NCBI GenBank assembly: GCA_003175985.1
Contig: PSRJ01000239.1
Location: 1-47,615, forward strand
DNA length: 47,615 nucleotides
Source of the DNA: Terriglobia bacterium
GTDB taxonomy: Bacteria > Acidobacteriota > Terriglobia > Bryobacterales > Bryobacteraceae
Direction of reading: 5' to 3'
Numbering within the stretch: the first letter of the stretch is position 1; each line of letters starts with the position of its first letter. Of this stretch, positions 1 to 47,615 are shown one piece after another. The notes beneath the pieces are model-generated. The model searched no databases. It was not told where the DNA came from and saw nothing but the letters and a program-made list of their open reading frames with translations. The translations under genes and the position numbers were made by a program.

Positions 1-1
1 G

Positions 2-166
2 GCCGCCGATATCGCGCCCGACAACGCAGCAGCGCTCGATACGCTGGCGCAGATTCTGAAACAGCGCGGGGAACGGACCGAGGCGCTCAAGTGGATGGAA
101 AAGGCCGCGCGCCTGGATTCGCGTTATCGTGCGAAACTCGACGAGTTGAAGCAGGTTGCGCGATAG
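2..166 (+). CDS. C-terminal fragment of a TPR-repeat protein
   Basis: An open frame enters from the left edge and stops at 164-166. The 54 visible residues form helix pairs with TPR spacing (Asn-Ala-Ala-Ala-Leu-Asp-Thr-Leu at the start of a repeat, Ala-Leu-Lys-Trp-Met-Glu-Lys-Ala in the second helix). They end in a basic amphipathic helix. TPR proteins are scaffolds, and the specific role cannot be read from this tail. It ends 14 bases before the caspase-like gene, whose Shine-Dalgarno sequence starts at this stop codon, so the two are probably co-transcribed. The start lies outside the window. Confidence 0.7.
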   Translation, partial: AADIAPDNAAALDTLAQILKQRGERTEALKWMEKAARLDSRYRAKLDELKQVAR

Positions 167-180
167 GAGGGGAATCGGCG

Positions 181-1599
181 ATGAAGCCAACAGTACTGCT
201 TGCGATTCTCAGCATCTGCCTCTGCTCCGCCATTCCCGCGCGCGCCGCGGATCCATTCTTCGAACACAGTTATGCCGTTGTCATCGGAATTGACAACTAC
301 TCGCCGCCGTTTCCCAAACTGAGATACGGCGTGAAGGATGCGCAAGCCATTGCCACTTACCTGCGCAAGCAGGGTTACGAGATCATTCCCCTTTACAATC
401 AGGATGCCACCAAGCAGGGCATCCTGGCTGCCATGCAGAACATGCTGGCGCCCAAGCTCAAAAACTCCGACCGCGTTCTGTTCTTCTTTGCCGGCCATGG
501 CCATACGGAAACGCTGGGCGGCCAGGACCGGGGTTATATCGTGCCTTTCGATGGCGGTCCGCTCAGCGCCAGCTATATCTCCATGGACGAACTGGCCAAC
601 CAGTCCAGCTACATGGACAATGCCCGGCACCAGCTCTTCATCATGGATTCCTGCTATGGCGGAATCCTCGCGGGCACTCGCGCCAGCATGGTCAACACAG
701 GTATCCCCGACTATTTGCGCGAGGTCAGCCGCCGTTATGCCCGGCAGGTGATCACGGCAGGCGGCAAAGACCAGCAGGTGCTCGACGGCGGTCCGAAAGG
801 CCACAGCTACTTTGTGGATTATCTGCTGGAAGCGCTCGACGATGGTTTGGCGGATACCAACGGCGATGGCTACATCACCTTCGACGAGCTCAGCGCCTAC
901 CTGACTCCCCGCGCCTCGATTCACCAGCAGACGCCCGCGTCCGGGATTCTGCCGCGCCATGGCGCGGGCGAATACCTTTTCCGGTCGCCGCGCGCGGGTA
1001 CTCTTGTTTCCGTGTCCTCGCCGGCCCCGGCCGGTAGTGCGCTACGTGGCGCTGCAGAGCCGGCGGCCGCAGCGCTATCCCCGGTACCCGCCGCGCCGAG
1101 GCAAGCGGCTGCGGATCTGCCGCACGGCATCGAGCTGGCGACGAGTGGCAAGTGCCAGGAAGCCCTGCCCTATCTCCAGCGGGGCCTCGCCATCGATCCG
1201 CAAAATGCCGGCGCACACTCCCTGCTGGGCCGCTGTCTGGCCACGGCCGGAGATTATCGCGCGGCCTACAATGCATTCACCCAGGCGATCCGTCTCGATC
1301 AGAGGCGCGCCGAGTATTTCCTGGAACGTGCCCGCGCCGCCTACTCACTCGGCCAATATGATCTTGCCGCCGGCGACGTCGATCAAATCCTGGCGATCAA
1401 CAAGCGGGAACCGGCGGCTTATGACCTGCGGGGCGATCTCGCGATGAAAATTGCCCGCTACGGCGAGGCGGCAAACGCCTACAAACTCTCGCTCGACCTA
1501 CAAGCCGATTCCCGCGTCTGCAACAAATACGCCGATGCCATCGGCCGCAACGGGAATCGGGACTTGGCCGATGAAGTCCGCCGCAATTGCGGCCGCTAA
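181..1599 (+). CDS. Secreted caspase-family (C14) protease with EF-hand and TPR repeats
   Basis: Predicted 472-residue exported caspase-like cysteine protease (metacaspase/orthocaspase group). The ATG at 181 is chosen because it follows a strong GAGGAGGGG ribosome site and begins a clear signal peptide (residues 1-23, ending Ala-Arg-Ala-Ala). An upstream in-frame start would bury this signal. The p20-like domain spans about 30-270. It has the catalytic His in AGHGH (His106) and the catalytic Cys in MDSCYGG (Cys158). Residues 225-236 form a canonical 12-residue EF-hand loop (DTNGDGYITFDE), suggesting calcium control as in metacaspases. An Ala/Pro-rich linker (about 272-312) leads to at least three TPR units up to the C-terminus. 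Family knowledge: such proteases usually cut after Arg or Lys. The extracytoplasmic location and the TPR tail suggest a scaffolded protease; substrates are unknown. Confidence 0.88.
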   Translation: MKPTVLLAILSICLCSAIPARAADPFFEHSYAVVIGIDNYSPPFPKLRYGVKDAQAIATYLRKQGYEIIPLYNQDATKQGILAAMQNMLAPKLKNSDRVLFFFAGHGHTETLGGQDRGYIVPFDGGPLSASYISMDELANQSSYMDNARHQLFIMDSCYGGILAGTRASMVNTGIPDYLREVSRRYARQVITAGGKDQQVLDGGPKGHSYFVDYLLEALDDGLADTNGDGYITFDELSAYLTPRASIHQQTPASGILPRHGAGEYLFRSPRAGTLVSVSSPAPAGSALRGAAEPAAAALSPVPAAPRQAAADLPHGIELATSGKCQEALPYLQRGLAIDPQNAGAHSLLGRCLATAGDYRAAYNAFTQAIRLDQRRAEYFLERARAAYSLGQYDLAAGDVDQILAINKREPAAYDLRGDLAMKIARYGEAANAYKLSLDLQADSRVCNKYADAIGRNGNRDLADEVRRNCGR

Positions 1600-1603
1600 C
1601 CGG

Positions 1604-2281
1604 TTAGAGCTTGCGCACGGGCCAAACCAGCGTGGTGCTGTTGCCCTGATCATCCACCGCGGTCAGCACTACATCGCGCGCGTCATCCGCCAGCGTGACC
1701 GAGCCGCGAAACTGAAACCCGGGTTGATCGGCCGAACGCGCGAGCGGTTGCTTCTGCAACGTCACGTTGACGGATTCGGACGGGCTAACCGAGCCGGCAA
1801 CGACGACGACACCACTGCCCGCCCGCACCACCGGGCCCATCGGCGCGGTAATACGAATGGAAGGCGGCAGACCGCCGTGCGAGCTGCTGACCTCAATGTA
1901 GGACCGCTCCCACCTGCTCACGCGCCACACCGCCGCGGCTGTACCCGCCTCGGCCTTTATTTCCGTTTCCGGTGCGCGCAGGAAATCTTCCAGGCTGCGG
2001 CTTTCCGCGCTGAGAACAAAACCTCCATCCGTGGATTTCGTTTCATGTTTCAGGTAATGGTCGTTCACCGAAAGGCTCAGATCCGAGGCTTTGAAGCGCG
2101 ATGAGGCCAGGCCAACCTCCAGCGAACTGCACGCCCCGCGGGGCACGTGCACGGCTCCCGGGAAGAACCATTCATCCGAGAGACAGGTCAGTTGCAGCCG
2201 GAACGGCGGAGCGCCGGGCTGCCCCAGGCAGAGCCCGACACCGGCCGCCAGCAAACAACCGATCTGTAGAGCACCCTTCAC
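1604..2281 (-). CDS. Exported Ig-like domain protein, function unknown
   Basis: 225-residue protein with a signal peptide (first 20 residues, hydrophobic core LLAAGVGLCLG). No enzyme motif is visible. The composition is beta-rich. The last third, from about residue 140, reads like a bacterial Ig or glucodextranase-B-like beta sandwich (SIRITAPMGPVVRAGSG, then VVLTAVDDQGNSTTLVWPV). The start is GTG and overlaps the stop of the M48 protease gene by four bases (GTGA), so the two are translationally coupled. The protein is probably a periplasmic or surface partner of that protease. The gene converges with the caspase gene, leaving only four bases between the stops. Confidence 0.65.
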   Translation of the reverse strand: MKGALQIGCLLAAGVGLCLGQPGAPPFRLQLTCLSDEWFFPGAVHVPRGACSSLEVGLASSRFKASDLSLSVNDHYLKHETKSTDGGFVLSAESRSLEDFLRAPETEIKAEAGTAAAVWRVSRWERSYIEVSSSHGGLPPSIRITAPMGPVVRAGSGVVVVAGSVSPSESVNVTLQKQPLARSADQPGFQFRGSVTLADDARDVVLTAVDDQGNSTTLVWPVRKL

Positions 2282-3945
2282 TTCGCGCCGGTCTTCTTGA
2301 CGGGGGCCGCGGCCGGACGCGCAGCCGGGCCGGCAGCGGCAGCCGTTGTGGCCGCGCCCGGAGAATCCGTCTCCTGCGCGGCGTAAGTCAGCTTAGCTTT
2401 GCTCCCGTCCACCACGTAGTTGTACTCACCTAACCGGCCGAGATAATCGTAGATAGTCTCCAGATGCGGAGGATAATTGACGGTCTCTCTCTCCTGTATT
2501 CTGGAGCGGTAATAGTCATCCAGATACTGCTTTAAGAAGGCCACTGCCTGCTGCTTGTCGGTTTCAGTGGCCTGGGGGTTCAGAAGCGCGGTTGCCCGGT
2601 GCAGGTATGCCCCGAAGTTCTGGTTACGGCGGTCGTTATCGGCGGCAAGCCGGAAGTACTTCTGCGCATCGGATCGCTCCGCGTCGGTCTTGGCGGTTAG
2701 CTGAAGAATCTTCCCGTAGAAGTAAAGCGCCGTGGGGTCCTTGTCTTTGACTTTGACCGATTTGCCCAGATTGTCCCTCGCCATTTGCAGCATGTCATAT
2801 TCGTAGGCAAGCACACCGTTATCGCGCTGGACTTCGGCCAGGAGTAAGTCAAAATCCGGATCGCTCGTAATCCATTGCTTTTTGGCAAATCCCGGATCTT
2901 TCTCTTCCTGCGCCAGCAGGTCGGCAACCCGCTTGGCGCGCTGCAGCACTCGCTCGGGACTACCCAGGAACCCCAGCGTCGTACGGTTGTCCTGAGCTCC
3001 TGCTCCCTTCAGGGCCACGTAAACGCCCGGGATTTCCTTCGGACTGAGGTTCGCCGCCTTCACCCACTGAAACGCGAGGTCATCCGCCTCGTCTTCCTCT
3101 TTCGCGTTCCAGTCCACAATCACCGGCGGTTTTGGGCCCAAAGCGGATCCCACGGCGAAACCGGCCACGCCTCCAATCACCGCTCCTTCCGCAACTCCCG
3201 TCGCCGAGCGTCCGGCGATCCCGCCGATTCCCGCTCCGATCAACCCGCCCCACAAAGCGACCCGTTGCCGGATGTGTTCTGCGTTTTGCTGGCGTTCTTT
3301 GGCATATTCCTCCGCCGCTGCCTGCAGCATGATCCGCGTCTTCCAGTGCTCCTTGTAAACGTGCGCCCCTTCATGCGCCAGAACATAGGCCAGTTGCGCC
3401 TTGTTGTCGAGCATTGCGACCAGGCCCGTGGACACATATATCGTTCCGGTCGATAGAGTCTCGGCGCTTGGAATAGGGCTCGCTTTCAATTTGAAGGCAA
3501 ACAGACGGTCCGAATTCTTGGGCACCACCGATTGGCCAATCCGGTTCACCAGGTCCTGCACCAGCAGGTTGTCGTAGAGGCCCGAAAACACACGGAACCG
3601 GTCCTCCATGATGTACTTGACTTCCGAGTGCGCCGATTGATTGGTTTCGAACGCCGTCTGGGCGTGCTCGCGCATCACCTCGCGATATTGTTTATCCACC
3701 AGTTCCTTGAATTCGCTTCCCGGCTTGTTGTACAACCCGACCGCGAATTCCTTAATCTGCTGGTAGGTTTCCTCGATGGTCTCTTCTTTTTCGGCTGCCT
3801 TGGCGTTGTCGTCCTTGTCCTTCTTGCCCCCCAGCAACTTACCGAATGTTTCCTTGGTCTGCTTTACCTGCGCTCCCAGCGGAGCCGGACCGGGCGCGAG
3901 CAGGCACAGGCCAGCCGCGGCCAATACGATACCCAGTGTCCTCAT
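2278..3945 (-). CDS. M48-family zinc metalloprotease with a glycine-zipper insert
   Basis: 555-residue exported peptidase of the M48 (BepA/Oma1-like) family, likely involved in envelope protein quality control. The signal peptide is at 1-25. A charged Lys/Asp/Glu stretch follows at 37-56. The zinc site is HEGAH (His191, Glu192, His195), with the third ligand probably Glu284 in EDEAD. Unusually, a glycine-zipper hairpin (about 233-270, repeated GxxxG) sits between the HExxH helix and the Glu ligand. The C-terminal half is helical with TPR-like spacing, as in BepA, and the tail is Ala/Pro-rich. The ATG at 3945 follows GGGAGG. The gene lies 12 bases after a small TPR gene and overlaps the next gene by four bases, forming a three-gene unit. 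Confidence 0.88.
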   Translation of the reverse strand: MRTLGIVLAAAGLCLLAPGPAPLGAQVKQTKETFGKLLGGKKDKDDNAKAAEKEETIEETYQQIKEFAVGLYNKPGSEFKELVDKQYREVMREHAQTAFETNQSAHSEVKYIMEDRFRVFSGLYDNLLVQDLVNRIGQSVVPKNSDRLFAFKLKASPIPSAETLSTGTIYVSTGLVAMLDNKAQLAYVLAHEGAHVYKEHWKTRIMLQAAAEEYAKERQQNAEHIRQRVALWGGLIGAGIGGIAGRSATGVAEGAVIGGVAGFAVGSALGPKPPVIVDWNAKEEDEADDLAFQWVKAANLSPKEIPGVYVALKGAGAQDNRTTLGFLGSPERVLQRAKRVADLLAQEEKDPGFAKKQWITSDPDFDLLLAEVQRDNGVLAYEYDMLQMARDNLGKSVKVKDKDPTALYFYGKILQLTAKTDAERSDAQKYFRLAADNDRRNQNFGAYLHRATALLNPQATETDKQQAVAFLKQYLDDYYRSRIQERETVNYPPHLETIYDYLGRLGEYNYVVDGSKAKLTYAAQETDSPGAATTAAAAGPAARPAAAPVKKTGAK

Positions 3946-3957
3946 GACAACCTCCCT

Positions 3958-4578
3958 TTACGGAAGCGATTTCACGCCGAAGTATTTCGCGGTGAGCCGG
4001 CACACCACATTGCCCTCCTCGGGCGAGAAATGATGGGGCCGGAAATAGAAATCACCCTTGCGGGTTTTGAGGTAAAAGGTATTGCTGCTCTTGCCGTATC
4101 CCCGGCTGTGGCCGCACTCCTTCAGGTCGCCGCCTCCCAGGAACAGGTGATCTTCATTGCTGCTTTTAGAGGGCAGGAATTCCACGCGGTCGCGGTATAT
4201 TGTGAGGGCGCCAGGCTCGGCTTTCAGCACGTTGGGTCCTTTTACCTTATCCTTGGCCAAACCGGCCAGGAAACTCGCGCTGCCCCCTAAATCCAGGGCT
4301 TGTATATATGTGTTTTCGGCCTTTTCCGCGTTACGCGCAGAGTCGAGATTTTGCGCGGAATACAGGTACGCCATCCCCAAAAGCCCGGCGACGGTGCTGT
4401 CCTGCTTGTTCTGGGCGAAAGCTTCCTCGAGGATGGGGACCGCCTTGTCGTACGCCTGCTGCGACAGCAGATCGCGCGCCTGCTGGACGAGTTCCGAATC
4501 CGCGGCGCGCACGAGAATCACGCCGCTAAGAGCCGCGCCCACGAAGAGCGCTACGCCAAAAAACCGGTAAGTAAACAT
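3958..4578 (-). CDS. Small exported TPR protein
   Basis: 206 residues. The first 25 form a signal peptide or N-terminal anchor (FFGVALFVGAALSGVILV, then RAADSE). Residues 27-100 contain two to three TPR-like helix pairs (AYDKAVPILEEAF, NAEKAENTYIQAL). The C-terminal half is beta-rich and contains two or three cysteines; it resembles a small PH-like or ligand-binding domain, but I cannot name it. It is the first gene of a leftward unit with the M48 protease (12-base gap) and the Ig-like protein, so a role in envelope proteolysis or assembly is inferred. No strong ribosome site precedes the ATG. Confidence 0.7.
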   Translation of the reverse strand: MFTYRFFGVALFVGAALSGVILVRAADSELVQQARDLLSQQAYDKAVPILEEAFAQNKQDSTVAGLLGMAYLYSAQNLDSARNAEKAENTYIQALDLGGSASFLAGLAKDKVKGPNVLKAEPGALTIYRDRVEFLPSKSSNEDHLFLGGGDLKECGHSRGYGKSSNTFYLKTRKGDFYFRPHHFSPEEGNVVCRLTAKYFGVKSLP

Positions 4579-4790
4579 ATATTCCGGTAGAATAATGACG
4601 CCAGTGCCAGCAAATCATACGCTCGCCACAACCTGCGGTCAAGGGGGATTTCGGGGGCGTCTCGCAGTACCGGTAATCGAGGTAATACCGCTCCACGAAA
4701 CCGGCCACCGCCATTGCCCTTTCCGCAGGCCCGAGTCCATTTGTCTTTAGTCCGAGGCTGTGCTATCTATAAAGACTCGGAAGACAACTC

Positions 4791-5051
4791 ATGGCATACG
4801 TGATTGCAGAACCCTGCATTGGCACCAAGGATACGGCTTGCGTGGACGCCTGCCCGGTGGATTGCATTCATCCCAAAAAGGATGAACCCAATTACGCCGA
4901 GGCGGAGATGCTCTATATCGACCCAGTGGAATGCATCGACTGCGGAGCCTGCGTGCCGGTTTGCCCGGTTTCGGCGATTTTTGCGTTGGACGATCTGCCG
5001 GAGAAATGGTCGAGCTTCACTCCCAAGAACGCCGCGTATTACGGGCGATAG
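4791..5051 (+). CDS. fdxA: 7Fe-type ferredoxin
   Basis: 86-residue cytoplasmic electron carrier of the seven-iron (3Fe-4S plus 4Fe-4S) class. The first half has Cys9, Cys17, Cys21-Pro and Cys25. The position that would be the second cysteine of a 4Fe cluster is Thr12, as in 3Fe clusters of FdxA-type proteins. The second half has the full CIDCGACVPVC set followed by Pro. The tail matches FdxA homologues, including the DDLPEKW stretch. The ATG at 4791 has a GGAAG ribosome site. It is transcribed alone to the right and its last 13 bases overlap the 3' end of the oppositely oriented queD. The redox partner is not identifiable. Confidence 0.9.
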   Translation: MAYVIAEPCIGTKDTACVDACPVDCIHPKKDEPNYAEAEMLYIDPVECIDCGACVPVCPVSAIFALDDLPEKWSSFTPKNAAYYGR

Positions 5052-5410
5052 GTCGCACTCGAAGTATCGGTTTCCCAAAGCCGCACGGCGCCCAGCCGCA
5101 CTTCTGACCCCGCGCCAATTTGCTTGCTGACCTCGTCGTAAATGTACTTGGCGATGTTTTCGGCCGACGGGTTCAGCACATCGAAGGGCGGGAAATCGTT
5201 GAGCCACTGATGATCCAGCCGGTCAACCACGGTTTGCAGGCTCTTCTTTAACGCCACGAAGTCCATCAGCAGGCCAGTCTCATCCAGGCGCGGGCCCTGT
5301 AACGTGACTTCGCAGCGATAGTTGTGCCCGTGCACGTTTTCGCATTTGCCGCGATAGTTACGTAGCGCATGTCCGGCAGCGAATGTCTGCTCGATGGTGA
5401 CCTCAAACAT
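5039..5410 (-). CDS. queD: 6-carboxy-5,6,7,8-tetrahydropterin synthase (QueD/PTPS family)
   Basis: 123-residue enzyme converting 7,8-dihydroneopterin triphosphate to 6-carboxytetrahydropterin, the second step to queuosine and other 7-deazaguanines. The ATG at 5410 is preferred: it follows GGAGAAG at good spacing and begins the conserved MFEVTIEQTFAAGHAL. The zinc histidines are visible in AAGHAL and in the VHGHNY motif, with the catalytic Cys in GKCENVHGHNY. The conserved DHQWLND and PSAENIAKYIYDE segments are present, and the glutamate near the C-terminus is in RLWET. The start overlaps the end of the helicase gene by eight bases, so it is co-transcribed. No queC, queE or queF is in view. 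Confidence 0.93.
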   Translation of the reverse strand: MFEVTIEQTFAAGHALRNYRGKCENVHGHNYRCEVTLQGPRLDETGLLMDFVALKKSLQTVVDRLDHQWLNDFPPFDVLNPSAENIAKYIYDEVSKQIGAGSEVRLGAVRLWETDTSSATYRP

Positions 5411-7334
5411 TGAAAAACTTCTCCACGTCCGCGATCCGGGTGGTAAACCCGTAATCGGGGAGACTGTCGAAAAAGACCTGTCCGTATCGCTGTTTCGTGA
5501 TCCGGTGATCGAGTAGTACGAGGACTCCGCGATCCGACCGGCTACGAATGAGCCTCCCAAACCCCTGCTTCAGCGCAATGGCCGCTTGCGGGATCTGGTA
5601 CTCGTAAAAGGGATTCCCTCCAGCCTGGCGGATGCTTTCGATACGCGCATTGACCACCGGGTCGTTGGGAACCGCGAACGGCAACTTATCTATGATAACG
5701 CAGCTCAACTGCTCGCCCGGCACATCGACGCCCTGCCAGAACGACGAAGTGGCGAACAGAACGCAATGCGGCGTCGAGCGGAATTCCTCCAGCAGGGCGC
5801 GGCGCGGGCCGGTTCCCTGCATGAGCGTCGGGTAATCGATTTCCAAAGAGACCGTGTCATACACCAGGCGCATCTGTTGATAGCTGGTAAACAATACAAA
5901 CGCCCGGCCCCGGCTGTGTTTCAGGATTTCCACTACTTCGCCGGCAGCCGATTTCGGAAACGCCGGGCTGCGCGGCTCCGGGAGATGCTGCGGGACATAG
6001 AGCAGCGCCTGCTTCTGATAATTGAAATGTCCCGGGACCACCAGCGTGCGGGCGTTCTCCAGCCCCAGGCGCTTCTGAGCATAGTCGAAGCCTCCGGCCA
6101 CCGCGAGCGTGGCCGAAGTCAGCACCGCTGTATCCACCTGTTCAAATAAGCGGGAAGCGAGAATTTGCGATACGTCGATGGGTGTGGCCTGAAGAAAACA
6201 GCCCCGCCCGCGCCGCTCCAACCAGAAAACGTACCCCTCACCCTCCTCTTCCAATAGAAAGCGCAGAGCCTCACGCAGCTCGGTGGTCCGGCGGAATAGG
6301 GGAATAATCTCTTCCGGCGGATTGTGCAGCAGCTTCAGGTGCGAGCCGATCAGCTCGAGGACCGCCAGCAGGCTGGCGTAAATCTCCTCGTTCTCCTCCC
6401 GGAACGACCCACGGCCATAAAAGGCCGAGCGCCCTTCGCCCGTGCCGAACAGCCCGAAAAACCGCAGCGAAACTTCGTCCAAACGTTCCAGGATCCGGTC
6501 GAGTTCCGGACTGCCAAACTTCTTCATGCGGCCGATTGCGGCAATATCGCGGCGCAGCTCCTGAAACCGGTAATTGCTCACGGAAACGCCGAAGTATTGG
6601 CCGGCCACATCTTCCAGCTCGTGGGCTTCGTCGAAGACCACTGCGTGATATTCGGGCAGAATGCCGCCCTCGTAATTTTCGTCTTTCAGCGCCAGGTCCG
6701 CAAAGAAGAGGTGGTGATTGACGATAATGATGTCGCTCTCGAGCGCGCGCTGGTGCATGGCCGTAATGAAGCAGCGGCTGAAGTTCGCGCACTTTTGCCC
6801 CGTGCACAGGTCCGCGCGCGCGTCGATTTTGGCCCAGGCCGAGCTCGATTCGGGCAGCGTATTCAGTTCTGAGCGGTCGCCAAACTCCGTGGTCTTCTCC
6901 CACTCACGGATGATTTCGAAATCGGCAACCTCTTCCAAGCCCGAAAGCACCGGCTCTTTTTCCGCGTCGTAAATCTTCTGCCGGCACGCATAATTGCTCC
7001 GGCCTTTCATGTAGCAGACCTTCAAAGGGCGTGTGAAGTGCTGCTCCAGAAACGGAACGTCTTTGAAGAAGAGCTGCTCCTGCAGATTCTTGGTGCCGGT
7101 GGAGACAATGATCCGCTTGCCGGAAAGCAGCGCCGGAACCAGGTAAGCCAGGGTCTTTCCGGTACCCGTGCCCGCCTCAACAATCAGGTGGCGCTTCTCG
7201 GCGAGCGCAGATTCGACAGCCTCCGCCATCTCCACCTGGCCCTCTCGATATTCGTAATTGGGATGCCATTTCGAGAGTGTGCCGTGCCGCGAAAAGAAAT
7301 GGCGCGCGCCTGCGGTTCGGGCCTCGGTGGGCAT
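5403..7334 (-). CDS. dinG: DinG/XPD-type ATP-dependent DNA helicase
   Basis: 643-residue superfamily 2 helicase, 5'-3' polarity by family. Motif I is EAGTGTGKT (about 53-61), the DEAH box is VFDEAHELED (235-238), and motif VI is QGFGRLIRS near the C-terminus. Four cysteines suited to a 4Fe-4S cluster lie between motifs I and II (Cys117, Cys177, Cys182, Cys188), as in DinG, YoaA and XPD. The protein is probably used in DNA repair or in resolving R-loops and forks. It lies 41 bases after the histidine kinase gene and overlaps queD by eight bases. The ATG at 7334 lacks a strong ribosome site, so a nearby alternative start is possible. Whether it is closer to DinG or YoaA needs a phylogeny. Confidence 0.92.
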   Translation of the reverse strand: MPTEARTAGARHFFSRHGTLSKWHPNYEYREGQVEMAEAVESALAEKRHLIVEAGTGTGKTLAYLVPALLSGKRIIVSTGTKNLQEQLFFKDVPFLEQHFTRPLKVCYMKGRSNYACRQKIYDAEKEPVLSGLEEVADFEIIREWEKTTEFGDRSELNTLPESSSAWAKIDARADLCTGQKCANFSRCFITAMHQRALESDIIIVNHHLFFADLALKDENYEGGILPEYHAVVFDEAHELEDVAGQYFGVSVSNYRFQELRRDIAAIGRMKKFGSPELDRILERLDEVSLRFFGLFGTGEGRSAFYGRGSFREENEEIYASLLAVLELIGSHLKLLHNPPEEIIPLFRRTTELREALRFLLEEEGEGYVFWLERRGRGCFLQATPIDVSQILASRLFEQVDTAVLTSATLAVAGGFDYAQKRLGLENARTLVVPGHFNYQKQALLYVPQHLPEPRSPAFPKSAAGEVVEILKHSRGRAFVLFTSYQQMRLVYDTVSLEIDYPTLMQGTGPRRALLEEFRSTPHCVLFATSSFWQGVDVPGEQLSCVIIDKLPFAVPNDPVVNARIESIRQAGGNPFYEYQIPQAAIALKQGFGRLIRSRSDRGVLVLLDHRITKQRYGQVFFDSLPDYGFTTRIADVEKFFNV

Positions 7335-7375
7335 CGGATGCTCTTGATTTTAGCAAGCGCGGCCGCGCCCCCGGA

Positions 7376-9034
7376 CTAAACGGCTTTAAGAATGGGAGGC
7401 TCCGAGCTATCACCGGAAAGGCAATGGTCACCGGCGCTTTCCCGAGCCTTGATACGCTCGGATATCCGCTTGACGCTGCCGGCTAATTGGCCAGCCGTGT
7501 AGGGCTTTTGCAAAAAACCGGCGAGGTCGGCGCCGCGAAACCGGCTCAACGCATCGGCTTCATCATATCCGCTGGTCAGAATCACTTTCACGTCCGGCCG
7601 GATACGTTGCAAGCGCTGCAGCGTCTGTTCTCCGTTCATGACCGGCATCGTGAGATCGAGCAGAACCAGCGAGATCTCGTTTGCCGCGGCGGCGTACATA
7701 TCGATCGCAATCTGGCCATTCTCCGCCAGAAGCACGCCATATCCCCAGCTTTCCAGCGCGTTCTTCGCGATCCGGCGCACGATCTCCTCATCGTCCACTA
7801 CCAGGATCGTCCCCTTCCCCCGAAGATGTTTGTACGTAACCTCCTTCGCGGGCTCGGCGCGGCGGGCGCTGGTCGCCGGAAAAAGAACGCGAAACTGGCT
7901 GCCCTCTCCGGCTTTGGTCTCTACCTTGAGCGCGCCGTGATGTCCTCGAACGATGCCCAAAACGGCCGCCAGACCCAATCCGCGACCCATAAACTTGGTG
8001 GTGAAGAAGGGGTCGAAGATGTTAGGCAGCGTATTTTCGTCAATGCCGCCACCGGTATCGCGCACTTCCAGATAGACATACTTTCCGGGACCCGCGCTTT
8101 CGGCCGCCAGGGTTCCCCGCAGGTATCCTTCATCGACCTGCGCCACGCCCGTCTCTACCACGACCAGACCATCTTTCTCCGGACCGATCGCCTCGGCGGC
8201 GTTAATGATCAGGTTCATCGCAATCTGTTGCAACTGGGTGGCATCCGCTTCCACCAGCGGCAGTCCTTCGGCCAGGTTCAGTATGACTTGAACATTCTTC
8301 GAAATGGAGGTCTGGATCAGGGCGCTGATCTGACGCACCAGCTCGGAAATGTCAATGTGCTGAATCGCAAAGCGTCCTTTACCGGAGTACGCGAGCAGTT
8401 GGCGCGTGAGATCGGCCGCTCGTTCGCTCGCGTGGATGGCATCCTGCAAATGTCTCCGGTGAGGGTTTCCCTCGGGCTCCTCATCGAGAGCCAGGCTGAT
8501 GTTGCCGATGATCCCGGTCAACAGATTATTGAAATCGTGGGCTATGCCTCCCGCCAGTATGCCCAGGCTTTCCAGTTTTTGCGTTTGCCGCAGCCGCTCT
8601 TCAGTCCGTTGCTGATCTGCCAGGCGATCCCGCAACTCATATTGCCGCTTCCGCTGGCGCAGCGCTGACCCAACCGCACTGGTCAAAGTCCGGATGCGGA
8701 CGGGCCGCTCTAAAAGAGTGATGTTGATGCCGTCATCCAACAGTTTGGAGACTTCCGAATCGGAACCCCGATTGGCGGTCATGAGAATCAGCGGGACGTC
8801 TGACCACGGAGGCTGCTCGCGTAAGACGCCCTGGAGTAGGGTGGCAGCGCCCACGGATAATGCCTCTTGCGTCAGCAGACCGGCCGATGCGCCGTTCGGC
8901 AACTGGCGGGCGAACTGCTCCAGATCGCTGCAAATCCGGGTGGGAAGTTGGACCCGTTGCAGCGCTTCCGATATCAGAATCCCGTCACGGCCGGCCGGCG
9001 CCAGCACAAGAACCGGCTCTTGCAGTTCAGGCAT
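7376..9034 (-). CDS. Hybrid histidine kinase with N-terminal degenerate receiver
   Basis: 552-residue soluble sensor kinase. Residues 1-128 have the fold pattern of a response-regulator receiver but lack the acceptor Asp, and the conserved Lys-Pro is Arg-Pro (LLERPVR), so this is a pseudo-receiver. A short coiled coil (129-155) leads to the dimerisation domain with phospho-His166 in GGIAHDFNNLL. The ATPase domain shows the N box (NLIINAAEA), DTGGGI, and the F/G2 region (FDPFFTTK, GRGLGLA). A C-terminal receiver (about 408-525) has Asp460 and Lys510. The start overlaps the end of the KaiC gene by eight bases and its ribosome site (GAGGAGGAAA) lies inside that gene. No membrane segment is seen, so the signal is probably cytoplasmic, perhaps KaiC itself. 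Confidence 0.93.
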   Translation of the reverse strand: MPELQEPVLVLAPAGRDGILISEALQRVQLPTRICSDLEQFARQLPNGASAGLLTQEALSVGAATLLQGVLREQPPWSDVPLILMTANRGSDSEVSKLLDDGINITLLERPVRIRTLTSAVGSALRQRKRQYELRDRLADQQRTEERLRQTQKLESLGILAGGIAHDFNNLLTGIIGNISLALDEEPEGNPHRRHLQDAIHASERAADLTRQLLAYSGKGRFAIQHIDISELVRQISALIQTSISKNVQVILNLAEGLPLVEADATQLQQIAMNLIINAAEAIGPEKDGLVVVETGVAQVDEGYLRGTLAAESAGPGKYVYLEVRDTGGGIDENTLPNIFDPFFTTKFMGRGLGLAAVLGIVRGHHGALKVETKAGEGSQFRVLFPATSARRAEPAKEVTYKHLRGKGTILVVDDEEIVRRIAKNALESWGYGVLLAENGQIAIDMYAAAANEISLVLLDLTMPVMNGEQTLQRLQRIRPDVKVILTSGYDEADALSRFRGADLAGFLQKPYTAGQLAGSVKRISERIKARESAGDHCLSGDSSEPPILKAV

Positions 9035-10559
9035 TTTCCTCCTCGGCGGCGAGCATCTGTTTGTTGGCTCCGGTGAAAACCGGGACTCCGGTGAGAATGC
9101 CTTGGAACTCGCGCAGCGGACGCCCGATGCGGATGCCTCGCGGCGTGAACTTCATCTCGCGAATCGTGCGTTCATGCCCGCCTTTGCGTTTCTTGATCAC
9201 GGAAAGGGCCTGCTTGACCTCCCCGCCCGCTTCGAAATACCGAAGCACGATTACCGTATCCGCCACGTATGTAATATCCACAGGCGTCTGCATGGACTGG
9301 CCGAGCAGGCCGTACTGAGCGACGATTAATATCGTCAACACTCCCTGCTTCCCCAGATAAGTCAACAGCTCATGCATGTGCATCAGCAGGTAGCGCTCGC
9401 TGGGCATTGCATTGAGGTATCCGTTTAAGCTGTCAATGACAACAACGGAGGTATTGTTTTTGGCAACCGCCTCCCGCACCTGTTGCGAGAACTCTCCCGG
9501 GGACATTTCCGCGGGATCGATTTGCTGGATAAGCAGGCGCTCGGCTCCCGGATTACGCTCCAGATCCATGCCGAAACCCCGCGCGCGGTCCATGAAAGTC
9601 TCCCGGTTTTCTTCGAAAAGGTAACAGGCGGCCTTTTCCCCCTGCTGGGCGGCCCGGAAAGCATATAGAGTGGCCAAGGTAGATTTGCCGCAACCCGCGG
9701 GCCCGATCACAACCGTGCTGGTAGCACGGTCCAAGCCTCCGTCGAGCAACTGATCGAGCTCGCTGACGCCGCTGGAAAACTTTTCACGGCTGGACGTGAT
9801 CCGCTCGGTGGAGTAGCTCAGCCGGGGGTACACCTGCACCCCGCCGGTGACAATGCTGAAGTCGTGATAACCATCGTAGAATTTGACTCCCCGCATCTTG
9901 AGAACGCTCAAACGGCGCCGCGCCGCGCCATACTCTGCCGATACCCTTTCCAGGAGGAGAACGCCGTGGACGATGCTGCGGACCTGTGGCTCCGGCGTCT
10001 CGTACCCGACATCGTCCAGCAGTATGGTGGTGCACTGCCGGGTCGCAAGAAATTGCTTCATGCCCAGCATTTCGCGGCGAAACCGCAGTGGATCTTCCGC
10101 CAGCAGGCGCAGCTCCGACAGGGAATCGAATACGACACGGGCCGGCTTGACCTCTTCGATGCGGCGCCTGATCTGGCTGGTGGTATAGCTCAGTTCCACT
10201 TCGCCGGGATGAAACACCGTATATTGCGTCTCGGGCTTAAACTGATCTTCGAGTTTCTCGAGTTCATAAAAGGCGATTCCATCCAGCGACCAGCCGTGAG
10301 ACCTCGCGACCAGTTCCATTTCCTCGCGATTCTCCGATAGAGAAATACATAGTCCCGCTTCACCGCAATTGCGGCCTTCGAGGAGGAATTGCAACCCCAG
10401 CGTCGTTTTTCCACTGCCGGGATGCCCCTCAATCAAGTAGACCCGATTGCGCGGAATTCCCGCTCCCAGAATGTAGTCGAGGCCATCGATCCCGGTACTG
10501 GCACGGTCGGGAGCCAGCCAGGACACCGAGTCAAAAGCTTTTGTCGCACTGCCAGACAT
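9027..10559 (-). CDS. Double-domain KaiC-family ATPase
   Basis: 510-residue RecA-fold ATPase with two KaiC domains. The start is the ATG at 10559, which follows AAGGAG; an upstream in-frame start adds eight residues without a better site. CI: Walker A GHPGSGKT (45-52), Walker B ending Asp145. CII: Walker A GPAGCGKS (286-293), catalytic Glu316-Glu317, Walker B Asp376. At the place of the cyanobacterial Ser431/Thr432 autophosphorylation pair the sequence has Thr430-Tyr431. No kaiA or kaiB is in view. Non-cyanobacterial KaiC proteins act in signalling and timing, and here the gene overlaps a hybrid histidine kinase by eight bases, so the pair probably forms one signalling system. Confidence 0.92.
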   Translation of the reverse strand: MSGSATKAFDSVSWLAPDRASTGIDGLDYILGAGIPRNRVYLIEGHPGSGKTTLGLQFLLEGRNCGEAGLCISLSENREEMELVARSHGWSLDGIAFYELEKLEDQFKPETQYTVFHPGEVELSYTTSQIRRRIEEVKPARVVFDSLSELRLLAEDPLRFRREMLGMKQFLATRQCTTILLDDVGYETPEPQVRSIVHGVLLLERVSAEYGAARRRLSVLKMRGVKFYDGYHDFSIVTGGVQVYPRLSYSTERITSSREKFSSGVSELDQLLDGGLDRATSTVVIGPAGCGKSTLATLYAFRAAQQGEKAACYLFEENRETFMDRARGFGMDLERNPGAERLLIQQIDPAEMSPGEFSQQVREAVAKNNTSVVVIDSLNGYLNAMPSERYLLMHMHELLTYLGKQGVLTILIVAQYGLLGQSMQTPVDITYVADTVIVLRYFEAGGEVKQALSVIKKRKGGHERTIREMKFTPRGIRIGRPLREFQGILTGVPVFTGANKQMLAAEEENA

Positions 10560-10762
10560 TCGTATTCTCTCCTTCGGCCGCACACAAATGACGCACGATT
10601 CCGTGGGCCGTGAAAAACTACTACGAACGAATTACCTCAAGCGGGCCGTCTGGCGTTCCGGAAAGCTCCGGCGGGCCGCAAACTTGCCCCGGCCAGACGG
10701 AATACAATCATGCAAATCTCGTGCCATTCCCGAGACAATCGGCAGGCGCGCTGCCGCGAGAT

Positions 10763-11200
10763 CTATATGATTTCTTCCAGTTTGCGGCGTAATTCCGCGG
10801 AATAGCGTGGATTTTCTCCGCCGGTCGATACCGCGATCTGTACGTGTTCGCGCCGCACGCGCGCGGGAACTACGAAATCGCATTCTTCGGCGGCATCGGC
10901 GATGTTGGCAAAAATGCCCTTGCTCTTGGCGAGAATGCCGATGCGATGGTTGGTCTGGCGGTCGTCCGTGGCCGCAAACACCAGCACCGCCCCTTCCAGG
11001 TCAGCAGCCCGGAAACGGCGGGTTACCCGGCGTACCGGCAACTGCTCAAAATCGCGCCGCCACTCCGGGGCAATCACGGTCACGCGCGCGCCCGCATCCA
11101 ACAAGTCGCGCGTTTTCCGCAGCGCCACCTTCCCCGCTCCGACTACCACTACAGGCCGGTCTCTCAGGTTGAGAAAGATCGGATAGTGCTTCAAGTCCAA
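10763..11200 (-). CDS. Precorrin-2 dehydrogenase (siroheme synthase N-terminal domain)
   Basis: 145-residue NAD-dependent dehydrogenase oxidising precorrin-2 to sirohydrochlorin for siroheme. The Rossmann fold is clear: FLNLRDRPVVVVGAG, then KVALRKTRDLL, VTVIAP, and a conserved Asp near AATDD. The STGGENPRYSAELRRKLEE segment equals the family's STGGKSPALARR region. Family members are usually near 200 residues with a C-terminal helical dimerisation/chelatase part. This one stops soon after that motif, so ferrochelatase activity may be missing or supplied elsewhere. The start is TTG with no clear ribosome site, 36 bases from the divergent der gene. It is not tightly linked to the KaiC gene, which begins about 200 bases further on with nothing recognisable between. 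Confidence 0.82.
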   Translation of the reverse strand: MDLKHYPIFLNLRDRPVVVVGAGKVALRKTRDLLDAGARVTVIAPEWRRDFEQLPVRRVTRRFRAADLEGAVLVFAATDDRQTNHRIGILAKSKGIFANIADAAEECDFVVPARVRREHVQIAVSTGGENPRYSAELRRKLEEII

Positions 11201-11236
11201 AATGTATCATGGCAGGCCGCGTTATTATGGATATGC

Positions 11237-12538
11237 ATGTCGCGTCCCACACCCAGTGTGGTCATCGTGGGGCGGCCCAACGTAGGAAAGTCTACTCTCT
11301 TCAACCGGATCACTGGCCAGCGGCGCGCCATAGTCGGCGACGAGCCGGGCATCACCCGCGACCGCATCCACGGATTCGCCGAATACGCCGGCCGCCGTTT
11401 TGAGTTGATCGACACCGGGGGCATCGTCATTCACGATCAGGAGTACCTGCCCAGCCAGGTATTGCGCCAGGCTCGAGTCGCGCTGGATAATGCCGCGCAC
11501 ATCATTTTTCTGGTGGATGGCCGCAGCGAGATCACCGGTTCCGACCGCGATCTGGCGCAGATGCTGCAACGCCTGGGGAAGCCGGTGACTCTGGCGGTGA
11601 ACAAGATCGATTCCGCCTCCCGCGAGTCATTGGCACACGAATTCTATGCATTGGGAATCCCGAGCATCTATCCGGTTTCCGCCGAGCACGGCGCCGGCGT
11701 GGACGCGCTGCTCGATCGCGTAACGGCAGACCTCTCCGCCCCCGTCGCCGAGGACGCCATCGCGGCACCTCATATTAAGGTGGCGATCATTGGGCGTCCA
11801 AACGTTGGAAAATCGACGCTCTTGAACGCCTTGGCAGGCGAGGAGCGCGCCATAGTCTCACCCGTCGCCGGAACTACGCGCGACGCCGTAGATGAGAGGA
11901 TCACACACGACGGCACCGATTTCGTATTCGTCGATACCGCCGGGATCCGCCGCAAGGGCAAGACGACCAAGATGGCCGAAAAGCTGAGCGTGGTAATGGC
12001 GCGGCGCCACCTGCGTCTGGCGGACGTCGCACTGCTCGTGGTCGATGCCTCCGAAGGAGTGGTTGGCCTGGACGCCACGATTGCCGGCTATGCCCACGAA
12101 GGCGGCCGCGCGGTTATTGTCTGCGTAAATAAATGGGACCAGCACAAAGAGCGTAAGAAACAGGAATTCGAGCGCGACCTTCGCGACCAGTTTAAGTTCC
12201 TGGAATACGCTCCGGTCGCCTTCCTGTCCGCCAAGACCGGGGTAGGCGTGGAGCGTCTGTTTTCCATGATCCGGGACGTTTACGAATCCGCCACGCGGCG
12301 CATCCCGACAGGGGAGTTGAATCGTTTCCTGGAGCAACTGCGGTTTGAAGAACGCAAGATCTTCTATATCACCCAAGCTTCTGTCCGTCCCCCCACGTTT
12401 GTGCTCTTCACCGATCGGGGCGGCCCGCTACATTTCTCGCATGAGCGCTATCTGATCAACCAGATCCGGCGCCGTTTCGGATTTCGGGGAACGCCTGTAG
12501 TGCTCAAGACGCGGGCCAAAACGCGTCCGGGCGGCTGA
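11237..12538 (+). CDS. der: Ribosome-associated GTPase Der (EngA)
   Basis: 433-residue essential GTPase needed for 50S ribosome assembly. Two tandem GTPase domains are plain: each has GRPNVGKST and its own DTxG switch (DTGGI and DTAGI) and NKxD motif (NKID, NKWD). The C-terminal KH-like domain has the conserved tail (YLINQIRRRFGFRGTPV). The ATG at 11237 gives the usual family N-terminus (SVVIVGRPNVGKS). The frame is open upstream, but that part overlaps the divergent precorrin-2 dehydrogenase and is not conserved in character. It is probably a single-gene transcript sharing a 36-base divergent promoter region. Confidence 0.96.
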   Translation: MSRPTPSVVIVGRPNVGKSTLFNRITGQRRAIVGDEPGITRDRIHGFAEYAGRRFELIDTGGIVIHDQEYLPSQVLRQARVALDNAAHIIFLVDGRSEITGSDRDLAQMLQRLGKPVTLAVNKIDSASRESLAHEFYALGIPSIYPVSAEHGAGVDALLDRVTADLSAPVAEDAIAAPHIKVAIIGRPNVGKSTLLNALAGEERAIVSPVAGTTRDAVDERITHDGTDFVFVDTAGIRRKGKTTKMAEKLSVVMARRHLRLADVALLVVDASEGVVGLDATIAGYAHEGGRAVIVCVNKWDQHKERKKQEFERDLRDQFKFLEYAPVAFLSAKTGVGVERLFSMIRDVYESATRRIPTGELNRFLEQLRFEERKIFYITQASVRPPTFVLFTDRGGPLHFSHERYLINQIRRRFGFRGTPVVLKTRAKTRPGG

Positions 12539-12590
12539 TGCGGCAAAACCGCCGTCCGGACCCCTGCCAAATCCTGCCATAAAGTCCCGC

Positions 12591-12625
12591 TCGACACCGC
12601 CGTTGGAAAGACATATAATCTTTCC
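12591..12625 (+). promoter_or_regulatory. Sigma-70-like promoter with palindromic operator over the -10 box
   Basis: A -35 box TCGACA (12591-12596) and a perfect -10 box TATAAT (12614-12619) are separated by exactly 17 bases. A perfect 7-base inverted repeat, GGAAAGA (12605-12611) and TCTTTCC (12619-12625) with a 7-base centre, wraps the -10 box. This is a textbook position for a repressor operator. It lies about 85 bases upstream of the molybdenum hydroxylase operon start at 12711. The promoter is the best one seen by eye in the window; operator function is inference. Confidence 0.65.
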
Positions 12626-12710
12626 GAATTCCGCCAGTCCGTGGGTTCTCGCGCTACTGTGCGGTTTGGTACGCGCGCGAAGGAATTGAAGTAGCGAGAT
12701 GAGGTGATCT

Positions 12711-13337
12711 ATGGCAGACAACGATTTTCCGGAAGGCACGCCGAAAGGGTGGAGCCGGCGCGATGTGATCAAGGGCGTCATCGCCGCCGGCGCTGTCTCC
12801 TCGGCCGGTTATCTGTTCCGAAGCTCGGTGGTACGCGCTGACGTTTCCGCTCCCGGTTCCGTCGAGCGCCTGATTACCCTGAACGTCAACGGCCAGCAGC
12901 GCCGCGTCGACGTAATGAAGCAGGAGACTCTCGCCACCACGCTCCGTTATAAGCTGGGCCTCACGGGCACCAAGCTGGGTTGCGACCGTTCCGAGTGCGG
13001 CGCTTGCACGGTGTTGATCGACGACGTTCCGCATTACTCGTGTTCGATGCTCACTCATACGGCGCGCGGCAAGAAGATCGTTACCATCGAAGGACTCGCC
13101 AGCGCGGAGGGCAAGCTGCACCCGGTGCAACAAGGCGTGGTCGAAGAACAGGGCTTCCAATGCGCGTTCTGCATGTCGGGCTTCATCATGGCCACGGTGG
13201 GATTCCTGAAGGTGAATCCCAATCCGACGCGCACGGAACTGGCTCACGGTATCTCCGGCAACCTCTGCCGGTGCCAGGACTATGACAAGATCCTCACCGC
13301 GATGATGCGCGGCGCGGAACTTTCCAGGAGGGCGTAA
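12711..13337 (+). CDS. Tat-exported 2Fe-2S subunit of molybdenum hydroxylase
   Basis: 208-residue small subunit of a xanthine-dehydrogenase-family enzyme. A twin-arginine signal (SRRDVIKG, Arg16-Arg17, hydrophobic core to about residue 43) predicts folded export. The plant-type 2Fe-2S site has Cys91, Cys96, Cys99 and Cys111; the C-terminal helical 2Fe-2S site has Cys151, Cys154, Cys186 and Cys188 (CRCQ). The two clusters carry electrons from molybdenum to FAD. The large subunit has no signal and would be co-exported with this one, as in E. coli PaoABC. The ribosome site GAGGTG precedes the ATG. It is the first gene of the operon, three bases before the Moco subunit. The substrate cannot be told from this subunit. 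Confidence 0.93.
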   Translation: MADNDFPEGTPKGWSRRDVIKGVIAAGAVSSAGYLFRSSVVRADVSAPGSVERLITLNVNGQQRRVDVMKQETLATTLRYKLGLTGTKLGCDRSECGACTVLIDDVPHYSCSMLTHTARGKKIVTIEGLASAEGKLHPVQQGVVEEQGFQCAFCMSGFIMATVGFLKVNPNPTRTELAHGISGNLCRCQDYDKILTAMMRGAELSRRA

Positions 13338-13340
13338 TCC

Positions 13341-15878
13341 ATGGCCGCCAAAATCGATAACCAGCTTCCCAAGCATCCGCCATACAAACTGATCGGCAAA
13401 AACTACACCACACCCGATCTGATCGCCAAGGTGACGGGCCGCGCCAAGTACGCGGAAGACTACCGCGCCGACGGCATGCTGTTCGCCAAACTGCTTCTCA
13501 GCCCGGTGCCGCACGGACACGTGCGCAACATCGACGCCAGCGAGGCTCTGAAAATGCCGGGGGTGAAGGCCATCCTGACCGTCGACGACATGCCCAAACC
13601 GGCCGACGCGATGACGGATCTGGGGCAGCGTATTCCCGCCAACCCGCTGGGCGAGCGGGGGCTGACGAACGATCCGGTTTATCAGGGCGAGCCGATTCTG
13701 GCGGTCTGCGCGGTGGACGAATTGACGGCCGTCGAAGCGATCGAAAAGATCAAGCTCGATATCGAGCGGCTGCCGCACGCGGTTGATCCTCTAGTAAGTC
13801 TGCGCCCCGGCGGGCCCAACGCCCGTGTGGAGGGCAATGTCTGGATGCGGCCGACGGCGGCTCCCGGACAGCCCGCTCCACCTCCCAAGGTGGCCGAAGT
13901 CAAATGGACCGACGCGGATTTCGCCGAATACAAAGACGGCAAGCTGCCTATGGGAAAGGCGACCGATCCCGAGTGGTCCTACGGAGACGTGGAAGCCGGT
14001 CTCAAGAATGCCGCGCTCGTTCTGGACGAAACGTTCGTGACTCCCAACACCAGCCACCAGACGCTGGAAACCCGCACAGCGATGGCGTACTGGCAAAACG
14101 GCAAGGTCTACGTACACTGCTCCACGCAGAGCACGGCCCAGACCGCGCCGGCGATTGCCCGCTGGCTGGGCCTGGTAGATGACAAGGGCCAGCCCGATAT
14201 CAGCAAGGTGGTAGTCATCAGCGAATACACGGGCGGGGGCTTCGGCAGCAAGATCACCAGTTCCATCGCGGCGATCATCCCATGCATCCTTTCCAAGAAG
14301 GTCGGCGCGCCGGTGATGATGCGCATCAGCCGCGAGGAAGAGCACTTCATAGGCCGGGCTCGTCCCAGCCTGCACGGGCGGCTGAAGGTCGGCTTTACCA
14401 AGGAAGGTAGAATCACCGCGGTCGACATGTTCGTAGTAATGGATAACGGACCGTACGACCCGCAGGGCGATGCCAATCAGTCAGGCCGCATGCTCTCGTT
14501 GATGTACCAGCCTCCCGCCATGCGCTGGCGCGGCATTACGGTGCTGACCAACACGCCGCCGCGGCTTTCGCAAAGCCAGCCTGGCGGTTTTCAAGGTATT
14601 GCTCTGATGGAACCGATTCTCGCCAAAGCTTCCCGCAAGCTGGGCGTGGACCAGGTAGCCATCCACCGCGTCAACGCGCCCGTGGGGAAGGCTCCGATCG
14701 GACCTCCGGGACCAAACGGAAAGCGGCTCTACGTAACCAGTGCGTATGTCCAGGAAGCGCTGGACCGCGGGATCGAGCAGTTCCAGTGGGAAAAGCGCAA
14801 AGCGATGCCCAAGAAGAGCGGCTCGAAAGCGCGCGGAATCGGCGTGGCGACGAGCTGCTTCGTCGGCGGCTCCATTGGTTTTGACGGCCTGTGTGTGATC
14901 AAGCCGGATGGCAAGGTCTACATCCAGTCTGGAATCGGAAATCTGGGCACGGCCTCTGTCAGCGACTGCCATCGCGTGACCGCCGAAATGCTGGGGGTGC
15001 CGTGGGAGAAATGCGAGATCACCTGGGGCAGCACAGCGAAAAACCTGCCGTGGAGTTGTCCCTCGGGCGGCAGCCAGACTACTCACGCCCACACCCGTGC
15101 GGCTTACGCAGTCGCTCTGGATGCCAAAGACAAGCTGACTCAAATTGCCGCCAAGGATCTGGGGGGCAAGCCGGAAGACTACGAGGTAGCCAACGAGCGC
15201 GTGTTCCACAAGGGCGGCGGCCGCGGTATGACCCTCGCTCAGGCCGCCAAGCGGGCCGTTGAACTGGGCGGCATTTACGACGGCCACGAACTGCCGAAGG
15301 GCATCAACAAAATGACAGTGGCGTCGGCACAGGCGCTGGCGGGCCAGGGCCTGGTAGCCGTGGCGCGCGATACCATGCCGCGCGACGGCCAGACGCATTC
15401 GTATGTGGCCGGCTTCGCGGAAGTGGAAGTCGATCTGGAAACCGGCAAGTACCGGATCCTCGATTTCCTGGCCGTCGCCGACGTGGGCACCATCATTCAC
15501 CCGCGTGCGCTGGGCGGGCAGGTTCTCGGCCGGTCGATGCTGGGAATCGGTCACGCCATCGGGCAGAAGTGGGTCTACGACCAGCACTACGGGCTGCCCT
15601 TGGCCAAACGCTTCCATCACAACAAACCGCCTACGATTTTGGATGCTCCCGAAAAAATGGAATGGGCGGCGCTCGATATTCCCGATCCGGAAACGCCCAT
15701 CGGCGCGCGCGGCATCGGCGAGCCGCCGGTTGGCGCCGGCTGCATGGCTATCGTGAATGCTCTTTCGGACGCGCTCGGAGATGAAATCTTCCGCCGCGCG
15801 CCCGTGACCGCGGACGTCATTCTCGCTTCTCTCGAAGCGGGCAAACCGGCCACCGAGGGCCTGACGGCCCACATCTAG
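13341..15878 (+). CDS. Molybdopterin-binding catalytic subunit, xanthine dehydrogenase family
   Basis: 845-residue catalytic subunit binding the molybdenum cofactor and hydroxylating an aldehyde, N-heterocycle or aromatic thioester. The N-terminal aldehyde-oxidase a/b hammerhead domain begins near residue 25 (LIAKVTGRAKYAEDY). Moco-binding stretches include YTGGGFGSK and the SQPGGFQG loop (the family usually has RGPG here). The catalytic Glu is in GARGIGEPPVGAG near residue 792. The length is about 80-100 residues above that of typical CoxL/XdhB subunits, with an insert around 160-215. The ATG at 13341 follows AGGAGGG. The gene order small-Moco-FAD differs from paoABC (small-FAD-Moco). Substrate assignment is not possible from sequence alone. 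Confidence 0.92.
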   Translation: MAAKIDNQLPKHPPYKLIGKNYTTPDLIAKVTGRAKYAEDYRADGMLFAKLLLSPVPHGHVRNIDASEALKMPGVKAILTVDDMPKPADAMTDLGQRIPANPLGERGLTNDPVYQGEPILAVCAVDELTAVEAIEKIKLDIERLPHAVDPLVSLRPGGPNARVEGNVWMRPTAAPGQPAPPPKVAEVKWTDADFAEYKDGKLPMGKATDPEWSYGDVEAGLKNAALVLDETFVTPNTSHQTLETRTAMAYWQNGKVYVHCSTQSTAQTAPAIARWLGLVDDKGQPDISKVVVISEYTGGGFGSKITSSIAAIIPCILSKKVGAPVMMRISREEEHFIGRARPSLHGRLKVGFTKEGRITAVDMFVVMDNGPYDPQGDANQSGRMLSLMYQPPAMRWRGITVLTNTPPRLSQSQPGGFQGIALMEPILAKASRKLGVDQVAIHRVNAPVGKAPIGPPGPNGKRLYVTSAYVQEALDRGIEQFQWEKRKAMPKKSGSKARGIGVATSCFVGGSIGFDGLCVIKPDGKVYIQSGIGNLGTASVSDCHRVTAEMLGVPWEKCEITWGSTAKNLPWSCPSGGSQTTHAHTRAAYAVALDAKDKLTQIAAKDLGGKPEDYEVANERVFHKGGGRGMTLAQAAKRAVELGGIYDGHELPKGINKMTVASAQALAGQGLVAVARDTMPRDGQTHSYVAGFAEVEVDLETGKYRILDFLAVADVGTIIHPRALGGQVLGRSMLGIGHAIGQKWVYDQHYGLPLAKRFHHNKPPTILDAPEKMEWAALDIPDPETPIGARGIGEPPVGAGCMAIVNALSDALGDEIFRRAPVTADVILASLEAGKPATEGLTAHI

Positions 15879-15898
15879 GCAGAAAGGAGAAACGGGAT

Positions 15899-16915
15899 AT
15901 GGCGATCGTTCGCGACATCATGCCGGCATTTGAACTGTTTCAACCGGCGACCACTGACGATGCAGTCGGCCTGCTCGCAAAATACGGCAGAGATGCCTGG
16001 GTTATGGGCGGCGGCCTCGATACGTTCGACTGGCTCAAAGACCGCATCAAGCGTCCTTCGGTGGTGGTCGATCTGAGCCAGGTCAATGACCTGACCGGTA
16101 TCCGGCCAATGGGAGGAGGGCTCGAAATCGGCGCTCTCACTACGCTCACTGAAATAGTGCGGAATCCCGTGGTGAAGGAGAAGTTCGGCCTTCTCCACCA
16201 GGCTGCCGAACTGGTGGCTTCTCCCCAGATCCGCAACCAGGGCACCATCGGCGGCAATGTTTCGCAGGACGCCCGCTGCTGGTATTATCGCGGCGGCTGG
16301 AAGTGCTATCGCGCGGGCGGCAATATCTGCTTCGCCGATACGCCCTCGGCTATTAACCGCGAGCATGCCATCCTGGACGCGGATCGCTGCGTGGCGGTCA
16401 ATCCGTCCGACACGGCGCCGGCCTTGATCGCACTCGAGGCCCAGATGGTGATCCGCAACCGCAAAGGCGAACGCGTGGTGGAGGCCGAGGACTATTTCAT
16501 CGGACCCGCCACCGATATCACGCGCATGACCATCCTGAAGCCCGGTGATCTGCTGACCGCTATCCGGATTCCGGATAAATGGGCGGGAGCCACCTTCTAT
16601 TTTGAGAAGGTTCGCGACCGGCAGGTATGGGATTTCCCGCTGGTCAACGTCGCTTCGGCGGCGGTCTATTCGGGCGGTAATATCGAACGGATCCGGATTG
16701 CAGTGAACGGCGTCGCCGCGCACCCGGTGCGCTTGAAAGCCGTCGAGGATGCCGTGCGAGGGAAGCCGCGCAACGCCGCTACCGCCGATATGGCGGGACA
16801 GTTGGCGATTCAGGGCGCGGAGCCCCTGCGCTACAACGGCTATAAGGTACCGCTTCTGCGCAACCTGGTGAAGCGCTCGATTCGAGGGGTAGAGGAGGCA
16901 ACGTGGGCATCGTAG
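15899..16915 (+). CDS. FAD-binding subunit of molybdenum hydroxylase with extra cysteine loop
   Basis: 338-residue medium subunit (CoxM/PaoB/HcrB family). FAD-binding motifs are MGGGLDTF (about 36-43) and the NQGTIGGN loop (113-120). Directly after this, four cysteines (127, 136, 144, 164) sit in an insert absent from CoxM. 4-Hydroxybenzoyl-CoA reductase beta and E. coli PaoB carry a comparable insert holding an additional 4Fe-4S cluster, so one is likely here. The C-terminal CO-dehydrogenase flavoprotein domain follows. The ribosome site AAGGAG precedes the ATG, and the 3' end overlaps the cytochrome b gene by 13 bases. The extra cluster suggests electrons leave toward a membrane acceptor rather than NAD. 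Confidence 0.9.
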   Translation: MAIVRDIMPAFELFQPATTDDAVGLLAKYGRDAWVMGGGLDTFDWLKDRIKRPSVVVDLSQVNDLTGIRPMGGGLEIGALTTLTEIVRNPVVKEKFGLLHQAAELVASPQIRNQGTIGGNVSQDARCWYYRGGWKCYRAGGNICFADTPSAINREHAILDADRCVAVNPSDTAPALIALEAQMVIRNRKGERVVEAEDYFIGPATDITRMTILKPGDLLTAIRIPDKWAGATFYFEKVRDRQVWDFPLVNVASAAVYSGGNIERIRIAVNGVAAHPVRLKAVEDAVRGKPRNAATADMAGQLAIQGAEPLRYNGYKVPLLRNLVKRSIRGVEEATWAS

Positions 16916-17745
16916 AGTGGGCGACCAGTCCTTGGGGTGAAGACGTTCCCATTCACATTTCGTTTTTCCTGTTGTGGGTCTCGGCGATCGCCGGGTTGCT
17001 GTTCCTGATTGGGCACGCCATCTGGGTGAAAGCCTTCGCCAAACCCGAGAAGTTTGCGGCGTCCGGCCCTCCCTACCGCGACGTGCACATTCCCGCGAAG
17101 GTACCGCGGCACTCTTTGGCGGCGCGGCTATTCCACTGGGTGATGGCCGCCGCCATGTTGGCGCTGCTCATCACAGCGTTTCTTCCGAAGGTCGGGGTAC
17201 AATTCCCGTGGGTCACGTACCATTGGATCGCCGGCATCGTCCTGACGGCGTCGATTCTGTTTCACATCATCCATGCCAGTTTTTACATGGATTTCTGGTC
17301 CATCTGGCCCGACAAAATCGATATCGAGGATGCCGGCCGACGGTGGCGTCGCGCTACTGGGAAGGACTCTCCCGCGCCACGCCGGTTCGCGAAATATCCG
17401 CTCGAAAACAAGATGTATCACGGCGTGATCGTGCTGGCCGGCCTTTCCGTCATGCTGACGGGCATCTTCATGATGTTCCGTGTACGTACGGTGCTCTTCC
17501 CACGCAACCCGTACCTGTTCGGCGATATGACGTGGGGGTTGATGTACGTGCTCCATGGCCTGGCAGGCGTCGGCCTGATCGCTCTGATTATGGTGCACAT
17601 CTACTTTGCGGTGCGGCCCGAAAAACTGGTCATTACCAAATCGATGATCTTCGGAACGCTCGATCGCGAGCATTACCTGGAACACCACGATCCCTCGCGC
17701 TGGGCTGCGGACGGATCCTCCGGGAGAGCGAAGGCCGCGTCCTGA
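16903..17745 (+). CDS. Membrane cytochrome b (formate dehydrogenase gamma / b561-like)
   Basis: 280-residue integral membrane protein with about five transmembrane helices (roughly 17-42, 75-94, 106-125, 172-193, 212-236). Histidines suited to b-heme ligation lie in or beside helices: His78 (RLFHWVMA), His107, His121/His124, His173, His218 and His232. The overall pattern RLFHW...YHGVIV...HGLAG...HIYFAVRPEK is that of the FdnI/HydC-type cytochrome b that passes electrons to quinone. The start is GTG at 16903, decided by an AGAGGAGG ribosome site within the FAD-subunit gene. The 13-base overlap indicates tight coupling, so it is probably the membrane anchor and quinone reductase of the hydroxylase. 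Confidence 0.88.
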   Translation: MGIVEWATSPWGEDVPIHISFFLLWVSAIAGLLFLIGHAIWVKAFAKPEKFAASGPPYRDVHIPAKVPRHSLAARLFHWVMAAAMLALLITAFLPKVGVQFPWVTYHWIAGIVLTASILFHIIHASFYMDFWSIWPDKIDIEDAGRRWRRATGKDSPAPRRFAKYPLENKMYHGVIVLAGLSVMLTGIFMMFRVRTVLFPRNPYLFGDMTWGLMYVLHGLAGVGLIALIMVHIYFAVRPEKLVITKSMIFGTLDREHYLEHHDPSRWAADGSSGRAKAAS

Positions 17746-17747
17746 AA

Positions 17748-18173
17748 ATGCTGGAGGATATCCGGCAGCGCTGCGACGCCATCGAAGAGTGCTACGAATT
17801 CATGCTGGCTTACGCCGCCCAGGGTCTGCCTGGGGACTCGGGGAGCCAGTCTGGAGGGCAACTCCGTGAACTGCTGCGCCGCGCTATTGAGGCGCTCTCC
17901 GGCCTTGCGGAAACCTATTCCGCCGAGGTGAGACGCCAGCGATTGCGCCCGGCCGAGCAATACCTGGCTTTCCTGCACGTGCTCGACCGCGATGCCCGCG
18001 ATTCGCTGGCGGCTCTCGAATTGGTGCTGGCCCAGCCTTCGCTCAGCTCCCAATTAATCGACAATCTGAACGCATCGATTCATCTGCGCGCGCTCCTCAC
18101 GGACTTGTTTCTCATCGATGAGATCTTAAAGGCGCATCACGCCGCGGCCACACCCGCCGAAGCTGAATCCTGA
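17748..18173 (+). CDS. Small helical protein of the hydroxylase operon, unknown function
   Basis: 141 residues, all predicted helical and soluble, with no signal, membrane segment or metal motif. It starts at an ATG two bases after the cytochrome b stop, so it is the likely last gene of the operon. The pattern of leucine-rich amphipathic helices (ELLRRAIEALSGLAETY; AEQYLAFLHVLDRD; LIDNLNASIHLRALL) suggests a helical bundle, perhaps an assembly or maturation chaperone or a regulator. I do not recognise the family. No terminator follows before the next gene. Confidence 0.72.
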   Translation: MLEDIRQRCDAIEECYEFMLAYAAQGLPGDSGSQSGGQLRELLRRAIEALSGLAETYSAEVRRQRLRPAEQYLAFLHVLDRDARDSLAALELVLAQPSLSSQLIDNLNASIHLRALLTDLFLIDEILKAHHAAATPAEAES

Positions 18174-18255
18174 GGTTCTTCCAGGCAACTGCCGCGAGGT
18201 ACTGGAACTTCCAGCCTGGATTGTAGGCGTGCGCTTCCTCTAAAATCGAGTAAAC

Positions 18256-20532
18256 GTGGTCCGAACCACTGTTCTTCTTAGCATCCTTCTGACGCTCGTT
18301 TCCTGCGCTTCCTCGCCCGAACACTACGTGGCGCGAGGCAATCAGCTCAGTGAAAGCGGCAGGTACGCCGATGCCTCGTTGCAGTACCGGAAGGCTCTCC
18401 AAAAGAACCCGCAATTCGGTGAGGCGTATTTCCGATTGGGTTTAACCGAATTGAAGCAGCAACAGGTCGCGGCGGCCATGAGGGACCTCGAGCAAGCCGT
18501 CCGGTTGATGCCGGGCCGGGATGACGTCAAGCTACACCTGGCGGATCTCTATCTTACGGCCTACCTGGCAGACAGGAGCCGGCCTCGCAGCCTGTACGAT
18601 CGGATCGCCGCTTTAGCCGGCGAACTGGCCGCGAAAAACGCGAATTCTTATGCGGCGCTGCGTCTCAAGGGATTCTTGGCCATGACGGATGCGCAGCCGG
18701 AGCAGGCGGCGGCCCTCTTCCGCCAATCGCTTACCCTCCGAGCCGAACAACCCGACGTGGTAACTGCCCTCGTTCAGAATCTGTTGCTCAGCCAGCATCC
18801 GGAGGAAGCCGAAAGCACCGCCCGGGCGTTTCTGGAATCGCACAAGACGTACGAGCCGCTTTACGACGTACTTTATGATCACTATCGCACCTGGAATCGG
18901 ATAACCGATGCGGAAAACCTTCTGCGGGCAAAGGTCGCTAACAATCCCCGGGATATCTTTCCCGTGCTGCAATTGAGCCGTCATTACTGGAACGAGGGCC
19001 GGAGCGATCTGATGGAGAAGCTGCTCTCCACGGTGCGGGAGCAGCCACAGCTTTTCCAAAGCGTGCACCTCGAACTGGGCGACTTTTACAGCGAGATCCG
19101 AAATTGGGATGCGGCTGCGCGGCAGTATCGGGAGGGCGCCGCCCAGGCGCCCGCCGAGGCACTGGTCTATCAAAAGCGAATCGCGCAAACGTTGATCGCA
19201 CAACAGAAGACCGGCGAGGCTTTGCAGCTTCTGGATGAGATCATCCGCCGCAGCCCGGAAGATGAACCGGCGCGCGCTTCCCGCGTGGGGTTGTGGTTGG
19301 GCGACGGGCAAACGGGCAGTGTCGAGAAGGCCGTTTCCGAGTTGAAGAAGCTTCTGGAAAAGGCTCCCGATAACACGAACTATCACTATCAACTGGGATA
19401 CGCTTACGCGCGCCAGGACGCCGTGCGGGAGGCTTCCGCTCAATTTCTGGCGGTCCTCACCCGGCAACCGAATCATATGGGCGCCCTGGTCGGCCTCGCT
19501 GAAATGAACATTCGCACGCAACAATACCAGGTGGCCATGAGCTATGCGGATCGTGCATTGCAGTTGAACCCTCAGGCCACTGCGGCACTGCTGGTTCGGT
19601 CGGCCAGCCTGGCTGCTTTCGGCCGCTACGACGAGACACGTTCGCTGCTCAACAAACTGATTCACGACAATCCGCAATCGCAAGAGGCCCGGCTCCAGCT
19701 CGGATTGCTGAATCTGGCGCAGAGGCGTTACGCAGAGGCAGAAGACATCTTTCACAACTACCGGCCGCAGTCCGGCGATATACGGGCAATCAAAGGGCTC
19801 GTCGAGATTTACAAAGCTCAGAACCGGCCGGGCAAAGCCATTGCGGCAATCCAGGAGGAACTGAGCAGAAATCCGCAGTCGGCCGGTTTGCACCTGCTTC
19901 TGGCGGCGACCGCGGCCGATATCGGCAATCGCGATCTTGCGGCGGCGGAGTATGAGAAGATCGCAGCCGCCGCGCCGGGCGACGCCAATGTCGCTTTATC
20001 TCTGGGCCAGATCTACGAAGGCAAGGGGGACTTTAACCGGGCCGTCCAGCAGTTCGAGAGAGCCGAAAAGAACCGGCCGCGGGATCCATCGCCTCCCGCC
20101 TTGCTTGCAAGAACTCTGGACGAGGCCGGCCGTAAGCGCGAAGCTGTAGCGGCTTACCGCAGAAGCCTGGCCGCCAAACCGGACAGCCCGGTCGTCAAGA
20201 ACAATCTGGCATACCTGCTGAGTGAAACCGGCGGCAGCCTTGACGAGGCCCTCCGATTAGCCGTGGAAGCGCGCCAGAGCGATCCGGAGAACGTGCTTTT
20301 CGCCGATACGATGGCATGGATCCAGTTGCAAAGAAAAGAAACAGTGCCGGCACTGCAAACACTGCAAGCCCTGGTCCGCAAGCAGCCCGATAACGCGACT
20401 TTGCGTCTGCATCTGGGCCAGTCGCTTATAGCTGCCGGCCAGGCGGAGGCAGCCAGGAAGGAGCTCCAGGCCGCACTCGATGCCCAGCCATCGCGCGAGG
20501 AAACCGCGGAAATTCAGCGCCTCTTGAAGTAG
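18256..20532 (+). CDS. TPR-repeat lipoprotein, exosortase/PEP-CTERM associated (copy 1)
   Basis: 758 residues. The N-terminus is a lipoprotein signal (hydrophobic segment ending LTLVSC, lipidated Cys17), followed by TPR units almost to the end (for example GRYADASLQYRKALQKNP, RYAEAEDIFHNY, GDFNRAVQQFERAEKNRP). Such long TPR lipoproteins (PrsT-like) accompany exosortase and exopolysaccharide loci and probably scaffold export at the periplasmic face. The start is GTG at 18256 with only a weak ribosome site. A -10-like TAAAAT at 18241-18246 would give a very short leader. A PEP-CTERM gene lies 111 bases downstream. The first 200 residues are clearly homologous to the gene at 27403, which also precedes a PEP-CTERM gene. 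Confidence 0.88.
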   Translation: MVRTTVLLSILLTLVSCASSPEHYVARGNQLSESGRYADASLQYRKALQKNPQFGEAYFRLGLTELKQQQVAAAMRDLEQAVRLMPGRDDVKLHLADLYLTAYLADRSRPRSLYDRIAALAGELAAKNANSYAALRLKGFLAMTDAQPEQAAALFRQSLTLRAEQPDVVTALVQNLLLSQHPEEAESTARAFLESHKTYEPLYDVLYDHYRTWNRITDAENLLRAKVANNPRDIFPVLQLSRHYWNEGRSDLMEKLLSTVREQPQLFQSVHLELGDFYSEIRNWDAAARQYREGAAQAPAEALVYQKRIAQTLIAQQKTGEALQLLDEIIRRSPEDEPARASRVGLWLGDGQTGSVEKAVSELKKLLEKAPDNTNYHYQLGYAYARQDAVREASAQFLAVLTRQPNHMGALVGLAEMNIRTQQYQVAMSYADRALQLNPQATAALLVRSASLAAFGRYDETRSLLNKLIHDNPQSQEARLQLGLLNLAQRRYAEAEDIFHNYRPQSGDIRAIKGLVEIYKAQNRPGKAIAAIQEELSRNPQSAGLHLLLAATAADIGNRDLAAAEYEKIAAAAPGDANVALSLGQIYEGKGDFNRAVQQFERAEKNRPRDPSPPALLARTLDEAGRKREAVAAYRRSLAAKPDSPVVKNNLAYLLSETGGSLDEALRLAVEARQSDPENVLFADTMAWIQLQRKETVPALQTLQALVRKQPDNATLRLHLGQSLIAAGQAEAARKELQAALDAQPSREETAEIQRLLK

Positions 20533-20643
20533 CCTTCATGTAGGACTAAAGGCGTGCCGTACCGGTACTTTTGGCTTTTTTCGATAGCTGCAGTCTCTTG
20601 ATCCGGCGCACTCGCAAATCTAAGCTAAGAAGTCGGAGCAGAA

Positions 20644-21492
20644 ATGAAACTATCCAGGGTAGTGTACGTCTTCCTCGCGCTCACACTGGCAGCGGCGGCA
20701 TTTGGTGCGCCCGCCCCGCTTCCTACGAATCTCCTGGGTGTTCAGACCATCAACAACATACAACTGCCGAATCCAATCTGTATCTCCGGTGAATGCGGAG
20801 GCGCATTCCAGGCGGGTGTCGGCGGCGCCTCTCCACTGGCTACTTTATGGTGCGTCGATTCGCAGGAATTCGTTTCCCTGGGTCAGACATACACCGCCAA
20901 TATTGTGCTTCTCAGTGACAGCACCAAAATGGGAGACGGTACCCAGGTCCGTTACGGGAACGTCACGGGCAATGCAGGCAATACCAGCCAGACCGACGCC
21001 AGCCCCGGCAACTGGGACTTCGATATCCACGACGCGTTTAACAGTTACAACACGGCGCTCAGCCGCTACACTCTCGCGGCGTTCCTGATTAGCCAGTACA
21101 CGCCTACGCCGCAGGGACCAGCCGATACTGCGCAGAACGAGGCGATCCAGCGCGCGGTGTGGAGAATCATGTCCAACACCAATGCCCACCTGGCCGCGCA
21201 AATCAACACCGGCTTGAATCTGGGAGGCGGCGATATTTCGACAGGCGTACCCGCCAACGGCAACTGGGTCGCATATGCGGAAGCTCAGTTGCACGCCAAT
21301 CCCAACCTGATCAATCTGAATGGATGGGCCGTGGTCAGCGGCGCTTACGCAAACGGAAATTTGCTCAACGGAGCTAATGCCATCCAGACGTACCTGGTGC
21401 AGGTAGCAGTGCCGGTGCCGGAACCGGGCTTCTTTGCCCTTTTGGCGCTGGGCGTGGCCGGTGTCGTGACAAAAGCACGGCGGCGAAAGTAA
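20644..21492 (+). CDS. PEP-CTERM exported protein with thioester-domain-like Cys/Gln signature
   Basis: 282 residues. The signal peptide covers 1-21. The C-terminus has the PEP-CTERM sorting signal: VPEP (258-261), a hydrophobic helix, then KARRRK. Exosortase would cut near the PEP motif and anchor or release the protein. In the body, LWCVDSQ (Cys70) and AIQRAVW (Gln169) match the two halves of the internal thioester signature of bacterial thioester (TIE/TED, PF08341-like) adhesins, [FYW]C[IV]D and Q-x-A-[IV]-W, in the right order and about 100 residues apart. If a bond forms, the protein could attach covalently to surfaces. A GGAG ribosome site precedes the ATG. No exosortase gene lies in the window. 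Confidence 0.87.
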   Translation: MKLSRVVYVFLALTLAAAAFGAPAPLPTNLLGVQTINNIQLPNPICISGECGGAFQAGVGGASPLATLWCVDSQEFVSLGQTYTANIVLLSDSTKMGDGTQVRYGNVTGNAGNTSQTDASPGNWDFDIHDAFNSYNTALSRYTLAAFLISQYTPTPQGPADTAQNEAIQRAVWRIMSNTNAHLAAQINTGLNLGGGDISTGVPANGNWVAYAEAQLHANPNLINLNGWAVVSGAYANGNLLNGANAIQTYLVQVAVPVPEPGFFALLALGVAGVVTKARRRK

Positions 21493-21631
21493 GCCGAGTT
21501 TTCGCGCTCGTTGCCAAAGGATACCGCGGCAACACTAACCTTTAGCAATTGGAACGACCCTTCCGAAAATCCTAGGATGATAGTGTTGCGCCCGCCGGCG
21601 CAGCTAGGTCTTTTGCGAAGCGAGGTCGTTG

Positions 21632-22414
21632 ATGGAGCTCATTCTCATCCTTTTGTGTACATCGGCTGGCACCTTGATCGGTACGTCCGTTGCAGTCTAT
21701 TTGATGCAGCGCAAAACGAAGCCGCCGATTACGGATGCCGAGCTGGCCACTTTGAACGGCAGGCTGCAATCGACAGAGTCGTCTCTCGCCGCGGCCAATA
21801 CCGCCTTGGAAAGCCTGCGCAAACAGGCGGCAGAGAACGAACAAAAGACCACACTTCACGAAGAAGACTTGAAGAACAAGCAACAGCAGCTTGAGCTTGC
21901 CGCTGCCGAAGTCGCGAAGGAAGTTGAAAAGCGAAACGAGGTCGAGCAGAAGATACAGGATCTCACTCTACACGCGGCCAGCTTGACGGCGCAGCGCGCC
22001 GAGTTGGAAGCGCGCATAAAAGAGGAAAGAGATCGTTCGGCCGAAACGGCCAGCCAGTTCGCGGCCCTCCAGGAGCAACGCGAAAGCGATCAACAGCAAA
22101 TCCAGAAGTTGAGCGAGCAGGTGGAGCGCCTCAGCGAAGAAAATGGCGAACTGCGGCAAGTCCGCGAGGAAGACGGGCGAATCCGCGCCGCGCTCGACAC
22201 CCGGATGGCGGAGTTGCAGCGCCAGATAACCGATCTGGAAAACGAACGCTCGCAATTCGACACACGTCTGGATGAAGAAAGAAGATCCGCTGCGAAAGGC
22301 ATGGAGCTCCTGCTGATGGCTCAAGAGAACTTCTCGCGAGTGCTCAAGCCGCGTGCAGCGGAGACATCCAACGGGGAGAACGGACATGCGATCGCCCCGG
22401 CACTCGCCGATTAG
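21632..22414 (+). CDS. Membrane-anchored long coiled-coil protein
   Basis: 260 residues. An N-terminal transmembrane helix (about 3-24, ending YLMQRK) is followed by an almost continuous charged coiled coil from about 40 to 225 (heptads rich in Glu, Gln, Lys, Arg, Leu). The short C-terminal tail is polar. The N-terminal anchor plus coiled coil recalls the start of RmuC, but the RmuC nuclease-like domain is absent, so I do not call it that. The ATG at 21632 is preferred over the adjacent in-frame TTG because the GAGG ribosome site is better spaced. It sits between the PEP-CTERM gene and a small convergent helical gene. Function is unknown; a structural or envelope-spacing role is possible. Confidence 0.8.
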   Translation: MELILILLCTSAGTLIGTSVAVYLMQRKTKPPITDAELATLNGRLQSTESSLAAANTALESLRKQAAENEQKTTLHEEDLKNKQQQLELAAAEVAKEVEKRNEVEQKIQDLTLHAASLTAQRAELEARIKEERDRSAETASQFAALQEQRESDQQQIQKLSEQVERLSEENGELRQVREEDGRIRAALDTRMAELQRQITDLENERSQFDTRLDEERRSAAKGMELLLMAQENFSRVLKPRAAETSNGENGHAIAPALAD

Positions 22415-22424
22415 TGGATTGCGT

Positions 22425-22682
22425 TTACGATGCCTTTAGGCAGGGAGTCTCGAGCATCTCGCGAAGCTGGACGTAACTTTCGCCCAGGCGCGCGCGTTCG
22501 GAATCGCTGAGGCCGTAAATTACGGGCAGCAGGCGCGCAATCTCCGAGGAAACGGCTTCCGCGGCCGTCCAGGCTCGAGCACGGACCAACTGGCGCCCGA
22601 GTTCCAGGCGGCTTTGGACATAGGCCGCCAACTGCCGGTCGGTCCTGGCGCGCAACTCTGCGAGTTTGGAAGAACTGGTCAA
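22425..22682 (-). CDS. Small helical protein, unknown function
   Basis: 85 residues, wholly helical and soluble, rich in Leu, Arg, Ala and Glu (for example ELRARTDRQLAAYVQSRLEL). No known motif. The start is taken as TTG at 22682 because a perfect GAGGAG lies at 22689-22694, six bases upstream; the in-frame TTG at 22688 would directly abut that site. It converges with the coiled-coil gene, ten bases between stops, and lies 120 bases beyond the TonB receptor's end on the same strand. A GGTACT word, shared with neighbouring surface genes, lies upstream at 22720-22725. It may be a small regulator or partner protein; this is a guess. Confidence 0.6.
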   Translation of the reverse strand: MTSSSKLAELRARTDRQLAAYVQSRLELGRQLVRARAWTAAEAVSSEIARLLPVIYGLSDSERARLGESYVQLREMLETPCLKAS

Positions 22683-22802
22683 CGACAACTCCTCAACACT
22701 GCAGAAATCGTACTCGTCTGGTACTTGTCTATTAGACGGTCGAGAAGAGAATTTGGTTCAGCGAAATTGTTACGAATCGGCCGGACCGCATCTGCCCATT
22801 TG

Positions 22803-25800
22803 TCAAAAGACAAAACGCGCGATCAGCGTGCCGTTGCGGGGCACCTGCGCCCCGGTAAACCCTGGGGTTATCGTGTTCATGAACCCGAAACCGGAGGCGG
22901 CGCCGCCACTAGGTGTGCGAGTTTGCGGGGCCTTGGCATTGGTGAAAGCGGGATTCCCCCAGTACGCGCGGTTGAACACGTTGGTCAACTCGAAACGAAT
23001 GTTCAGCGTCATCTTTTCGGTAAAACGCCAGGTGCGGCCGAGGTTGATATTCTCGCCCGGACGGCGCTGTGTCCGGTAATCGGAATAGTAGGCCGCCGAC
23101 GATCCAAACTGGCCGGCTAAAGGATCGGTCCATGCCGCCGGATTCAGGAGGAATGTCTTATTGGGGTCGTAGCAGTGGCAGTTCGGGTCCACTGTGAACA
23201 GAGGCTGGCCCGGTACGCGATTGGCGAAGGTGCCGGTAGAGGACACGTTGCCTGGGATCGCATTGAGCAGCGCCGCGTTGAGATTATTGTTGGCGAACGG
23301 CACTTGAATCGGGAACCCGCTGGAATATTGCAGGAACGCGCCGAGCGTCCAGTCGCGCGCCAACCACGAGGCAACCTTATTGATTTTGATAACCGGGGTC
23401 ACATACGTCAGCGAGATGTTGAACAGGAACGGCTGATCGAACGATGACAGATACTTATTGTTTTTACGGTTAAAGACGTCGTTGACGACCGCATTGCCGG
23501 TTGTGCCCGGGTTCGGCTCGCCGATTTCCGTGCCGCTTGCCAGATTCTTCTGCCAGGTAAACGTGCTGACGAACGCGAGCCCGTGAGAAAGCCTCTTGGT
23601 GGCCTTCACCTGCAATGCGTTGTACCACGTATCGCCCAGCGGATCCCAATAAGCGTTGATCGTAGTGAATTGCGGGAAAGGCCGCAGCGATTGCGCCAGC
23701 GACTGGCCCATCGGGAAGCCCGGATACGGCGCCCTGCTGAGGCCGCGTGCGACGACTTGCGGCGAACTGAGCGCCAGCGGCAGCAGGGCCGCATCGGCCG
23801 GGTTGTTGATATCGAGGCCGACCGCGGCCAAACGGGAGGCCGGAATAGCGTTCAGGTTGAGCAAGGCCGGCGCCTGCCACCAGATTCCCCGATTGCCGAC
23901 ATAGGTAGCCTCCAGGGCGAGGTTGTGGAAGATTTCCCGCTGCAGGCCGACGCTCCACTGATATTGGCGCGGCGGGCGTCCGGCGTTCGGATCAACAAAC
24001 GGCTGCCCGGCGATGCTGACCGGCGTCGTCGTGGTGTTGAACTGGCCTGGATTCAGGTTCGGCCATGGCGCGGGATTGAAGGATGCGGGAATACCGGTTG
24101 CCAACGTCGTGACGGCAGCGCCAAAGCTCGCGGCGGTAACAGTGTTGGAAGATCCCGCCAAGCCGCCGGAAGCATTATTGTTCGATTCCGTGCTGCCGTA
24201 GATAATGCCGAAGCCGCCGCGGAATACCGTCTTGGAGTTGATCTGGTACGCGATTCCCAACCGCGGCCCGAAAGCCCACGGATAGTTCTTCGCGAGGTAG
24301 CAGTTGCAGTGACCCGGGCCGTGGCCATCGAAGATCATCGCTCCCGGAATATTGCCAACCGCCGGGTTGAGCGTCGTTGGGGAGAAGAACGGGTCGCGCC
24401 CATGCTCTTCCTGCAGATAGGTCGAGTAATCGTAGCGCAGACCATAATCGAACGTCAGTTTGCGCGTAATCTTCCAGGAATCCTGTGCGTAAAAACCGAG
24501 CTGGTGTTTTCCAAGGCGCGGATCCACCGGATTGGAGACGCTCACCGTCTTTACGAGCCCGAGCAAAAAACTGGCGTACGCAAATCCCGGCAACTGGCCC
24601 TGCAAGCTCTGGCCATTGAGGTATGGAAGGCTGGTCTGGTCCGGCGCGAACACATAACTTCCCGAAGTACCCGACTTCACGTGTGCGGGATAGCCTTCAA
24701 ACCGCGCTTCGCCTCCGAATTTGTAGGTGTGATTGTTCTTCACCCACGTCAGGCTGGCATTGAACGACGGCACCTGTGTATTTGCCGAGCTATACGCCGA
24801 GTTGCCGAAATTCTGCATTCCCCCCTGTCCTGTGCAAACGTAGGGCGTAAAGGGACCAGGGCCAGTGCACAACCCGGTAAAGGGCGGAAAGAACTGGTGC
24901 GTCGTGCCGCCGTGGAGACCCAATTCCGCCTCGGCATTATAGTTGGGAACCTGGCCTTCCTCGTTGACCGCGGGAACGAAAAACTCATTACTGCGATAGC
25001 CGGCGCCAAAATGCGCGAGCAACGTTGGCGACAGCGTATGGTCATAGTTCAACCGGTAGACCGGAGCATGCTGAAACGTGCCGTTATTGGTGGGCAGTGG
25101 GTCGGGCAAGCCGTCCACCTGCCCGAAGGTGAAGGACAGTGGCGCCGTTGTTTTCGTATTCTGCCAGAAGAAGGACAGCTTCCCTTTCGATCCCAACAGC
25201 TCGTCGATCTTCACGGATGGGATCTGCGTCACACGCGTTGTGGGGATATTCGGGACGTAGTTATTGACTACGGCATTCGCGTTTGGCCCCAGCGGCTGCG
25301 GGAACAGGTTCTGAATCTTGACGGCGACCGGATCGAACATGGTTTGCGGGATGACCTGATTCGCGAACGGATCGCGAACCACTTGGCCGTTCACCGTCCG
25401 CGTGGTGCTGGGATCGTAGATCTGACCGGCATAAATCGGCCGCGTTAGAGGGTCAGTGCCGATGGGGTTGGCGCCCGGCGGAATCGAGGTGGCGAAATTG
25501 CCCTGCCGGTAAGCCAGCGTCGGGACGGTTTCCAATTGGTTGTTAATGGCTACAGCTTCGCGATACTGCTCCCAGTTGAAGAAGAAGAAGGTCTTGTCAT
25601 GACCGTTGTACACTTTCGGAATCCACACCGGGCCGCCGATCGTGAACCCGTAATCGTTGCGGCGATTGCGCGCCCTGGGATTGCCGGGGATGAACGGCTG
25701 GCCCGCGTTGAAGGCTTCATTGACGAAATGCTCGTATGCCGTCCCGTGGAACTGATTGGTGCCCGATTTCATCGTGACATTGAACATGCCGCCGCCCGCC

Positions 25801-26495
25801 TGGCCGTATTCCGCCGCGTAATTGCTGGTCTGGATAGCGACTTCCTCGATGGCATCGACGCTGGGCTGCGTCTGCGCCTGCACGCCGGGAGTGCCGGTAT
25901 TGGATGCGTCCTGCCCTTCGATGCGAAACGACTGCGTGTTGTTCGGCGCGCCATTGATGCGGACCTGGGCGTTGGCCTGCCACATGGTCCCCGGAATCAA
26001 CTGGACCATGGCATAGGGATTGCGGATCCCGGCGCTTCCCGCCTGACCGGCGCCGATGCCCAGAATCGGCAGATCATCCATATTGTTGGCCCTGATGCTG
26101 TGGCTGATATCGCCGGTTTCGGTGCGCAACAGCGGAGCATCGGCCTGTACGGTAACCGACTCGGTGGCGCCACCAACTTCGAGCGGGATATCGATGCGTA
26201 ACACCTGCGCCACCTCGACCATGATTCCCTGGCGCACGTATTTCTTGAAGCCGGGAACCGAGACGGACACTTCGTATTGCCCGACCGGCAACTGCGGGAT
26301 CGTATAGTTGCCGGTGGCGGTGGTAGCCGCGGAATAGACCAGGCCGGTAGCCTGGTTCCTGGCTTCGATAGCGGCATTGGCGACCACAGCACCCGCCGGA
26401 TCGGAAACCGTGCCCGTGATGGTACCGCGATCGCTCTGGGCAAACGCGGCGCAGGCGGCCAGAAACGCGAAGACAACACCTGTAAACAATCGCAT
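22803..26495 (-). CDS. TonB-dependent receptor, Oar-like with carboxypeptidase-regulatory domain
   Basis: 1230-residue outer-membrane protein of the kind greatly expanded in Solibacter-type Acidobacteriota. A signal peptide (1-19) precedes a carboxypeptidase-regulatory-like beta sandwich (about 23-110: RGTITGTVSDPAGAVV, then NYTIPQLPVGQYEVSV). The plug domain follows (about 125-245, with ATESVTVQADAPLL and the GQAGGGMFNVTMKSG segment), then a long beta barrel ending in the aromatic ARFVF, as needed for barrel insertion. Such receptors import large ligands, perhaps oligosaccharides or peptides; the ligand is unknown. A GAGGGG ribosome site and a candidate promoter lie upstream. It sits between the two TPR/PEP-CTERM modules. 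Confidence 0.95.
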   Translation of the reverse strand: MRLFTGVVFAFLAACAAFAQSDRGTITGTVSDPAGAVVANAAIEARNQATGLVYSAATTATGNYTIPQLPVGQYEVSVSVPGFKKYVRQGIMVEVAQVLRIDIPLEVGGATESVTVQADAPLLRTETGDISHSIRANNMDDLPILGIGAGQAGSAGIRNPYAMVQLIPGTMWQANAQVRINGAPNNTQSFRIEGQDASNTGTPGVQAQTQPSVDAIEEVAIQTSNYAAEYGQAGGGMFNVTMKSGTNQFHGTAYEHFVNEAFNAGQPFIPGNPRARNRRNDYGFTIGGPVWIPKVYNGHDKTFFFFNWEQYREAVAINNQLETVPTLAYRQGNFATSIPPGANPIGTDPLTRPIYAGQIYDPSTTRTVNGQVVRDPFANQVIPQTMFDPVAVKIQNLFPQPLGPNANAVVNNYVPNIPTTRVTQIPSVKIDELLGSKGKLSFFWQNTKTTAPLSFTFGQVDGLPDPLPTNNGTFQHAPVYRLNYDHTLSPTLLAHFGAGYRSNEFFVPAVNEEGQVPNYNAEAELGLHGGTTHQFFPPFTGLCTGPGPFTPYVCTGQGGMQNFGNSAYSSANTQVPSFNASLTWVKNNHTYKFGGEARFEGYPAHVKSGTSGSYVFAPDQTSLPYLNGQSLQGQLPGFAYASFLLGLVKTVSVSNPVDPRLGKHQLGFYAQDSWKITRKLTFDYGLRYDYSTYLQEEHGRDPFFSPTTLNPAVGNIPGAMIFDGHGPGHCNCYLAKNYPWAFGPRLGIAYQINSKTVFRGGFGIIYGSTESNNNASGGLAGSSNTVTAASFGAAVTTLATGIPASFNPAPWPNLNPGQFNTTTTPVSIAGQPFVDPNAGRPPRQYQWSVGLQREIFHNLALEATYVGNRGIWWQAPALLNLNAIPASRLAAVGLDINNPADAALLPLALSSPQVVARGLSRAPYPGFPMGQSLAQSLRPFPQFTTINAYWDPLGDTWYNALQVKATKRLSHGLAFVSTFTWQKNLASGTEIGEPNPGTTGNAVVNDVFNRKNNKYLSSFDQPFLFNISLTYVTPVIKINKVASWLARDWTLGAFLQYSSGFPIQVPFANNNLNAALLNAIPGNVSSTGTFANRVPGQPLFTVDPNCHCYDPNKTFLLNPAAWTDPLAGQFGSSAAYYSDYRTQRRPGENINLGRTWRFTEKMTLNIRFELTNVFNRAYWGNPAFTNAKAPQTRTPSGGAASGFGFMNTITPGFTGAQVPRNGTLIARFVF

Positions 26496-26581
26496 CCAGA
26501 ACCCCTCAAAGGCTTCGCCAAGGAAGCGAAATTCAAGACAAGCTTATCCTCCGCGAGCCGAGACCTAAAGTCGTTTGAGTG

Positions 26582-26610
26582 AGTCTACACCGTGAAGCGG
26601 ACGAGGTCAA
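26582..26610 (-). promoter_or_regulatory. Candidate sigma-70 promoter of the TonB receptor gene
   Basis: Read on the minus strand, TTGACC (26605-26610) and TAGACT (26582-26587) are separated by 17 bases, matching five and four of six consensus positions. Transcription would start near 26575, leaving an 80-base leader before the ATG at 26495. The region between the divergent receptor and Ig-like genes has no other clear element. Confidence 0.4.
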
Positions 26611-26680
26611 GCGACCCGCGCCACGTGTGTTCAGTGCAGTGTCACCGTGCCGGAAGTAATCCGATTAGCCCCCAAAGGCC

Positions 26681-27304
26681 ATGTGCTATGTTGTTCTCTT
26701 GAAACCAAAAGCAATTCTGCTGCTCCTCTCGTTGCCTGCCCTGGCGATGTGCCAGCAGCCACCCCCCTCTCCGCCCGCCGCCCTCTCGAATGGTCTCAAA
26801 ATCTTCGTTCTGGAAGGGGCTGGGACCACCAACAGCCTGGTCCAGCCTGTGCCTAGCATGGTGGTAGTGGAAGTGCGGGATCAGAACGATCGCCCGATTG
26901 AGGGCGCCGATGTCACTTTCGAATTACCGATGACAGGTCCCGGCGGGCAGTTCTCCGATAATCAATTTGTAAGAACTGCCAGAACCAACGCGCAGGGGCA
27001 GGCGGGGATCACTTTTCTGCCCAACCCGGTCGCCGGCCGCTTTGAGATCAAGGTATCCGCCAAACTGGCGAACCGAGCCGGGCAAACGGTGATCTATCAG
27101 TCCAACGGCGTCCCAGGCCCGGCAGAGAAACGCGGCATCGCCGGTTTGGGGAAATGGAAATTGATCCTCATTGGGGGTGGAGCCGCGGCCGTGGTGGCTT
27201 CCATACTGATTGTCACGCACGGGAGCGGCTCAAGCACTCCTGCCGCCGCTCCGCCTCCCACAATCACGGTGTCGCCGGGAACTCCTACATTCGGAGTTCC
27301 TTAA
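26681..27304 (+). CDS. Exported Ig-like (Big-1 type) protein with C-terminal membrane helix
   Basis: 207 residues. An N-terminal signal sequence (residues about 8-23, ending LAMCQQ; the Cys could be lipidated) is followed by one Ig-like domain of the invasin/Big-1 type. Its signature is visible: VVVEVRDQNDRPIEGADVTFELP, here split as VVEVRDQNDRPI and GADVTFELP, then a TNAQGQAGITFLPN strand. A transmembrane helix (about 164-181) and a Thr/Pro-rich tail follow. The ATG at 26681 is used; an in-frame TTG at 26699 would give a shorter signal and is a real alternative. It diverges from the TonB receptor gene and precedes the second TPR lipoprotein gene. The role is probably surface display or adhesion. 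Confidence 0.75.
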   Translation: MCYVVLLKPKAILLLLSLPALAMCQQPPPSPPAALSNGLKIFVLEGAGTTNSLVQPVPSMVVVEVRDQNDRPIEGADVTFELPMTGPGGQFSDNQFVRTARTNAQGQAGITFLPNPVAGRFEIKVSAKLANRAGQTVIYQSNGVPGPAEKRGIAGLGKWKLILIGGGAAAVVASILIVTHGSGSSTPAAAPPPTITVSPGTPTFGVP

Positions 27305-27402
27305 GCTGGTTTCCGGGGCCCGGTTCCAGTACCTCCAGGATCTTTCCCGCGAGTTTCGGGATGATATCCTTGGCGTATTCTCCGGTGTTGAGGCACCCGC
27401 AA

Positions 27403-29700
27403 ATGTCGACCAAAAGCTCTGTGATGTATATTCTGCTGGCTCTCTGCCTGGCTGGAGCCACTGCCTGTAACACCACCCGCAGCTATATCGAGCGTGGGAA
27501 TGCCAATTTCGCCAAGGCCAAGTACAACGACGCCTCGCTCAACTACAGAAAAGCGATTCAAAAGGACGACCGTTCCGGTGAGGCGTATTATCGTCTCGGT
27601 CTTACAGAGCTGAAACTCAACAATCCCCAGGAAGCCTACTCCGATCTGCATCGCGCGGCGGAATTGCTTCCCGGCAGCGACGACATCAAAATCCAGCTCG
27701 GGAACATCGCCCTCGCATTTTACTTGGCGGATAAATCCAGACCGCAGCGCCTTTATGACGAGATCGCCAGGATCTCGCAACAGCTTCTAGCCAAAGACTC
27801 GAATTCCTACGACGGACTGCGCTTCCGCGGCCACATAGCGCAAACGGATGGGAAGATTAAAGACGCCATCGCAATTTTCAACCAGGCGAACCGGGTCAAG
27901 CCTCTGCAGCCCGACGTGATCATACCGCTGGTCGAAAGTCTCTTTGCCGATGGCCAGTCCACCGAAGGCGAAAGGCTGGCTCAGGAGTTGATCCGCCAGA
28001 AAAAAGACCTCCGCCTCGCCTACGACCTTCTCTACACGCATTACACGGCACAGAAGCAAGCCGGCGAAGGGGAGAAGGTCCTATTAACCAGAATTCAGAA
28101 TAACCCCTCGGATGCCGAGGCGCTGCTCCAGTTGGGCTTTCACTACAACCATTTTAATCAGCGTGCGGAGATGGTCCGGACGCTCCAGAGGATTCTCGAT
28201 AATCCGCAGACTTTTCCCCATCCGCGCCTAACGGTCGGGGCGTTTTACGCCACGCTGCCCGAGAGGGAAGAAGCGCTTCGCCAGTTCGAGCAAGGGATGA
28301 ATGACGATCCCAAGAGTAAATCCCTCTATCTAAAGGGTATCGCGGGTGTCCAGAGCGCCATGGGGAAACGCGATGAGGCAATCGGAACTTTGGACGCAGT
28401 GCTTAAAATGGATCCCAAAGACACGGAGGCGCGTACCAGCCGGGCTGCCATGTTGCTGGATAGCGCCAAGCGCTCCAATGCAGACCTGGCCGTCCGCGAA
28501 CTGCAAAGCCTGATTAAAGAAAAGCCGGGCGACCCGGTTCTGGATTTTAACCTGGGCCGCGGCCTTGCCGCCACGGGCGATCTTGCGGGATCCAAGACCT
28601 CGCTGTTGAAGGCGGTCTCCGAAGGGCCGGCCTATCTTCCGCCGATTCTTTTACTTGCGGACATCGCATCCCGCCAGAAGAATTACGCCGAGACGCTTCG
28701 GTACGGGGAGCAGGGTCTCATTGTGGCTCCCAACAACGGTACGGCCCTTTACTGGAGGGGCGTAGGTCTCCGCGGTCTTGGGAATTACGGGGAAGCTCGT
28801 ACGGTCTTCAATCGCATCCTCGCCGCCGAACCCAAGTTTGCTGACTGCGAATTACAATTGGGTCTTATCGATCTAGCCGAGGGGAAATTCCAGGATGCTG
28901 AAACCCGATTCCGCCGGATCTACCAAAATGCCCAGGATGCGCGCTCCATGGACGGACTGGTTAAGGCGTACACTGCTGAAAGCGAACCCTCTAAAGCGAT
29001 GCAGTTTCTTCGCGCCGAGATCCAGAAGTCGCCGGAATCCATTGCCGGGCACTTCCTGCTAGCGGTCACCGCTTCCAGAGAGTCACAGTGGGATACGGCC
29101 ATTGAACAATACCAGTGGCTGGCCGGCAAGGACCCGCAGGCAGTCGCCTTGCAAATCAAACTGGCTCAGGCATATCAATCCGCCGGCAAGATTCACGATG
29201 CCCTGAGCACTTTTGAAAAGGCGCGGTCTTTGAATCCGGCGGACGGAAGAGTCAGCGCTTCCATTGCCTTCCTGCAGGACAAACTCGGCCAATCCCAGGA
29301 AGCCCAGGCGAACTATCGGCGGGCCCTCTCGTTGAACCCCGAAAATGCGGAAATCCTCAATAATCTGGCGTTCCTGATTATCGAGACCAGCGGCAACTCG
29401 GATGAGGCGCTCAGCCTGGCCCGCAAGGCCCGGGTACACGCGCCGAACAACCCAAGCCTGGATGACACTCTCGGCTGGATCTACCTCAAGAGGAATGAAA
29501 CCGATGCCGCCCTACAGGTCTTCAGCAACCTGGTCCTCAAATACCCCAAGCACTCCGTCTATCGATACCACCTCGGCGTGGCTTTTCTGAAAAAAGGAGA
29601 TGCTGCCAGAGGCAAGGCCGAGCTGCGGACCGCTTTGACTCAGGATCCTCCCCGGGAAATTGAGTCGAAGATCCGGGAACTATTGGCCAACCGCACCTAA
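27403..29700 (+). CDS. TPR-repeat lipoprotein, exosortase/PEP-CTERM associated (copy 2)
   Basis: 765 residues, paralogue of the gene at 18256. An N-terminal signal ends in ATAC, a non-ideal lipobox, with Cys22 the likely lipidated residue. The same opening repeat follows as in copy 1 (ERGNANFAKAKYNDASLNYR against ARGNQLSESGRYADASLQYR), then GEAYYRLGLTELK. TPRs continue to the C-terminus. The ATG at 27403 is preferred because a TGAGG ribosome site lies at 27388-27392 and the signal begins at once; the frame is open far upstream but overlaps the Ig-like gene. A second ATG at 27424 is possible. It is followed by a PEP-CTERM gene after 282 bases, repeating the arrangement of copy 1. Confidence 0.87.
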   Translation: MSTKSSVMYILLALCLAGATACNTTRSYIERGNANFAKAKYNDASLNYRKAIQKDDRSGEAYYRLGLTELKLNNPQEAYSDLHRAAELLPGSDDIKIQLGNIALAFYLADKSRPQRLYDEIARISQQLLAKDSNSYDGLRFRGHIAQTDGKIKDAIAIFNQANRVKPLQPDVIIPLVESLFADGQSTEGERLAQELIRQKKDLRLAYDLLYTHYTAQKQAGEGEKVLLTRIQNNPSDAEALLQLGFHYNHFNQRAEMVRTLQRILDNPQTFPHPRLTVGAFYATLPEREEALRQFEQGMNDDPKSKSLYLKGIAGVQSAMGKRDEAIGTLDAVLKMDPKDTEARTSRAAMLLDSAKRSNADLAVRELQSLIKEKPGDPVLDFNLGRGLAATGDLAGSKTSLLKAVSEGPAYLPPILLLADIASRQKNYAETLRYGEQGLIVAPNNGTALYWRGVGLRGLGNYGEARTVFNRILAAEPKFADCELQLGLIDLAEGKFQDAETRFRRIYQNAQDARSMDGLVKAYTAESEPSKAMQFLRAEIQKSPESIAGHFLLAVTASRESQWDTAIEQYQWLAGKDPQAVALQIKLAQAYQSAGKIHDALSTFEKARSLNPADGRVSASIAFLQDKLGQSQEAQANYRRALSLNPENAEILNNLAFLIIETSGNSDEALSLARKARVHAPNNPSLDDTLGWIYLKRNETDAALQVFSNLVLKYPKHSVYRYHLGVAFLKKGDAARGKAELRTALTQDPPREIESKIRELLANRT

Positions 29701-29864
29701 GGGATACTCCCGAAAGCCTTTCACTCCACACGTTCACGGGCCCGTGCCCGGCACCCACGCACATCGCCTTCCAGGTCCCGGACAGATTGTTAAATCTCCG
29801 ACAATCAGACAATTAAGGGAACTCCCAAGTGCCTCTAGTTCTACAGTACTTTCGAATCAAGTTG

Positions 29865-29879
29865 TGGTACTTTCTGGGC
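29865..29879 (+). promoter_or_regulatory. Possible sigma-54 promoter ahead of the second PEP-CTERM gene
   Basis: TGGTACTTTCTGGGC has GG (29866-29867), ten bases, then GC (29878-29879), the invariant spacing of -24/-12 promoters, and TGGTAC is close to TGGCAC. The -12 element is GGGC rather than TTGC. PEP-CTERM genes in other bacteria are known to be driven by RpoN with PrsR, which makes the site plausible. It would leave about 90 bases of leader. The rest of the 29701-29982 gap shows only a 12-base palindrome at 29735-29746. Confidence 0.25.
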
Positions 29880-29982
29880 CGATTGAGGGGTCCAATCTTC
29901 TTGACCCTCTAGGGCTTGCATGATAACTTCGGGAAGTAATCGTACATCTGAAGTGGCATGAGATTAGGGAGGAACGGAAGAG

Positions 29983-30672
29983 ATGAAGCGGAGTTACATA
30001 TTATTGGCGCTATTCGGGGTGCTAGCGCTTGCCCAATGCGCTGTTGCGGACACCATGGTTATTAATTATGCGAGTTCAACGGGTTCAACTGTGAGCTTTA
30101 CCGACGTCTCGGGAGGCGTGGATTTCGCGTTTCCCCCGAACGGTGCGGGGGCCTCGGATTTCTTGATCTCGAGCATAGCTGGATTTCCATCTGACACGCT
30201 CTCGGGTAAGTTTGGAGACATCACGGGAACGTACCACTACAATACGGCGGACATCGTAACCAATGGCGGGGTTCAAACCGCGACCGTAAGCGGCGCCGGA
30301 ACCTTCATCATCCACGATGGAGCGGGTTTCGATTTCACCGCTTCGCTAACGTGGATTGACATTCAGACGCTTGGCGCCGGCGGCACCATCAATTCCACGG
30401 GTACGGTGAATCTGAGCGGCTTCTCCTACGGCGGGACCAACGCGGATCTTCTCCTTCTGGCGGGCGCTCCGGGTGGCATCGTCGTGGCGACGTTCCAGTT
30501 TATTCCTGGGAAGAGCCTGACAGATTTGGCTAGCGGGTGCAGCACCAGCCCTTGCACGACTTCGTTTTCGGGTAGCTTGACTACAATCCCCGAACCGAGT
30601 TTCTATGCAATCCTGGCGTTTGGCATAGTCGGAGCCATCATTAAAGCGCGTCCGCGCCGGACTGCTGCTTAA
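29983..30672 (+). CDS. PEP-CTERM exported protein
   Basis: 229 residues. The signal peptide is at 1-22 (LLALFGVLALAQCAVA). The body is Gly/Ser/Thr-rich and beta-strand-like, with no enzyme motif and one cysteine pair near the C-terminus (GCSTSPCT). The end is a PEP-CTERM signal: IPEP, a hydrophobic helix (about 206-220), then KARPRR. It should be processed by an exosortase and displayed or released with exopolysaccharide. It lacks the Cys/Gln thioester signature of the protein at 20644. The ribosome site GGGAGGAA is strong. A hairpin terminator follows 25 bases after the stop. Confidence 0.88.
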   Translation: MKRSYILLALFGVLALAQCAVADTMVINYASSTGSTVSFTDVSGGVDFAFPPNGAGASDFLISSIAGFPSDTLSGKFGDITGTYHYNTADIVTNGGVQTATVSGAGTFIIHDGAGFDFTASLTWIDIQTLGAGGTINSTGTVNLSGFSYGGTNADLLLLAGAPGGIVVATFQFIPGKSLTDLASGCSTSPCTTSFSGSLTTIPEPSFYAILAFGIVGAIIKARPRRTAA

Positions 30673-30697
30673 AGTCCCGTTTCCTTCGATTCAGCAT

Positions 30698-30727
30698 AAA
30701 GAGCCGCACCTTCGGGTGCGGCTCTTT
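30698..30727. terminator. Strong hairpin terminator between convergent genes
   Basis: A perfect 13-base stem (AAAGAGCCGCACC / GGTGCGGCTCTTT) closes on a TTCG tetraloop at 30711-30714. A-rich and T-rich ends on both sides let it act in both directions. It lies between the convergent PEP-CTERM gene and gmhA, four bases from the gmhA stop. It is the clearest terminator in the window. Confidence 0.9.
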
Positions 30728-30731
30728 GCAT

Positions 30732-31313
30732 TTATGACGTAGTTCGCTCGCCCTCGAATTCCTCTTCGATGCTCTGGCACAAATAGTGGTAGAGGCAAAG
30801 ATGCGCCTGCTGAATGGCCGGCGTGTTTCGCGATGGCACCGCGAACAGGTGATCGCTGAGAGCAGCGAGATCGCCTCCTCCTTCACCCGTGAGTGCCACC
30901 GTGCGCATGCCCATAGAACGGGCTTTCGCAAAGGCCTGGATCACATTGAGCGACTTTCCAGAAGTGCTCAGGCCGATCAGAACGCCGCCCGGCTGGGCAT
31001 ACGCTTCTACTTGCCGGGAAAATACGTCCTCGTAGCCGAGGTCGTTGGCCAAGGCGGTAATCACGGAGGAATTCGAGCAAAGACAGATCACATTTAACGC
31101 CCTGCGTTGGAGCAGAAATCGGCCTACCATTTCGGCCGTAATGTGCATCGCATCGGCCGCGGAACCGCCATTGCCGCACACCAGCACTGGTTTGCCCTCC
31201 CGCAATGCCAGCACCACAGTCCGGATGGCAGCCGAAACATGCGCATCACTCCAAACTTGACCCGCTGCATCGAGAACCTTGACGGCTTCGGCGAGATAAC
31301 TGGCTAGACTCAT
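30732..31313 (-). CDS. gmhA: Phosphoheptose isomerase (SIS domain)
   Basis: 193-residue cytoplasmic isomerase converting sedoheptulose 7-phosphate to D-glycero-manno-heptose 7-phosphate, the first step to LPS-core or S-layer heptose. The SIS fold and substrate loop are clear (CGNGGSAADAMHITAEMVGRF in two parts: CGNGGSAADA and HITAEMVGRF). Family motifs LSTSGKSLNV and ALTGEGGGDLA are present, as is the C-terminal zinc/catalytic segment IQQAHLCLYHYLC. Other heptose genes (hldE, gmhB) are not in view. It converges on the PEP-CTERM gene across the shared terminator and is divergent from a hypothetical gene 75 bases away. Confidence 0.93.
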   Translation of the reverse strand: MSLASYLAEAVKVLDAAGQVWSDAHVSAAIRTVVLALREGKPVLVCGNGGSAADAMHITAEMVGRFLLQRRALNVICLCSNSSVITALANDLGYEDVFSRQVEAYAQPGGVLIGLSTSGKSLNVIQAFAKARSMGMRTVALTGEGGGDLAALSDHLFAVPSRNTPAIQQAHLCLYHYLCQSIEEEFEGERTTS

Positions 31314-31388
31314 TCGTCACGAAGTATACACGACCAACCGGGCAACTCGCGCTCGCATTTTTCCGCAAAGCTGTGTGATACTGCTTTC

Positions 31389-32309
31389 GTGAGAAATAAG
31401 GTTCGGGCCTGGCTGCTCATCATTCCGACAGCGGCGATTTGTGCGGCCGCAGTCTGGGGAGTGGCGTGGTACCGATCCCGAGACTTCACCCCGGCAGCCA
31501 TGTTGAAACGGCTGCCGCGATCCGATGCCCTGGTGGTCTACCTCGATTTTGCCGCGCTCCGGGGCGCGGGCATTCTCGACATGCTCGACAATCCCAAGAT
31601 CGCGCAGGAACCCGAATACCAGGACTTCGTTCGCAAAATCGATTTCGATTACAAGCACGACCTGGATTCGGCCATGATCGCGTTTGCGCCCACAGGCAAG
31701 TTCCTGCTGGTGCGTGGCCAGTTCGATTGGAAGAGCCTGCGCTCTTTCGTGGAGTCGGAAAGCGGCCGCTGCTATAACTCGCTGTGCCGGATGCAAGGCA
31801 GCACGCCGCAGCGCCGCATATCCTTTTTCCCGCTGCAATCGAAATTAATGGCCCTGGCTGTGAGCGAGGATGAATCGGCGGCTCTCCGTATGCAGGAATT
31901 AGCCTCGGGGCCCGACCCGGAACTCCCGAGTGCACCCGTCTGGATGAGCGTGCCCCCTTCTGTTCTCGAGTCGAATGATCTTCCCGCCGGTACGCGTCCG
32001 TTTGCGCGAAGCATGGAACGGGCGGAGTCGGTGTTGATCTCGTTCGCTCCGGAAGGCAAACGGCTGGCTGCCACGTTGAACGTGCGTTGCCGGACAGCGC
32101 AGGACGCCGCCGACCTGGTTTCGCAGCTCTCGCGCACCACCGCGCTATTGCGGCAAATGATTGAGAGGGAAAATCATAAACCGAACCCCGGTGACCTGAG
32201 TGGTGTCCTCACTTCGGGAGCGTTCCGAAATGACGGCGTGCGGGTCTTCGGCTATTGGCCCATCGAGCGTTCCTTCATCGAAAATCTGCTGGGCAATGGG
32301 CAAAGCTGA
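31389..32309 (+). CDS. Membrane-anchored protein of unknown function
   Basis: 306 residues. An N-terminal anchor (about 7-28, WLLIIPTAAICAAAVWGVAW) is followed by a periplasmic or outer-face domain of mixed alpha/beta type with no recognised motif. Repeated phrases such as DALVVYLDFAALR and DSAMIAFAPTGKFLLVRG suggest a two-lobed domain of the sort that measures or binds something, but no family is assigned. The start is GTG at 31389 with no good ribosome site. It converges with the FmdB-type gene, 14 bases between stops. Protein-level composition and codon use match the neighbours, so it is a real gene. Confidence 0.7.
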   Translation: MRNKVRAWLLIIPTAAICAAAVWGVAWYRSRDFTPAAMLKRLPRSDALVVYLDFAALRGAGILDMLDNPKIAQEPEYQDFVRKIDFDYKHDLDSAMIAFAPTGKFLLVRGQFDWKSLRSFVESESGRCYNSLCRMQGSTPQRRISFFPLQSKLMALAVSEDESAALRMQELASGPDPELPSAPVWMSVPPSVLESNDLPAGTRPFARSMERAESVLISFAPEGKRLAATLNVRCRTAQDAADLVSQLSRTTALLRQMIERENHKPNPGDLSGVLTSGAFRNDGVRVFGYWPIERSFIENLLGNGQS

Positions 32310-32323
32310 AGCCGGTCCCGGCG

Positions 32324-32557
32324 TCAGTTGAAGTTCATGCCGCACATCCCGGGATTGCTGCACTGCCCGCTGGGGCACACGGGCGCGTCGGCTGTTTTCG
32401 CAACGCCGTTCGAGTGGGCAGCAAAAGTGGAGAGTTGCTGGGTCAGGTGTTTCTCCCCACAGGAAGGGCACGCAACTTCCGAGGTTTCCGCGGAGCGGCG
32501 CACCAGCTTCTCGAATTTCGTTCCGCAATCGTCGCAACTGTATTCGTAGATCGGCAT
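32324..32557 (-). CDS. FmdB-type zinc-ribbon protein with extra C-terminal cysteines
   Basis: 77 residues. The ATG at 32557 begins the family's invariant MPIYEY. The zinc ribbon ligands are Cys8, Cys11, Cys30 and Cys33. After a linker, the C-terminus adds three more cysteines (61, 66, 72) in CPSGQC and GMCGMNF, possibly a second small metal site. FmdB-like proteins are proposed regulators of amide and related metabolism; the exact role is uncertain. It starts 10 bases after the dacB stop and is probably the last gene of an MFS-dacB-fmdB unit. An upstream extension of the frame overlaps dacB and is not conserved in character. Confidence 0.85.
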   Translation of the reverse strand: MPIYEYSCDDCGTKFEKLVRRSAETSEVACPSCGEKHLTQQLSTFAAHSNGVAKTADAPVCPSGQCSNPGMCGMNFN

Positions 32558-32567
32558 GAATATATCC

Positions 32568-34034
32568 CTATTCCAATAATAAGGTACAAATCCGGTCAAT
32601 GAGGCCTCGGGCTTCCGCGGCCGGGCCATTATAGTTGTTCACCATTATTGAGAATGCCAGCCAATTTCCTCCGCTGCGCTCCGCATATCCCGAGAGTGCG
32701 CTGATCCGGTTGAGGGTTCCGGTTTTGGCATGGATTCGTCCAACGGATGGCCCCTCGCCCAAACGGCCGCTGAGAGTGCCATCCTCCCCGCCCACCGGCA
32801 GCAGCCCGATCCAGTTTTCCCGCTCCGGGGAGACGTACATATGACGAAGCAGCCTGACCAGCGCATACGGCGCGACCAGGTCCGCCCGGTCGAGACCGGA
32901 GCCATCACTCAAGCTGTACGCTTCCGAGCCGATTCCGACCTCGGCCAGAAAGCTCTTCAATTCCTCCAGACCAGCCTGGCGGCTGCCGGTATTGCGGCGG
33001 GCCAACGCCACCGCGCGCAAAGCCAGCTCTGCGTGGAGATTCTGGCTGACCTTATTCGTAATCTTCAGATCTTCGATTAAGGGCGCCGAATCGCGCCGCG
33101 CCAGCTCGTAGCCGCTGGTATCGGCGCCGGAGCCCTCCTCAGCAGGGAAGCGGTGCCGCGCCTGAATGGGACCTTGCACGATGACACCGCGCTCCTCAAG
33201 GGCCTTCTGCAGGGCTTGAGCCGCATACTCGGCCGGGTCGGCGATCGCCAATGTAAACACTTCCGCCGGAGCACGCACCGGGATGCTGCCCCACAATCGC
33301 AACTGGCGGCTGCCGGCCTCGCGGTCCAGCCGGATCCGGCGTTCTCCGCCTGCAGCAGCTGTCTGCACGCGGTTATCGATGTTGTAGTATTCGACGGGAG
33401 GCGAAATGCTCACTTCGGCCAATTCGCCCGCGCGGGAAGGCCGTAGGACAAGCGTAAATATGTTGTCGTTGATGGTAAGCGCGGATACCGGAGCTCCATA
33501 GTCGTAGCGCGTGTCATCCACGGTCCAGCCCTCCGGAACGGGCTCCCAAACATATCGAGTATCGTCGCCTATGATGCCGCCGGTAACTCGTTTGACGCCT
33601 CGTGCCACGGCCTGATCCGCGAGCTCTTCGATCGGGCCCAGCGGATTACTCCTGCCGGCTCCCAACTGATAGGGCACCGCACGCCCGGAGAGATTCGGGT
33701 CTCCGCCGCCCACCAGGTGCAGGGCGCCGGAAACTGTGCCGGTGTCATCGGGCGCGGTCTCCGCGAGCAGGCGTGTGGTGAATCGAAAGCCAGGCCCCAG
33801 CCGCTCCAGTGCTAAGGCAGTTGTCAACAGCTTCGCATTCGATGCCGGGAGAAAGAGGCGATCCGCGTTGTGAGAATATAGCGTCCTGCCGTTTGCGAGA
33901 TCGACAACCTGTATGCCCCAGAAAGCGCTCCGCGCCGCGGGAGTCGATTCGAGCAAGCGTGCAATCTCCTGCGCCACTGGTGCGCCTGGCGCAGGCGCCG
34001 CAAAGAACAAGGACAATGCTGCCCACGCCTTCAT
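32568..34034 (-). CDS. dacB: D-alanyl-D-alanine carboxypeptidase/endopeptidase (PBP4, DacB family)
   Basis: 488-residue periplasmic class C penicillin-binding protein that trims or cleaves peptidoglycan cross-links. The signal peptide covers 1-18. The catalytic motif SxxK is SNAK (Ser65, Lys68) in FLPASNAKLLTTA. The large insert domain typical of PBP4 follows. The SxN equivalent is in LSDGSGLDRADLV and the KTG motif is in HAKTGTLN near the C-terminus. The ATG at 34034 overlaps the MFS stop in an ATGA, so the genes are translationally coupled; an earlier in-frame start lies inside the MFS gene and lacks a signal. Length is normal for the family. Confidence 0.93.
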   Translation of the reverse strand: MKAWAALSLFFAAPAPGAPVAQEIARLLESTPAARSAFWGIQVVDLANGRTLYSHNADRLFLPASNAKLLTTALALERLGPGFRFTTRLLAETAPDDTGTVSGALHLVGGGDPNLSGRAVPYQLGAGRSNPLGPIEELADQAVARGVKRVTGGIIGDDTRYVWEPVPEGWTVDDTRYDYGAPVSALTINDNIFTLVLRPSRAGELAEVSISPPVEYYNIDNRVQTAAAGGERRIRLDREAGSRQLRLWGSIPVRAPAEVFTLAIADPAEYAAQALQKALEERGVIVQGPIQARHRFPAEEGSGADTSGYELARRDSAPLIEDLKITNKVSQNLHAELALRAVALARRNTGSRQAGLEELKSFLAEVGIGSEAYSLSDGSGLDRADLVAPYALVRLLRHMYVSPERENWIGLLPVGGEDGTLSGRLGEGPSVGRIHAKTGTLNRISALSGYAERSGGNWLAFSIMVNNYNGPAAEARGLIDRICTLLLE

Positions 34035-35224
34035 CGGCCCGTCACCTTCGATTCCAGCCAGATCAGCAGCAGCAGCATGACCACGATACAAGTGCCCACG
34101 AGAGGAATCCCGAGCACGACGCCGACCCCCCAGCCGGAAGCCGCGTATCCCAAGGTGGCCGGAGCGACCAGCCCACCGACCATTGCTACCGAGAAAATCC
34201 CATTGAAGAATCCGGGATGATAGTAGGGGAAGCGGCGTCCGATGGCCTCAGCCACAAGAGGGTAGATGCTCGCATACCCCGCGCCCACAAACAACACTCC
34301 GGTGACTGCTCCGAATGCATTATTCGTGAAGAAAAGGATGAGGCACCCGAACAATGCAGCCAGCCCGCTGCCCAGCAGCAGCCGGCCGTGGCGAGTGCGC
34401 GACAGGACCGCCACGGAGATGAGCCGCCCCAGCAAAAGAAAGAGCCAGTAGAGGGCCAAAATCAGCAGCGCGGCTTTTGGGCTCAGACCGACACGCCGGA
34501 TGAGGAAAAGCGGGAGCCAGCCGGCAATCGACCACTCGTTGCCGAATTGGAAGAACAACAACAGCGCGAACAGGACCGCTCCAGGACTGCGAAAATCAGT
34601 GAGCGCCTGGCGCAGACTGGGATGGGCGCTATCCGGTTCCCGGATCAAGCTCCCGCTGCGGGCGTAGAGCACCGCGAATCCCGCGGGCACCAGCGCCATG
34701 AAGACGACCATCCCTGGCACAGTGTAGGCGTAGAACGTGCCGGTGACCAGCAGCGTGGCCGTCAGGCATCCCAAACCGTACCAGATGCCGCCGCGATTCA
34801 CGGTACCCGCGGCGTCGCTGTGATAGCTCGGCGATATGGCATGGAACAGCGCCAGGTTCAGCAGGCCGGCTCCCACACCGAGCAGCAGTAAACCAGCTAC
34901 GCGCCACCATTCGGAGGCCGGAGGCGAAAAAGCGGCCAGGTACGCCAGGGCACTGCAAGAGACACAGCAGGCAAACACCAGCAGGAAGGAAATCCCGCGG
35001 CGGGCCAGCACACGCCGCGCTACAAGTGGCGAAACCACCAGACCGACCGCCAGGCTGAGAAAGTAATTCCCTACGGCGGTAAACGCCGGCGGGTCTCGAT
35101 AATATCCCCAAGCGGGAAGAATTGCCCCCAATAACGCCATCAGGAATCCCGAGAGCAGGAAGCCTGCGAGAGCTCTTCCGTCGAATGACGCATGAATCCC
35201 GGCGCTGGAGAGCGAACCCGTCAC
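34031..35224 (-). CDS. MFS transporter
   Basis: 397 residues with about twelve transmembrane helices and the MFS-style cytoplasmic loop after helix 2 (ARRVLARRG). Helix 1 begins near residue 18 (LAGFLLSGFLMALLGAILPAWGYY), and a conserved Gly/Pro-rich pattern follows. It resembles sugar-type (FucP/glucose-galactose) permeases, but the substrate is not readable. The start is GTG at 35224, with a weak ribosome site. It is the first gene of a unit with dacB (four-base overlap) and the FmdB-type gene, so export or uptake of a cell-wall breakdown product is one possible role; this is inference. Confidence 0.85.
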   Translation of the reverse strand: MTGSLSSAGIHASFDGRALAGFLLSGFLMALLGAILPAWGYYRDPPAFTAVGNYFLSLAVGLVVSPLVARRVLARRGISFLLVFACCVSCSALAYLAAFSPPASEWWRVAGLLLLGVGAGLLNLALFHAISPSYHSDAAGTVNRGGIWYGLGCLTATLLVTGTFYAYTVPGMVVFMALVPAGFAVLYARSGSLIREPDSAHPSLRQALTDFRSPGAVLFALLLFFQFGNEWSIAGWLPLFLIRRVGLSPKAALLILALYWLFLLLGRLISVAVLSRTRHGRLLLGSGLAALFGCLILFFTNNAFGAVTGVLFVGAGYASIYPLVAEAIGRRFPYYHPGFFNGIFSVAMVGGLVAPATLGYAASGWGVGVVLGIPLVGTCIVVMLLLLIWLESKVTGR

Positions 35225-35268
35225 TGGTCCGATTGTAGTATGGGGCTGAACGGCGGCCGGGAGAGAAC

Positions 35269-35868
35269 TCAGTTATCGAGGTTGACCACTTCGAAGTGAA
35301 AGCGCTCCGGCGGTAACAACCCAGGCGCTACCGGGATAAGTTGAGACCAGGTCCGGTAGGCGCTGTCGGCCATAGTGGAATTCAGATAAAGCAAAAACTG
35401 ATTGGAAAAACAGTCAATCGGAGGCGGCTGCCGGAAGGTGAGGCGCAGCCCCACGGCTCGTTCCAGTTGCACGCCGTCGGTGCGGATGTGCTTGTCGCGA
35501 AGCAGCGTCACGAAGCTGGCGCGGCTTGCGTGCGGCCAGACATCGGGGTGCAGAAGATGCCGCAGCACGTCTTCGGTCTCGAATGTGATTTCGCACTGCC
35601 GGATCCACTCCAGTACGGAATCGCCCCATTGCCAATACGACAATAAGCCGCGATATTGTTCGGCGAGTTGCAGGGCCAGATCGAATTTGCGCTGCTCCAA
35701 CAGATTTTCATCGGCATCCGTCGGAGACAGCATGTCCTCGGCTTCCAACATTACGGAATTGAGATCCGATACACCTTCTCCGGGCATATGCTCCGCCGAA
35801 TGCACCAGAAGCGGCGGCAACTCATGCGTCTTGCTTCCCGGGATCGCAATGTATCTTACGTCAGCCAT
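35269..35868 (-). CDS. Conserved-looking cytoplasmic protein of unknown function
   Basis: 199 residues, no signal peptide or membrane segment. The sequence is rich in acidic and aromatic residues, with a central helical region (LALQLAEQYRGLLSYWQWGD, ending in an acidic turn). The C-terminal part is mixed (LRLTFRQPPPIDCF, LYLNSTMADSAY). I recognise no family. The ATG at 35868 has no strong ribosome site. It is 44 bases from the MFS start on the same strand and divergent from frdA across a 254-base gap. That gap is AT-richer than its surroundings and has no clear promoter by eye. Confidence 0.65.
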   Translation of the reverse strand: MADVRYIAIPGSKTHELPPLLVHSAEHMPGEGVSDLNSVMLEAEDMLSPTDADENLLEQRKFDLALQLAEQYRGLLSYWQWGDSVLEWIRQCEITFETEDVLRHLLHPDVWPHASRASFVTLLRDKHIRTDGVQLERAVGLRLTFRQPPPIDCFSNQFLLYLNSTMADSAYRTWSQLIPVAPGLLPPERFHFEVVNLDN

Positions 35869-36122
35869 CGAACTTCCTGCCCTACTACTCTTATCGGTGC
35901 ATTCCCCTCCCTTTTAGTTTCATTTTGTAGCACAGTCGGTACCATTGTGAATGAAAGAAGTTTAAATACTCCCAATCCGATTTGCTGATCGTAGCAGTCG
36001 CCACGGAGGGCTGCTAACCGGTTTTGGCCGCGGCCCGTGCCGACACGCGGCACACCTTGTTCCCCTGCACCGGCCCTTGAAACGGGTGCCTCGGAGGAGT
36101 AATATCCATACACCCGCCCCGT

Positions 36123-37868
36123 ATGCTGGATCTTTCTTCACACGATGTTCTGCTCGTCGGAGGTGGCGCTGCAGGGTTGCGCGCCGCCATTGCGGTAGCC
36201 GAAATCAACCCCAATCTCAGCGTCGCCGTCGTTTCCAAGGTGTACCCCATGCGGAGCCACACGGTTTCCGCGGAAGGCGGCGCCGCCGGCGTGGCGCGCC
36301 AGGATGATAGCCTCGACGAGCATGCCTATGACACCATCTCGGGGGGCGATTGGCTGCCCGATCAGGATGCTGTCGAGGGCTTTGTCAAAGAAGCTCCCCA
36401 GGAATTGATGCGCCTGGAACATTGGGGGTGCCCCTGGAATCGTGAGCCCGATGGCCGTGTTGCCGTGCGTCCGTTCGGGGGCATGAAGAAGGAACGCACC
36501 TGGTTTGCAGCCGATAAGACCGGTTTCCATCTGCTGCATACGCTTTTTCAGACTTCGCTGAAGTACAACGCCGTCGCGCGATACGACGAGTTCTACGCCA
36601 CCAGGCTCCTTGCCGACGATGGACAAGTCCAGGGCGTCGTTTCCATCGAGCTGGCCAGCGGCAAGGTTCAGGCCATCACCGCCAAAGCCGTTATTCTTTG
36701 TACCGGCGGTTGCGGCCGCGTCTTCCCGTTTACGACTAATGCCGCTATCAAAACCGGCGATGGCATGGCACTGGCCTATCGCGCGGGCGCGCCGTTAAAG
36801 GACATGGAATTCGTTCAATATCACCCCACAGGACTGCCATTTACCGGAATCCTGATTACGGAGGCGGCGCGCGCCGAGGGCGGCTACATGCTGAACAAGG
36901 ACGGATATCGTTATCTTCAGGACTACAACCTTGGTAAGCCGCATCCGCAGCCGGTGCTGCGCAGCATGGAACTGGGGCCGCGCGACCGTTTGTCGCAGGC
37001 ATTCGTCAAGGAATATGAGAAGGGCAGAACCATCGAGGGACCGTACGGGGCTGTGGTTCATCTCGATCTCCGGCATTTGGGTGAGAAGAAGATTAACGCC
37101 AAGCTGCCTTTTGTCCGCGAATTGTGCCTCAAATATGAAAACCTCGATCCGGTGAAAGAACTGATCCCGGTGCGGCCGGTAGTGCATTACATGATGGGCG
37201 GTGTCCATACGGATCCCGACGGCGCGACACCACTGAAAGGCTTGTATGCCGCCGGAGAGGCTGCGTGCGTCAGCATCAACGGCGCCAATCGGCTCGGGTC
37301 GAATTCCCTCACCGAGTGCCTGGTCTTCGGGGCTCGCGCCGGACGTGCAGCGGCCCAGTTCGCGTCGGTGCAGAGAGCGCCGGAACGGCATCTGCTCGCT
37401 CAAGCCGTGGATGAAGAAGCCAGGCTGCAGGATCGATTTCTGCAGAAGTCCGGGGGGCGCGAGCGTCTCTCGAATATCCGCGACGAAATGCAGCAAACCA
37501 TGGAGCAGAGCGCGGGAATTTACCGCTCGCGCGAGTCGCTCGAGCAAGCGGCGGAAAAATTGAGCGAACTGCAGGAGCGGTTTCAGGATGCCGGTCTCGA
37601 CGATCGCAGCCACGCCTTCAATACCGAGTTAATTGCCGCACTCGAACTCTCCTGCATGCTGGATGTAGCCGAGTCGATTATCCACTCTGCGTTGCATCGC
37701 ACCGAATCGCGCGGCGCGCACCAGCGCACTGATTTCCCGGTGCGGGATGACGAAAAATTTCTGGCACACTCTCTCGTGACCCGCTGCCCGGATGGGACGC
37801 CCGAGGTAACTTATGCGCCGGTGACGATTACCCGCTGGCCGCCCGCGGAACGAGTTTACGGAAAGTAA
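36123..37868 (+). CDS. frdA: Fumarate reductase flavoprotein subunit
   Basis: 581-residue catalytic subunit of the quinol:fumarate oxidoreductase. The FAD-binding [10 protein letters not shown] is at 13-22, and the covalent-FAD histidine is His46 in [12 protein letters not shown]. The sequence follows E. coli FrdA closely ([58 protein letters not shown]). It converts fumarate to succinate at the inner face of the membrane. It is the first of frdABCD, with seven bases to frdB. A GGAGGAG lies 22 bases upstream of the ATG at 36123, too far for ideal use, but no other start fits. Running in the succinate-oxidising direction is possible. Confidence 0.95.
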
Positions 37869-37875
37869 TTCGCTT

Positions 37876-38619
37876 ATGGCTGAACAGATCGCCTTGGAAA
37901 TCACGCGTTATTCACCGGAACGGGACAAGACGCCATCCATGGAAGAGTTTGAAGTCCCGCTGCGTAAAGAGTGGGTAGTTCTGGACGCGCTGAACTATAT
38001 CAAAGACAAAGTGGATGGATCTCTGTCTTTCCGATGGTCCTGCCGCATGGGCGTTTGTGGAAGCTGCGGAATGATGGTGAACGGCGAACCCAAGCTGACA
38101 TGCGCCACCTTCCTCAACGACTATGCTCCGGGGCCGATTCGTGTAGAGCCGCTCAAAAACTTCCCCGTGATGCGCGATCTCATCGTGGAAATCTCGGATT
38201 TTCTCGCCAAACTCTCAAAGGTTAAACCCTGGCTGATCCGAAAAAAAGAAAAACCCATTTCCGAGGGCGAATATCTGCAGACGCCGGAAGAGTTGGACTC
38301 ATACCGGCAATTCAGCATGTGCATCAATTGCCTGTTGTGCTATGCGGCCTGCCCCGTCTATGGCCTGGATCCCCTTTTCGCCGGCCCTGCCGCGCTGGCG
38401 CTCGCCCAGCGGTACAACATGGATTCGCGCGACGAGGGTAAGAGCGAGCGGCTCGATGTTCTTTCGCAGCACGACGGAATCTGGGGCTGCACCTTCGTGG
38501 GCGAGTGTACGCAGGTCTGTCCCAAGCATGTGGATCCCGCGGGCGCGATCCAGCAGTATAAGCTTACGGCCGCTCAAGAGTGGGTCAAATCGCTTTTGAT
38601 GCCGTGGGGAGGAAAGTGA
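37876..38619 (+). CDS. frdB: Fumarate reductase iron-sulfur subunit
   Basis: 247-residue subunit that wires quinol oxidation to FrdA. The plant-type 2Fe-2S site is [18 protein letters not shown] with a further Cys in LTCAT. The 4Fe-4S site is [12 protein letters not shown], and the 3Fe-4S site uses [17 protein letters not shown]. Length and motif order match E. coli FrdB. The stop overlaps the frdC start by one base (TGATG), and a GGGGAGGA ribosome site for frdC lies at its 3' end. No fusion or missing ligand is seen. Confidence 0.95.
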
Positions 38620-39026
38620 TGCTCCGGTATACCGAATATCCTCCCAGAGGGTATCGCGTGCGCGTCTCCACTTACTGGTGGACCGGCCGGCGGGCATATT
38701 TGAGATTCATCCTTCGGGAACTCAGCAGCATCTTCGTGGCCTGGTTTGTCCTGGAGACTCTTTTCCAAATCAACGCTCTGGCCGGCGGACCCAGCGCCTA
38801 TTCCGATTTCGAACAGTTTTTGCGGAATCCGGTAGTGATCGCGTCCAACGTGATCAGCTTTCTCTTCGTGCTGTTTCACGCCGTCACCTGGTTTAATCTG
38901 TCGCCAAAGGCGATGGCCGTGCGGTTGGGCGGAAAACGTGTTCCGGCGGCGCTGATTGCCGGGCCGAATTATGTGGCATGGGTTCTGATTTCCGCCGGTG
39001 TGGCGTGGCTGATTTTGCGAGGATAA
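38619..39026 (+). CDS. frdC: Fumarate reductase membrane subunit C
   Basis: 135-residue membrane anchor with three transmembrane helices (about 30-50, 70-95, 108-130). It aligns by eye with E. coli FrdC: the FILRELSSIFVAWF segment matches the YMLREGTAVPAVWF stretch, keeping the Arg-Glu pair (Glu34) at the quinone site, and FEQFLRNPVVI matches FVDFLQNPVIV. No b-heme histidine pair is present, as expected for the heme-free D-type complex. The ATG at 38619 overlaps the frdB stop and is preceded by GGGGAGGA; the frame is open upstream but lies inside frdB. It is one base from frdD. Confidence 0.92.
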   Translation: MLRYTEYPPRGYRVRVSTYWWTGRRAYLRFILRELSSIFVAWFVLETLFQINALAGGPSAYSDFEQFLRNPVVIASNVISFLFVLFHAVTWFNLSPKAMAVRLGGKRVPAALIAGPNYVAWVLISAGVAWLILRG

Positions 39027-39027
39027 C

Positions 39028-39384
39028 ATGGCCGCCAAGAGATCGAACGAACCGTTCCTTTGGTTATTGTTCAGCGCCGGCGGTGTTGTAGCTGCGCTTC
39101 TCGTTCCCGTTCATCTGTTCCTCTTCGGCCTGGCATTTCCCCTGGGCTGGTTGCCCGCGCCTGCCCACGATACGCTGCTGGCGTTGGCCCGCAGCCCGAT
39201 AGGCCGTATCTATTTATTAGTATTCTGTGTCCTGCCACTTTTTCATTGGGCGCATCGATTTCGCTATACACTTTACGATGGATTGCAAATCAAGCATTTG
39301 AACGAGCTGGTAAATACTCTTTGCTACGGAGGTGCAACTGTAGGCGCGGCGTTCGCGGTCTACCTGATCTGGCGCATACCCTAG
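39028..39384 (+). CDS. frdD: Fumarate reductase membrane subunit D
   Basis: 118-residue anchor with three transmembrane helices (about 12-38, 58-80, 97-115). The opening KRSNEPFLWLLFSAGG corresponds to E. coli FrdD KRSDEPVFWGLFGAGG. The His76-Arg77 pair equals the HR pair of FrdD at the quinol site; a second histidine found in E. coli is Tyr or Arg here. It completes a four-subunit quinol:fumarate reductase. The ATG follows the frdC stop by one base. No terminator is visible after it. Confidence 0.9.
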   Translation: MAAKRSNEPFLWLLFSAGGVVAALLVPVHLFLFGLAFPLGWLPAPAHDTLLALARSPIGRIYLLVFCVLPLFHWAHRFRYTLYDGLQIKHLNELVNTLCYGGATVGAAFAVYLIWRIP

Positions 39385-39468
39385 CGGACCGCGTGCTTCG
39401 CGCGCGGCTCCGGAAAACTAAGGCCTGAATTCGTTGGCGTTCTCCGAAACGGAGAGAGGGAGGTACCG

Positions 39469-39702
39469 ATGCCAACAACCCGGCATGCCCCGTCAGCGGC
39501 GGGAATGAATTTCACCATCGTGTCCGACGGTAATCAGTACGAGATCGTCGAATGCGCGAACGGTAGCGAAGGAGTGGCGGCACTCAACCAAGACTATCCC
39601 GCGAGTATGGGATGGATGATTGTCGGTCATGCCGCCAGCAGAGATGAGGCCGACATCATCATTGAGGAGCATCGTAACGACGCCAGAATGGATTTCGAGT
39701 AA
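39469..39702 (+). CDS. Small protein of unknown function between frd and xox genes
   Basis: 77 residues with no signal peptide or membrane helix. A strong ribosome site (GAGGGAGG) stands upstream of the ATG, supporting it as a real gene. A 6-base inverted repeat (39441-39446 with 39450-39455) lies just 5' of that site and might gate translation. The centre has mixed beta and helix character (NFTIVSDGNQYEIVECANG, ending Asn-Gly; DEADIIIEEHRNDARMDF at the end). No family is recognised. The stop is 61 bases before xoxJ. Confidence 0.65.
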   Translation: MPTTRHAPSAAGMNFTIVSDGNQYEIVECANGSEGVAALNQDYPASMGWMIVGHAASRDEADIIIEEHRNDARMDFE

Positions 39703-39721
39703 GCGATTCCCGGTGCACCCC

Positions 39722-39750
39722 TTGACTTCCGCGCCGCCGGGGTGTATCTC
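39722..39750 (+). promoter_or_regulatory. Weak candidate promoter before xoxJ
   Basis: TTGACT (39722-39727) and TATCTC (39745-39750) are 17 bases apart. The -35 matches five of six consensus bases, the -10 only three. The start point would fall about seven bases before the xoxJ ATG, giving an almost leaderless message. This fits the absence of a good ribosome site at 39764. Treat it as tentative. Confidence 0.28.
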
Positions 39751-39763
39751 TCGGTGCACGCTA

Positions 39764-40576
39764 ATGAGACTCGGCCGCACTGCAGCTCCCGTGATTCTCA
39801 TCGCGATCGGGTGGGTTTCTGCCTTTTCGGTTCCCGCGCAGGCACTTTCCGTATGTGCCGATCCCGACTACCTGCCTTATTCCAATCGTGCCGGTGAAGG
39901 ATTTGAGAATCGGATCGCCGAAGCCGTGGCCAAGGCTCTGGGCGAATCCGTGGAGTACACGTGGGGAAGCTACCGCGGACATGGAGGGTTTCCCCAGTTC
40001 CTCTCCTCGACCCTTGATGCGAAGAAGTGCGATGTGGTGATGGACATTCCGTACGGCAGCCGCGAAGAATTGACCACGCGGCCCTATTACGTTTCGTCGT
40101 ACGTCTTTGTCTTTGACCGGAACAAGCACTTCGACATCACCAGCATGAACTCACCGGCCTTGAAGAAGCTCAAGGTCGGCTTTGAAAGGGATACGCCGGC
40201 CGAGGAAGCGTTGAAGATGCGGGGCATGGTTCCGGGCGCTGTGGCATTCGATGTCGGCGAGGACAATACCGAGTCGCCGGAGACCATGCTTGCCGCATTG
40301 AAGAAGGGGCAAATCGATGTGCTGATTACGTGGCAACCGGCGATCAGCGCGTTCCTGCGCGCTTATCCGGAGCTGGAAGTCGTGGCGGTGCCGAATGAGC
40401 GGGCTCTGGGGCCGCCGGAACAGTATTCCTTCCCAATGTCGATGGGAGTCCGTACCGGGGATCAGCCATTAAAAGCGAGGCTTGACGAAGTGATCGAAAA
40501 ACACCAGGCGGAACTGGCCGCCATCCTCAGGGAAAGGGGCGTCGTGCTCTATGCGCCGCGCCAGGAGAGTAGATGA
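39764..40576 (+). CDS. xoxJ: XoxJ/MxaJ-like periplasmic binding protein
   Basis: 270-residue exported protein of the amino-acid-binding (SBP family 3) fold that accompanies methanol dehydrogenases. The signal peptide is 1-27 (ending PAQALS). The opening LSVCADPDYLPYSN is the hallmark of MxaJ/XoxJ and of quinoprotein-associated binding proteins. It is thought to help mature or partner XoxF rather than bind free solute. The ATG at 39764 is chosen because the signal begins there; earlier in-frame starts fall in the preceding gene. It overlaps the cytochrome gene by four bases (ATGA). Here it is first in the operon, whereas xoxF usually comes first. Confidence 0.88.
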   Translation: MRLGRTAAPVILIAIGWVSAFSVPAQALSVCADPDYLPYSNRAGEGFENRIAEAVAKALGESVEYTWGSYRGHGGFPQFLSSTLDAKKCDVVMDIPYGSREELTTRPYYVSSYVFVFDRNKHFDITSMNSPALKKLKVGFERDTPAEEALKMRGMVPGAVAFDVGEDNTESPETMLAALKKGQIDVLITWQPAISAFLRAYPELEVVAVPNERALGPPEQYSFPMSMGVRTGDQPLKARLDEVIEKHQAELAAILRERGVVLYAPRQESR

Positions 40577-41286
40577 GAGAGCGCGGAACCGTAACGGCCG
40601 CAGTACTCATCGCGCTTACCTGGTTGCCCGGAACACCCTTGGCCCAGGAACAGAATGCCGAAAAACTGATCCGGGCGAGCGACTGTTCCTCTTGTCATGC
40701 AGTGGATCGGCAAGTGGTCGGCCCCGCTTACACTGCCATCGCCATGCGCTACCGCGGACAGGACAATGCGCTCGAAACGTTGGCGGCGAAGATCCGGGAT
40801 GGCGGCTCCGGTATGACGGCTCATGCCGATCTGACAGAGCCACAACGCCGGGAAATTGCCGCTTGGATCTTGTCCCAGCGCGACGCCGCGCCAGCCGCGG
40901 GTGGGGGCGGCGCCAGGCAATACACTTATTCGCGGAAGGACGGAACGAGCGTCCAGGTGGAATTTCCCGTGTTCGTGGAAGGTAAGAATCAGAAGGTTAC
41001 CAAGGAAGTGTTCCATGGCTACCAGCTCTACAATTCCTACTGCTACCGCTGCCATGGGACGGATGCTACGGGCGGCCAGCTTGGGCCGGATTTACGCCGC
41101 TCGCTGGTAGCTGCAATGCAACAAAAGGAATTTCTGACAGTGGCGATGGAGGGGAGAAAAGAGAAGGGAATGCCCGGTTGGGCCGGGTTTCTGAGCGAGG
41201 ACGATGTGGTTCACGTCTACAGGTATGTCAAAGCCAGAAGCCTCGACCTCATCTCTTCCGGCCGCCCGCCGTCGGAGCAGGATTGA
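40573..41286 (+). CDS. xoxG: Diheme cytochrome c, partner of XoxF
   Basis: 237-residue periplasmic cytochrome with two class I domains. The signal peptide is 1-24. The heme motifs are CSSCH (Cys38, Cys41, His42) and CYRCH (Cys157, Cys160, His161). Likely distal Met ligands are Met81 (GSGMTAH) and Met200 (EKGMPGW). It is expected to take electrons from the PQQ enzyme encoded next and pass them to the respiratory chain. Classical XoxG and MxaG are single-heme, so the first domain is an addition. The ATG at 40573 overlaps xoxJ by four bases; xoxF begins 22 bases after its stop. The symbol is by position and role. Confidence 0.85.
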   Translation: MRERGTVTAAVLIALTWLPGTPLAQEQNAEKLIRASDCSSCHAVDRQVVGPAYTAIAMRYRGQDNALETLAAKIRDGGSGMTAHADLTEPQRREIAAWILSQRDAAPAAGGGGARQYTYSRKDGTSVQVEFPVFVEGKNQKVTKEVFHGYQLYNSYCYRCHGTDATGGQLGPDLRRSLVAAMQQKEFLTVAMEGRKEKGMPGWAGFLSEDDVVHVYRYVKARSLDLISSGRPPSEQD

Positions 41287-41308
41287 AATATTCGAAGGAG
41301 ACCTCAAA

Positions 41309-43102
41309 ATGCATTCAATCAGATGGATAAGTCTGGCAACGGCGCTCGTTACAACAGCCACAATCGCTCCGGTTCTTGCGGTGGCCGATGAGGCGCTGGA
41401 AAAAGACGCACAGGACCCCAACCAGTGGGTCCTGCCGTTGGGCAGTTACAGCGGGATCCGCCACAGCAAGCTGAACCAGATCAATACCCGCAACGCCGGG
41501 AAGCTGAAGGTCGCCTGGACGATGTCAACTGGAACCCTGCGCGGCCAGGAGGGCCAACCGCTGGTGGTCGGCAATATGATGTATTTCGAGAGCTCCTACC
41601 CGAACTACGTCTATGCCGTCAACCTCGATAGCGTAGGGCAGATCGTCTGGAAATTCGCTCCGGAACAGGATAAGTTCTCACCCTCGGTTGCCTGCTGCGA
41701 TCTCGTGAATAAGGGCGTCGCTTATGCGGATGGAAAGATCGTCGTCTCCACGTTGGATACGCATGTCTATGCGCTCGACGCCAAAACCGGCAAAGTGGTT
41801 TGGAGCGCCCAGAATGGCGATCCGCAACTGGGTCAGACCATGACCATCGCTCCTTTGATCGTCCACGACAAAGTGATCGTAGGGATTTCGGGCGGCGAGT
41901 ATGGTGTCCGCGGCTTTCTCACCGCGTACGATCTCAAATCCGGCAAGATGGTCTGGCGCGCTAATAGCGTTGGCCCCGATTCGGACATTCTGTTCGATCC
42001 GGATAAAACGATCGATGGCGCAACCCAGCAGAAGGTAGGCAAAGATTCAAGTCTGAAGACGTGGACCAACGAGGAATGGAAATTGGGTGGCGGCACCACG
42101 TGGGGCTGGTATACGTACGATCCGCAACTCAACCTGGTGTATTACGGGAGTGGAAATCCGGGAACCTGGAATCCCACGCAGCGGCCCGGAGACAATAAAT
42201 GGTCCACCACTCTCTTTGCACGCAATCCCGATACGGGTGTGGCGGCGTGGGCGTATCAGATGACGCCCCATGATGCTTGGGACTACGATGGCATCAATGA
42301 AAGCGTACTCACCGACAGCGTGGTCGATGGCAATACGGTCCCGACGTTGACCCATTTCGATCGGAACGGCTTTGCCTATGTGCTCGACCGGCGCAACGGC
42401 AAGCTGGTTGCAGCGCATAAGTTCGATCCCTCCACCAACTGGGCAAATGAGATCGATTTGAAAACGGGGCGCCCGATCCTGAATCCGGACAAGATGACCA
42501 AGGAAGATGTGAATGTGAAAGACATTTGTCCGGCAGCGCAGGGCGCCAAGAATCACCAGCCTGCTTCTTACGACCCGAAGACCAAATTGTTCTATGTCGG
42601 TACAAACCACATTTGCATGGATTATCAGGCCTTCAGCGTGAAATACCGCGGCGGATTTCCGTATGTGGGGGCTACATTAAGTATGTTCCCGGCAGACCAT
42701 GGGAATACGCGCGGCCGCCTCATCGCCTTCAACCCGGTGAGCGGTGAGACAAAATGGGCCGTCAATGAAACCTTCCAGGTGTACAGCGGCCCTTTGACTA
42801 CGGATGCGGGTGTTCTTTTCTACGGCACACTGGACGGATGGTTTAAAGCCGCCGACCAGGCCACCGGGAAGATTCTATATCAGTTCCACACACCCTCAGG
42901 CATTATCGGCAATCCCATGACGTATATGCATAAAGGGAAGCAGTACGTCGCAGTTCTAACCGGCGTGGGAGGTTGGGCGGCGATCGGTCTTGCCGAGAAC
43001 CTGACAAAAGGAACCGAAGGATTGGGCGCTGTCGGTCTGACCACGTCGCTGGCAGACTACACGAATCTCGGCGGAACTCTGGTGGTCTTTTCGCTCGAAT
43101 AG
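41309..43102 (+). CDS. xoxF: Lanthanide-type PQQ alcohol dehydrogenase (XoxF)
   Basis: 597-residue periplasmic quinoprotein oxidising methanol or another primary alcohol. The ATG at 41309 follows AAGGAG and begins a signal peptide (1-26); the frame is open further upstream inside xoxG. The eight-bladed propeller repeats (for example GKVVWSAQNGDPQLG) and the vicinal disulfide Cys129-Cys130 are clear. Metal-site residues are Glu197, Asn283, catalytic Asp325 and a second acid, Asp327, in HDAWDYDG. That extra Asp marks the rare-earth-dependent XoxF type; the calcium enzyme MxaF has Ala there. XoxF proteins, including the XoxF3 clade, are known from Acidobacteriota. The clade assignment here needs a tree. 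PQQ synthesis genes are not in view. Confidence 0.93.
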   Translation: MHSIRWISLATALVTTATIAPVLAVADEALEKDAQDPNQWVLPLGSYSGIRHSKLNQINTRNAGKLKVAWTMSTGTLRGQEGQPLVVGNMMYFESSYPNYVYAVNLDSVGQIVWKFAPEQDKFSPSVACCDLVNKGVAYADGKIVVSTLDTHVYALDAKTGKVVWSAQNGDPQLGQTMTIAPLIVHDKVIVGISGGEYGVRGFLTAYDLKSGKMVWRANSVGPDSDILFDPDKTIDGATQQKVGKDSSLKTWTNEEWKLGGGTTWGWYTYDPQLNLVYYGSGNPGTWNPTQRPGDNKWSTTLFARNPDTGVAAWAYQMTPHDAWDYDGINESVLTDSVVDGNTVPTLTHFDRNGFAYVLDRRNGKLVAAHKFDPSTNWANEIDLKTGRPILNPDKMTKEDVNVKDICPAAQGAKNHQPASYDPKTKLFYVGTNHICMDYQAFSVKYRGGFPYVGATLSMFPADHGNTRGRLIAFNPVSGETKWAVNETFQVYSGPLTTDAGVLFYGTLDGWFKAADQATGKILYQFHTPSGIIGNPMTYMHKGKQYVAVLTGVGGWAAIGLAENLTKGTEGLGAVGLTTSLADYTNLGGTLVVFSLE

Positions 43103-43109
43103 TACCCCA

Positions 43110-44585
43110 CTACGCGGGAGCGCAGCACGTATCGAACAAGTTTCGTGGATACTTGGCGCGCGTGAGCACTCCGTCCCGTGCTTTGTCAATGAGACGTCTC
43201 AGCCGCTCCAGGTCGACGTTCACCAGTCTGCCCTGCCATTTCATGACTTTGCCTGCGATGAAGACCGCATCGACATTGCTGGTATCCATCAAGGTCACGA
43301 CCGTTCCCGGCACGTTATTCATTGGGAACACATTGATGCGGTCGGTGGCGAGCATGATAATGTCGGCCTCTTTACCCGGCGTTAGCGTGCCGGCCTTGCT
43401 CTCCAGGTGAGCGCTCCGCGCGCCTTCAATAGTCGCCAACTCGATGGTGTCTCGCGCAGTCAAGAGATGCGGCAGGTCCTTCTCGCCGGCGATTGCCCGA
43501 TCATTCACGAGCGCCCTTTGCAGAGTGTATGTCGCGCGCATGATGGAAAACATGTCGGCCGTCATGTTGCACTCCACATCCACGCTCAGGCTGGGCCGAA
43601 TGCCGTGGTTGAGAGCGGCCTGAAACGGAGGCATTCCGTGCCGCATCTGCATCTCGATCGCAGGTGCGATCGAAACCTTGGCGCCGGCATCCGCGATCGT
43701 CTTCCAGGCCGCCTCTTTGATCTGTGTGCAATGGATGAATTCATTGTCCGGGCCGACCATTCCCGCTACCGGCTCCAAGCCTCCGGAGATATAGTGCGAA
43801 ACGATAGGAGCGCCGGCAGAACGCGCGAGACGCCAATGATCCGCATTCAAGCCAGTGTGCAGTGCCAGAGTCAATAGCTGGTCATCGGATGAAAAATATT
43901 GTTTTCGCAAGCGCGTGAGGTCTTGCGGAAATTGGCTGGCCGGGCCCACTCCGGCGGAGTAAGCAAATACCGCGCGGCGCCCCGATTCCTTCAGGCCGGC
44001 GATGCATGCATCCGTATGAGCGGGCGAAAGCGACACCTGGGAGGTATCTACGGTCGTAGTAACCCCAGCGCTCACCTGATTGAGCGAGGCCACCAACTCC
44101 GAGATGTAGGCATCGTCCGGAAGATAGACCGGGGTGAAGATCCCCTGAATTACCGAGACGTAAGTCTTGGCTCCATCCCCCGGCGCGAAGCCTAACAGAC
44201 CGTCGGCCAGGATGCTTCGGAGCAGCGTCTCATATTGATGGTGGTGCGTATCGATGAAACCCGGCATCACGATGCGGTCCGTGGCGTTCACCACCAAAGC
44301 CGATCGGGCCGAAGCTGCCAGATTCGGTCCTACGGCTGCGATCCGTTTGCCCTCGATCAAAACATCGGCCTTCTCGAAGTCGCCGACTTTCGGATCGAGG
44401 CTCAGCACGATGCCGCCTTGCAGAAGAATGCGCCGGTTGGCGTCGGACTGCGATCGCAGTAGCCGGTCCAGAGTCGCGGCGCTACCGGCATTCTGCGCGG
44501 ACGCCGAGGCTGTCCCCGCTATCAGTCCGGCAGCCGCTTCAAAGAAGTTGCGGCGCGAGATTCCCGTGGATTCCTTCCGTTGCAT
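43110..44585 (-). CDS. Tat-exported amidohydrolase (TRZ/ATZ-like)
   Basis: 491-residue metal-dependent hydrolase. A twin-arginine signal (GISRRNFFEAAAGL, Arg11-Arg12) predicts export of the folded enzyme. The metal-binding HxH is in GFIDTHHHQYE (His114-116). Further histidines typical of the fold are in LALHTGLNADHW and FIHCTQ, and the Asp ligand is probably in SLSVDVECN. The C-terminal composite-domain strand has the usual TPGKEADIIML. It is closest in look to chlorohydrolase/cytosine-deaminase-type enzymes; the substrate is unknown. It converges with xoxF, seven bases between stops, and is divergent from the glucokinase gene. Confidence 0.88.
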   Translation of the reverse strand: MQRKESTGISRRNFFEAAAGLIAGTASASAQNAGSAATLDRLLRSQSDANRRILLQGGIVLSLDPKVGDFEKADVLIEGKRIAAVGPNLAASARSALVVNATDRIVMPGFIDTHHHQYETLLRSILADGLLGFAPGDGAKTYVSVIQGIFTPVYLPDDAYISELVASLNQVSAGVTTTVDTSQVSLSPAHTDACIAGLKESGRRAVFAYSAGVGPASQFPQDLTRLRKQYFSSDDQLLTLALHTGLNADHWRLARSAGAPIVSHYISGGLEPVAGMVGPDNEFIHCTQIKEAAWKTIADAGAKVSIAPAIEMQMRHGMPPFQAALNHGIRPSLSVDVECNMTADMFSIMRATYTLQRALVNDRAIAGEKDLPHLLTARDTIELATIEGARSAHLESKAGTLTPGKEADIIMLATDRINVFPMNNVPGTVVTLMDTSNVDAVFIAGKVMKWQGRLVNVDLERLRRLIDKARDGVLTRAKYPRNLFDTCCAPA

Positions 44586-44650
44586 GAAAGCCTCCCCGGC
44601 CTCCTACGATACCGCCTTCATTGGTCCCCCGCGTGCTATCCTGCCGTTCG

Positions 44651-45589
44651 ATGCCTGAGTACTCGATCGGACTCGACCTGGGAGGCACCAATCTGCGTGC
44701 CGCCGCCATCGACCAGCACGGGACCCTCCTGGATAAGATTTCCGGAGGGGTGCACTTCTCCGAGGGCCGCGAGGCTGTTCTCGCCGAGATGGTGCAGGCG
44801 ATTGGCGCGTTGCGCGAGAAGTACGGTCCCACCAGCTTGGCCGGTATCGGCATCGGGGTTCCGGGTTTCATCTCGCTCAAGGAAGGGATCATCCGTAATT
44901 CGAATAACCTGCCCTTCCTGGAGAATTTCCCGATCCGCGACGAAATCGGACGGCGGCTGGGAACTCTCGTCATTTTGGAAAACGACGCCAATGCCGCCGC
45001 TTTGGGCGAGAAATGGATGGGCGCCGGCCGCGAAGTTAACGATCTGGTGCTTCTTACCCTGGGCACGGGGATTGGAGGGGGCATCATCCACGGCGGGCGG
45101 ATTATCCGGGGTTATTTGGGGATGGCCGGCGAACTAGGTCACCTGACGGCGGTCCCCAACGGGAACCCTTGCGGTTGCGGAAGCCAGGGATGCGTCGAGA
45201 AGCATGCGTCGGCGACGGCGGTGACGGCCATGGCCCGCCTGATGCAGTTGGGCGAAAATTTGACGTCCAAAGAGGTTTATGAACTCGCGTGCGGCAATGA
45301 CGACCGGGCCGCCAAGGCGCGCGAGATCTGGCGCGTGATGGGCGAAAGCCTGGGGCTCGTGCTGGCAGGTCTGGTGAACACCTTCAATTTTCCGCTCTAC
45401 CTCCTGAGCGGCGGCATGCTCCCGGCCTGGGAGTTCTTTGCCCCGCCGATGATCCGCATGACGGAATTGCGCTCGGCCACCTACCGGCTTTCGAAGTCCA
45501 GCACGCGCATCGAACAAGCCACGCTGGGCAACGAGGCCGGACTCTACGGAGCGGCTTATCTGCCGTGGATTGAGGGAAAAGACCAATAA
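44651..45589 (+). CDS. glk: ROK-family glucokinase
   Basis: 312-residue cytoplasmic sugar kinase, probably ATP-dependent glucose phosphorylation. The phosphate loop is GLDLGGTNLRAA (7-18). The ROK signature and catalytic region are ENDANAAALGE (about 110-120). The ROK zinc site is CGCGSQGC followed by Glu, with a His in GELGHLTA. The ATG at 44651 begins the family N-terminus; a longer frame upstream overlaps the amidohydrolase start region. A related ROK kinase acting on N-acetylmannosamine or allose cannot be excluded. The maturase gene begins two bases after its stop. Confidence 0.88.
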   Translation: MPEYSIGLDLGGTNLRAAAIDQHGTLLDKISGGVHFSEGREAVLAEMVQAIGALREKYGPTSLAGIGIGVPGFISLKEGIIRNSNNLPFLENFPIRDEIGRRLGTLVILENDANAAALGEKWMGAGREVNDLVLLTLGTGIGGGIIHGGRIIRGYLGMAGELGHLTAVPNGNPCGCGSQGCVEKHASATAVTAMARLMQLGENLTSKEVYELACGNDDRAAKAREIWRVMGESLGLVLAGLVNTFNFPLYLLSGGMLPAWEFFAPPMIRMTELRSATYRLSKSSTRIEQATLGNEAGLYGAAYLPWIEGKDQ

Positions 45590-45590
45590 A

Positions 45591-46772
45591 GTGTTTCCCA
45601 TTCTTTCCGGCACCGGACCCTCCCTGGCCACAGTCAGCGGGCCGGTACCCCGCATATCTTCGATTCTGATCAAGCCAGCATCGGCAGTCTGCAACCTGGA
45701 CTGTGAATACTGCTTCTACCTCGACCGCGAGGCCGACCCCTACGCCGAACTACCCCAACGGACCATGACGCTTGAGACGCTCGAGAAACTGGTCGAAGGG
45801 TATTTGCTCTATTCCTACCCGCAGTCTGTGTTCGCATTTCAGGGTGGAGAACCCACGCTCGCGGGCCTGAAGTTCTTCCAGGCGCTGGTCGAGTTTCAAC
45901 AACACCACGGGCGCAATGGCCAGAGCGTGTCCAATTCTATTCAAACCAACGGAATCCTCCTGGATCGCGAGTGGTGCGAGTTCTTTCGTAGCTACAACTT
46001 CCTGGTCGGTCTCTCGCTCGATGGGCCGGAGGACGTTCACGATCGCTACCGCTACAACAAGTCCGGCCATCGGACTTGGGCAAAGGTAGTGGAAGCGGCT
46101 GAACTACTGCGATCCACGCAGGTTGAGTTCAATGTGCTGTGCGTGATCAGCAAAGCGAACGTGGGCCGCGCACGCGATTTATATTCATTCTTCCAGAGGC
46201 TCGGGATTAAATACTTGCAATTTATCCCGCTGGCTGAGTTCGAACCCGATGGCACGCCGATGCCGTTCACCATCTCCGCCGAGGAATACGGGCGCTTTCT
46301 ATGCGAGGTCTTCGATCTGTGGTGGCCGGAGCGGCGGCAGCGGAGTATCCGCTTCTTCGAGAATATTGCGGAAGCCCTGGCGGGCAGGAGGCCAGGTACC
46401 TGCACGATGCACGCGAGTTGTGACAGTTATGCCGTGGTGGAGTACAACGGCGACGTGTATCCGTGCGATTTCTTTGTGGAGACCGCATGGAAGCTGGGCA
46501 ATATCGAACTCGATAGCTGGCCGGAGATTTCGAGGCGCCAGCGGCGGCTTCGTTTCGCGGAAAAGAAAGCGGTGCCCCATGCTGAGTGCGCGGTTTGCGA
46601 GTACAGCAACATCTGTCACGGCGGCTGCCCGAAGTTGCGCCATGCCCAATACGGGCGGTTCGCCGACCTGGACTGGTTCTGCGGAAGCTACAAGAAGATC
46701 TTCGCCAGGGCGCTGCCGCAGTTGGAAAGGGACGTTCGGAACATCCTCGCGGCGCGGCCGCGAAGCGATTAG
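45591..46772 (+). CDS. Radical SAM/SPASM protein, anaerobic sulfatase maturase family
   Basis: 393 residues. The radical SAM motif CNLDCEYC (Cys34, Cys38, Cys41) starts the barrel, and GGEPTLAG follows as the SAM-binding motif. The C-terminal SPASM domain has the CTMHASC and CDFF cysteines, CAVCEYSNIC, CHGGCPK and a late Cys in FCGSY, enough for two auxiliary 4Fe-4S clusters. The family oxidises an active-site Cys or Ser of sulfatases to formylglycine. No sulfatase or peptide substrate gene is in the window. The start is taken as GTG at 45591; an in-frame TTG at 45570 inside glk is possible. It forms a two-gene unit with the glucokinase gene. Confidence 0.88.
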   Translation: MFPILSGTGPSLATVSGPVPRISSILIKPASAVCNLDCEYCFYLDREADPYAELPQRTMTLETLEKLVEGYLLYSYPQSVFAFQGGEPTLAGLKFFQALVEFQQHHGRNGQSVSNSIQTNGILLDREWCEFFRSYNFLVGLSLDGPEDVHDRYRYNKSGHRTWAKVVEAAELLRSTQVEFNVLCVISKANVGRARDLYSFFQRLGIKYLQFIPLAEFEPDGTPMPFTISAEEYGRFLCEVFDLWWPERRQRSIRFFENIAEALAGRRPGTCTMHASCDSYAVVEYNGDVYPCDFFVETAWKLGNIELDSWPEISRRQRRLRFAEKKAVPHAECAVCEYSNICHGGCPKLRHAQYGRFADLDWFCGSYKKIFARALPQLERDVRNILAARPRSD

Positions 46773-46777
46773 TCAGA

Positions 46778-47615
46778 TCATTTCGATCCGGCAGGCGGTT
46801 CGCGCCCGACGAATGCCCTGTAGAGCAGCAGATCGTAGATGATCTTGAGCGCTCCGGCTATGAAAAACGGATAGTCGATCAGTGCCGGATGAGAGAACAG
46901 CAGGCCGGCCAGCATGGGAGCGATAGCGGCCCCAGTCGTACGCGCTACGCCGGTGATGCCGGCAGCAGCCGATCGCTCGGCGGGCGCAACCACCGACATC
47001 GTATAGGATTGCCTGGTCGGCACGTCCATCTGAGAGATGCTGAACCGCAGCAGCAGAACCAGTATGGCGAGCCGCAGATTGGGCATCAGGGGGACTAGGA
47101 TCAACAGAAGGTTGGACGGCAGGTGCGTAAATACCATCGTTTTGACCAGGCCGATCCGCGACGCCAGCCGCGAAGCCATCAGCGCCGATACTCCAGCGAG
47201 CACATTAGCGCCAAAGAAGATGCCTCCCAGCGCCGCGGGTTGCACCCCGAAACGGATATAGAACCAGTAGGCGGCAAAACTCTGGACGACAAATCCTCCG
47301 CCGAATGCATCGAGCGCGAACAGGCTCGAAAGATGGAAGACTATGCGCCGCGACCCGCTGATGCCCAGCAGCCGCTTCATGTTCTTTGTTTCGTTGGTAG
47401 CTGCTTTCACCTCAGCGCCCCTGGTGAGCCGGCTAAAGGCGGCCGCCAGGAGGCATCCGGAAATGGCATAGAGCAGAACAACCATGCGTTGGCTTGCGGC
47501 CGGCATCATTCCCGACCGTTCCAACCGGCCGGTGAGCAGGCCACCAAACAGCGACCCGGCCGCCGTCGCCATCGCTCCGGTAAGCGTGTACCAGGCGAAA
47601 ACGGCCGTGCGTGCG
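46778..47615 (-). CDS. MFS transporter, truncated by the window edge
   Basis: The last 279 residues of a major-facilitator protein are visible and the frame is open to the right edge, so the true start lies outside. At least seven hydrophobic segments can be seen, with a Gly-rich helix (GSLFGGLLTGR) and the loop ASRLASRIGLVK typical of the second-half MFS motif. The phrase MDVPTRQSYTMSVVAPAERS matches the multidrug or sugar-exporter style in which a short helix precedes helix 10-11. The substrate is unknown. It converges with the maturase gene, five bases between the stops. Confidence 0.85.
   Translation of the reverse strand, partial: ARTAVFAWYTLTGAMATAAGSLFGGLLTGRLERSGMMPAASQRMVVLLYAISGCLLAAAFSRLTRGAEVKAATNETKNMKRLLGISGSRRIVFHLSSLFALDAFGGGFVVQSFAAYWFYIRFGVQPAALGGIFFGANVLAGVSALMASRLASRIGLVKTMVFTHLPSNLLLILVPLMPNLRLAILVLLLRFSISQMDVPTRQSYTMSVVAPAERSAAAGITGVARTTGAAIAPMLAGLLFSHPALIDYPFFIAGALKIIYDLLLYRAFVGREPPAGSK

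Follow-up and report, generated by a model that had tools for sequence, protein, structure and literature searches.

A putative class I-like thioester domain joined to a PEP-CTERM sorting signal in Acidobacteriota

Introduction

Acidobacteriota have a Gram-negative-type (diderm) envelope, and to our knowledge most PEP-CTERM proteins have no known molecular function. Could one such protein from this phylum carry an internal thioester, and if so, which two residues would form it? The question is raised by a gene in a stretch of 47,615 nucleotides from a Terriglobia bacterium of the Bryobacteraceae (contig PSRJ01000239.1; the whole stretch is called the window here). A preliminary description of the locus had taken the gene product for a PEP-CTERM protein with a thioester-adhesin signature, the bond being formed by Cys70 and Gln169. 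The first survey of thioester domains (TEDs) found matches in Gram-positive bacteria only (PMC4450167), and a later survey of adhesins reported TEDs from Firmicutes and Actinobacteria, combined with SpaA stalks. Our search of the literature found no paper that combines thioester domains with PEP-CTERM. We argue here that the product is quite probably a secreted class I-like thioester domain processed by exosortase, with a bond between Cys70 and Gln248, the latter capturing a nucleophile.

The gene and its product

The gene is an open reading frame closed by a stop (20644-21492, forward strand) that encodes 282 amino acids. The reading frame is genuine: it starts with ATG, has GGAG 5′ of the start, shows a GC3 of 0.69 similar to that of its neighbors, and has full-length in-frame relatives in other genomes. 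All features of the protein given below are on the same strand. By inspection, residues 1-21 (20644-20706) form a signal peptide (MKLSRVVYVFLALTLAAAAFG-AP), and the predicted structure has a helix at residues 3-19. At the other end, residues 257-280 (21412-21483) form a PEP-CTERM sorting signal, as was first claimed; PF07589 scores 23.9 bits there against a Pfam cut-off of 20.7, and the PEP motif, hydrophobic segment and basic tail are all present, together with the signal peptide.

The two residues of the original proposal are where they were said to be, Cys70 (20851-20853) in LWCVDSQ and Gln169 in AIQRAVW. The protein has two more cysteines, Cys46 and Cys51. Another glutamine, Gln248 (21385-21387), lies eleven residues ahead of the PEP motif.

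The proposed bond-forming glutamine

The preliminary description read LWCVDSQ and AIQRAVW as the Cys and Gln halves of a thioester domain. In TEDs, however, just two residues are universal, and each lies in a beta strand: the Cys of a [YFL]C-Phi-z motif and the Gln of PhiQzPhiPhi, a weak motif; in the solved structures the bond-forming Gln is that of PhiQzPhiPhi in the C-terminal strand (PMC4450167, PMC6194298). TQxxPhiW, a motif earlier written TQxA(I/V)W, is distinct from these and alpha-helical, and its Gln and Trp are dispensable for the bond; mutagenesis found its Gln not to be essential (PMC4450167, PMC6194298). AIQRAVW is of this second type, with Ile in place of Thr, and since it matches a non-bonding helix motif the Cys70-Gln169 pair was rejected. 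The motif, usual but not universal in TEDs, lies on the predicted helix 2 (residues 163-176; 21130-21171), which carries both Gln169 and Trp173. The features expected of the bonding residues are found elsewhere: LWCVD ends a predicted beta strand (residues 66-70), and Gln248 belongs to IQTYL, a PhiQzPhiPhi sequence at the predicted C-terminal strand (residues 250-254).

The spacing argument, too, has to be revised. The bond pairs of solved class I TEDs are Cys109-Gln261, Cys94-Gln247 and Cys138-Gln267 (PMC4450167), 129-153 residues apart, as against 99 residues from Cys70 to Gln169, a distance first said to fit the known domains. Cys70 and Gln248 are 178 residues apart, and the median from Cys to the C-terminal Gln in the family is 134 in a class-wide set and 145 in a set of 65 proteins.

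Conservation was followed in three alignments, of five proteins, of 65 from the same family of genomes, and of 139 full-length members across the class. Cys70, Gln169, Trp173 and Gln248 are invariant in the smallest at 25-39% identity. Among the 65, the Cys is kept in 64, the helix Gln in 59 and the C-terminal Gln in all. Among the 139 acidobacterial relatives, most of them 20-35% identical, the corresponding counts are 137, 111 and 138, and the Trp is present in every one. The 28 departures in the helix Gln column are mainly Ser (14) and Asn (11), the rest including His, Ala and Ile. Substitution of the helix Gln in relatives, together with the identity of the motif, speaks strongly against Cys70-Gln169 as the bond. 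Judged from these alignments, the family ranking, with the Cys and the C-terminal Gln the most constant, is the same as reported for known TEDs, and the thioester Gln is most likely Gln248 (A-I-Q248-T-Y-L, just ahead of the PEP signal) and not Gln169. Of the preliminary description, the combination of a TED-like domain with PEP-CTERM is supported, in a diderm bacterium with exosortases in its genome; the choice of partner for Cys70 is not.

The context of the two residues varies within limits. In the 139 relatives the PhiQzPhiPhi motif has a hydrophobic residue at +2 in 135 and at +3 in all. The residue before the Cys is Trp in the window protein and F, W, M, Y or I among relatives; the one after it is Asp in 58 of the 139, which is outside the [YFL]C-Phi-z consensus. 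Taken together, the Cys, the helix Trp and the C-terminal Gln at set spacing occur in 126 of 150 family members, as against 5 of 7500 shuffles of these members, so the co-occurrence is not due to chance. The same test was passed by 5 of 1132 other open reading frames, all five coding for related PEP-CTERM proteins.

Two natural variants bear on the pair. One genome has three TED-like genes in tandem, the third of which (L103:2563-3288, reverse strand; G639 C1) has Gly for the Cys and Glu for the C-terminal Gln, with the Trp helix kept. Such joint loss points to the two residues acting as a pair, as far as sequence can tell, although a single case is an anecdote and not a statistic. In another genome (L050:2023-2835, forward strand; G186) the Gln is kept with Thr at the Cys position; four congeners keep the Cys.

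The predicted fold

An AlphaFold2 model of the window protein was built from the 65-row alignment (pLDDT 81.4, pTM 0.80). The model shows, in order, the Cys strand (66-70), a strand at 83-89, helix 1 (138-150; 21055-21093), helix 2, helix 3 (208-218; 21265-21297), and strands at 228-233 and 250-254, the last following Gln248. The loops at about 110-137 and 189-205 are poorly modelled. The order of the elements is, in the model, that of class I TEDs.

When the model was compared by Foldseek with 350,542 PDB chains, the five best matches were all to 4c0z, the TED of Cpa (probability 0.84-0.95), and the sixth dropped to E 1.7 and probability 0.01. The core of a compact relative, P0004, gave a better model (pLDDT 88.6, pTM 0.88) and the same answer: the top three matches were all 4c0z (probability 0.99), followed by a fourth with E 1.0 and probability 0.07. 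4c0z was thus the sole credible PDB match of both models. The matches are modest in themselves (E 0.003-0.026, TM 0.36-0.48, rmsd 7-8 Å over the two models). In model terms, 4c0z is a remote match that gains its strength from being exclusive and from the fold having been named beforehand; the low TM and high rmsd would mean either that the arrangement differs from that of 4c0z or that the modelling is imperfect. Other TED entries (5A0G, 5A0L and 5A0N) were absent among the Foldseek matches listed, and a library of viral folds gave no match. On the strength of the models, the window protein very probably folds like the thioester domains of Gram-positive adhesins.

Links to known thioester domains

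Can the relationship also be traced in sequence? The HMM search with PF08341, suggested in the preliminary description as a check, left the window protein unmatched even at E<=10. Its near relatives reach 17.7 bits and below against a cut-off of 22, the E-value obtained being 0.0048. With the PEP tail removed, the Pfam TED model matches 7 of 54 core sequences (best E 0.0085), and no other Pfam family matches more than two of the 54; weak matches to AH_C and gp32 were singletons and were dropped. For one pre-named model out of 24,736, an E of 0.0085 or 0.0048 corresponds roughly to a chance of 2e-7 to 3e-7 per protein, family members not being independent of each other. As a yardstick, the TED of pLS20 scores just 23.6 bits on PF08341 in our hands, and it is a functionally validated domain, its function being abolished by C68S (PMC8092201).

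A further link comes from a second PEP-CTERM subfamily in the same bacteria (CVDLF...QLAIWD...QTLI; L184, L185, L191, L194 and L208-L237), present in 43 of 237 genomes of the family. PF08341 matches 14 of 23 of its members; the best, L184, scores 24.0 bits against the cut-off of 22 and spans positions 1-98 of 102. The Cys and the terminal Gln are near-invariant here also. A profile-profile comparison of the window family, PEP tail removed, with this sister subfamily gave 96.7% and E 4.5e-10, in a register that puts LWCVD on AFCVD and AIQRAVW on AVQLALW. This match links the window protein by homology to proteins that combine the Pfam TED with PEP-CTERM. Because it falls below the Pfam TED cut-off itself, we file it as a divergent relative and not as a member.

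Class II TEDs encoded on Bacillus plasmids, compared by hhalign with the window family, gave no significant similarity. Sequence searches of the PDB turned up no TED, nor did they when the validated pLS20 TED was the query. PF08341 likewise gave no match in the protein's own genome or across 396 acidobacterial genomes; as the control genomes were unmatched too, this is not read as absence, and in eight chosen genomes the model did match.

Comparison with known systems brings out both the likeness and the departures. With class I TEDs (Cpa TED 4c0z; SfbI, FbaB, CpTIE, PnTIE) the window protein shares the predicted Cys strand, three helices and two C-terminal strands, a short link from helix 3 to the next strand, the three motifs in the same order and a Cys-to-Gln spacing of similar size. 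It differs in its Gram-negative-type host, in having PEP-CTERM for LPXTG, in lacking an isopeptide or ester stalk, in a domain that lies directly at the sorting signal, in falling below Pfam detection, and in the Trp before the Cys. Class II TEDs (BaTIE, TIE-pLS20) share the Cys and helix motifs, but they have a beta-sandwich of 75 residues inserted after helix 3, ahead of the C-terminal hairpin, where the window protein has about 10 residues (between helix 208-218 and strand 228-233). TIE proteins have stalk domains and LPXTG; the window protein has neither, its domain running into the PEP-CTERM. Finally, PEP-CTERM substrates such as the flocculation protein PepA (NF033554) share the signal peptide, the PEP-CTERM tail and a genome in which exosortase, EPS and PrsT-like genes are present. 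The likeness of PepA and other PEP-CTERM models to the window family is, however, limited to the tail, for which reason a PepA-type flocculation protein was rejected as a homologue; any one NCBIfam family matches at most one core sequence.

The domain type is a known one. Compared with the papers found, what is new is its carrier, the sorting route, the host group and the architecture, which lacks a stalk; databases may nonetheless already contain some such proteins under automatic annotation.

Genomic context

Upstream of the TED-like gene, and separated from it by 111 bp, is a gene for a PrsT-like TPR lipoprotein with lipobox LVSC (18256-20532, forward strand). Its best NCBIfam model is TIGR02917, the PrsT of the XrtA/PEP-CTERM system, at 248 bits, below the cut-off of 312. 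In 15 fetched loci the TED-like gene has a related TPR gene nearby in the same orientation, directly upstream in eight (27-379 bp) and downstream in the others, and the protein's own genome has a second such pair of TPR and TED-like PEP-CTERM genes (G000 C104, L006:1486-3642). The pairing, seen in sequence, is suggestive only, the TPR similarity being generic. The same genome has three PF09721 matches over the cut-off, two of which are exosortase-EpsI pairs, and one exosortase-EpsI module sits in an exopolysaccharide (EPS) cluster.

Directly downstream in the window (21629-22414, forward strand) is a gene whose coiled-coil product has a hydrophobic segment at its N-terminus and matches no family over cut-off. 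Further on (22803-26495, reverse strand), a protein of 1230 amino acids resembles TonB-dependent/Oar-like outer-membrane receptors, which are common in acidobacteria.

A possible mechanism and its alternatives

How might such a protein work? After export by way of the Sec signal peptide, it would take up the class I-like fold, in which Trp173 and Gln169 of helix 2 may pack against the Cys strand. Cys70 and Gln248 would then form the internal thioester spontaneously, with loss of ammonia, and exosortase would process the PEP-CTERM tail, which comes almost immediately after Gln248. The domain, short and lacking a stalk, would thereby display the reactive Gln248 carbonyl on the outer surface or within the exopolysaccharide matrix. 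A nucleophile, whether an amino sugar or the amine of another protein, could attack this carbonyl and become covalently joined to Gln248. Closure of the thioester, processing by exosortase, the nucleophile and a matrix or adhesive role are all steps that we infer.

The absence of a stalk, with the domain ending at the sorting signal, makes action within or at the EPS layer more plausible than the reaching of a distant host receptor. A role as adhesin is possible; lacking a stalk, the protein is as likely to be a matrix cross-linker. It is conceivable, if somewhat doubtful, that an exosortase-sorted thioester family covalently cross-links the acidobacterial matrix through amines of EPS or of matrix proteins, and not a host receptor. 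Such cross-linking would amount to a self-assembling covalent biofilm glue in diderm soil bacteria. More generally, the thioester reading, if true, would mean that diderm soil bacteria, too, have covalent reactive chemistry at their surface, in a large family of Acidobacteriota exosortase substrates with the complete signature, and would give PEP-CTERM proteins a testable mechanism.

The alternatives differ in what they make of the conserved residues. The domain might have the fold of a TED with no thioester, Cys70 and Gln248 being kept for structure or for binding a metal or ligand, in which case it would be a non-covalent or structural module. The bond is a putative one, the similarity to validated TEDs is weak in sequence, and the L050 protein does keep its Gln opposite a Thr; these points fit that alternative. 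A thioester predicts, however, that a lone exported Cys and a distant Gln should rank among the residues that vary least; their joint loss in one paralogue and the context of the motifs are likewise as it would predict, and we consider a domain of this kind with no thioester improbable.

An altogether different use of Cys70, in redox chemistry or in a disulfide with Cys46 or Cys51, would account for the presence of these cysteines in the window protein. In 108 of the 139 relatives, however, the domain has no other Cys, so that in most of the family no intramolecular disulfide can form, and such a use is very unlikely. Least credible is the thioester between Cys70 and Gln169: both residues are indeed conserved and the likeness to TQxA(I/V)W is genuine, but this helix Gln does not form the bond in solved TEDs (PMC4450167, PMC6194298), and it gives way to Ser, Asn, His, Ala or Ile where the Gln248 column stays constant. 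We therefore prefer the Cys70-Gln248 thioester.

Distribution

Most genomes of the family are matched by a whole-length model of the protein, although many weaker matches are confined to the PEP tail. Of 396 genomes spread over the phylum, 11 match a core-only model (E<=1e-4); of 399 genomes belonging to the class, 109 match a whole-length model made at class level (E<=1e-9), some of them again through the tail only. Tblastn of three relatives against plasmids gave no match, nor did a scan of the contigs of the genome collection with the window protein. With A3 the same scan gave nine loci, each of which seems to be acidobacterial.

Several genomes have TED-like genes in tandem. Within one such array (L020:1486-2325, reverse strand; G128) a TED-like gene is split in two reading frames, as a pseudogene or through an assembly error. 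A contig titled 'Arcobacter sp.' (DYJN01000073.1, L087) carries the same protein as G183, a genome of the window's family, and is probably a mislabelled MAG.
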